The notes beneath the pieces are model-generated. The model was not told where the DNA came from and did no database searches. It worked only from the letters and a program-made list of their open reading frames with translations. From NCBI GenBank assembly GCA_013002345.1, contig JABDKH010000072.1, positions 1 to 36,452 of the forward strand: a DNA stretch of 36,452 nucleotides, written 5' to 3'. Source of the DNA: Rhodothermales bacterium. Lineage in GTDB: Bacteria > Bacteroidota > Rhodothermia > Rhodothermales > JABDKH01. Below are positions 1 through 36,452 of this stretch, in pieces (position 1 is the stretch's first letter; every line of letters begins with the position of its first letter). The position numbers and the translations under genes were made by a program.

Positions 1-191
1 ACGCAGTCAGTGCCTGGGCGTATTCCGGCCTGCAGGCTCTCGGCCTCACACTGTCCGCCATCGCGTTTCTCGCTGTGCCGCTTGCGGCGCTCTGGGCAAT
101 GATCTCGTATCGTCTCGGCTCGGAGAACCAGGCGATCGTCCGGCGAATAGCCGATCATTCTGCCAAAGTAAATTCAAGCTCTGGAGGTTGA
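1..191 (+). CDS. C-terminal end of a polytopic membrane transporter (GPH/MFS type), partial
   Basis: An open frame enters from the left edge (first full codon at base 3) and stops with TGA at 189-191, giving 62 residues. It contains a long hydrophobic segment (around GLTLSAIAFLAVPLAALWAM) followed by a cytoplasmic-looking tail with YRLG...NQAIVRRIADH. A last membrane helix followed by 'Y-x-L-x(n)-I-x-x-I' resembles the C-terminus of glycoside-pentoside-hexuronide or other MFS sugar symporters. Only the tail is visible, so the family is a guess. The ribosome-binding site of the next gene (GGAGG, 183-187) lies inside its last codons and the genes are 4 nt apart, so the two are very probably co-transcribed. 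Confidence 0.6.
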   Translation, partial: AVSAWAYSGLQALGLTLSAIAFLAVPLAALWAMISYRLGSENQAIVRRIADHSAKVNSSSGG

Positions 192-195
192 TACA

Positions 196-1131
196 ATGAA
201 GTGGTTTTCGTCCCACTTGACGCGTCGCGACGCCATCCGTGCGGGAGTAGGGATGCTCGCGGGTCTGACTCTGCGTCGGTTCACTTCCCTTTCTGATCCC
301 CGAGAACTTATTGCGCGGCCCATTCCATCATCCGGCGAGATGCTTCCCGTGATTGGAATCGGTACGGCAAGACGTTACGATGTAGGTGCGGCTGAGGACG
401 AGCGCGCGCCGCTTCGCGCCGTGCTTAAGCAGTTTTCAGAGATGGGCGGACGACTCGTTGACACGGCGCCGTCGTACGGCAAAGCAGAGCCAGTTGTAGG
501 CGACCTCGTCGCCGATATCGGCAACCGCAAATCACTGTTCCTCGCGACAAAGGTTCGATCCCGCACGGCGGCCGAAGGCGTTGCCGAGATGAATCGCTCC
601 TTTGAATTGCTGCACACCGACGTCATCGACCTGATGCAGGTTCATAATCTCGTTGGCGTGCGCGAGATGCTACCCGTCCTTCGAGAATGGAAAGCAGAGG
701 GTCGTATCAGGTACCTCGGCGCGACCACCTCACGCTCATCTCAGTATGAGGAGTTTGTGGCGACTATGGAAAGCGAAGACATGGACTTTGTCCAGGTCAA
801 CTACTCGCTGGCAGACCGAGGAGCAGCAGATCGGATCTTGCCGCTCGCTGCCGATCGCGGAATGGCGGTGCTTGTCAACCTGCCTTACGGCCGCGGCCGG
901 CTCTTTAGCACGGTCGGCGACAGGCCTCTACCGGACTGGGCCGCACAGTTCGACTGTACCAGCTGGGGTCAGTTCTTTCTGAAATACGTGGTGTCCCATC
1001 CGGCGGTGACCTGTGCTATTCCGGGTACAGCCAAGATCTCATATCTGGAAGACAATCTAGGAGCCGCAATGGGCCGCCTGCCAACCCCGGCGCTTCGAAA
1101 AAAGATGGAGCGCTTCTTCGACGACCTCTAG
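196..1131 (+). CDS. Tat-exported aldo/keto reductase family protein
   Basis: This 311-residue protein has a twin-arginine leader (TRRDAIRAG, RR at 10-11, then a hydrophobic stretch to about 25), so it probably works in the periplasm. The rest is an aldo/keto reductase TIM barrel. The usual catalytic tetrad is visible as Asp89 and Tyr94 (VDTAPSYG), Lys119 (LATKV) and His150 (LMQVHN), followed by a GxxxxxS-type segment and a conserved IPGTAK near the C-terminus. The family reduces carbonyls on sugars or other small molecules with NAD(P)H; the substrate cannot be read from sequence. The start is ATG with GGAGG 8 nt upstream. The tight spacing to the upstream transporter suggests a shared uptake/processing role, possibly for a sugar. 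An exported AKR implies a tightly bound nicotinamide cofactor carried through Tat. Confidence 0.88.
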   Translation: MKWFSSHLTRRDAIRAGVGMLAGLTLRRFTSLSDPRELIARPIPSSGEMLPVIGIGTARRYDVGAAEDERAPLRAVLKQFSEMGGRLVDTAPSYGKAEPVVGDLVADIGNRKSLFLATKVRSRTAAEGVAEMNRSFELLHTDVIDLMQVHNLVGVREMLPVLREWKAEGRIRYLGATTSRSSQYEEFVATMESEDMDFVQVNYSLADRGAADRILPLAADRGMAVLVNLPYGRGRLFSTVGDRPLPDWAAQFDCTSWGQFFLKYVVSHPAVTCAIPGTAKISYLEDNLGAAMGRLPTPALRKKMERFFDDL

Positions 1132-1342
1132 CCTCTTCTTCGGACGGGGCGGCACTTCTCTGCCCGAAGCAGTACTTCGCCAACCGCCGGCAGGAGACAC
1201 CGGGCGGTTCGTGTAACCATCCGTCGCGCGCCCCGTAACGCACCCCGAAGCCATACCACGTCGTCTGAAGCGTTTGCGCTGACCCCTGCCGCCTACACAG
1301 GCGCGCACTTTCCAGATTGTCACCCTGAATGAGCGATTCCCC

Positions 1343-4048
1343 ATGCGCCATATGCTCTTGGCCGCAAGCATCGTCCTGGCGGGTCTAACGGTTCTCACCG
1401 CCAGCGCGCAGCTCAGCTTCGATTCGGAAGTCGCCCGTCCGATTCAACGGCAGGCTGCCACAGGCGACGACGCGCCCGCCGTGCAGACCATTCGCGCGAC
1501 AAGGGCTGAATCTGCCTTGTCCATCGACGGGCTTCACGACGACGTTGCCTGGCGCTCGGCTCAACCGATCACCAGGTTCACGCAGCGAGATCCTGACGAA
1601 GGGGCGGAGCCTACCCAGAGGACCGAAGTTCGCGTCGTGTACGATGACGATGCGCTCTTTGTCAGTGCCAGGATGTTCGACAGCGCGCCTGACTCGATCG
1701 TCGCTCGGCTTGGCCGCCGGGACGCTACCAGCATCGAGAGTGACAACTTCGTCATGTTCATCGATCCATACAACGACGACCGCTCCGGCTACTACTTCGG
1801 TATCAACGCTGCGGGCACTCTTTACGACGGCGTCCTGATGAACGACGATTGGGACGACGAGACGTGGGATGGCGTCTGGGAAGCCAACGCTCGGATCGAC
1901 GATCAAGGCTGGACCGCCGAGTTCCGGATCCCCTACTCGCAGTTACGCTTCTACGCTGCTGACGAGCACGTCTGGGGTATCAATTTTAGGCGCGAGATAG
2001 TGCGCAAAAACGAACTCGACTACGTCGTGTACACGCCGCGCAATGAAAGTGGCTTTGTCTCGCGGTTTCCTGATCTGGTTGGAATGCGCGGCATCGCGCC
2101 CAAACGACAGATCGAGGTCGTCCCTTATTTGACCGCGAGAGCGGAGTTCCTGGAGCACGATGAGGGCGATCCGTTCAACGACGGATCCCGTTACGTGCCG
2201 AGCGTCGGGGCGGACCTCAAGATGGGAATTGCAAGTAACCTGACTCTGAATGCGACTATCAATCCGGACTTCGGACAAGTCGAAGTCGACCCTGCAGTAG
2301 TCAACCTTTCCGACGTGGAGACCTTCTTCCCGGAAAAGCGACCTTTCTTCATCGAGGGTAACACCGTATTCAGACAGTTCGGTCGGGGTGGATCCAACAA
2401 CAACTGGGGGTTCAACTGGGGCAACCCGAATTTCTTCTACAGCCGCCGCGTCGGTCGGCCACCTCAAGGGAGTCTCCCGGACCACGACTTCGCCGAGTCC
2501 CGCGAAGGAACGCGCATACTGGGCGCCGCGAAAGTAACCGGCCGAATCGGCAATGGCTGGAACGTAGGAACTGTTCAGGCGCTCACCGAACGAGCGATTT
2601 CCGATTATCAGCTCGGCGGAGAACGGCTGACCGCCGAAGCGGAGCCGCTTGCGTACTACGGTGTTCTGCGAGGACAGAAAGAACTGAATGATGGTCGGCA
2701 GGCGGTCGGCTTCATGTCGACCGTTGCTGCTCGAGACTTTCGGGACGATCGCCTGCTGGACGAGATAAACAAGAGCGCATTTACGTTCGCTGCGGATGGC
2801 TGGACGTTTCTGGACAAAGACAAGACGTGGGTCCTTACCGGCTGGGCCGGCCTTTCACGTGTCAGCGGTACGACCCAGCGCATCACCGATCTGCAGCGAT
2901 CCTCGTTGCACTACTTCCAGCGTCCGGATGCGCAGTATGTGTCCGTCGATTCTTCCGCGACCTCCCTTACAGGTACGGCCGGGCGACTAGTGCTGAACAA
3001 ACAGCGGGGCCGCTTCACGACAAATGTGGCAGTTGGTTACATCAGTCCGTCGTTTGACGTGAACGACCTCGGATTCATGTGGCAGACAGGTATGATCAAC
3101 TCGCACGCCGTGCTTGCCTATCAATGGACGGACCCGGGAACCTGGTACCGGAAAATTTTCGCCCATGCGTCCGCTTTTAACACGACAGACTTCGATGGAA
3201 ATACGATCTGGCGTGGCCTCTGGACGGGCAATTTCATAGAGCTTCTGAACTATCACGAGATATTTTTCAACGTTGCCTACAACCCTGAAACTATCAGCAA
3301 CAGACTCACACGCGGAGGACCGCTCACTTTAAACCAGCCCGGCTGGCAATTTGGACTTGAGTACGAGACGGACGGTCGCAAGCGCTGGGCATTTGAGTTT
3401 GGACTGGACACCTATCGACAGAAGGACTCGCGGAATTTTTCAGTCTCCACGGAGGCCGTGTGGCAACCTGCGTCGAATATCTCGGTTGCGGTGCAGCCAG
3501 AGATCGAATGGAACAACGAGTTTGCACAATGGGTGGGCGATTATGAGGATCCGCTGGCGACGCGCACGTTCGGTACCCGGTACGTATTTGCCGAGCTGGA
3601 TCAGGTTGAAGTCTCGTCGAGAGTCAGGTTAAACTGGACGTTTTCGCCCGTATTGAGTCTTCAGCTATTCGCTCAGCCCCTCATCTCGTCCGGTGACTTC
3701 TCTAACTACAAGGAACTGAGAGCCCCAAAAACATTCGACTTCATCAACTACGGTAGCGAGGGGTCGACTTTCGATTCGGAAACACTCATCGCGGATCCTG
3801 ACGGTCCCGGGCCCGCTGCGCCCCTGAATCTCGAAGACTCGGATTTCAATTTCCGGTCACTTCGGGGTACTGCCGTCGTGCGCTGGGAGTACAGCCCGGG
3901 TTCGACGATATTCTTCGTGTGGACGCAGACGCGTTCCGCCTCAGAAGAGTACGGTGACTTGCGGCTTGGCAGCTCGCTCGGCGGCATCTTCGATGCCAGG
4001 CCTGATAACATCTTCATGGTCAAACTGACCTACTGGTTAAGCCGGTAG
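1343..4048 (+). CDS. DUF5916 outer-membrane protein with N-terminal CBM9-like domain (copy 1)
   Basis: The 901-residue product has a Sec signal peptide (about 1-22, ending ASAQ). A carbohydrate-binding family 9-like beta-sandwich follows at about 50-205 (SIDGLHDDVAWRSA..., later FIDPYNDD and GWTAEFRIPYSQLRF). The remainder is a beta-strand-rich region typical of DUF5916, including the family hallmark NPDFGQVEVD...FFPEKRPFFIEG at about 310-339. The C-terminus looks like outer-membrane beta-strands ending in KLTYWLSR. DUF5916 proteins are common in Bacteroidota and Gemmatimonadota; their function is not established. No strong Shine-Dalgarno precedes the ATG, but the signal peptide fixes the start. 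It is followed by a paralogue at 4391, so the two probably arose by duplication. Confidence 0.88.
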   Translation: MRHMLLAASIVLAGLTVLTASAQLSFDSEVARPIQRQAATGDDAPAVQTIRATRAESALSIDGLHDDVAWRSAQPITRFTQRDPDEGAEPTQRTEVRVVYDDDALFVSARMFDSAPDSIVARLGRRDATSIESDNFVMFIDPYNDDRSGYYFGINAAGTLYDGVLMNDDWDDETWDGVWEANARIDDQGWTAEFRIPYSQLRFYAADEHVWGINFRREIVRKNELDYVVYTPRNESGFVSRFPDLVGMRGIAPKRQIEVVPYLTARAEFLEHDEGDPFNDGSRYVPSVGADLKMGIASNLTLNATINPDFGQVEVDPAVVNLSDVETFFPEKRPFFIEGNTVFRQFGRGGSNNNWGFNWGNPNFFYSRRVGRPPQGSLPDHDFAESREGTRILGAAKVTGRIGNGWNVGTVQALTERAISDYQLGGERLTAEAEPLAYYGVLRGQKELNDGRQAVGFMSTVAARDFRDDRLLDEINKSAFTFAADGWTFLDKDKTWVLTGWAGLSRVSGTTQRITDLQRSSLHYFQRPDAQYVSVDSSATSLTGTAGRLVLNKQRGRFTTNVAVGYISPSFDVNDLGFMWQTGMINSHAVLAYQWTDPGTWYRKIFAHASAFNTTDFDGNTIWRGLWTGNFIELLNYHEIFFNVAYNPETISNRLTRGGPLTLNQPGWQFGLEYETDGRKRWAFEFGLDTYRQKDSRNFSVSTEAVWQPASNISVAVQPEIEWNNEFAQWVGDYEDPLATRTFGTRYVFAELDQVEVSSRVRLNWTFSPVLSLQLFAQPLISSGDFSNYKELRAPKTFDFINYGSEGSTFDSETLIADPDGPGPAAPLNLEDSDFNFRSLRGTAVVRWEYSPGSTIFFVWTQTRSASEEYGDLRLGSSLGGIFDARPDNIFMVKLTYWLSR

Positions 4049-4390
4049 TTCATTGCACGCGGTGCTACTGCCAGATCCGGATTCGAAGGATCGACGACTG
4101 CCGTGGTGCAGTCTAACGGCCCGGTCGGGGCATCGTGCAGACCAATCAGATATCCGTACACGTCGATGAACGGTGGGCGGACCATCGAAATCCAGACTAA
4201 CTTTTGTATTCGGCTGTCTCCGACTATGTGGTCTCGTTCGAACCCGGCTACGTACTTCTGCGCAGGCCGACTCGCTGACCTTAAGTGAAGAGACACCGTT
4301 CCACCAGATAGACTTGCGGGAGTGGGCCTGGTGGCACACTCGCCAGTGGGGCGACATCAACCTGATCGATAGCGAGCGAGGTCTTCCGTA
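4049..4390. other. 342-bp spacer between DUF5916 paralogues, possible decayed gene
   Basis: No intact gene is visible. A minus-strand open frame (4296 down to a stop at 4030, overlapping the end of the upstream gene) has a protein-like composition (QKYVAGFERDHIVGD, VRPPFIDVYGYLIGL). A plus-strand stretch near 4300-4390 reads DLREWAWWHTRQWGDINLID. Neither has a convincing start or an identifiable family. They may be chance frames or remnants of a lost gene. A GAGG at 4378-4381 serves as ribosome-binding site for the GTG start at 4391. Confidence 0.3.
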
Positions 4391-6763
4391 GTGTCCACAT
4401 CGAGCCGCAGCGCAACAGCGCTCGCCTGCGTGATTGCATTTGTGTCCACTGCTTCGGTGGTGGCTCAGGCGCCTTCGAGTAATCGCGAAGATAGATTATC
4501 CAGTGTCGTTGCAGTCCCGCGAGTCGAGGGCGCTGATATTCTAATAGATGGCCTGTTGTCGGAGGCCGTATGGTTGCACGCCGCTTTGTTTACGGGCTTC
4601 CATCAGTATCTGCCGGTTGACGGACGGCCCGCAGCCGACTCGACCCATGTGCTGGTATGGTACTCGCAGGAGGCGATTCACGTCGGCATTCGGGCATTCG
4701 AGATACACGGCGAAGTTCGCACCACCCTCGCCGACCGCGACAAGATCGGGAACGACGACTACATCTACATCCTGTTTGACACCTACAACGACCATCGCCA
4801 GGCGGTGTTGATTGGCACGAACCCGCTTGGTCAGCAAGCAGACGGCGTGCTTCGCGACGCGGAGCGAGGCGGAGATTTTGGGAGCTTAGGCGCAGGTGCC
4901 TACACAATTGATCTGAGTCCGGATTATGTCTATCAGAGTCTTGGACGAGTCACGGATCACGGTTTCGAAGTTGAGATCCGCGTGCCGTTCAAAAGCCTTC
5001 GGTACCAGACAAAAGACATTCAGGACTGGGGCTTCAACGTGATTCGGAAAGTGCAGCACTCCGGCTATACGACAACGTGGACGCCGGTGCTCCAGGCCAA
5101 CGCTTCATTCATGGCGCAAAGTGGAGTCCTCAGGGATCTAATGGGGCTTCGACGAGGACTCGTTCTAGATGTCAATCCGGAATTGACCGGCTCATTGAAT
5201 CGCGGTGAGGGCGCGTCCTCGTTCGATGCACAGGTGCGAGACCCACTGGGTGTCAATCTGAGGTGGGGTATCTCCAACAACCTGACGTTGAACGGGACGG
5301 TGAACCCAGACTTCTCCCAGATAGAGGCCGATGTCGCTCAACTACAGTTCGATCCAAGAGAGGCTGTGTTCTTCCCCGAGAAACGCCCGTTCTTTCTTGA
5401 CGGCATCGAACTCTTCGAGTCTCCAACCAATCTGATCTATACGAGACGCATCGCGAATCCCGCAACCGCGATCAAGCTGACTGGCAAAACTGGAGGTACA
5501 AACGTGGCCTTCTTGTCGGCGGTCGATAACAAGTCGCAATACTTGTCAAACCTGGATGCAAGATATTCCAATGCGATTCGTGTCAGACATGACCTCGGGG
5601 GCCAGGGTACAATCGGATTGATCTACACAGACAGGATCGATGGTGATTTCTATAACCGTGTGGCCGCCATCGACGGTCGAATGGTATTCTCGCGCGCCTA
5701 TACGCTGACGTACCAGTCGGGATTGAGCTTTACCGGTGATGGCGAAACGCAGGCCACCGCACCCATGTGGAAGCTTGTAGCGGCAGGGTCGGGACGCAAG
5801 TACGGCGTGTCATTCACAACTTCGGGCTTTCACGAGGACTTCAATGCCGGATCTGGATTCATTACGCGTGTTGGGATCGCGCGGGCGACACTCGTGCCGC
5901 GCGTCACATGGTTCGGTGCTGAAGGCGCCCTGGTTGAATCTTTCACGGGAGGAATCACACTTGACGGAAGATGGGACTACGATGATCTCGCACGGGGAAA
6001 TGGGCCGAATGATCGCAAGTTGCATCTGAACAGCAGCTATCGATTGCGAGGAGGCTGGTCCGGTGGGACATCTATGTTCTACGAATCATTCGCTTACCCG
6101 AACGAGCTGTATACCGACTACTTCGTCGAGATTCATCAGGATGGTGTTCCCGCAGACACCGTGGCATTCACGGGTACGAATCGCCTCACCAATCTCGGGT
6201 TCTGGTCAACTCTCAGCACTCCGCGGCTCAGCACATTCTCGGCCAATATCTTCGTCGTGGCAGGCCGCGACGATAACTTCTTCGAGTGGGCTCCAGCGGA
6301 CATCTTCTTCACAACGATCACGCTCAATTGGAATCCGACCGAGCAGTTACGAGTCAACCTGCTGTACAATCACCAGCAGTACTTCCGGGCCAACGACAAG
6401 AGCACGGTCGGCATTAGACGCGTCCCACGACTCAAGGTGGAATATCAGATCACACCATCCATCTTCCTTCGACTGGTCGGACAGTACGATGCCTCCTTCG
6501 TAGATGAGCTGAGAGATAACTCGCGAACTGACGATCCGATTCTCATTCTGGATCGCACGTCAGGAGAATACGCCCCGACCCGATCCAGCCGTACGAACGG
6601 TCTCCGCATCGACTGGCTGTTTTCATTTCGCCCGAACCCCGGAACCGTTGTCTTCTTTGGCTACGGAGCCGGGATGAGCGAGCCCCGGCCCTTCCGCTTT
6701 AGAGAACTGAGGAGGACCTCAGACGGCTTCTTTCTGAAGTTGAGTTACCTGTTCAGAGTCTGA
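4391..6763 (+). CDS. DUF5916 outer-membrane protein with N-terminal CBM9-like domain (copy 2)
   Basis: This 790-residue protein starts at GTG, preceded by GAGG 9 nt upstream. It has a Sec signal peptide to about residue 26 (VSTASVVAQA), a CBM9-like domain at roughly 45-205 (ILIDGLLSEAVWLHA, LFDTYNDHRQ, VEIRVPFKSLRY), then the DUF5916 barrel region. The hallmark is NPDFSQIEAD...VFFPEKRPFFLDG at about 305-338, nearly the same position as in the preceding gene. The C-terminal strand ends GFFLKLSYLFRV, a typical outer-membrane ending with a terminal aromatic pattern. It is a diverged paralogue of the upstream gene and about 110 residues shorter. The role is unknown; surface binding or passage of a glycan or oligosaccharide is only a suggestion from the CBM9 fold. 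Confidence 0.88.
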   Translation: MSTSSRSATALACVIAFVSTASVVAQAPSSNREDRLSSVVAVPRVEGADILIDGLLSEAVWLHAALFTGFHQYLPVDGRPAADSTHVLVWYSQEAIHVGIRAFEIHGEVRTTLADRDKIGNDDYIYILFDTYNDHRQAVLIGTNPLGQQADGVLRDAERGGDFGSLGAGAYTIDLSPDYVYQSLGRVTDHGFEVEIRVPFKSLRYQTKDIQDWGFNVIRKVQHSGYTTTWTPVLQANASFMAQSGVLRDLMGLRRGLVLDVNPELTGSLNRGEGASSFDAQVRDPLGVNLRWGISNNLTLNGTVNPDFSQIEADVAQLQFDPREAVFFPEKRPFFLDGIELFESPTNLIYTRRIANPATAIKLTGKTGGTNVAFLSAVDNKSQYLSNLDARYSNAIRVRHDLGGQGTIGLIYTDRIDGDFYNRVAAIDGRMVFSRAYTLTYQSGLSFTGDGETQATAPMWKLVAAGSGRKYGVSFTTSGFHEDFNAGSGFITRVGIARATLVPRVTWFGAEGALVESFTGGITLDGRWDYDDLARGNGPNDRKLHLNSSYRLRGGWSGGTSMFYESFAYPNELYTDYFVEIHQDGVPADTVAFTGTNRLTNLGFWSTLSTPRLSTFSANIFVVAGRDDNFFEWAPADIFFTTITLNWNPTEQLRVNLLYNHQQYFRANDKSTVGIRRVPRLKVEYQITPSIFLRLVGQYDASFVDELRDNSRTDDPILILDRTSGEYAPTRSSRTNGLRIDWLFSFRPNPGTVVFFGYGAGMSEPRPFRFRELRRTSDGFFLKLSYLFRV

Positions 6764-6782
6764 GTGCTGGTTCGTGTTGGTG

Positions 6783-7667
6783 CTACTTCGTACCACCGAC
6801 CAGCTCGAGGATAGTCACGACAGGAAGGTGGTCCGAGGCCAATCGTAGCAATTCATGCCACTCCTGATCATCCGGCTTCAGGACCGAACCCGCTAACGTC
6901 TTAAGCACACTCCAGCGCCCAGCCGGTCTCACCATCACATAATCAATTCGCTTTTCGGGGATGTTCGAAGGAAAGGTCTCGCCGCCTGATCCCGCCCTCC
7001 AGCTATCGTTCCATGTGGCCTGTATTATCGATAAGGGCACACTTCCCATCTGTGCATTCAGGTCGCCAGCCAGTATTCCTGGGATTTCTACGTACGCCCC
7101 AAGCACGGACACGAGCCGCTCTGCCTGATCAATTCGATCCGTGGAATCCGTCTGATGATCAAGGTGAGTGGACACGAATAGGAACGGTTCGGACCATCCA
7201 GGCGGTTCAATGAAAGCCACAAGTGCTGTGCGAGGCTCGCTACCCTCGCGATTCGGCAGTGCGAAGTTCTCGAATCGCTCGATCGGGTAACGCGACAGAA
7301 TCGCGACACCGTATTCGCCACCGTCGAACGGCATTGCTGGGCCAAACACGTGCTGCATGCCGGTCCTGGATGCCAATTCATCTGCGAGATCGAGTCCGCC
7401 CAGTCGGTTCGTATGGCGGTCGACCTCCTGCAACGCAACAAGGTCCGGGTCCACCTCTAGAATGACTGCGGCAATCCGATCAAGGTCTCTGGCTCCATCG
7501 GTATTACGCCCACCGAGCACGTTGTACGACATGACGGTGATGCGCTGGCTCGCCGGGAGACCAAGATCGCTCGACAGTCGCGGCTGACACCCGCAAAACA
7601 GAAGGAGAACCAGGCACGCTTCCCGCGCCCTCAGCACCGAGGCAATCGCCCACAAGGAAATACGCAT
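6783..7667 (-). CDS. Endonuclease/exonuclease/phosphatase family protein, membrane-anchored or secreted
   Basis: The 294-residue product has an N-terminal hydrophobic segment (about 17-27, LVLLLFCGC). This could be a signal peptide with an imperfect lipobox at Cys27. The fold follows the DNase I/exonuclease III/phosphatase family: MSYNVLGG (strand 1, metal-site Asn), LVALQEVD (catalytic Glu), VSTHLDH, ILAGDLNA (Asp and Asn of the active site), RIDYVMV and the closing SDHLPVV. All expected metal and catalytic positions are present, so the enzyme is probably active as a Mg-dependent phosphodiesterase or phosphatase. The substrate (nucleic acid, phospholipid or sugar phosphate) is not determinable. 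It ends 19 nt from the convergent DUF5916 gene. Confidence 0.85.
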   Translation of the reverse strand: MRISLWAIASVLRAREACLVLLLFCGCQPRLSSDLGLPASQRITVMSYNVLGGRNTDGARDLDRIAAVILEVDPDLVALQEVDRHTNRLGGLDLADELASRTGMQHVFGPAMPFDGGEYGVAILSRYPIERFENFALPNREGSEPRTALVAFIEPPGWSEPFLFVSTHLDHQTDSTDRIDQAERLVSVLGAYVEIPGILAGDLNAQMGSVPLSIIQATWNDSWRAGSGGETFPSNIPEKRIDYVMVRPAGRWSVLKTLAGSVLKPDDQEWHELLRLASDHLPVVTILELVGGTK

Positions 7668-8017
7668 TGAATCCGGTTGACTATCTCGCCCGAGCCTGAC
7701 GCATTACTCGACGTCGCACGTCTCGATCGGGTAGACTGTGGATTGCACTACACTGATCGTGAGCGAAAGCATCATGCGGGCGAGCGCAATGAGAACGAAC
7801 CAGCGAAATCCTGTCACGATCAGAATATAGACCTCTACGTACAGAATCGGGTACCGGTACTGGCAGGGACAACGGTGCTGTTGATTCGCCGCTGACGAGC
7901 ACGTATTCCAGGAAGTAGTTCCAGCAGCATCAACGATTCGGACGTCTGGCGAATTCGACAGGGGCGATTATCTTGCCGAATGGTGTGCTATTATCGCACA
8001 CTCAGATCGCGCCGACG
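7668..8017. other. 350-bp spacer with a possible membrane-protein remnant
   Basis: No intact gene is visible. On the minus strand, between about 7870 and a TAA at 7704-7706, one frame reads as a hydrophobic C-terminus (QYRYPILYVEVYILIV, then FVLIALARMMLSL) that lacks a start. The 'RYRYPI' followed by helices resembles the end of polytopic membrane glycosyltransferases. A second frame just upstream (NYFLEYVLVSGES) could be the same protein after a frameshift. On the plus strand, TATTATCG at 7989-7996 may be the -10 of the thioesterase gene. Confidence 0.25.
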
Positions 8018-8431
8018 ATGAAAAAATCCTTCGAACTAAATCTGGACGTCGAGCCCGGTGACATCGACGAACTGGGGCACGTCAACAATGTCGTGTATCT
8101 GAGATGGATTCAGGACGTTGCGATTGCGCATTGGAAGAGCGCTGCCCCGGCTGCTGATCAGGAATCACTTCGATGGGTTGTCATGCGGCACGAGGTCGAC
8201 TACAAACGACCCGCATACCTGCATGACAAGGTGGTCGCACGCACCTGGGTCGGCGTAGCCGACCGCCGCAATTTTGAGCGCCACACGGAATTACTGCGAC
8301 AATCTGACATGCGAGTTCTCGCTCTCGCCAGAACCGTGTGGTGCCCCATCGATGCGAAGACGGGGCGACCGACGAATGTGAGCGCACAAGTCCGGGAGCT
8401 ATTCTCAGTGAATCCGTCGGAAACGGATTGA
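8018..8431 (+). CDS. Hotdog-fold acyl-CoA thioesterase (YbgC/FadM/4HBT type)
   Basis: The 137-residue product is a single hotdog domain. The signature is DELGHVNNVVYLRWIQDV near residues 14-30, containing the family's D-x-x-GHVNN-x-x-Y-x-x-W pattern; the Asp is the usual catalytic residue of the 4-hydroxybenzoyl-CoA thioesterase-like clade. YKRPAYLHDKVVARTW and VWCPIDAKTGRPT are also typical. Such enzymes hydrolyse acyl-CoA thioesters in the cytoplasm. The reading frame is open from a TTG at 7973, but the ATG at 8018 (MKKSFEL) fits homologue lengths better. It is a single-gene unit between two minus-strand genes. Confidence 0.85.
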   Translation: MKKSFELNLDVEPGDIDELGHVNNVVYLRWIQDVAIAHWKSAAPAADQESLRWVVMRHEVDYKRPAYLHDKVVARTWVGVADRRNFERHTELLRQSDMRVLALARTVWCPIDAKTGRPTNVSAQVRELFSVNPSETD

Positions 8432-8466
8432 CAAGACCTTTCGCCCGCGGAACCGGACGTGCCCGA

Positions 8467-9234
8467 CTACTCTACTCTGACACGGGCATCTTCGACAAGT
8501 ACATCGTAGACGTATCCGTAGCCAAAGTCCTTGTCGGTCGCGACCACGCCCGTCACTACCACCGTCTGGCCCACCTCGACCACATCGGCCGTTGTGACGG
8601 TCAGGTCGTTCTTACCTGGTTCGCCTGTGCCATCCTGCACGTGCAGCCAGTTCGAACCCATAATGTTCGAATTGAACTTGACGACCTCCCCGCGAAACGA
8701 CACCGAGCGTCCAGCCAGTTCATCACTTTTGGCGATAATATCTCCTACGCGATGACCGCCGTCAGCCATCGGAATCTGGTCCGCACTAACCGATGACGCC
8801 ATTGCATCGGCATCCTCGCCGACCGGTGGATGTCCGGTGGGCAGGCTGGTCGGGATCGACGCGGCGCCTCCAATCTCGACACCTTCCACGAAGTAAACCA
8901 CGTCAAAATCACGGTCGAGCGCACTGCTGTGAAAGTCTCTCATGGGCATGCCGGCAGGAATGACGACGTCGTCGCCTACCTGAACCTCGGTTGTCGGCGC
9001 CGCCGCCCAGAACGTCTCGTCGCCGCTGTCGATGTGCAGATATGAATACCCCGCGGCGTCCATGGTCTCCAGCACGGTCCCGGCGCGAGCGCCCGCGACG
9101 GACTGCACTGCTTCATTCGGCTCTGACGGGACGGCTGTGGTCGCCTGTTCAGTCTTTGCCTCGGGGTCAGAGCAGGCGCTGAGCAGGACAGCAACGATCG
9201 CAATGATCAGTATTTGATATGGGTTCCTTTGCAC
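8467..9234 (-). CDS. Lipoprotein with NrfJ-like and second OB-fold-like domain
   Basis: The protein has 255 residues if started at the GTG at 9234. That start is favoured because GGAGG lies 7 nt upstream and a lipoprotein signal follows at once (IVAVLLSAC, lipid Cys21). The frame is open further upstream to 9438, but that part has no protein-like character. After a low-complexity linker, residues about 50-120 carry the pattern G-x-V-L-E-T...Y-S-Y-L...W-A-A-P...M-x-x-F-x-S...L-x-R-x-F-D. This is the pattern of the small OB-like domain seen in NrfJ-related periplasmic proteins. A second half (about 160-250) has SVSFRGEVVKFNSNIMG, WLHVQDGTG and VVVTGVVATDKDFG, which resembles a nucleic-acid-type OB fold repurposed in periplasmic proteins. 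The function is unknown. Confidence 0.8.
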   Translation of the reverse strand: MQRNPYQILIIAIVAVLLSACSDPEAKTEQATTAVPSEPNEAVQSVAGARAGTVLETMDAAGYSYLHIDSGDETFWAAAPTTEVQVGDDVVIPAGMPMRDFHSSALDRDFDVVYFVEGVEIGGAASIPTSLPTGHPPVGEDADAMASSVSADQIPMADGGHRVGDIIAKSDELAGRSVSFRGEVVKFNSNIMGSNWLHVQDGTGEPGKNDLTVTTADVVEVGQTVVVTGVVATDKDFGYGYVYDVLVEDARVRVE

Positions 9235-9241
9235 GATTCGT

Positions 9242-9246
9242 CCTCC
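9242..9246 (-). promoter_or_regulatory. Ribosome-binding site deciding the lipoprotein start
   Basis: Read on the minus strand this is GGAGG, 7 nt before a GTG at 9234. It supports the GTG start over the longer open frame reaching 9438, and the lipoprotein signal peptide begins directly after it. Confidence 0.7.
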
Positions 9247-9498
9247 ATTTCCTCGGTTCTGCGGGCGTCGCCCACACCAACACGCGGGTGGCTGGCAGGG
9301 GGCGAAAAACTCATTCTCGTACCGACCTGGATGGACGCGGTTTCGACGACGGATCGTGCGGACGACGTATTCTTGGCGAAGAACGACGCAGACCGCCGAA
9401 CCGCGCTGCGCAGCGAAGCAGCAGGCCATCGCGCGCAAGGGATTGCCGAATCCCGGTGGTGGTTCAAAGGATCCCTGCGGTCGGGCAAATGCTCCCCG

Positions 9499-10443
9499 CT
9501 AGGCTCGCTTGATCCAGTCGGCAAATGTCGCGAGGCCATGCCGAAGGTCGACGCGGGGCTGATATCCCAGACGATCTCGTGCATGCTCAAGATTGGACCA
9601 CGTCCGGGGCAGGTCACCAATTTGTTCGGGATGCCGGTCGATCTTCGCCTCAACGCCAAGAACATCCTGAAGCAGGTCGACCAGAGTGCTGAGACGTACA
9701 GGCTCATCGCTCCCGATATTGAACACGTCAAACAGCTCGTCATCGTAATCAATCGCAGACCTTATCCCATCAATCACATCAAAGGCGTGCGTGTAGTCGC
9801 GTTCGGTCGACCCGTCGCCAAAAAGCGGAATCGGTTGTCCTGCAAGCATCAGCTTTGAGAACTTATGTATCGCGAGGTCTGGCCGTTGCCGCGGACCGTA
9901 GACTGTAAACAATCTCAGTGCGGTAAAGCGTATCCCGTAGAGGTGGCTGTACACATGCCCGAGCAGTTCTCCGCTGATCTTTGTGCTCGCATAAGGACTG
10001 ATCGGTCGCAGTGTCATCTCCGATTCGGACCACGGTACGTTCGGGTTAACACCGTAGACGCTGCTGGAAGAGGCGAACACGAAATGCTTGACGCCCCGTT
10101 CCTTCGCCAGTTCAAGCATACTCTGGGTGCCGGCCACATTGACGTGCTGATATCCTGTCGGGTCCGCGATCGACGGGCGGACGCCGGCTCGAGCAGCCAG
10201 ATGCACGATGACATCGACAGGATCCGGAATCTGTTCGCCGAACTCCGCTACGCGACAAATGTCACCCTGGACGAACGTGAACCCCGGATCGTCCGTGTGC
10301 GTCGAGATATTGTGAAGTTTGACGGCTGGGTTGTAGAATGAATCGAGGTTGTCCACGACCGTGACCTCAGCCCCTTCGGCGAGAAGTCGATCGACAAGGT
10401 GGGATCCGATGAACCCGGCACCGCCTGTCAACAGTATCCGCAT
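9499..10443 (-). CDS. NAD-dependent sugar-nucleotide epimerase (UDP-glucuronate/UDP-glucose 4-epimerase type)
   Basis: The 314-residue product is an extended short-chain dehydrogenase/reductase. The N-terminal NAD-binding motif GGAGFIG is at 7-13, the substrate Ser cluster is at 125-128 (FVFASSSSVYG), and the catalytic Tyr151 and Lys155 lie in PYASTK. ARAGVRPSIADP and RDYTHAFDVIDGI are close to UDP-glucuronate 4-epimerases, which make UDP-galacturonate for surface polysaccharides. UDP-glucose 4-epimerase activity cannot be excluded. The ATG at 10443 (MRILLTGGAGF) matches the normal family start; the frame is also open from an ATG at 10473. It is divergent from a glycosyltransferase/AsnB pair across a gap of about 77 nt, consistent with a glycan locus. 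Confidence 0.87.
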   Translation of the reverse strand: MRILLTGGAGFIGSHLVDRLLAEGAEVTVVDNLDSFYNPAVKLHNISTHTDDPGFTFVQGDICRVAEFGEQIPDPVDVIVHLAARAGVRPSIADPTGYQHVNVAGTQSMLELAKERGVKHFVFASSSSVYGVNPNVPWSESEMTLRPISPYASTKISGELLGHVYSHLYGIRFTALRLFTVYGPRQRPDLAIHKFSKLMLAGQPIPLFGDGSTERDYTHAFDVIDGIRSAIDYDDELFDVFNIGSDEPVRLSTLVDLLQDVLGVEAKIDRHPEQIGDLPRTWSNLEHARDRLGYQPRVDLRHGLATFADWIKRA

Positions 10444-10520
10444 CGTGAGTTTGTTTTGGATTGCTGGATGCATAATCGGCCATCCATCAACGGTCTCAGC
10501 GCATCAAAGGTTCGTTACAC

Positions 10521-11768
10521 GTGCCCGAAACGACGCCGCTCAGGATTATCGTGGTTGTTAACCAGCTCCTGGGTTGGTCACAGAACTTCATCACCCGCGA
10601 ACTTGTGACGCTCGCCGAAATCGGCGTGGATGTTCGTGTCGCGTCCCGATCCGTCGATGAACGATCGGACCTGTCTCCGGCAGAAGACGAACTCGCTTCA
10701 ACTTCATTGCAGCTCCCGGAGAATCCATTCCTACCACGCGAGTTGACGTCTCACATAGTGTTTGCCTTGCGCAACGCGGCGGCATACTACCGCGCGTGGC
10801 GGCATTTCTGGCCTATCAAGCACAACCGCTTCCAGGCGAGGATGCGAAGTCTTGTCTGCCTGTATCGTGCAGTTACCGTCGCTGCAGAGGTCCAGCGTTT
10901 CAAGCCTGACCTGATACATGCGCACTTTCTAACGGCCCCGGCCGAGACAGCACTCTACCTGTCCGCTCTGACTGGTATCCCATGGAGTGCGACCGCACAC
11001 GCGATGGACATCTATCGCGATCGTAGCGGAAACGGGTCCAAAATCGCGGACGCTCTCTTTGTGACAACGTGCACGGAAGCCAATCGGAAGTTCCTCGCTG
11101 AATCGTTCCCCGACCACACGAAGAAAATTGTGCGGATCTATCACGGATTATTGAAGCCCGGGACCGAACCGCCACGTCTTCGAACCGGGACCTTCGTGTT
11201 CCTGGCCGTCGGCCGAATGGTCGAGAAGAAAGGGTTTGATTATCTGATCTCCGCGTGCTCCATCGTGGGCAAGCAAACTGACATTCCGTTCGTATGCAGG
11301 CTCGTCGGCGACGGCCCGCTTCTTGAAGCATATCGCGACCGAGTGCGGACAGAGCGGCTTGAAAGGCTGGTGGAGTTCTACGGTCGGGCTGCGGTCACAG
11401 CGATGGATGGCCACTACGCGTCGGCCGCGGCACTGGTCGTACCATCAGTCGTAACGGACGATGGTGATCGCGACGGCATTCCAAACGTTTGTCTGGAGGC
11501 GATGTCGCACGGGCTGCCGGTAATCGGTACAAACATTTCCGGACTGCCGGAGGTGGTACGAGACGGCGAGAACGGTTTTCTTGTGCCACCCGCCGACCCG
11601 CTGGCGCTGAGTCGCGCGATGCTGGCGTTGCTGAATCACGACGACCTCGCCGGACTTGGCGAGGTATCCAGAACGATTGTCGCCGACAGCTTCGATGTTG
11701 AGCGAAATGTAAGGTCGTTTGTCGAAACGGCCGACACGTATCTGAGGACCGTATCGTGTGTGGGATAG
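10521..11768 (+). CDS. Glycosyltransferase family 4 (GT-B fold)
   Basis: The 415-residue product starts at GTG. The N-terminal Rossmann half has VNQLLGWSQNFITREL (the 'S-x-x-F-I-x-x-E' pattern common in GT4 enzymes) and DLIHAHF. The C-terminal half has the donor-site motifs VGRMVEKKGFDYLI and GIPNVCLEAMSHGLPVIGT, the latter holding the conserved Glu that contacts the nucleotide-sugar. GT4 enzymes are retaining transferases that build lipopolysaccharide, exopolysaccharide or glycolipids at the cytoplasmic face. It overlaps the next gene (asnB-like) by 13 nt, so the two are translationally coupled. Donor and acceptor are not determinable. Confidence 0.88.
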   Translation: MPETTPLRIIVVVNQLLGWSQNFITRELVTLAEIGVDVRVASRSVDERSDLSPAEDELASTSLQLPENPFLPRELTSHIVFALRNAAAYYRAWRHFWPIKHNRFQARMRSLVCLYRAVTVAAEVQRFKPDLIHAHFLTAPAETALYLSALTGIPWSATAHAMDIYRDRSGNGSKIADALFVTTCTEANRKFLAESFPDHTKKIVRIYHGLLKPGTEPPRLRTGTFVFLAVGRMVEKKGFDYLISACSIVGKQTDIPFVCRLVGDGPLLEAYRDRVRTERLERLVEFYGRAAVTAMDGHYASAAALVVPSVVTDDGDRDGIPNVCLEAMSHGLPVIGTNISGLPEVVRDGENGFLVPPADPLALSRAMLALLNHDDLAGLGEVSRTIVADSFDVERNVRSFVETADTYLRTVSCVG

Positions 11769-13516
11769 CCGGGATTCTCGCCCTTTCTGGAAGTCGTCCT
11801 GAGGCGGATGAACTGTCCCGAATGACAGACGATCTGGCTCACCGCGGGCCGGACGGCGAGGGGCAATGGATCGAAGGTCCGATCGGCCTGGGGCATCGTC
11901 GTCTCAGCATCATCGACCTGGAAACGGGCCACCAGCCAATGCAATCGACGAGTGGACGTTCGGTCATCTCCTATAATGGTGAGATTTACAACTACCGCGA
12001 GCTGAGGGAATCCCTCCGAGAGACCGGCAGCGTCTTTGCGACGGGCAGCGACACGGAAGTCATACTCGCGTTGTACGAAACCCACGGGATCGCTGCACTG
12101 AAGAAGCTATCCGGGATGTTTGCCTTTGCGCTCTGGGATCGTGAGGAGAAGCGGTTGGTACTCGCCCGGGACCGATTCGGGATCAAGCCGCTCTACTATA
12201 CCGAGTCAGATGGTCGGCTCATTTTCGCTTCTCGAATCAAGGCATTGCGCTCGGTGGCATCATCGGTCGACGGGATATCTCCGGCTGCCGTGAATGCCTA
12301 TTTTCTGAGGCAATATATAGGCGGCGAGAACACCATCTTCTCAGGCGTCAAGCGAGTGATGCCGGGTCAGGTAATCGAGGTAGGCGACTCCAGGCTCAAG
12401 GCCTCGTATTTCTGGACCCCGTCATCGGAACGCCCCCGCCGTCGATCTACGACAGCTGACCGCGCATCGCTGAAGGACGCCTTGTCGGCTTCAGTACGGC
12501 GTCATCTGGTGAGCGACGTCCCTGTCGGGCTTTTTCTGAGCGGCGGCATCGACTCCACGCTGCTGCTCTCACTTGCCTGTGGCGTAAGTGGTCGCGCCCC
12601 GGACACCTTTACGGTTGACTTCGGCACAGAGTCGTCGTCGCAAGACGCCGGCTACGCGCGCCTCGCAGCGAATCAGTTCGGCTCGCAGCATCATGAGATA
12701 CGTGTCGGAATCGACGAATGTCTTGAGACGCTACCGTCGATCATCGCACACTTCGATCAACCGCTGGCCGATTACGCGTGTCTTCCGACGCTGGTAATGA
12801 GCCGGTTCGCGAGGAGTCACGTCAAGGTGGTACTTGGCGGTGAAGGCGCGGACGAGCTGTTTGGCGGTTACAAACGCTATCGTAGAAATCTCCTGGCCGA
12901 GACGCTCGGCCCACTTGCCCTGCGTCTCCATCACAGCCCCCCTGCCCCTCTGTTTAAAGATCTGCGACGCAAGGAGTTGCTGGGTGACGCATTCGTCGCA
13001 TCGAACGATCTCCCTTCCGAGCGCCGTATTAGCGACGACGTAAGACGTTTCGCGACCTCCGGTCCCGTGAACGCTGCGCTGCATACCGACATGCGAAGCT
13101 GGCTCCCGGACAACCTCCTCAGCAAGGTGGACGGCATGAGCATGATGGCTTCGCTGGAAGCCAGAGTCCCCTACCTGGATCCGGAAGTCGTGGATCTTGC
13201 CTTTCGATTCAGAGGTCTGGACAAGGTCCGGCCGTTTCGATTGAAGAAGCTGCTGCGGGATGTTTCAGTTACCGAGATCCCTGAAGAGATCCTGAATCGC
13301 CCCAAGAGCGGGTTCACTGTTCCCGTCAACAAGTGGTTTCAGGGACAACTTGGCCAGCAGTTTCGGGAGATCGTGCTCGGCGGCTCGGCAGCAAGATCGT
13401 GGCTGAATTCCGACGCCGCAGAGAAACTCCTGACGTCGCATCAACGAACCGGTCGATCCGGACTGGAGCTCTGGTCAATACTCGTCTTTGCCTGGTGGAT
13501 AGAGCTGAACGCGTGA
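11756..13516 (+). CDS. asnB: Asparagine synthase (glutamine-hydrolysing)-type amidotransferase
   Basis: The 586-residue product starts at GTG with GAGGA 7 nt upstream. After processing, the nucleophile is Cys2 (MCGIAG). The class II glutaminase domain occupies about 1-200 (HRRLSIIDL, YNGEIYNY, GSDTEVIL). The synthetase domain has the ATP-pyrophosphatase loop SGGIDS at 262-267 and the later GGEGADELFGGYKRYR near 360-376. Both active sites are intact. The classical reaction makes asparagine from aspartate, glutamine and ATP. Overlap with a GT4 gene and proximity to a uronate-type epimerase put it with the AsnB-like enzymes of polysaccharide loci, some of which amidate sugar carboxylates. Which role applies here is inference; the symbol denotes the family. 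Confidence 0.85.
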   Translation: MCGIAGILALSGSRPEADELSRMTDDLAHRGPDGEGQWIEGPIGLGHRRLSIIDLETGHQPMQSTSGRSVISYNGEIYNYRELRESLRETGSVFATGSDTEVILALYETHGIAALKKLSGMFAFALWDREEKRLVLARDRFGIKPLYYTESDGRLIFASRIKALRSVASSVDGISPAAVNAYFLRQYIGGENTIFSGVKRVMPGQVIEVGDSRLKASYFWTPSSERPRRRSTTADRASLKDALSASVRRHLVSDVPVGLFLSGGIDSTLLLSLACGVSGRAPDTFTVDFGTESSSQDAGYARLAANQFGSQHHEIRVGIDECLETLPSIIAHFDQPLADYACLPTLVMSRFARSHVKVVLGGEGADELFGGYKRYRRNLLAETLGPLALRLHHSPPAPLFKDLRRKELLGDAFVASNDLPSERRISDDVRRFATSGPVNAALHTDMRSWLPDNLLSKVDGMSMMASLEARVPYLDPEVVDLAFRFRGLDKVRPFRLKKLLRDVSVTEIPEEILNRPKSGFTVPVNKWFQGQLGQQFREIVLGGSAARSWLNSDAAEKLLTSHQRTGRSGLELWSILVFAWWIELNA

Positions 13517-13579
13517 CTCAAGACGTGCCGACGCATTGCTGACGTCTGCCGCATTCATCCGCCGAAATAGCGGTCGGAG

Positions 13580-13963
13580 TCAATCGGTCGCACACTCGGC
13601 CACGGCCTCGACTTCGATCCTTGCTCCATGATGCAATGGACCGACAGGCACCACAACACGTGCTGGTCGATGGCCTCCGAAGAACCCGGCGTAGGCCTCA
13701 TTGATGCGAGGCCAGTCCGCGATGTCCGATACGTAGATCGTGACCTTCACCACGTCAGTGATCGACGCTCCGGCCGCTTCAACAATATGACGCACGTTCG
13801 TAAGCGTGCGAATCGTCTCTTCCTCGATGGACCCACTTACCAGCTTCCGCGTCTGGGGATCGACAGGCAGCTGACCGGAGACAAAAAGGAGGCCGCCGGT
13901 CAGAACAGCCTGGGAGTAGTGTCCGGCCGGCGCGGGAGCCTGAATCGTGGAGATTGCCTTCAT
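13580..13963 (-). CDS. ridA: RidA family protein (enamine/imine deaminase)
   Basis: The 127-residue product has the full YjgF/YER057c/UK114 fold: PAGHYSQAVLTGGLLFVSGQ, NVRHIVEAAGA, VVKVTIYVSDIADW, INEAYAGFFGGHRPAR and the C-terminal GARIEVEAVAEC. The Arg in ARIEVE is the conserved residue that binds the substrate carboxylate in active RidA proteins, so hydrolysis of reactive 2-aminoacrylate-type imines is likely. The frame stays open upstream to 14545, but the ATG at 13963 (MKAISTIQAP) is the family start; the extension is antisense noise. It stands alone on the minus strand, facing the asnB-like gene with a 63-nt gap. Confidence 0.92.
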   Translation of the reverse strand: MKAISTIQAPAPAGHYSQAVLTGGLLFVSGQLPVDPQTRKLVSGSIEEETIRTLTNVRHIVEAAGASITDVVKVTIYVSDIADWPRINEAYAGFFGGHRPARVVVPVGPLHHGARIEVEAVAECATD

Positions 13964-14278
13964 TTTCAAGAGCTCTGAAACGTATAGTGGAGGTGCCGCA
14001 ACAAGGTTACGTCTCCGACCGTCCGGGATCCACCCCGCACATCTGCCGTCGCCGTACCGGTCGGATCGGGATCCGCCGTTGAAACCGGACACCCGCGAAT
14101 CCGGGATCAGGTGTGCCCGGTCTGCCGGCAACGGGTGCCAATGATCTTTCGCGGGTCTGCCTGCGTCCGGTGGCGCACACGAATGTCGACTCTGAGAGGT
14201 GTCGACTCTGAGAGGCGCCTCGCAGATACGTCCACGCGAGGCTTTGTATCCTCGATTTGACGTAATTACATTCGCCAT
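13964..14278. other. 315-bp divergent spacer between ridA and the histidine kinase
   Basis: No gene is visible. The spacer carries an exact tandem duplication of a 16-bp unit (14184-14215). It must also hold the promoters of both divergent genes, but no convincing consensus promoter could be picked out. Confidence 0.5.
14184..14215. repeat. Exact tandem repeat, 2 x 16 bp
   Basis: The unit tgtcgactctgagagg occurs at 14184-14199 and again, without change, at 14200-14215. It lies about 65 nt before the start of the histidine kinase gene. It could be a recent slippage duplication or paired binding sites for a regulator. Confidence 0.9.
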
Positions 14279-15709
14279 ATGAATGAGTCGTATGGTCTCT
14301 TCCGTGATCTCTGCGACAATGCGCATGATCTGATTCAGAGCGTGTTGCCGAACTCGCGGTTTCAGTATGTAAACCGGGCATGGCTCGAGACGCTCGAATA
14401 TACCGAGGCGCAGGTGGGCGATCTCACCCTGCGCGACGTGATACATCCGGACCGGTGGCTCGAACTGCAAGACGTCGTATCGCACGCGACGCCGGGCGGT
14501 GGCGCGGTTGCCGTCGAGACGGAATTCCAGGCCAGTGACGGACATCGGATCGGGGTCGAGGGCAGAGTAATACGTCGTGTCGAGTCGGACGGCACAGCGG
14601 CATTGATCGGAATGTTCAGGGATGTCACCGGAACAAAGGACGCTGAGGAAGAGCTCGACCGACTCTTCGTCCTTTCACTAGACATGCTGTGCGTCGCCGG
14701 AACCGATGGCTACTTCAAGCAGATCAATCCTGCCTTTCGTCGGGTGCTCGGTTACAGTCAGGATGAACTGCTCAGCAGGTCGTTTCTCGAATTCGTGCAT
14801 CCCGACGATCAGGAGGGGACGCTAGCAGCGGTCGCTCAACTGGCTGAGGGACTTCCGGTGGTCGACTTCGAGAACAGGTACATGGCGGTCGACGGCAAAT
14901 ACAGATGGCTCGCATGGCGTTCGGCCCCCGTAGCCGAACGTGGACTGATATACGCCGTCGCCCGCGACATAACAGAGCAGAAGCACATTGAGCAAGTCAT
15001 GGCTCGCCAGGCGGAGGATCTCGCCCGCTCCAACGCCGATCTGGAACAGTTCGCCTATGCAGCCTCTCACGATCTTCGAGCGCCTCTCAGGGCGATTGGA
15101 AATCTGGCAGAATGGATCGACGAAGATCTACCGCCCGGTGGGCTCGAGAAACCGCGTGAACAGCTATCGGAGTTGCGCCACCAGGTAGTCCGCATGGAGA
15201 ACCTCATCGAGGATCTCTTGAGCTATGCTCGCGCCGGACGCCAAGCTGGCGAGCTTCAGGAAGTCGACACGTCTGCCATGGTAAACGAGCTGATAGCACT
15301 TCTGGCACCACCACCGAAATTCAAGATCGTGACGACCGGCGACATGCCTGTGTTCGCGACCAACAGGGCGCCACTCGAGCAGGTGCTACGGAACTTGATC
15401 GGTAATGCGATCAAGCACCACGACCGACCGGATGGTCGCGTGGAAGTATCCGCGATTGATCGTGACGACTTTTACGAGTTTCAGGTTGCTGATGATGGAC
15501 CGGGCATCCCAGACGAATCGTGTGACGCCATCTTCAAGATGTTTCAGAAACTTAGTTCCGGAAGCGATGCCGATGGCACGGGTATCGGGCTGGCTCTCGT
15601 AAAACGCTCCGTCGAGGCACAGCACGGTGTCGTCTGGGTCGAGTCGACTGCAGACCGCGGCGTCGCGTTCCATTTCACCTGGCCGAAACGGCCACTTGAA
15701 TCCGACTAA
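14279..15709 (+). CDS. PAS-PAS sensor histidine kinase, apparently cytoplasmic
   Basis: The 476-residue product has no signal peptide or membrane helix. It contains PAS domain 1 (about 8-117, ending GMFRDVTGTK), PAS domain 2 (about 127-235, with INPAFRRVLGYS and VARDITEQK), and a short coiled coil (236-258). The dimerisation/phosphoacceptor helix follows with His264 in AASHDLRAPLR, then the ATPase domain: N box NLIGNAIKHH at 372-381, G1 DDGPGIPD at 405-412 and G2 GTGIGLAL at 433-440. All catalytic boxes are intact. The HDLRAPLR H-box with a preceding 'LEQFAYAASHD' is the type found in phytochrome-like and other soluble PAS kinases. The partner is almost certainly the response regulator starting 3 nt after the stop codon. 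The signal sensed is unknown. Confidence 0.92.
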   Translation: MNESYGLFRDLCDNAHDLIQSVLPNSRFQYVNRAWLETLEYTEAQVGDLTLRDVIHPDRWLELQDVVSHATPGGGAVAVETEFQASDGHRIGVEGRVIRRVESDGTAALIGMFRDVTGTKDAEEELDRLFVLSLDMLCVAGTDGYFKQINPAFRRVLGYSQDELLSRSFLEFVHPDDQEGTLAAVAQLAEGLPVVDFENRYMAVDGKYRWLAWRSAPVAERGLIYAVARDITEQKHIEQVMARQAEDLARSNADLEQFAYAASHDLRAPLRAIGNLAEWIDEDLPPGGLEKPREQLSELRHQVVRMENLIEDLLSYARAGRQAGELQEVDTSAMVNELIALLAPPPKFKIVTTGDMPVFATNRAPLEQVLRNLIGNAIKHHDRPDGRVEVSAIDRDDFYEFQVADDGPGIPDESCDAIFKMFQKLSSGSDADGTGIGLALVKRSVEAQHGVVWVESTADRGVAFHFTWPKRPLESD

Positions 15710-15712
15710 ACC

Positions 15713-16609
15713 ATGCCGACCATTCTTATTGTTGACGACAACAAGATCGACCACCAGGCGGCACGGCGCTATTTGAGTCGGTTAGAGAATCTCGACGTTC
15801 GGCAGTCCTACGACGGCGTCCACGCTCTTGAGGAGATCGAGAGGCAGCTACCCGATATTGTGCTGACTGATCTCCGCATGCCACGGATGAACGGACTGGA
15901 GCTCGTCGAGCGCCTTCATGAGAAAATTCCGCTGCTGCCGGTAGTCCTGATGACGTCTCAGGGAAATGAGAAGATTGCTGTGGAGGCACTTCAGGCGGGT
16001 GCGGCCAGCTACGTACCCAAGGGATTACTGAAGGAGGAGCTCGCCGACACGATCGAACGAGTCCTCGAGATTGCGGCTGCAAAACGATCCCAGCTCGAGA
16101 TCGTCCGATTTCTGGATCACACCGAGTCCGAGTTTGCCCTGAGGAACGATCCCGAACTCATCGCGCCACTGGTTAGCTATCTGCTCGATAGTCTTGACCG
16201 CGTGGGTTTCGGAGACGATACGGATCGTGCGAGTGTACGAATGGCCATCATGGAGGCAGTGAGCAACTCCATGATCCACGGAAACCTCGAGGTCGGCTCG
16301 GAGCTTCGCTCGAGCGACCGGGATTTGTATTACCGACTGATTGAAGAGCGTCGAAGAACGGCGCCCTACTCGGAGCGACGCGTTCGCTGCAGGGCGCGGG
16401 AAAATGGTGAGTCCGTAGAATATGTGATCGAGGATGAAGGCCCTGGCTTTGATCCGACTACCGTGGGCGATCCGATGGCGCCGGAGAATCTCTTGAGCGT
16501 AAGCGGGCGCGGGATCATGTTGATCGGGACGTTCATGGACGAGTTCGAATACAACGAGAAAGGGAATCGAATTACGATGCGGAAGCGACGAGCAGCAGGC
16601 ACTCGATAG
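15713..16609 (+). CDS. Response regulator with C-terminal anti-sigma-factor-like (SpoIIAB/RsbW-type) ATPase domain
   Basis: The 298-residue product has a receiver domain at 1-122: acidic pair Asp8/Asp9, phosphorylation site Asp53 (LTDLRMPR), Thr81 and Lys103 (VPKGLL). Instead of a DNA-binding output, residues about 135-292 form a GHKL ATPase of the HATPase_c_2 kind. It has an N box with Glu181 and Asn185 (MEAVSNSMIHGN), a charged insert (about 195-230), G1 DEGPGFDP and G2 GRGIMLIGTFMDE. Such domains in RsbW or SpoIIAB are serine kinases or sigma-factor binders, which suggests that phosphorylation of the receiver switches a partner-switching pathway rather than transcription directly. It lies 3 nt after the kinase gene, so the two form an operon. 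Confidence 0.88.
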   Translation: MPTILIVDDNKIDHQAARRYLSRLENLDVRQSYDGVHALEEIERQLPDIVLTDLRMPRMNGLELVERLHEKIPLLPVVLMTSQGNEKIAVEALQAGAASYVPKGLLKEELADTIERVLEIAAAKRSQLEIVRFLDHTESEFALRNDPELIAPLVSYLLDSLDRVGFGDDTDRASVRMAIMEAVSNSMIHGNLEVGSELRSSDRDLYYRLIEERRRTAPYSERRVRCRARENGESVEYVIEDEGPGFDPTTVGDPMAPENLLSVSGRGIMLIGTFMDEFEYNEKGNRITMRKRRAAGTR

Positions 16610-16650
16610 CAGCGTGTCAGGATTGAGCGAGGTTGCTCGAATTAGATCAC

Positions 16651-17091
16651 TCAGCCCCGATCGTCGTGAATCGCCATCGTCTGGTTCGCAAGTAGCAGAC
16701 ACGATTGGGATGTCTCGACATACGTCCGCATGAACCGATATCTCGTTGAGCCTGACTCGCGCGTCACGACCGTATAACCTGTCACCACGGCCGTATTATC
16801 CAGCGTTCTGACCTCGATGTCCGACTGGACACGCGATTTCATGTCCGTCTCGTCGCGACTTGCAACCGACTGCAAGAGGCCCTCTTTCGTGTCGATGTGT
16901 GTCGCATGGTTGTGCACCCACACGAAGTCGTCAGCCAGAAGCCAATCGAGATGGTCTTCGTCGTTCTCCAGCAGAGCCTTTTCCCAGCCTGCATCCATTC
17001 CGATCACAGACTCGGTGTCGAGACATGAGTCCGCGGGATTGGCCGGACCACACGACGCCAGCAATACCAGAACCGGTAGAAGTCCTTTCAT
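16651..17091 (-). CDS. DUF4440/SnoaL-like (NTF2-fold) lipoprotein
   Basis: The 146-residue product, started at the ATG at 17091, begins MKGLLPVLVLLASC. This is a short lipoprotein signal with lipid Cys14. The mature part fits the NTF2-like DUF4440 pattern: a helix with W-E-K-A-L-L-E-N-D, then LDWLLADDFVWVHNHA, TKEGLLQSV, DIEVRTLDNTAVVTGYTVV and RFMRTYVETSQSCLL. Proteins of this fold bind small ligands or act as simple catalysts; no function can be assigned. A longer frame from 17127 is possible, but the lipoprotein signal favours the inner start. It is convergent with the response regulator gene (41-nt gap). Confidence 0.8.
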   Translation of the reverse strand: MKGLLPVLVLLASCGPANPADSCLDTESVIGMDAGWEKALLENDEDHLDWLLADDFVWVHNHATHIDTKEGLLQSVASRDETDMKSRVQSDIEVRTLDNTAVVTGYTVVTRESGSTRYRFMRTYVETSQSCLLLANQTMAIHDDRG

Positions 17092-17334
17092 CGGAGTGAT
17101 GCCTCTTGTTGTACACCGGATGTTCATCCGGCCCTCTTCGCAGGGTGTCAGGCGCCTCTATGTCGTTTACATTACGGATTCGGACCGAAAGAATACAGGC
17201 ACCTGAGCTTCGAGCCATCGCGTGACGTTGCTTCAGCATCTTTGCCCGACACAGATATCGCCGGCGGACCGTTTGTGGTCACTGTGAAAGGCAACGATTA
17301 ACCGGCCATGAACAATGGGTCCACACTTCGGACC

Positions 17335-17340
17335 AGAGGA
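17335..17340 (+). promoter_or_regulatory. Ribosome-binding site deciding the oxidoreductase start
   Basis: AGAGGA lies 6 nt before the ATG at 17347. It favours that start over the in-frame ATG at 17308, and the twin-arginine leader follows immediately. Confidence 0.65.
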
Positions 17341-17346
17341 ACGAAA

Positions 17347-18675
17347 ATGAAGAAGTCATCACCCTCACGTCGTGATTTCCTCAAGACAGGAGCGGCCGCG
17401 GCGACAGGAGTGCTCGCAGGCTGTACCCCGGGACTTTCGGAAACGGTCATCCGTCCGGCAGTGCCCCCGTCAGATCGAGTGATCGGCGCAAACAACAGGA
17501 TCACTGTCGGTTTCATCGGACTTGGCCTGCAAGGTTTCGACGGCCATCTTACGACCATTCGCGAGCACGGAGAGGAACTGAAGGTCGTCGGTGCTGCAGT
17601 ATGTGAACCGTGGAGTGTTCGGCGCGAGCGAGCTCGCATAGCGCTGGAGCTATCGGACACAGACGCATACAGCGACTATCGGAAGCTTCTGGATCGAAAG
17701 GACATAGATGCGGTTTTCATTGGAACACTTGATCACTGGCACGCACCCATCGCGATCGATGCACTGAGCGCCGGCAAGCACGTGTACTGTGAGAAGCCGC
17801 TCACCCGTTATCTCGGTGAGGCGTTTGAGCTCCACGACGCCGTCCTGAAATCGGACCGCGAATTTCAGTTGGGCTCGCAGTTCTGCTCGGAAGGAAAGTG
17901 GCACAAGGCAGCGGAACTGGTCTCGGCCGGGAAGATCGGAGCGCCGGTGCTTGCGCAAGCGTCGTTCGTGCGCAACGTGCCCGACGGCGAATGGAATTAC
18001 GCGATTGACCCGGCTCTCACCGAGGAGACCCTTGACTGGCCACAGTGGGTTGGGCCGGTCCCGAACAGGCCGTTCAGTCCGGACGACTACTTTCGCTGGA
18101 AGAAATACCATCCGTACGGCGCGGGGATCGTTTCCAATCTCCTCACCCATCGCGTCATTCCGCTTATGCTTGCGACCGGCCCGCCGGAGTTTCCAGTTCG
18201 CGTCGCGTGTCTTGGCACAAAGAAGATCACGCCGGATCGCGACATCCCGGATAATACCCAGGTCATTGCCGAATTCCCGAGCGGGCTCTCGATTGTGGTC
18301 ATCGGAAGCACCGTCAACGAGGTGGGATTGCCTCAGATAATTCGTGGGCACGAGGGCACGCTGTACTTCGGAGGAAACTCTGTCGAACTTCGACCCGAGC
18401 GACCTTTTGCCGACCTCGTTGATCCGGAGATGCACGAAAACGTTGAGCCGGTTGTAAGCGTGAAGAACCACATGTCGGACTGGCTTGAGGCGATTCGAAC
18501 TGGCTCGACGCCGAATGGCAATATTGACCTTGCGATCAAGACGCATACGGTTATCTGCCTTGCCGAGATGTCGCAGCGGCTTGGCGAGATGATGCACTTT
18601 GATGCATCAACGAGAACGATCACCACGGGCAGTGGCCGGGTTGTCGAGCCATTCAATCACGGCACGTTTCAATGA
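17347..18675 (+). CDS. Tat-exported Gfo/Idh/MocA family oxidoreductase, probable lipoprotein
   Basis: The 442-residue product from the ATG at 17347 has a twin-arginine leader (SPSRRDFLKTG, RR at 8-9). A lipobox (VLAGC, Cys26) follows, so it may be a Tat-exported lipoprotein. The NAD(P)-binding Rossmann half has GFIGLGLQG at 55-63, then FIGTLDHWHAP and the family's CEKPLTR (EKP at 149-151, with the usual catalytic-area Lys). The C-terminal half has WPQWVGPVPNRPF and a HRVIPLML segment, as in secreted members from Bacteroidota and Planctomycetota thought to act on sugars. The substrate is unknown. The gene stands alone; a lone TTGTGG at 17273-17278 has no good -10 partner. Confidence 0.88.
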   Translation: MKKSSPSRRDFLKTGAAAATGVLAGCTPGLSETVIRPAVPPSDRVIGANNRITVGFIGLGLQGFDGHLTTIREHGEELKVVGAAVCEPWSVRRERARIALELSDTDAYSDYRKLLDRKDIDAVFIGTLDHWHAPIAIDALSAGKHVYCEKPLTRYLGEAFELHDAVLKSDREFQLGSQFCSEGKWHKAAELVSAGKIGAPVLAQASFVRNVPDGEWNYAIDPALTEETLDWPQWVGPVPNRPFSPDDYFRWKKYHPYGAGIVSNLLTHRVIPLMLATGPPEFPVRVACLGTKKITPDRDIPDNTQVIAEFPSGLSIVVIGSTVNEVGLPQIIRGHEGTLYFGGNSVELRPERPFADLVDPEMHENVEPVVSVKNHMSDWLEAIRTGSTPNGNIDLAIKTHTVICLAEMSQRLGEMMHFDASTRTITTGSGRVVEPFNHGTFQ

Positions 18676-18758
18676 CGGTTTGAGAGCGTCCCGACAAGAA
18701 GTCTGGACCAGCCTCAGGCCCTATTGCGGGACCGGGGATCGCCCGTCTGAATAAGGTT

Positions 18759-18772
18759 CGCTCGATCGAGCG
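18759..18772. promoter_or_regulatory. 14-bp perfect palindrome upstream of the TonB-dependent barrel gene
   Basis: CGCTCGATCGAGCG is its own reverse complement. It lies in the 264-nt gap between the oxidoreductase and the outer-membrane protein gene, about 168 nt before the latter's start. It could be an operator or chance; no known regulator is assigned. Confidence 0.3.
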
Positions 18773-18939
18773 CCCGCGCGCGTCTCCCTTATTGATCGAG
18801 GTTTTTACGCCCTGATTCGCCGCTTGCGCGTCAAAGTCGTAGCAAAAACCCGTGCACGGTGTAACGATTTTGCCCCTCACCAGTATTATCGAGTGCGCAC
18901 TCACCTGCAGATCACTTACCAGCACCCGGGGGACACGAC

Positions 18940-21381
18940 ATGCGTCGCGTTATCGTCACCATTTTGTCCATTTGGATCGCTACGATTGCCGCCAGCGCGT
19001 TTGCGAAGCCACCAACTGCGGCTTCCGGCACCGTCACCGGCAGGGTCATGGACTCGGTTGGCGAGCCGCTCAGCTCCGCGACCATAGTTCTGTACAGCAC
19101 AGCCGACAGCGACGTCGCACGAGGTGCTGTTACTGATGAGAAGGGTGTGTTTGTATTTAGTGACGTCGCTGCCGCGGAGTATCGAATTAAGGTCTCATTT
19201 CTCGGCTTCAAGGCATTCGATTCGCAGCCGTTCGTCGTCGAGGCGGGTCAGTCCTACACGATGCCCCCGATTTCCCTGGAGGCCGATCCGGTCGCCCTCG
19301 ATAATGTACAGATCGAGGGGGAGCGTGAGATCGTCGAGGTCTTGCCGGACAAAACCGTCCTTAATGTGCAGGGCAGCATCGCCGCCACCGGTAGCACGGC
19401 CCTTGAACTCCTTCGCAAGGCACCTGGAGTCGTCGTCGACAATAATGACAACATCATTCTGAGTGGAAAGAACGGCGTCAAGATCTACATCGACGGCAAG
19501 CCATCGCCACTGAGCACGGAGGATCTGGCCGCACAACTGCGCACGATGCAGTCGTCCGAGATCGATGCGATCGAGATCGTCACAAACCCGGGCGCAAAGT
19601 ATGAGGCGGAGGGCAATGCCGGTATCATTAACATCCGGCTGCGAAGGGACAAGAGTCTCGGCTTCAACAGTACCATCGACTTGTCGTACGGGTATGGCAA
19701 GCGATCCAAATACGGTGCGAATTCGACATTCAACTATCGAAACAGACGCTACAACGTTTTCGGCTCGTACGGATATCGCGGTGGCGAGGACGAGAGCTAC
19801 ATCAACCTGTACCGGATTCAGAACGACTTCTCTTTCGACGAACGTGCGGTTACCGAAAACACCGGGCCGTCGAATCGACTGCGTATCGGAAGCGACATAT
19901 ACCTGGGGAGCAAAGCCGTTCTGGGTTTCCTGGTGAACGGCTATGTGAACGATCGTAATTGGTCAAATCGGAGCCTGACGCCGATCACGAATCTGGAAAC
20001 CAACGAGATTGAGTCGCTGCTGGACGCCCAATCCATCAACGATGGTGTGCGTCGCAATGCCAGTTTCAATGTGAACTTGCGCATCGACAACGGGAGCGGA
20101 ACCACGTCGAATGCCGATGTCGATTTCGGCATATATGAGAACGGCAACGAGTCTTATCAGCCGAACTTCTATCGCGAGCCGTCGAGCGACTCGCCGATCG
20201 AGGATAACATCTTCAGAAGTCAGTCCCCCACCGATATCTCGATTTACGCGGGCAAGTTCGATCATGAACGAGCCATGGCTGGCGGAAAGCTGGGAATTGG
20301 AACCAAGCTATCGCAGGTCACGACCGACAACGTATACCGATTCTACGATATCGAAGGAATCGAGGAGATCCTCGATGTTGACCGGAGCAACGATTTCCGG
20401 TTTACCGAGACCATTGCAGCCGGCTACGCGTCGTTCACCGGATCCAGTGGCAGCGTGGAGTACAGCCTTGGCTTGCGCGCTGAGTACACCAGTTCGGAAG
20501 GGGATCTGACCGCTTTCAAACCGGCTAACGACAACACGGTGACACGATCCTACCTCGACCTCTTTCCGTCTGGGGGGATTACCATCAAGCCGGCACCAAA
20601 GCACCAGTTGCGTGTGAATTACAGTCGGCGCATCGATCGGCCCAGCTATCAGTCGCTGAACCCGTTTGAATTCAAGCTGAGCGAGCTGAGTTTCAGTCGT
20701 GGCAACCCGTTCCTCCAGCCACAGTACACGAATAACGTATCGCTGACACATACGTACAACTACGTACTCAACACAACTTTATCATACAGCCACACGGACG
20801 ATTTCTTCGCCCGGATTTCCGACTCGACGGATGTATCGCGGACGTTCATCGAGTCAGTCAACATGGACTATCAGCGGGTGATCAGCGGTTCAATCAGTTA
20901 CCCGGTGAGTCCGCTGCCGTGGTGGCGCACGTATACGAGTGCGAGCGGATTCAACACGCGCAACCGAGCTGATCTTGGCGAGGGCCGACTGATTGACGTC
21001 CAGGCGACGGTCGTGAGCCTCTATCACCAGTCGACCTTCAAGCTACCTTCGGACTGGTCGTTTGAGCTGTCGGGTTGGTACAGCTCCCCGTCGATCTGGG
21101 GTGCGGTCTACAAGACCGATGCAAACTACGCGATCGATGTCGGGGTAAGCCGGGAGTTCTTTGGCGGCAGGTCGAAGGTGAAGGTGGCAGTCACCGACGT
21201 GTTTGAGACGGCGCCGTGGCGCGGCGTGCAGCGTCTGAGCGGGTTCTTCATTGATGCCTCCGGGGGTTGGGAGAGCCGCCAGCTACGTGTGAACATATCG
21301 TATCTGTTTGGCAACACGCAGGTAAAGAAGGTGCGCCAGCGAAAAACGAGCACCGAGGATGAGGCGGGGCGCGTGGACTAG
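18940..21381 (+). CDS. TonB-dependent receptor-like outer-membrane beta-barrel protein (OMP_b-brl_3 type)
   Basis: The 813-residue product has a Sec signal peptide (about 1-22, ASAFA). A carboxypeptidase-regulatory-like beta-sandwich lies at about 30-115 (GTVTGRVMDSVGEPLSSATI). A TonB plug at about 130-235 includes LELLRKAPGVVVDNNDNIILSG, VKIYIDGKPSPLS, IDAIEIVTNPGAKYEAEGNAGIINI. A long barrel follows with RPSYQSLNPFEFKLSELSF and NPFLQPQYTNN. These patterns mark the Bacteroidota 'outer membrane beta-barrel family' that is homologous to TonB-dependent receptors. A G-rich ribosome-binding site (gggga) sits just upstream of the ATG, and CAGTATTATCG at 18882-18892 may be part of its promoter. The ligand is unknown. 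Confidence 0.88.
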   Translation: MRRVIVTILSIWIATIAASAFAKPPTAASGTVTGRVMDSVGEPLSSATIVLYSTADSDVARGAVTDEKGVFVFSDVAAAEYRIKVSFLGFKAFDSQPFVVEAGQSYTMPPISLEADPVALDNVQIEGEREIVEVLPDKTVLNVQGSIAATGSTALELLRKAPGVVVDNNDNIILSGKNGVKIYIDGKPSPLSTEDLAAQLRTMQSSEIDAIEIVTNPGAKYEAEGNAGIINIRLRRDKSLGFNSTIDLSYGYGKRSKYGANSTFNYRNRRYNVFGSYGYRGGEDESYINLYRIQNDFSFDERAVTENTGPSNRLRIGSDIYLGSKAVLGFLVNGYVNDRNWSNRSLTPITNLETNEIESLLDAQSINDGVRRNASFNVNLRIDNGSGTTSNADVDFGIYENGNESYQPNFYREPSSDSPIEDNIFRSQSPTDISIYAGKFDHERAMAGGKLGIGTKLSQVTTDNVYRFYDIEGIEEILDVDRSNDFRFTETIAAGYASFTGSSGSVEYSLGLRAEYTSSEGDLTAFKPANDNTVTRSYLDLFPSGGITIKPAPKHQLRVNYSRRIDRPSYQSLNPFEFKLSELSFSRGNPFLQPQYTNNVSLTHTYNYVLNTTLSYSHTDDFFARISDSTDVSRTFIESVNMDYQRVISGSISYPVSPLPWWRTYTSASGFNTRNRADLGEGRLIDVQATVVSLYHQSTFKLPSDWSFELSGWYSSPSIWGAVYKTDANYAIDVGVSREFFGGRSKVKVAVTDVFETAPWRGVQRLSGFFIDASGGWESRQLRVNISYLFGNTQVKKVRQRKTSTEDEAGRVD

Positions 21382-21836
21382 AGGTGCTCGCAGCGTGGAG
21401 CAGATCACAGGGCCTGGCTTCCGAACAACGGTTGAAGGCCTTGCTATCAGCATCCAGAGCGGGGTGTGGCTCAAAACACGCCGGTATTGTTGATCGACGA
21501 AGAGAGCAAACTGCGAATCGCGGCGATACACCTTATTACCAGTCGCATCCATCACCGTGCGCGTCCGTCACCAGTCGCGACCCCAGCGAGAAGCTATCGG
21601 GCCAGCGCATGCGCACGGAAGACAACGTTACGGTCGCACAGTGCGGTGTCGTCGCGAGCTCTAGTGCGGTTGGGTGCAGCCGACGTCCGAGCCTGGCGAC
21701 CGGCGGATCTTTTGCGCATACAGGAAGTTTCGCATGCTCGTCAAATGCGCGCCCTTCCCCCCTTCCCACGCGTCGGTTCGGAAGCGACTTTCGTGCGCGA
21801 CGAGCCACACGTTGACTATCCAGAGCACCAGTTGAG
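21382..21836. other. 455-bp spacer without a recognisable gene
   Basis: Short open frames exist on both strands, but none has a start with a ribosome-binding site, a recognisable motif or protein-like composition. No repeat or strong hairpin was noticed. It separates the TonB-dependent barrel gene from the RND exporter gene and presumably holds the latter's promoter. Confidence 0.5.
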
Positions 21837-24377
21837 ATGCAGCCCCTCTTTCGCAGGCTAACACCTCTGTTTCGCTTCATCATCAATCACCCGGTGTGGA
21901 TTCTGGTTGGGGCGATCGCACTTACGGCCCTCAGTTTCTCGTATGCGAGTCGGCTCTCCATTGAGGGCGACATCTCGAAACTGATTCCGGAGGATTACGC
22001 CAGCTACAAAGGGCTGCAGAGAGTTCGCGAGTCCGTCGGTGGTGGAAGCCAGAACGCCCTGGATGTCATCATCGAAAGCCCTTCCTTCGAGGCAAACAAG
22101 GCGTTCGCGGAGACCTTGATCCCGCGGGCCTTGCAACTAGATGACAGTGTTACCGCAGAGCCACTGTTTGTCAACGTAGAGTTCAGGCGCGATACCGAGT
22201 TCATACGGAAGAACGCCCTGTATTTCACGACATTCGATGAACTCGATCGTCTGCAAACATACCTGCAGGATCGCATCGAGGAAGAGAAGCTGAAGGCCAA
22301 TCCGTTCTACTTCGAACTCGATGACGAGGAAGAGGAGGACTCGACGTCGACGGAGGAGGAATTCCGGGAGGCGTACGACGAGATCGTAAAGAAGGAGTAC
22401 CCGATCTCGGACGACAGCACGACCATGCTGGTACGCTTCTACCCGAATGCCGTGCGAACGGATCTGAACGTCGTCGAGCGGACGCACGAGAGCCTGATGC
22501 AACTCATCGAGGACCTTCACCCGATGTCGTTCCATGCAGAGATGGAGACGATGACAGGCGGCAGTTTCATCCATGAAAGTAATCAGATCCGGCTGATCAC
22601 ACGCGACATTCGGTCGTCTTTCGGGGTGGGTGCATCATCCCTGCTTGCGGTTGTCCTGCTGTATTTCTTTTTCAAGTCATACCGGGCGCGTGCGGGGAAT
22701 CACTTTGATCGCCGGATCTTCGTGGAGGAACTCCTGCGAGTAGGGGTCGCCGCCCTACTGCTGGGTATTCCGCTCCTCATGAGTCTTAGCTGGGCGTACG
22801 GCCTCGCGTACCTGACCTACGAGAAACTCAATGCCCTGACGTCACCTCTCGGACTAGTGTTGTTTGGGCTGGGCATCGATTTCGGTATTCACTTCTACGC
22901 GAGATACGTTGAAGAGCGAGGTGAGGGACAGAGTCCCGGGTCGGCCATGATGGAAACCTTCATGAGTACCGGCCAGGCGATCACCGTGAGTGCCATGACG
23001 ACGGCGGTGGCACTTTACGTGCTCACGCTGGCGGATTTCCGCGGCTTCAGCGAATTCGGATTTCTGATGGGATCCGGCGTTCTGTTCGCGTTCGTAGCGA
23101 TGATGGCTGTACTCCCGGCGATGATTATTGTGTTCGAGCGGATTCGTGTCTTGAAGCTCGACGCCACACGCGCTCCCGACACAGCTTCTGCGGGTTCGCG
23201 GAGGCGATTTCCGCTTTCAAGAACCCTGCTGGTCACCTGCGCCGCCTATGTCCTGCTTTCGCTTGTGCTGGCACCTCAGGTGAGCTTCAATTACAACCCG
23301 GGGTTCAGCTACCAGAGAGAGTACAACAAGAAGAAGGGTCGCGTGATGCCTTCGTCGGGCAGACAGTCGCCAGCGATGATCGTGACGGACGAGCGCAGCG
23401 AGATTGCCCCACTTATCCGGGTGATTCAGGACAAGATCCGTTCGGACACGCTATCGCCCACGATCGGCGAAATCGAGTCCCTGCAGGATCGCGTCCCACT
23501 CGACTCGGCGGCACAGCAAGAGAAGCTTGCGACGATTGCCGAGATCCGCGAACTACTCGACGACCCGTTTATTCAGAACGAGGAGTCGGAATACCTCGAT
23601 CTGCTGCGGGATGCAACGGAGACGCGCGAGGCGCTTTCGATCAACGACGTACCGGATTACCTGAAGCGCAGCTTTACTACCAAGACAGGTGAGGTCGGTA
23701 ATCTGATCATGATCTACCCGGCGTTCGCCGTGTCGGGTGGACGCGCATCGATCGCGTTTGCCAACGATGTTCAGTCGTTCGTAACGGAAGATGGGAAGAC
23801 ACATTATCCCGGTTCGACTTCGCTTGTAGCCGCGGAGATGATCCAGCTCATGCAGCGCGAGAGTCCGCTCATGATTGCGCTTACATTTCTGATCATCCTC
23901 GTCCTGATGCTCGTCAATTTCCGATCGGTTTTATGGGCCTTGCTTGCGCTGGTCCCGGTCGTGGCGGGGATGCTATGGATGCTGGGTACGATGGTCCTAC
24001 TGGGGATTCAGCTCGACTTTTATAATCTCGTTATCCTGCCGGCGATCCTGGGCATTGGCAACGACGCGGGAGTGCACATCGTGCACCGATTCCGCGAGCT
24101 GGGCAAGGGCTCGATCATGGACGTGCTGCGTTCGTCAGGTGAACACGTCGTCATGGCATCGCTCACGACAATGATCGGATTCGGGGGACTGCTCATCTCC
24201 ATGCACACGGGTATCTCGTCGATCGGCAAGCTCGCGGTCATCGGCATCAGCGCCACGATGATTGCCGCCATAATTCTGCTGCCCGCGCTGCTCCAGTGGC
24301 TGGAGGACAGGGGTAGCCTGCCGATGGATCATTCCGGAGTCGGTATGGACGAGACGGCTGTCTCCGCAAAGGCGTGA
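21837..24377 (+). CDS. RND superfamily (MMPL-type) transporter
   Basis: The 846-residue inner-membrane protein has the duplicated RND plan. TM1 is at about 17-35, followed by a large periplasmic loop (36-260). TM2-6 lie at about 262-435, a second loop at about 475-685, and TM8-12 to the end. The paired family motifs GLGIDFGIHFYARYVEE (344-360) and GIGNDAGVHIVHRFRE (near 741-756) contain the charged residues used for proton coupling. The first loop has a strongly acidic stretch (residues 160-176, DDEEEED...). Members of this branch export lipids, hopanoids or other hydrophobic molecules; the cargo here is unknown. No membrane-fusion or outer-membrane partner lies next to it. It is convergent with a TonB receptor gene. 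Confidence 0.88.
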   Translation: MQPLFRRLTPLFRFIINHPVWILVGAIALTALSFSYASRLSIEGDISKLIPEDYASYKGLQRVRESVGGGSQNALDVIIESPSFEANKAFAETLIPRALQLDDSVTAEPLFVNVEFRRDTEFIRKNALYFTTFDELDRLQTYLQDRIEEEKLKANPFYFELDDEEEEDSTSTEEEFREAYDEIVKKEYPISDDSTTMLVRFYPNAVRTDLNVVERTHESLMQLIEDLHPMSFHAEMETMTGGSFIHESNQIRLITRDIRSSFGVGASSLLAVVLLYFFFKSYRARAGNHFDRRIFVEELLRVGVAALLLGIPLLMSLSWAYGLAYLTYEKLNALTSPLGLVLFGLGIDFGIHFYARYVEERGEGQSPGSAMMETFMSTGQAITVSAMTTAVALYVLTLADFRGFSEFGFLMGSGVLFAFVAMMAVLPAMIIVFERIRVLKLDATRAPDTASAGSRRRFPLSRTLLVTCAAYVLLSLVLAPQVSFNYNPGFSYQREYNKKKGRVMPSSGRQSPAMIVTDERSEIAPLIRVIQDKIRSDTLSPTIGEIESLQDRVPLDSAAQQEKLATIAEIRELLDDPFIQNEESEYLDLLRDATETREALSINDVPDYLKRSFTTKTGEVGNLIMIYPAFAVSGGRASIAFANDVQSFVTEDGKTHYPGSTSLVAAEMIQLMQRESPLMIALTFLIILVLMLVNFRSVLWALLALVPVVAGMLWMLGTMVLLGIQLDFYNLVILPAILGIGNDAGVHIVHRFRELGKGSIMDVLRSSGEHVVMASLTTMIGFGGLLISMHTGISSIGKLAVIGISATMIAAIILLPALLQWLEDRGSLPMDHSGVGMDETAVSAKA

Positions 24378-24399
24378 CCGGGCAACGCCTTGTGCGGAG
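24362..24399. terminator. Hairpin between convergent RND and TonB-receptor genes
   Basis: Arms at 62-75 and 85-99 (within 24300) pair as 7 bp plus 7 bp with one bulged G, around a 9-nt loop; the core is AAGGCGT/ACGCCTT. It overlaps the RND stop codon and lies in the 47-nt gap to the end of the opposite gene. No T-run follows, so it is a candidate bidirectional terminator or 3'-end stabiliser rather than a textbook one. Confidence 0.5.
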
Positions 24400-24424
24400 C
24401 CGGTGAGATCGGTGTTCGGTTGGC

Positions 24425-26497
24425 TCAGACCCCGGACTTGCGTCCTGGCAACGACAGGTCGAGTCCAAACCGAAAGGTCCGTCCCGGCCCCGGAAGCCCT
24501 GGTTGTGGTAACGTGAGCACGTCCGTGACGTTGTCGACGCGGCCGAACACTTCTGTAACGACTCGGCCGGAAGTCAGTCGATATCCAGCACGCACATTGA
24601 AGGCCACTGAGGTTGCGAGCGGGACTAATGAGTTGCTATCGTCGATGCCGTACGCACGCCCCGTGTACAAGGTCTGCAGAAGTAAGGAGAAGCCCGAACG
24701 TGAGTTGTACCGCAGGGTGCCGATCCCCAGCCACTCGGGCGTCTCGATCGCCTGTACAGTCGCGCCTGCGTCAACGGTCTGGGCTCGCACCCATGTGACG
24801 TGACCTGCGAGTGTAAGTCCCGCAGCAAGACGGCCCCGTCCGACCATCTCTACACCGACGGATCGACCCCCAGCCCGGTTGATCCGCTGTCGGCGGGCCT
24901 GCGCTTCATCAGGAAGGAGTACGAAGCGCTGGTCAATCGTGTCATACGAGCGCTCGAAGAACACGACCGATTCGCCCTCAAACCGCCGGGTCCGTATCTC
25001 AAAACCGGCCTCAACCATCACACGCGACTCCGCCGTAAGCTCGGGATTCAGGAGGAATCGACCGAGCGCCTCACCGAACAGCTCGCGCATTGTCGGGAAT
25101 CTCGTTTTCCGGCCGGCTGATAGTCGCAGGGCGGTGCGCTCATCGAAGGCATACCTCAGGCCGGCGGTAAGACTCACGGCCATTTCAGGATTGCGGGCGG
25201 GCTTGTCGCCGGTGACAGGAGTCGCCGAGCCGTCTAGACTTCCTCCAAGCTGCCACATGAGACGCCCGGGCGGCCGCCACTCGTATTCCGCACCCAGACT
25301 CCAGATGTGCTGACCGAATCTCAGGTCAGCCGCATCTGGCCGTAGCGACCCTGTCGGGTCGAGGGCGTAGTCGGTCTGGACGTGCCGCGATGTCAACAGG
25401 TTTAGCGCGAGACGAATCGTGCCGATACGAACCGGCTGATGTAAAATAAAGCGTGCACCAGCGGTACGATCTTTGTCGTCCTGCCTGTCAACTAACGATG
25501 CGTACGCAGCGGATTCGTACTGCTGAATGCCCTGTGCAAAACGACCTAGCCAGATCGCTCCACGAACGTGTGCTCCACGATCACCAAGCGGCACATCCGT
25601 TCCAATGATCGCCATCGAGTTACGACGGTACGGATAGCGCCAGTATCGGACTCGTGACTGATCGGGGTCTAGATGCCCTTCGGGCGCAACACCCTGCTCT
25701 GCATCAACATGCATCAGTGTTAATCCAATGCGGCCGCCGTTGCCAAGGCGATGCGTGACCCGACCGAAGACGTCCATCAATGAACGGTCGGTGTTTGTCC
25801 GTCGGTCGTTCCGGAGCTGGTTGAAGGCCAGATTGTGATCGGTCGGAAGGGTGAGACCGGCCCGACGGCTGTAGCCTGCACTGAGGCCATACTCAACGCC
25901 GCTTGCACGGGAAAGCTGCGTCAATCGACCCTGGACAAGGCCCGCCGATCCACCCGCAATTTCGAGTTCCGATAGCTGGCCCCGCCTCGAAACCTTGCGC
26001 GGCTTGAGGTCGACGGTGCCCCCGATGGCGTTGGCGCCGTGCAGTACCGATACTGCGCCCTTCGAAACAACGATCTCACCAATGACATTCGCGGGCACGA
26101 GCGAAAGGTCAAATCGACTATCCCATGGGACGTTTAACAGCGCACCGTCGAAGAAGACGGCCACCTGTCGCTCTCGCGCACCGCGCAGATAGACGTGCGA
26201 CTCGCCCCGGGAATTCGTCTGCACGTGCGCGGCCGGAATGAGTCTGATAATCTCGTCAGCCGAAGACGCATCGGCCAGGGCAATACCTGCGAGTGGTAAT
26301 CGCTGCAGAGTATTCGGGGCCCGCTCGCCCCGCGGCACATCAACGACGACGATCTCTTCCAGGGCATATGACCTCAACGAATCAGGTGAAGAGGTCGCAT
26401 CCTGAGCACGGACCGAATTGGTGACAAGAGTACCCACTGCCAGAGCGATGGACACTATCCGAAGTATGGCCTGCGACAGATCCTCAGGTGCTGGCAT
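24425..26497 (-). CDS. TonB-dependent receptor
   Basis: The 690-residue product (ATG at 26497; a TTG lies one codon before) has a signal peptide to about residue 32 (TNSVRAQ). The plug domain at about 45-160 includes YALEEIVVVDVPRGERAPN as a TonB-box-like region, SADEIIRLIPAAHVQTNSRG, VYLRGARERQVAVFFDGA, and IGEIVVSKGAVSVLHGANAIGGTVDLKPR. The barrel includes RKTRFPTMRELFGEALGRFLLNPELTAE, a characteristic late-barrel motif. It resembles the BtuB/siderophore-receptor class more than the SusC class, since it has no N-terminal carboxypeptidase-like domain. The ligand is unknown. It diverges from xdhA across about 200 nt, which raises, but does not prove, a link to uptake for purine metabolism or its cofactors. 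Confidence 0.9.
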   Translation of the reverse strand: MPAPEDLSQAILRIVSIALAVGTLVTNSVRAQDATSSPDSLRSYALEEIVVVDVPRGERAPNTLQRLPLAGIALADASSADEIIRLIPAAHVQTNSRGESHVYLRGARERQVAVFFDGALLNVPWDSRFDLSLVPANVIGEIVVSKGAVSVLHGANAIGGTVDLKPRKVSRRGQLSELEIAGGSAGLVQGRLTQLSRASGVEYGLSAGYSRRAGLTLPTDHNLAFNQLRNDRRTNTDRSLMDVFGRVTHRLGNGGRIGLTLMHVDAEQGVAPEGHLDPDQSRVRYWRYPYRRNSMAIIGTDVPLGDRGAHVRGAIWLGRFAQGIQQYESAAYASLVDRQDDKDRTAGARFILHQPVRIGTIRLALNLLTSRHVQTDYALDPTGSLRPDAADLRFGQHIWSLGAEYEWRPPGRLMWQLGGSLDGSATPVTGDKPARNPEMAVSLTAGLRYAFDERTALRLSAGRKTRFPTMRELFGEALGRFLLNPELTAESRVMVEAGFEIRTRRFEGESVVFFERSYDTIDQRFVLLPDEAQARRQRINRAGGRSVGVEMVGRGRLAAGLTLAGHVTWVRAQTVDAGATVQAIETPEWLGIGTLRYNSRSGFSLLLQTLYTGRAYGIDDSNSLVPLATSVAFNVRAGYRLTSGRVVTEVFGRVDNVTDVLTLPQPGLPGPGRTFRFGLDLSLPGRKSGV

Positions 26498-26617
26498 CAA
26501 GACTGGAAATGTGGGGTCGACGGCATGCCGGTATTAGACGAAGGTGCCCACCGGATCCAGAGCAGACAATGGACCACCGCACCGCCTCCTTGGACTAACT
26601 TGCCTCCGGGATGGTTC

Positions 26618-26645
26618 TTGTGGAACTTACCATAACCAGTATCAT
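26618..26645 (+). promoter_or_regulatory. Putative promoter of xdhABC
   Basis: TTGTGG (26618-26623) and TATCAT (26640-26645) are separated by 16 nt, with CATAA inside the spacer. The last element matches five of six bases of a sigma-70 -10 box. Nearly the same arrangement precedes the second xanthine dehydrogenase gene at 33770-33798, so the element is probably real and perhaps co-regulated. Confidence 0.5.
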
Positions 26646-26701
26646 CGAAAAATGAAGACTCCGGGATGGGAGTGCGTCTGCTTCCGACTCCGTGGCTGCC
26701 G

Positions 26702-28120
26702 ATGACAACACCGCTGCATTTCTATCTGAACGACAAGGAGATCGTTGCTACCCAGCCGCGCGAAACATCGGTGCTCGATCTTCTGCGGAACACGCAGCGA
26801 CTTACGGGAACGAAAGAGGGTTGTCGCGAGGGTGACTGTGGCGCTTGCGTTGTGCTCGTCGGCGAGTTGCGTAACGATCACCTCCACTACAAGCCGGTCA
26901 CGTCCTGCCTGATGCCGATCGGCCAATTGCAGGGCAAACATCTTGTAACGATCGAAGGCCTCAATCAGAAGGAGCTCTCTACGGTGCAGCAGGCGATCGT
27001 GGACGAAGGAGCGTCGCAGTGCGGGTTCTGCACTCCGGGAATCGTGGTGTCACTGACGGGTTACTTGTTGGAGCACGATCAACCCGTCACGATCGACGGT
27101 GTCAAGACAGCGCTTGGTGGACACCTGTGCCGATGTACCGGCTACCGGTCGCTCAAGGCCGTTGCCGACCACCTGCAAGAAGCCTGGAGCAGCGAGAGCG
27201 GTGTCCGACCGCACGCTCACAGCGGATTGCTACCGGCGTACTTCGAGCGCATGCCGGAAAGGCTCAGGTCGATGGCCCCGAATGCCTCTCCGAATGGACA
27301 GACCTCAGCCGATGTCTACATCGCAGGAGGTACCGACGTATATGTCCAGACCGACGGCGACTTTTCAGATATACGCGTAACCGTGCTCTCCGACCTCCCG
27401 GAAATGGAGGGTATCACCGAGACTCACGACGCGATCGACGTGGGTGCGCTAACGACCTTCGAGGATTTCGGTCGACATCCGGCTATTGTTCGGATGATTC
27501 CGGATATCCAGGCCTACATGTTTTTGATCGCCTCCCTCCAGGTCCGCAATCGCGCTACGCTCGGAGGCAACGTGATCAACGCATCGCCCATCGGAGACAT
27601 GACCATACTGTTTCTCGCATTGAGAGCAGAATTGTCTCTGAGCAACGGTACTTCTTCCCGAACCGTGCCACTGGCCAGTTTCTATCAAGGATACAAGGAA
27701 CTTGACAAGTCACCGGATGAGGTCCTCACTCGAATCCGAATTCAAAGGCCGACGGCTAATACCCGGATCAACTGGGAAAAGGTCTCGAAGCGCAAGTGTC
27801 TCGACATCGCGTCTGTCAACAGCGCGATAACGATTCGCGTCGATGGCGATCGCGTCGTCGAAGCATCGTTAGCCATGGGTGGCGTGGCTCCAATTCCGAA
27901 ACTTCTGACACAGACTGGCGACTTTCTCGCAGGCAAATCGGTGACAGCCAAAACGGTGCTCGGGGCTGTCGCAGTCGCGCAGCGAGAGATCAGTCCCATA
28001 AGCGACATCCGCGGCACGGCAACCTACAAACGACTGCTGGCCCGGCAGCTGATCCTTGCCCATTTCGTTCGGCTGTTTCCCGAACACATCCGTCTCGATG
28101 AGTTGTATGAAGCACCTTGA
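26702..28120 (+). CDS. xdhA: Xanthine dehydrogenase small subunit (2Fe-2S and FAD domains)
   Basis: The 472-residue product starts at the ATG at 26702 (MTTPLHFYLNDKEI); the frame is open from another ATG at 26666. The ferredoxin-like domain ligates the first cluster with Cys41, 46, 49 and 69 (GCREGDCGAC, TSCL). The all-helical domain ligates the second with Cys107, 110, 143 and 145 (QCGFCTPG, HLCRCTGYR). After a linker comes the FAD domain (from about 200): IAGGTDVYVQ and RNRATLGGNVINASPIGDM, followed by the CO-dehydrogenase flavoprotein C-terminal part. It passes electrons from the Mo centre of XdhB through the clusters to FAD and NAD+ in the cytoplasm. Its end overlaps xdhB by 14 nt, indicating translational coupling. 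Confidence 0.93.
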   Translation: MTTPLHFYLNDKEIVATQPRETSVLDLLRNTQRLTGTKEGCREGDCGACVVLVGELRNDHLHYKPVTSCLMPIGQLQGKHLVTIEGLNQKELSTVQQAIVDEGASQCGFCTPGIVVSLTGYLLEHDQPVTIDGVKTALGGHLCRCTGYRSLKAVADHLQEAWSSESGVRPHAHSGLLPAYFERMPERLRSMAPNASPNGQTSADVYIAGGTDVYVQTDGDFSDIRVTVLSDLPEMEGITETHDAIDVGALTTFEDFGRHPAIVRMIPDIQAYMFLIASLQVRNRATLGGNVINASPIGDMTILFLALRAELSLSNGTSSRTVPLASFYQGYKELDKSPDEVLTRIRIQRPTANTRINWEKVSKRKCLDIASVNSAITIRVDGDRVVEASLAMGGVAPIPKLLTQTGDFLAGKSVTAKTVLGAVAVAQREISPISDIRGTATYKRLLARQLILAHFVRLFPEHIRLDELYEAP

Positions 28121-30413
28121 CGCAGCATATCATACGCGAGGCGAGTCGGAGTATGTAGATGATGTCCGGCAGCCGGCCGGAATGCTGCAGGCCGCGGTCT
28201 TCGCGTCGCCGGTTGCTCACGCCAGAATTACGGAACTGCAGTCGGATCGTGCACGGGCACTTCCGGGTGTCCACGCGATCCTCGACGCGCGCGACATACC
28301 GGGCGAGAATCAGATCGGGCCGATTATTCAAGACGAGCCGCTTCTCGCTGAAGGCGACGTACACTTTGTGGGCCAACCCGTTGCCGTGGTGCTCGCCGAA
28401 TCGGCCGAGATCGCACGCGCTGCCGTTCGGATGATCGAGATCCAGTATGACGAGAGGCAGGCCATCACGGATCCGCGCGAAGCGTTCGACCGCGGCGAAA
28501 TCATCGGCACGACCAGAACCTTTGAAATGGGCGACGTGGACGCCGCCTGGGCGTTGTGTGCACACGTGGTCGAAGGTCGATGCGATGTAGGTGGCCAGGA
28601 TCACGTGTACCTTGAAACACAGCGCTCGCGTGCCGTGCCACTAGAGGGCGGCCGCATGCGTGTTTTCTCCTCCACCCAGAGCCCGTACGCGGGTCAGAGG
28701 ACGGTCGCTCGAATACTGGGAGTTCCGAACAATCATGTCGAGATCGATGTGACGCGACTGGGCGGCGGCTTCGGAGGAAAGGAGGACCAGGCGACACCCT
28801 GGGCATGTCTGGCCGCGCTCGGCGCGTGGCATACTGGACGACCGGTCGAACTCGTCCTTCGTCGATCGGAGGACATGATGATGACGGGTAAGCGCCATCC
28901 GTACTCGTCAGACTTCAAGATCGGTGCCGCTGCCGACGGGAAGATTCTGGCTTACTCGGTGCGGCATTATCAGAATGCTGGAGCAGCGGCCGATCTCTCG
29001 CCCGCGGTGCTGGAACGCACACTGTTTCACTCGACTAACAGCTACTTCATCCCAAATGTCAGGGCGTTTGCCACGTCGTGCCGTACCAATCTTCCTCCCA
29101 ACACTGCGTTTCGGGGATTCGGCGGACCACAGGGAATGTTCGTCATCGAGAGCGCTATCGCCCGCCTCGCCGAAACCATCGGCGAGCGTGCGGAGAACAT
29201 TCAGAGGATCAACCTGCTGATCGACGGGGATACGTTCCCGTACGGACAGACGGTGGAAGACGGTCGCGCAACGAGGACGTGGGAGGCTGCGGAGAGCTCG
29301 TTTGACCTGCCGTCGATCGTGCAGCGTGTCTCATCATTCAACGATTCCAACTTCGGTATCAAGAAGGGCGTCGCGGTCATGCCGATCTGCTTCGGCATTT
29401 CGTTCACCACGACGTTCATGAATCAGGCCGGTGCTCTGGTCCACGTGTACACCGATGGCTCCGTAAGCGTGAGCACCGGAGGCGTTGAAATGGGTCAGGG
29501 TCTCGTCACCAACATCGCAGCGATCGCTGCAACAGCATTCGGCATCAAACCCGAGCGCATCAGAATAGAGACGACAAATACGACGCGCGTAGCGAACATG
29601 TCGCCGTCGGCGGCCAGCTCGACGACGCTGCTTAACGGAAATGCTACGCTGGTCGCAGTACGCGAAATCGTCGACCGCTTGAAGCGGGCGGCGATCCAGG
29701 AGCTGGGGGCGCCTGATACCAGCGTCATCACGATCGAAGACGAAATCGTAACATGTGACGGGAGTCAGACGAGCCTGACGTGGGCCGCACTGACCATGGC
29801 TGCACATCTAAGACGTGTAGATCTGTCAGCGCACGGATTCTTTGCGACGCCGGACATCCATTTCGACAAAGGAAAAGAGATGGGAAAACCGTTCGCCTAT
29901 CACACGTATGGAACAGCCATCATTCAGACGACGGTCGACTGCCTTCGCGGAACGTATGATGTCGACAGCGTCAAGATCGTGCACGACATGGGACGACCTC
30001 TCAACCGGTCAGTCGACCTCGGGCAAATCGAGGGCGGACTCGCCCAGGGCCTCGGATGGATGACGATGGAGGACCTGCAGTACGACGACATGGGGCGACT
30101 GATGTCGGGAGCGCTGGCGACGTACAAGGTGCCGGACGTCTATTTCATGCCGGACGATATCCAGGTGGAGTTCCTGCGCGACGCCGACGAGGTTCTGGGG
30201 CCATACGGTAGCAAGGCGGTCGGCGAGCCGCCGCTGATGTACGGTATCGGCGTGTTCTTCGCACTTCGGAATGCCATGCGTGAGTTCCGGCCCGACGTCG
30301 ATCTCCAGTTCGAGGCGCCCATAACTCCCGAACGGATGCTCCTGGCCCTGCACCCGGAGATAGTCCATGAACTTTCTCGTCTCGAGCCACCGATCATCGA
30401 GGAATCAGTGTGA
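28107..30413 (+). CDS. xdhB: Xanthine dehydrogenase molybdopterin-binding subunit
   Basis: The 768-residue product from the ATG at 28107 (MKHLDAAYHTRGESEYVDD, the usual family start) has the 'hammerhead' domain followed by the Mo-cofactor domains. GGGFGGKED near 218-226 carries the Glu that contacts the purine. FRGFGGPQG near 334-342 carries the substrate Arg. GGVEMGQGLVT binds the pterin, and the active-site Glu that starts hydroxylation sits in AVGEPPLMYG near residue 706. These residues are those used for hypoxanthine/xanthine oxidation, so purine specificity is likely rather than aldehyde or CO oxidation. The frame is also open from a TTG at 28056 and an ATG at 28098. It is followed at once by xdhC. 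Confidence 0.93.
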   Translation: MKHLDAAYHTRGESEYVDDVRQPAGMLQAAVFASPVAHARITELQSDRARALPGVHAILDARDIPGENQIGPIIQDEPLLAEGDVHFVGQPVAVVLAESAEIARAAVRMIEIQYDERQAITDPREAFDRGEIIGTTRTFEMGDVDAAWALCAHVVEGRCDVGGQDHVYLETQRSRAVPLEGGRMRVFSSTQSPYAGQRTVARILGVPNNHVEIDVTRLGGGFGGKEDQATPWACLAALGAWHTGRPVELVLRRSEDMMMTGKRHPYSSDFKIGAAADGKILAYSVRHYQNAGAAADLSPAVLERTLFHSTNSYFIPNVRAFATSCRTNLPPNTAFRGFGGPQGMFVIESAIARLAETIGERAENIQRINLLIDGDTFPYGQTVEDGRATRTWEAAESSFDLPSIVQRVSSFNDSNFGIKKGVAVMPICFGISFTTTFMNQAGALVHVYTDGSVSVSTGGVEMGQGLVTNIAAIAATAFGIKPERIRIETTNTTRVANMSPSAASSTTLLNGNATLVAVREIVDRLKRAAIQELGAPDTSVITIEDEIVTCDGSQTSLTWAALTMAAHLRRVDLSAHGFFATPDIHFDKGKEMGKPFAYHTYGTAIIQTTVDCLRGTYDVDSVKIVHDMGRPLNRSVDLGQIEGGLAQGLGWMTMEDLQYDDMGRLMSGALATYKVPDVYFMPDDIQVEFLRDADEVLGPYGSKAVGEPPLMYGIGVFFALRNAMREFRPDVDLQFEAPITPERMLLALHPEIVHELSRLEPPIIEESV

Positions 30414-30423
30414 GTACCTCGTC

Positions 30424-31389
30424 GTGAAGTCGTTCTGGATCATCGTCAGTAAGCACCTCAGCCGGGGCGAACGTGTATTTGTGGCTCGAGTGGCAGACCA
30501 CACCGCCCACTCGCCTGGAACAACCGGGGCAGGTCTGATCGTGACAGAGGCTGGATTTGTGGCAGGAACGATCGGTGGCGGTGTCATGGAATTCAATGTC
30601 ATCGAAGAGGCGCGGACGGCTCTAGACACCGGACGGTTTCAGACGCGTATCCAGACGCTCCATCATCAGGCACGAGGCGCCGGAGACCCGTCCGGACTAA
30701 TCTGCGCCGGCCGCCAGACAAATCTCTACTGCGTGTACAGCCCGGACGTTGACGCGGCCGCAATTGAACAGGCCGCGACTGCGCAACGGATGAACAGGCC
30801 GGGCGTACTGACGATATCGGAATCGGCGACGAAATTCGCGGATACGCGAAATGAATCGCTGTGGACACAGTCGTCGCTCGAGTATTCGGCGGATGGGTGG
30901 AAATACGTCGAGCAGATGCTCAATCTGCGGCGGATCGCTATCCTGGGCGGCGGGCACTGCGGGCTCGCTCTTTCACGCGTGATGTACGACCTGGGCTACG
31001 ACGTGTCGGTGTTTGACACTCGGTCCGACGCCCCGGCGATGACGGAGGCACCACCGGAGAACACAATGACGGTCGTCCCGGATTACGCGGAGGTCGGCGC
31101 GACGATCGCCTACCCTGACCTGACAGAAGTTGTCGTGATGACCACTGATCTGACATCGGACGTGCGAGCGTTGTCCGGAATCATGGATCATCCGTTTCCA
31201 TTCGTCGGCGTGATGGGAAGCGCAGCGAAGATCGCTGCGATCAAAACAGCGCTTGGTTCAGAGGGGTTGGCGGAAGAGATCCTCGACCGGATCACAGCTC
31301 CAGTCGGCCTGCCGATCGGTAGCAATACCCCGCAGGAGATCGCGATCAGCGTGTCGGCCCAGCTCCTGCAACGTCGAGCGTCGACGTGA
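30424..31389 (+). CDS. xdhC: XdhC/CoxI family molybdenum-cofactor maturation factor
   Basis: The 321-residue product from the GTG at 30424 (VKSFWIIVSKHLSRGE, resembling the family start) lies 10 nt after the xdhB stop. An ATG at 30367, overlapping xdhB, is an alternative. The N-terminal domain has SPGTTGAGLIVTEAGFVAGTIGGG and an ICAGRQTNLYC segment. The C-terminal Rossmann domain has ILGGGHCGLALSRVMYDLGYDVSVFDTR and FVGVMGSAAKIAAI. XdhC proteins bind the Mo-molybdopterin cofactor, help its sulfuration and insert it into XdhB, so this gene completes a functional xdhABC operon. It is not part of the final enzyme. Confidence 0.9.
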   Translation: MKSFWIIVSKHLSRGERVFVARVADHTAHSPGTTGAGLIVTEAGFVAGTIGGGVMEFNVIEEARTALDTGRFQTRIQTLHHQARGAGDPSGLICAGRQTNLYCVYSPDVDAAAIEQAATAQRMNRPGVLTISESATKFADTRNESLWTQSSLEYSADGWKYVEQMLNLRRIAILGGGHCGLALSRVMYDLGYDVSVFDTRSDAPAMTEAPPENTMTVVPDYAEVGATIAYPDLTEVVVMTTDLTSDVRALSGIMDHPFPFVGVMGSAAKIAAIKTALGSEGLAEEILDRITAPVGLPIGSNTPQEIAISVSAQLLQRRAST

Positions 31390-31416
31390 GGAGCGCCACG
31401 TTTCGTCTGCTCAAAG

Positions 31417-31438
31417 CCACGTTGGCAACTCAACGTGG
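31417..31438. terminator. Hairpin between convergent xdhC and guaC
   Basis: A perfect 8-bp stem (CCACGTTG/CAACGTGG) with a 6-nt loop sits 28 nt after the xdhC stop and 44 nt from the guaC stop. There is no clear T-run on either side. It is a plausible shared terminator for the two converging transcripts. Confidence 0.5.
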
Positions 31439-31481
31439 ACCGATACACCAGACGCCGAAACAACCTCATACATACCGACGA

Positions 31482-32486
31482 CTACATCGCCTTGTGTGGA
31501 AGGCTCTCGGTTCTTCCCGCTTGTGAGACAACGAGATACTCAAGTTTACGCTGCAGCTCGCGAATCGTGATCGCTCCGCCATAGGTGAGACCCGATCTCA
31601 GACCTCCGATCATATCTGCGATGATCTCGTCGATGTCTTCCCGATACTCGACATATGTGGAGACTCCTTCCGCCGTCCTCCAGTCCGGCACGCCACCGAT
31701 GAACGAGTCCTGCGCCTCCTGACTGGCCATACCCCGAAACTCCTTCACGCGGCGCCCGTCCATCGTCACGACCTCACCGGGCGTCGGGGCCGTGCCCGCC
31801 AGCATTCCTCCAAGCATTACGAAGTCGGCTCCGAACGCAAGCGCCTTCACGATATCACCCGGCCTCCGAATTCCCCCATCGGCAATGACGGATCGGTCCG
31901 TTTTGGCACATTGTTGAATCGACGTCAACATCGGGACGCCGAACCCAGTCTTGATGCGGGTACTGCAGACGGACCCGCCGCCGATCCCGACCTTGATCAG
32001 GTCGGCCCCGCACGATGCCAGGTAGTCGGCGCCCGCATACGTTGCCACGTTACCCGCGATGATGCAGGCGCTCGGGAGCAAATCCCGTAGACGTTTGAGC
32101 GTCGCACCCACATACTTTCCATGCGCGTGCGCGACGTCGATACAGAAATATGACGCACCCGCGTCCCTCAGCGCTTCCGCCCGCTCGAGGTCCGACTCGG
32201 AGCAACCGATCGATACAAACGTAGTGGAGGTACACTTCTTGTACTCGGCAATATTCCGATCGACGGACAGGAAACGATGGAGCACGCCCACTCCCCCCTT
32301 CGCCGAGATGTAATTCGCCATGTCACTTTCCGTGATCGTGTCCATGTTGGACGACATGACCGGAAGCTGAAGCGTCAGAAGGCCTCGCTTGTCCGTCATC
32401 GAGATATCAACCAGTCGACGCGACTCGCTGTGGTTGTATGCCGGCACGAGAAGAACGTCGTCGTAGGTGATGGCTTGCTGACTCAT
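31482..32486 (-). CDS. guaC: GMP reductase (IMPDH/GMPR family)
   Basis: The 334-residue product is a TIM barrel without the CBS pair found in most IMP dehydrogenases. It starts with ITYDDVLLVPAY, has PVMSSNMDTIT, and carries the catalytic Cys174 in GGGSVCSTRIKTGFG. VIADGGIRRPGDIVKALAFGADFVMLGGMLAGT and FRGMASQEAQDSF are closer to GMP reductase (GGMLAG, GM-S-x-E) than to IMP dehydrogenase. The reaction is GMP + NADPH to IMP + ammonia, which channels guanine nucleotides toward hypoxanthine and xanthine. This fits the flanking xanthine dehydrogenase genes. It is convergent with xdhC and divergent from the carbamate kinase gene. IMP dehydrogenase activity is a less likely alternative. Confidence 0.85.
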   Translation of the reverse strand: MSQQAITYDDVLLVPAYNHSESRRLVDISMTDKRGLLTLQLPVMSSNMDTITESDMANYISAKGGVGVLHRFLSVDRNIAEYKKCTSTTFVSIGCSESDLERAEALRDAGASYFCIDVAHAHGKYVGATLKRLRDLLPSACIIAGNVATYAGADYLASCGADLIKVGIGGGSVCSTRIKTGFGVPMLTSIQQCAKTDRSVIADGGIRRPGDIVKALAFGADFVMLGGMLAGTAPTPGEVVTMDGRRVKEFRGMASQEAQDSFIGGVPDWRTAEGVSTYVEYREDIDEIIADMIGGLRSGLTYGGAITIRELQRKLEYLVVSQAGRTESLPHKAM

Positions 32487-32747
32487 TGGATTTCAGTATG
32501 TATCGTGTCTAATCGTCAGGAGGAGACCGGTGTCTGTGCCATCGCAGTCTACAGGGTGAACAGCGAATGCGCAACGGTGGTGCGCATCATCCACTCGTCG
32601 ATGTCGACCAGCGCCGCAGGCGAGTTTGTGCCGCTGCCACAGGACCAATAGGGTCCCCAGGATGGTTAAGGAGGTCAGGCGTCGAGATGGATATCGACAC
32701 CCTTACGCTGTGCCTCAAGACACCGAACCAGATTCGCGGAGGTTGGC

Positions 32748-33692
32748 ATGTCGGCAATTCGAGTAGTGGTCGCCGTCGGAGGCAACTCGTTGATCCGGGA
32801 CTCGCAGCATCAATCTGTCCAGGACCAGTATGCAATGGCGGCATTGACGGACGACCATATCGCCACGCTGGTTCAGATGGGATACGAGGTAGCGATCACT
32901 CATGGGAACGGACCCCAGGTTGGATTCATCCTCCGTCGCTCCGAGCTCGCAGCGCACGAACTGCACGAGATACCGTTGGAGGTGTGCGGGGCGGACACGC
33001 AGGGCGCGATCGGCTATGCGTTGCAGCAGAATCTCTGCAATGATTTTCGTCGGCTCGGCATCGAGAAAGGCGTGGCCACCGTCATCAGTCAGGTCGAGGT
33101 CGACATTAACGATCCTGCGTTCCTGAGCCCGAGCAAGCCGATCGGATGGTATATGGACGAGGTGACCGCGAGTCGCCGACAGAAGGAAGGCTGGCATGTT
33201 GTACAGGAGGGCGACAAAGGATGGCGGCGGGTGGTCGCGTCTCCCCGACCGCTGCGCATAATAGAAGCACCCGTAATCCGAAAGCTCATCGACTCTGGAT
33301 TCGTCGTGATCGCCGTGGGTGGCGGAGGCATACCGGTTGTAAGGGAGCAGTCAGGAGACGTTCGCGGCGTGGAGGCTGTTATCGACAAGGATCTTGCGTC
33401 TGGATTGCTCGCGACCGCACTGGACGCAAGTTTGCTGGTGATCGCGACATCGGTTGAGAAGGCCGCGCTTCATTTTGGGACACCGAAACAGCAATGGATC
33501 GATACCATCACGTTGGACGAAGCGAAAGGGTACCTCGCAGAAGGGATCCATTTCGGACGTGGCAGCATGGAGCCCAAGATCCAGGCGATCGTTGACTTCA
33601 TCGAGGCGGGGGGCACGGAAGGACTGATCACGAACGCGGAGAATCTGGAGCGTGCGGTATCCGGCGAGACCGGCACGCGAATCACACGCTAG
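32748..33692 (+). CDS. arcC: Carbamate kinase
   Basis: The 314-residue product belongs to the amino-acid kinase fold: VVVAVGGNSL at the N-terminus (phosphate loop), THGNGPQVGF (51-60), GYALQQNL, SPSKPIGWYM, VIAVGGGGIPVV, VIDKDLASGLLA near 212-223 and the closing SMEPKIQAIVDFIEAGG near 274. These are the conserved carbamate-kinase motifs. The enzyme makes ATP from carbamoyl phosphate and ADP. GGAGG 5 nt before the ATG supports the start. No arginine deiminase or ornithine carbamoyltransferase gene lies nearby, so the usual arginine-deiminase role is not supported. Its place between two xanthine dehydrogenase loci suggests it harvests carbamoyl phosphate from purine or ureide breakdown. Confidence 0.92.
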   Translation: MSAIRVVVAVGGNSLIRDSQHQSVQDQYAMAALTDDHIATLVQMGYEVAITHGNGPQVGFILRRSELAAHELHEIPLEVCGADTQGAIGYALQQNLCNDFRRLGIEKGVATVISQVEVDINDPAFLSPSKPIGWYMDEVTASRRQKEGWHVVQEGDKGWRRVVASPRPLRIIEAPVIRKLIDSGFVVIAVGGGGIPVVREQSGDVRGVEAVIDKDLASGLLATALDASLLVIATSVEKAALHFGTPKQQWIDTITLDEAKGYLAEGIHFGRGSMEPKIQAIVDFIEAGGTEGLITNAENLERAVSGETGTRITR

Positions 33693-33769
33693 GTCTCCGC
33701 GGTTCGATGTTCCAACCGGTGTCTACATCGTCGGGCGTCGGAAGATCGGGCCCAATTGCGCTGTTTACC

Positions 33770-33798
33770 TTGTGGGTGCTGATCCCATAAAGTATCAT
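33770..33798 (+). promoter_or_regulatory. Putative promoter of the fused xanthine dehydrogenase gene
   Basis: TTGTGG (33770-33775) and TATCAT (33793-33798) are separated by 17 nt, with CATAA in the spacer. This closely parallels the element before xdhA (26618-26645). The predicted transcript would start about 20 nt before the ATG at 33824. Confidence 0.5.
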
Positions 33799-33823
33799 GC
33801 AGTCCCACCCTCGACGTAGCCCG

Positions 33824-36452
33824 ATGTCAGACATTACTTTCAGCCTGAATGGCACGGAGACTACGGTCTCGTGCGATCCCGAACAGCATTTCCTCGAAGT
33901 CCTGCGGGAGGAATGTGGAATGACGTCTGTGAAGGACGGCTGCTCGCCGCAGGGCTATTGCGGCTGTTGCACGGTCCTGGTCGACGGCCGCCCCGCTCTT
34001 TCATGTCTTCGCAAGGCGGAGCAGATGGACGGTCGGTCGGTCGAGACGCTGGATGGTGTTTCGGAAAACAAGCTCCGCATTCTGTCGGAGGCTTTTGTCC
34101 AGGAGGGCGGGATCCAGTGCGGTTTCTGTATTCCAGGTATCGTGATGCGGGCCTACGCGCTTCTTGAACGCACCGACAAGCCGGATCGCACAGTCATCGA
34201 GCGCGCGCTGTCCGGTCATCTTTGCCGGTGCACGGGCTACAGCCGAATTGTAGATGCGATCGAGACCGCCGGCGAGATGTGGAATAACGGGATCCCGGCC
34301 CGCGGCAAGCCGCGGCGGTCCGATTTCTTCGGCGAGGCATTCGGCCTTGAAAGGAGCTCGCCGTCAAATGGCGCAGCCGGAGGTCAGGGAGTTGGCGATT
34401 CCTCGTCCCGCTATCGTGGCATCGAGCATGCGCTGGGCCACAAGCCGTACGTCGCGGACATGCGCATCGACGGGATGCTCCACGGAGCTGTTGTTCTAAG
34501 CGAGCATCCGAGAGCGAAGGTTATCGATATCGACACAGGCCCGGCGCTCGAGATGCCGGGTGTCTCGAGGGTGGTTACGGCAGCCGACGTTCCCGGTGAA
34601 CGCCACGTCGGACTGATCTTGAAAGACTGGCCCGTTTTCGTTGCGGTCGGCGAAACGACCCGATGCGTTGGCGACGTGCTCGCGCTCGTTGTGGCGGATT
34701 CGATGTTCAACGCCCGACGAGCTGCCGACGCGGTTCGCGTTCGGTACGAGGTACTTGAGGCAGTCACGGACCCTGCTGCTGCACTCGCAGAAGACGCTCC
34801 CCGGGTTCACGACACCGGCAACAAACTGGAGGTCTGCTCATTTTCTCGAGGCGACGTAGACGAGTCACTGCCGTCGTGTGAGCATGTGATTGAGCAGTCC
34901 TTCGAGACGCAGCGGATTGAGCACGCATTCCTTGAGCCGGAGGCCTGTCTGGCCGTACCGCAAGACGACAACCTCAAGGTGTACTCGCAGGGTCAAGGCG
35001 TTCACGACGATCAGCTGCAGATCGCCAGCGTTCTGGGCATAGACATCGATCAGATCGACGTGGAACTCGTCACGAACGGAGGCGCGTTCGGCGGCAAGGA
35101 AGATCTATCGGTACAGGCGCAGACTTCGCTTGCCGCTCAGTTGCTTGGTGTACCTGTCCGAACGGTATTGACGCGCGAGCAGTCGATTCGCATCCACCCC
35201 AAGCGCCATCCGATCACACTTCATTACACCGTCGGGGCCGACGCTGACGGGCACCTGCAGGCTGTCCGCGTACGCATTGTGGGCGACACGGGTGCGTACG
35301 CATCGGTGGGGATGAAAGTGTTGGAGCGTGCCGCCGGTCATTCGTGCGGTGTGTATCGCGTTCCAGACGTCGATGTCGAGGCGACGACGGTCTACACCAA
35401 CAATCCTCCGTGTGGCGCCATGCGCGGCTTCGGCGCGAACCAGGCGACGTTCGCCATTGAAGGTGTGATGGACATGCTCGCTGAACGCGTGGGCGTCGAC
35501 GGCTACGATATCCGGGAACGCAACATTCTCAGCCCGGGCGATCGATTTGCCACGGGTCAGATCATGACCAAGAGTTGCGGAATCCGGCAAACGCTGGAAG
35601 CAGTCCGCGATGTTTACAAGACTACGAAGTACGCGGGAATCGGATGTGGCATTAAGAATACTGGAATCGGCAACGGGCTCGAGGACAGTAGCCGCGTACG
35701 AATTCAGGTTCTGGAAAATGGCCAACTGAAGATACTTACGGGCTACACGGAGATGGGGCAGGGTCTGTTCACCGTTCTGCGACAGGTTGTTACGGAGGAG
35801 GCGGGTGTTGATCCCGACGTAATGCACGTTCGCGCCGTGAGCGACCCCGCTGTCTATTGCGGCATGACGACCGCATCGCGTGGGACGGCGCTGAGTACGA
35901 TAGCGGCCCAGCGGGCCGCCCGCAAACTCCGGGCTGATCTCGAGACGTCATCACTCGAGGATCTGGGCGGTCGGATCTACGATGGAGAATACGTGTGTGA
36001 ATTCACGACCAAGCCGGGGGCAGATGTCGATGATCCCAAAACCCACATGACATTCAGCTACGCGACCCAGGTTGTAATGCTGAACGACGATGGACGGATC
36101 GAACGTGTTGTCGCGGCACACGATGTGGGCCGCGCAATTAATCCGCTGGCGTGTGCCGGTCAGATTGAGGGGTCGGTCCACATGGGACTGGGATATGCCC
36201 TGTCCGAGGACTTCAGCTGCACGGGCGGTCACCCCGACTCACTTTTGCTCCGGGATCTTGGAATTCTGAAGGCGAAGGACACGCCGCAGATTGACGTGAT
36301 TCTTGTCGAGGTACCGGACGAGGTAGGCGGCTATGGTTCGAAGGGTATTGGAGAGATTGGACTCGTTCCGACCGCCGGAGCGGTTGCTGCCGCCCTTCAT
36401 TCATATGACGGTGTGCGTCGTTTCCGACTGCCTATGCAGGACTCGCCGGCAG
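33824..36452 (+). CDS. Fused 2Fe-2S/molybdopterin xanthine dehydrogenase (selenium-dependent XDH/XdhD type), 3' partial
   Basis: At least 876 residues are encoded; the frame is open at the right edge. Residues 1-150 form the two 2Fe-2S domains (Cys40, 46, 49, 61, then Cys99, 102, 134, 136). They are joined by a short linker (about 155-195) directly to the Mo-cofactor domain, with no FAD domain. Catalytic features are present: GGAFGGKED near 419-427 (substrate Glu), AMRGFGANQ near 533-540 (substrate Arg), TGYTEMGQGLF, and the active-site Glu in GIGEIGLVP near 843. This fused, FAD-less layout is that of the selenium-dependent xanthine dehydrogenase family and E. coli XdhD. Selenium there is a labile ligand, not selenocysteine, and there is no in-frame TGA. 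The first cluster has five residues between its first two Cys, against four in xdhA. Only the last residues appear to be missing. Confidence 0.88.
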   Translation, partial: MSDITFSLNGTETTVSCDPEQHFLEVLREECGMTSVKDGCSPQGYCGCCTVLVDGRPALSCLRKAEQMDGRSVETLDGVSENKLRILSEAFVQEGGIQCGFCIPGIVMRAYALLERTDKPDRTVIERALSGHLCRCTGYSRIVDAIETAGEMWNNGIPARGKPRRSDFFGEAFGLERSSPSNGAAGGQGVGDSSSRYRGIEHALGHKPYVADMRIDGMLHGAVVLSEHPRAKVIDIDTGPALEMPGVSRVVTAADVPGERHVGLILKDWPVFVAVGETTRCVGDVLALVVADSMFNARRAADAVRVRYEVLEAVTDPAAALAEDAPRVHDTGNKLEVCSFSRGDVDESLPSCEHVIEQSFETQRIEHAFLEPEACLAVPQDDNLKVYSQGQGVHDDQLQIASVLGIDIDQIDVELVTNGGAFGGKEDLSVQAQTSLAAQLLGVPVRTVLTREQSIRIHPKRHPITLHYTVGADADGHLQAVRVRIVGDTGAYASVGMKVLERAAGHSCGVYRVPDVDVEATTVYTNNPPCGAMRGFGANQATFAIEGVMDMLAERVGVDGYDIRERNILSPGDRFATGQIMTKSCGIRQTLEAVRDVYKTTKYAGIGCGIKNTGIGNGLEDSSRVRIQVLENGQLKILTGYTEMGQGLFTVLRQVVTEEAGVDPDVMHVRAVSDPAVYCGMTTASRGTALSTIAAQRAARKLRADLETSSLEDLGGRIYDGEYVCEFTTKPGADVDDPKTHMTFSYATQVVMLNDDGRIERVVAAHDVGRAINPLACAGQIEGSVHMGLGYALSEDFSCTGGHPDSLLLRDLGILKAKDTPQIDVILVEVPDEVGGYGSKGIGEIGLVPTAGAVAAALHSYDGVRRFRLPMQDSPA

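Follow-up and report, generated by a model that had tools for sequence, protein, structure and literature searches.

Two xanthine dehydrogenases (XDHs) of different architecture, encoded side by side with a carbamate kinase gene between them, raise the question of whether one bacterium handles xanthine by two parallel enzymes or uses both in succession. The window, i.e. the whole stretch of DNA that was analysed (36,452 nucleotides), is the entire contig C72 of a 4.1 Mb genome (381 contigs, 97% complete, 3.8% contamination), in which 2.4 kb separate the conventional XDH genes from the fused XDH gene. The six genes singled out by the sequence-only reading (xdhS, xdhL, xdhC, a guaC-like gene, the carbamate kinase gene and the fused XDH gene) were all found where it had placed them, and an ORF check of the window returned them as intact ORFs at 26666–36452, with the fused XDH gene truncated by the window end. 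Judged by homology, the locus is very probably the left end of a purine-degradation cluster using the reductive urate pathway, with a candidate gene for every step. Homologous genes of E. coli and Clostridia were shown biochemically in 2025 to form an oxygen-independent reductive urate route (PMC12507026, PMC12990295). Which genes the cluster contains and how they are arranged, which domains are missing, where the cluster occurs and how mosaic its ancestry is are direct observations of the present analysis.

Reconstruction of the cluster beyond the window is based on assembly overlaps in a fragmented metagenome-assembled genome (MAG). The join between C72 and C28 (Table 1) is followed by a second one, in which the final 127 bases of C28 are identical to the initial 127 of C210 with a continuous frame, and neither 127-base overlap was matched by any further contig of this genome. 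Uninterrupted contigs of other bacteria support both joins, with the same xdhD-ygfK adjacency in L054, L056 and L057 and the same ygeW-thrC adjacency in L052, L054 and L056. The joined frames encode a fused enzyme of 901 aa and the carbamoyltransferase YgeW of 327 aa. The tie to the E. coli xdhD/yge-ygf-yqe region that had been proposed from the window alone was borne out to the right, where YgfK-, SsnA-, YgeY- and YgeW-like genes, a PLP lyase gene and a hydantoinase gene are located, and the conserved neighbourhood that had been sought was found as a gene order kept in other phyla. To the left, the TonB-dependent receptor beside xdhS might, by position only, be a candidate uptake gene for purines or metal. 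The window also encodes an MMPL/HpnN-like transporter (21837–24374) that is 48% identical to the copy of the family member G024; a second such transporter on contig C173 is nearer to the G024 copy (65%), which makes the one in the window a probable paralogue.

Table 1. Features of the window and of the two contigs joined to it.
Feature	Contig	Position	Strand	Remarks
TonB-dependent receptor, divergent from xdhS	C72 (window)	24425–26500	-	Plug and TonB_dep_Rec domains
XdhS, XDH small subunit, [2Fe-2S] and FAD domains	C72	26666–28120	+	TIGR02963, E=3e-108; FAD_binding_5, CO_deh_flav_C
XdhL, conventional XDH molybdopterin subunit	C72	28107–30413	+	TIGR02965, 794 bits vs cut-off 850
XdhC, XDH maturation factor	C72	30367–31389	+	XdhC_C and XdhC_CoxI domains
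GMP reductase-like protein (GuaC), CBS-less	C72	31482–32486	-	E = 2e-72, under curated cut-offs
ArcC/YqeA, carbamate kinase	C72	32748–33692	+	NF009007, 372 bits vs cut-off 266
XdhD, fused [2Fe-2S]/molybdopterin hydroxylase	C72 to C28	33797–36452, continued at L003 1–177	+	TIGR03311, 892 bits vs cut-off 830
C72–C28 overlap	C72	36326–36452		final 127 bases of window = initial 127 of C28, exact; frame continuous
Contig C28 (L003)	C28			7269 bp; begins with xdhD end, 1–177
ygfK	C28	222–2372		716 aa
ssnA	C28	about 2369–3745		
PALP lyase, PLP-fold, cysteine-synthase-like	C28	3774–5243		489 aa
ygeY	C28	5240–6481		
ygeW	C28 to C210	6485 onto C210		
Contig C210 (L006)	C210			8180 bp
thrC-like (threonine-synthase-like)	C210	335–1585	+	
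preA	C210	1716–3134	-	
preT	C210	3180–4517	-	
mmsdh, methylmalonate-semialdehyde dehydrogenase	C210	4551–6029	-	
hyuA, D-hydantoinase	C210	6057–7502	-	
Aminotransferase	C210	7549 onward	-	

In E. coli and Clostridium, YgfK and SsnA dearomatise and open yanthine, HyuA opens the hydantoin, ureido groups are removed by YgeW or UacY and then by YgeY, and YgeX leads to pyruvate (PMC12507026, PMC12990295). From homology, by which we infer all of the chemistry in this organism, XdhABC would convert hypoxanthine and xanthine to urate with NAD+, and XdhD would reduce urate, with loss of an oxygen, to yanthine (2,8-dioxopurine). YgfK, as an FMN-barrel reductase like dihydropyrimidine dehydrogenase, would dearomatise yanthine, SsnA would open the ring to ureidomethyl-hydantoin, and the hydantoinase adjacent to preA and preT would convert the hydantoin to diureidopropionate. 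YgeW would transfer one ureido carbamoyl group to phosphate, and the carbamate kinase would use the resulting carbamoyl phosphate to form ATP, NH3 and CO2. The other ureido group would be removed by YgeY, and diaminopropionate would be cleaved to pyruvate by either of two PLP lyases (the 489-aa or the threonine-synthase-like protein).

The first of these steps is assigned to the conventional enzyme. The closest solved chains to XdhL are xanthine dehydrogenases (E about 1e-164), and XdhABC probably makes urate. XdhS, XdhL and XdhC are closest to those of two genomes of the same order, G043 (60, 72 and 53% identity) and G098 (59, 69 and 48%), and in the XdhL tree the window protein groups with that of G098 (94/96); since this tree has long branches, vertical descent of xdhABC is suggested rather than established. 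The neighbouring GuaC-like protein shows a GMPR-like motif (GGV..WRTAEG), and its nearest solved chain is 3r2g, which is named IMPDH. A GMP reductase gene was found at none of 80 related loci and is hence not conserved, so that it probably stands outside the pathway and the GMP to IMP arm of the earlier proposal loses its footing. Nor does the pairing of xdhABC with the cluster indicate the hybrid pathway that was envisaged there, as xdhABC also adjoins the cluster in E. coli, in genomes of the same phylum and at 10 of the 80 related loci.

The fused enzyme carries no FAD domain according to a domain search. XdhD is 70–73% identical to the XdhD of Gemmatimonadota loci in matching gene order and shares only 26% identity with its E. 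coli namesake. Its counterparts in E. coli and Clostridium convert urate to yanthine and act downstream of XdhABC (PMC12507026, PMC12990295), so the two XDHs here would work in series, with XdhD probably reducing urate to yanthine, instead of the fused enzyme offering an alternative outlet for xanthine as had been supposed. Residue E606 of E. coli XdhD, suggested to act in yanthine formation, is not matched by any residue of the present XdhD; it was dropped as a marker, TIGR03311-type enzymes being without that insertion.

A competing explanation, which we consider unlikely, takes XdhD as a second xanthine/hypoxanthine dehydrogenase parallel to XdhABC, with the remaining cluster acting on another substrate or on external urate. 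The name of TIGR03311 ('selenium-dependent xanthine dehydrogenase') refers to such an activity, molybdenum hydroxylases are reversible, and XdhD is distant from its E. coli namesake; however, the selenium system behind the family name is missing, the XdhD gene is located near a short ygfK in 30 of the 42 loci of at least 15 kb, mostly along with ssnA, and the FAD-less XdhAC of Clostridium reduces urate to yanthine (PMC12990295). Because selD had no match over the cut-off in the genome (97% complete; the top match was ThiL), the 'selenium-dependent' label should not be transferred to XdhD. YqeB (TIGR03309) and ygfM were likewise not found in the assembled region C72-C28-C210.

The putative urate reductase is followed by a shortened YgfK, which matches TIGR03315 across its N-terminal 400 residues (E=2e-116) and reaches 390 bits against a cut-off of 835 that applies to the full-length form. 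It aligns to E. coli YgfK at residues 10–403 and 903–985 only, with the entire FAD/NAD(P)H module between them missing. In an alignment this module was present in 4/4 long and 0/76 short YgfKs, rows that were picked for resemblance to the short form and do not amount to a census, and a well-supported branch of the YgfK tree parts the short from the long forms. The short clade comprises Planctomycetota, Myxococcota, Gemmatimonadota, Acidobacteriota, SAR324, KSB1, Calditrichota and others. The predicted fold of the YgfK of L054 (about 62% identical; pLDDT 86, pTM 0.90) gave DPD as the best match, followed by DHODs, as expected for an FMN-barrel reductase with an iron-sulphur domain. Short YgfK is undescribed in the literature searched, and a plasmid search returned only E. 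coli-type YgfK (37–38% identical).

Because YgfK is without the FAD/NAD(P)H module and XdhD without YgfM, both would require another electron donor, probably a carrier such as ferredoxin, or, for YgfK, PreT. Ferredoxin has been proposed as the donor for the FAD-less version of C. difficile (PMC12990295). PreT is 30% identical to residues 427–842 of E. coli YgfK, which correspond to the missing module; as neither preT nor preA was found beside the cluster at any of the 80 related loci, where short ygfK occurs apart from preT, a PreT-YgfK partnership stays a guess. The unlabelled neighbours in those 80 loci included no extra conserved redox partner, and only three of them recurred: a nitrilase-type hydrolase at 8 loci, an M20-type amidase at 7 and a zinc-ribbon PLP protein at 4. 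The nitrilase-type carbon-nitrogen hydrolase lies beside short ygfK in L075, L086, L098, L108, L109, L112, L114 and L122, and the M20-type amidase in L075, L086, L100, L101, L103, L108 and L119; both often occur where ygeW and ygeY were not found, and may replace ureido-cleaving steps.

The distribution of YgfK and the identities of its neighbours point to a mosaic origin. YgfK was found in none of the 113 other genomes of the order, two weak matches being ferredoxin domains only, and in 24 other genomes among 395 sampled from the phylum. The genes from xdhD to thrC are 62–81% identical to their counterparts in Gemmatimonadota or Acidobacteria MAG loci of matching gene order, compared with 35–60% for other loci of the same phylum, and YgfK falls inside a Gemmatimonadota/Acidobacteria clade (support 100 and 93). 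The oxidative operons of G043 and G098 have the same xdhABC genes in the same order (48–72% identical), whereas everything after xdhC differs, with allantoinase, allantoicase and OHCU decarboxylase there, plus uricase in G043 and a PuuD-type urate oxidase in G098, and the reductive block here. Uricase (PF01014) occurs in G043 and G018 and is absent from this genome. The block from xdhD to thrC was probably gained from a donor of the Gemmatimonadota/Acidobacteria type and occupies the slot that the uricase branch holds behind the xdhABC of relatives; the plainest reading is a gain of the reductive block behind a native-type xdhABC, in place of the oxidative block.

Misbinning of the right-hand contigs, or of the entire window, as Gemmatimonadota-like contamination would fit both the lack of YgfK in the rest of the order and the closest kin of the xdhD-to-thrC genes, but is distinctly improbable, with xdhS, xdhL and xdhC on the same contig as xdhD being nearest to genomes of the same order. 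In addition, the window halves, C28 and C210 show tetranucleotide correlations of 0.92–0.97 with their own genome, compared with 0.83 for Gemmatimonadota loci (the reference consisted of sampled contigs of this genome with two masked, and other contigs gave 0.86–0.96), a match that is not proof because binning itself selects on composition.

With the reductive block taken as part of this genome, its later steps can be assigned with varying certainty. SsnA exceeds the cut-off of NF005540 (450.6 vs 444 bits) and stays under that of TIGR03314 (432.6 vs 455.5). The hydantoinase on C210 (TIGR02033, 447 bits, over cut-off) is the sole copy in the genome, in which the only other cyclic amidohydrolase match of that kind is weaker (144 bits) and probably a dihydroorotase; with just one available, the preA-linked hydantoinase probably serves both purine and pyrimidine breakdown. 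In Gemmatimonadota clusters, a hydantoinase-like gene was observed between ygfK and ssnA (about 12142–13407 in L054, likewise in L053, L055 and L056), a position at which this genome's cluster has none. YgeY is well over its cut-off (NF009555, 480 vs 321 bits). YgeW is 35% identical to E. coli YgeW and keeps the STRTR and KSW motifs and the PLSVPQ-type loop, its partial ORF reaching 197 bits, under the cut-off of 453.

The carbamate kinase is 46% identical to E. coli YqeA and up to 60% identical to ArcC of the Gemmatimonadota uricolytic loci L129 and L131. That it serves the fermentation of arginine or agmatine and sits between the XDHs by accident is very improbable: an arginine-deiminase-like gene does exist on contig C272 (truncated, 177 bits vs cut-off 489, unlinked to the cluster), so the sequence-only reading went too far in reporting no such genes, but C272 is without arcB and arcC, arcC lies near ygeW in other uricolytic loci and in E. 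coli, and YgeW in this very cluster explains the kinase better.

The last step has two candidates. The 489-aa cysteine-synthase-like protein and the threonine-synthase-like protein are encoded beside short ygfK in 22/42 and 17/42 loci of at least 15 kb, respectively, and together in 16 of these, while both genes are missing from the two Pleomorphomonas loci in which a real YgeX is encoded. Residues 120 and 189 of E. coli YgeX are kept in neither protein; the diaminopropionate step is the least certain because neither is a clear YgeX.

Compared with the reductive pathway of E. coli (xdhABC, ygeW-ygeX-ygeY-hyuA-yqeA, ygfK-ssnA-ygfM-xdhD; PMC12507026), the present cluster has in common xdhABC beside xdhD, ygfK, ssnA, ygeY, ygeW, carbamate kinase and a HyuA-type hydantoinase. 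It differs in a YgfK without the FAD/NAD(P)H module, in having no YgfM near, in an XdhD of the TIGR03311 type in a genome without selD, in two other PLP-fold proteins in place of ygeX, and in a hydantoinase that sits in a pyrimidine cluster. With Clostridioides difficile and Clostridium sporogenes (XdhAC, UacX, UacY) it shares a FAD-less urate reductase and a dearomatising reductase without the FAD/NAD(P)H module; in contrast to them, the latter is a shortened YgfK, not UacX, and the ureido group would exit via YgeW and carbamate kinase, whereas in Clostridium the hydrolase UacY takes this role. As the Clostridium version is also without such modules, the lack of the YgfK module and of YgfM separates variants and does not decide membership of the pathway. 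The reductive pyrimidine pathway (PreT-PreA, dihydropyrimidinase) also employs an FMN-barrel reductase followed by a cyclic amidohydrolase, and here PreA, PreT and the hydantoinase are encoded in one assembled region with the urate cluster, but it acts on pyrimidine substrates and has no YgfK or SsnA.

The genome contains two haem-copper oxidase subunit I genes, so the bacterium probably respires oxygen, and the reductive urate pathway may serve in low-oxygen periods. What is new here is the combination of a short YgfK with a YgfM-less XdhD, the reductive block in the slot of the uricase branch, and haem-copper oxidases without uricase. The published survey of the reductive urate pathway listed six phyla (PMC12507026), and the spread of the short-YgfK variant across many phyla suggests that the environment holds a large reservoir of it. 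Which donor supplies electrons to the FAD-less urate reductase in the cell has been named as an open question (PMC12990295), for which loci with both reductases lacking NAD(P)H modules, including one next to preT, are direct candidates for donor tests. Tentatively, and with the odds not quite in its favour, these features could be drawn together into a widespread environmental form of the pathway, in which XdhD and YgfK without NAD(P)H modules draw on the same low-potential donor (or PreT), and which moved between phyla and replaced the uricase branch in an oxidase-bearing lineage; if true, a urate breakdown 'for anaerobes' would be used by oxygen-respiring bacteria. With a reductive branch standing in for an oxidative one behind a single operon, the locus would offer a clean example of pathway replacement. 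A DUF6986 protein was also noted in the oxidative urate operons of both G043 and G098 (L215 8083–9480, L218 2941–4473), in G043 with OHCU decarboxylase on one side and uricase on the other; it is a candidate for an unassigned step.
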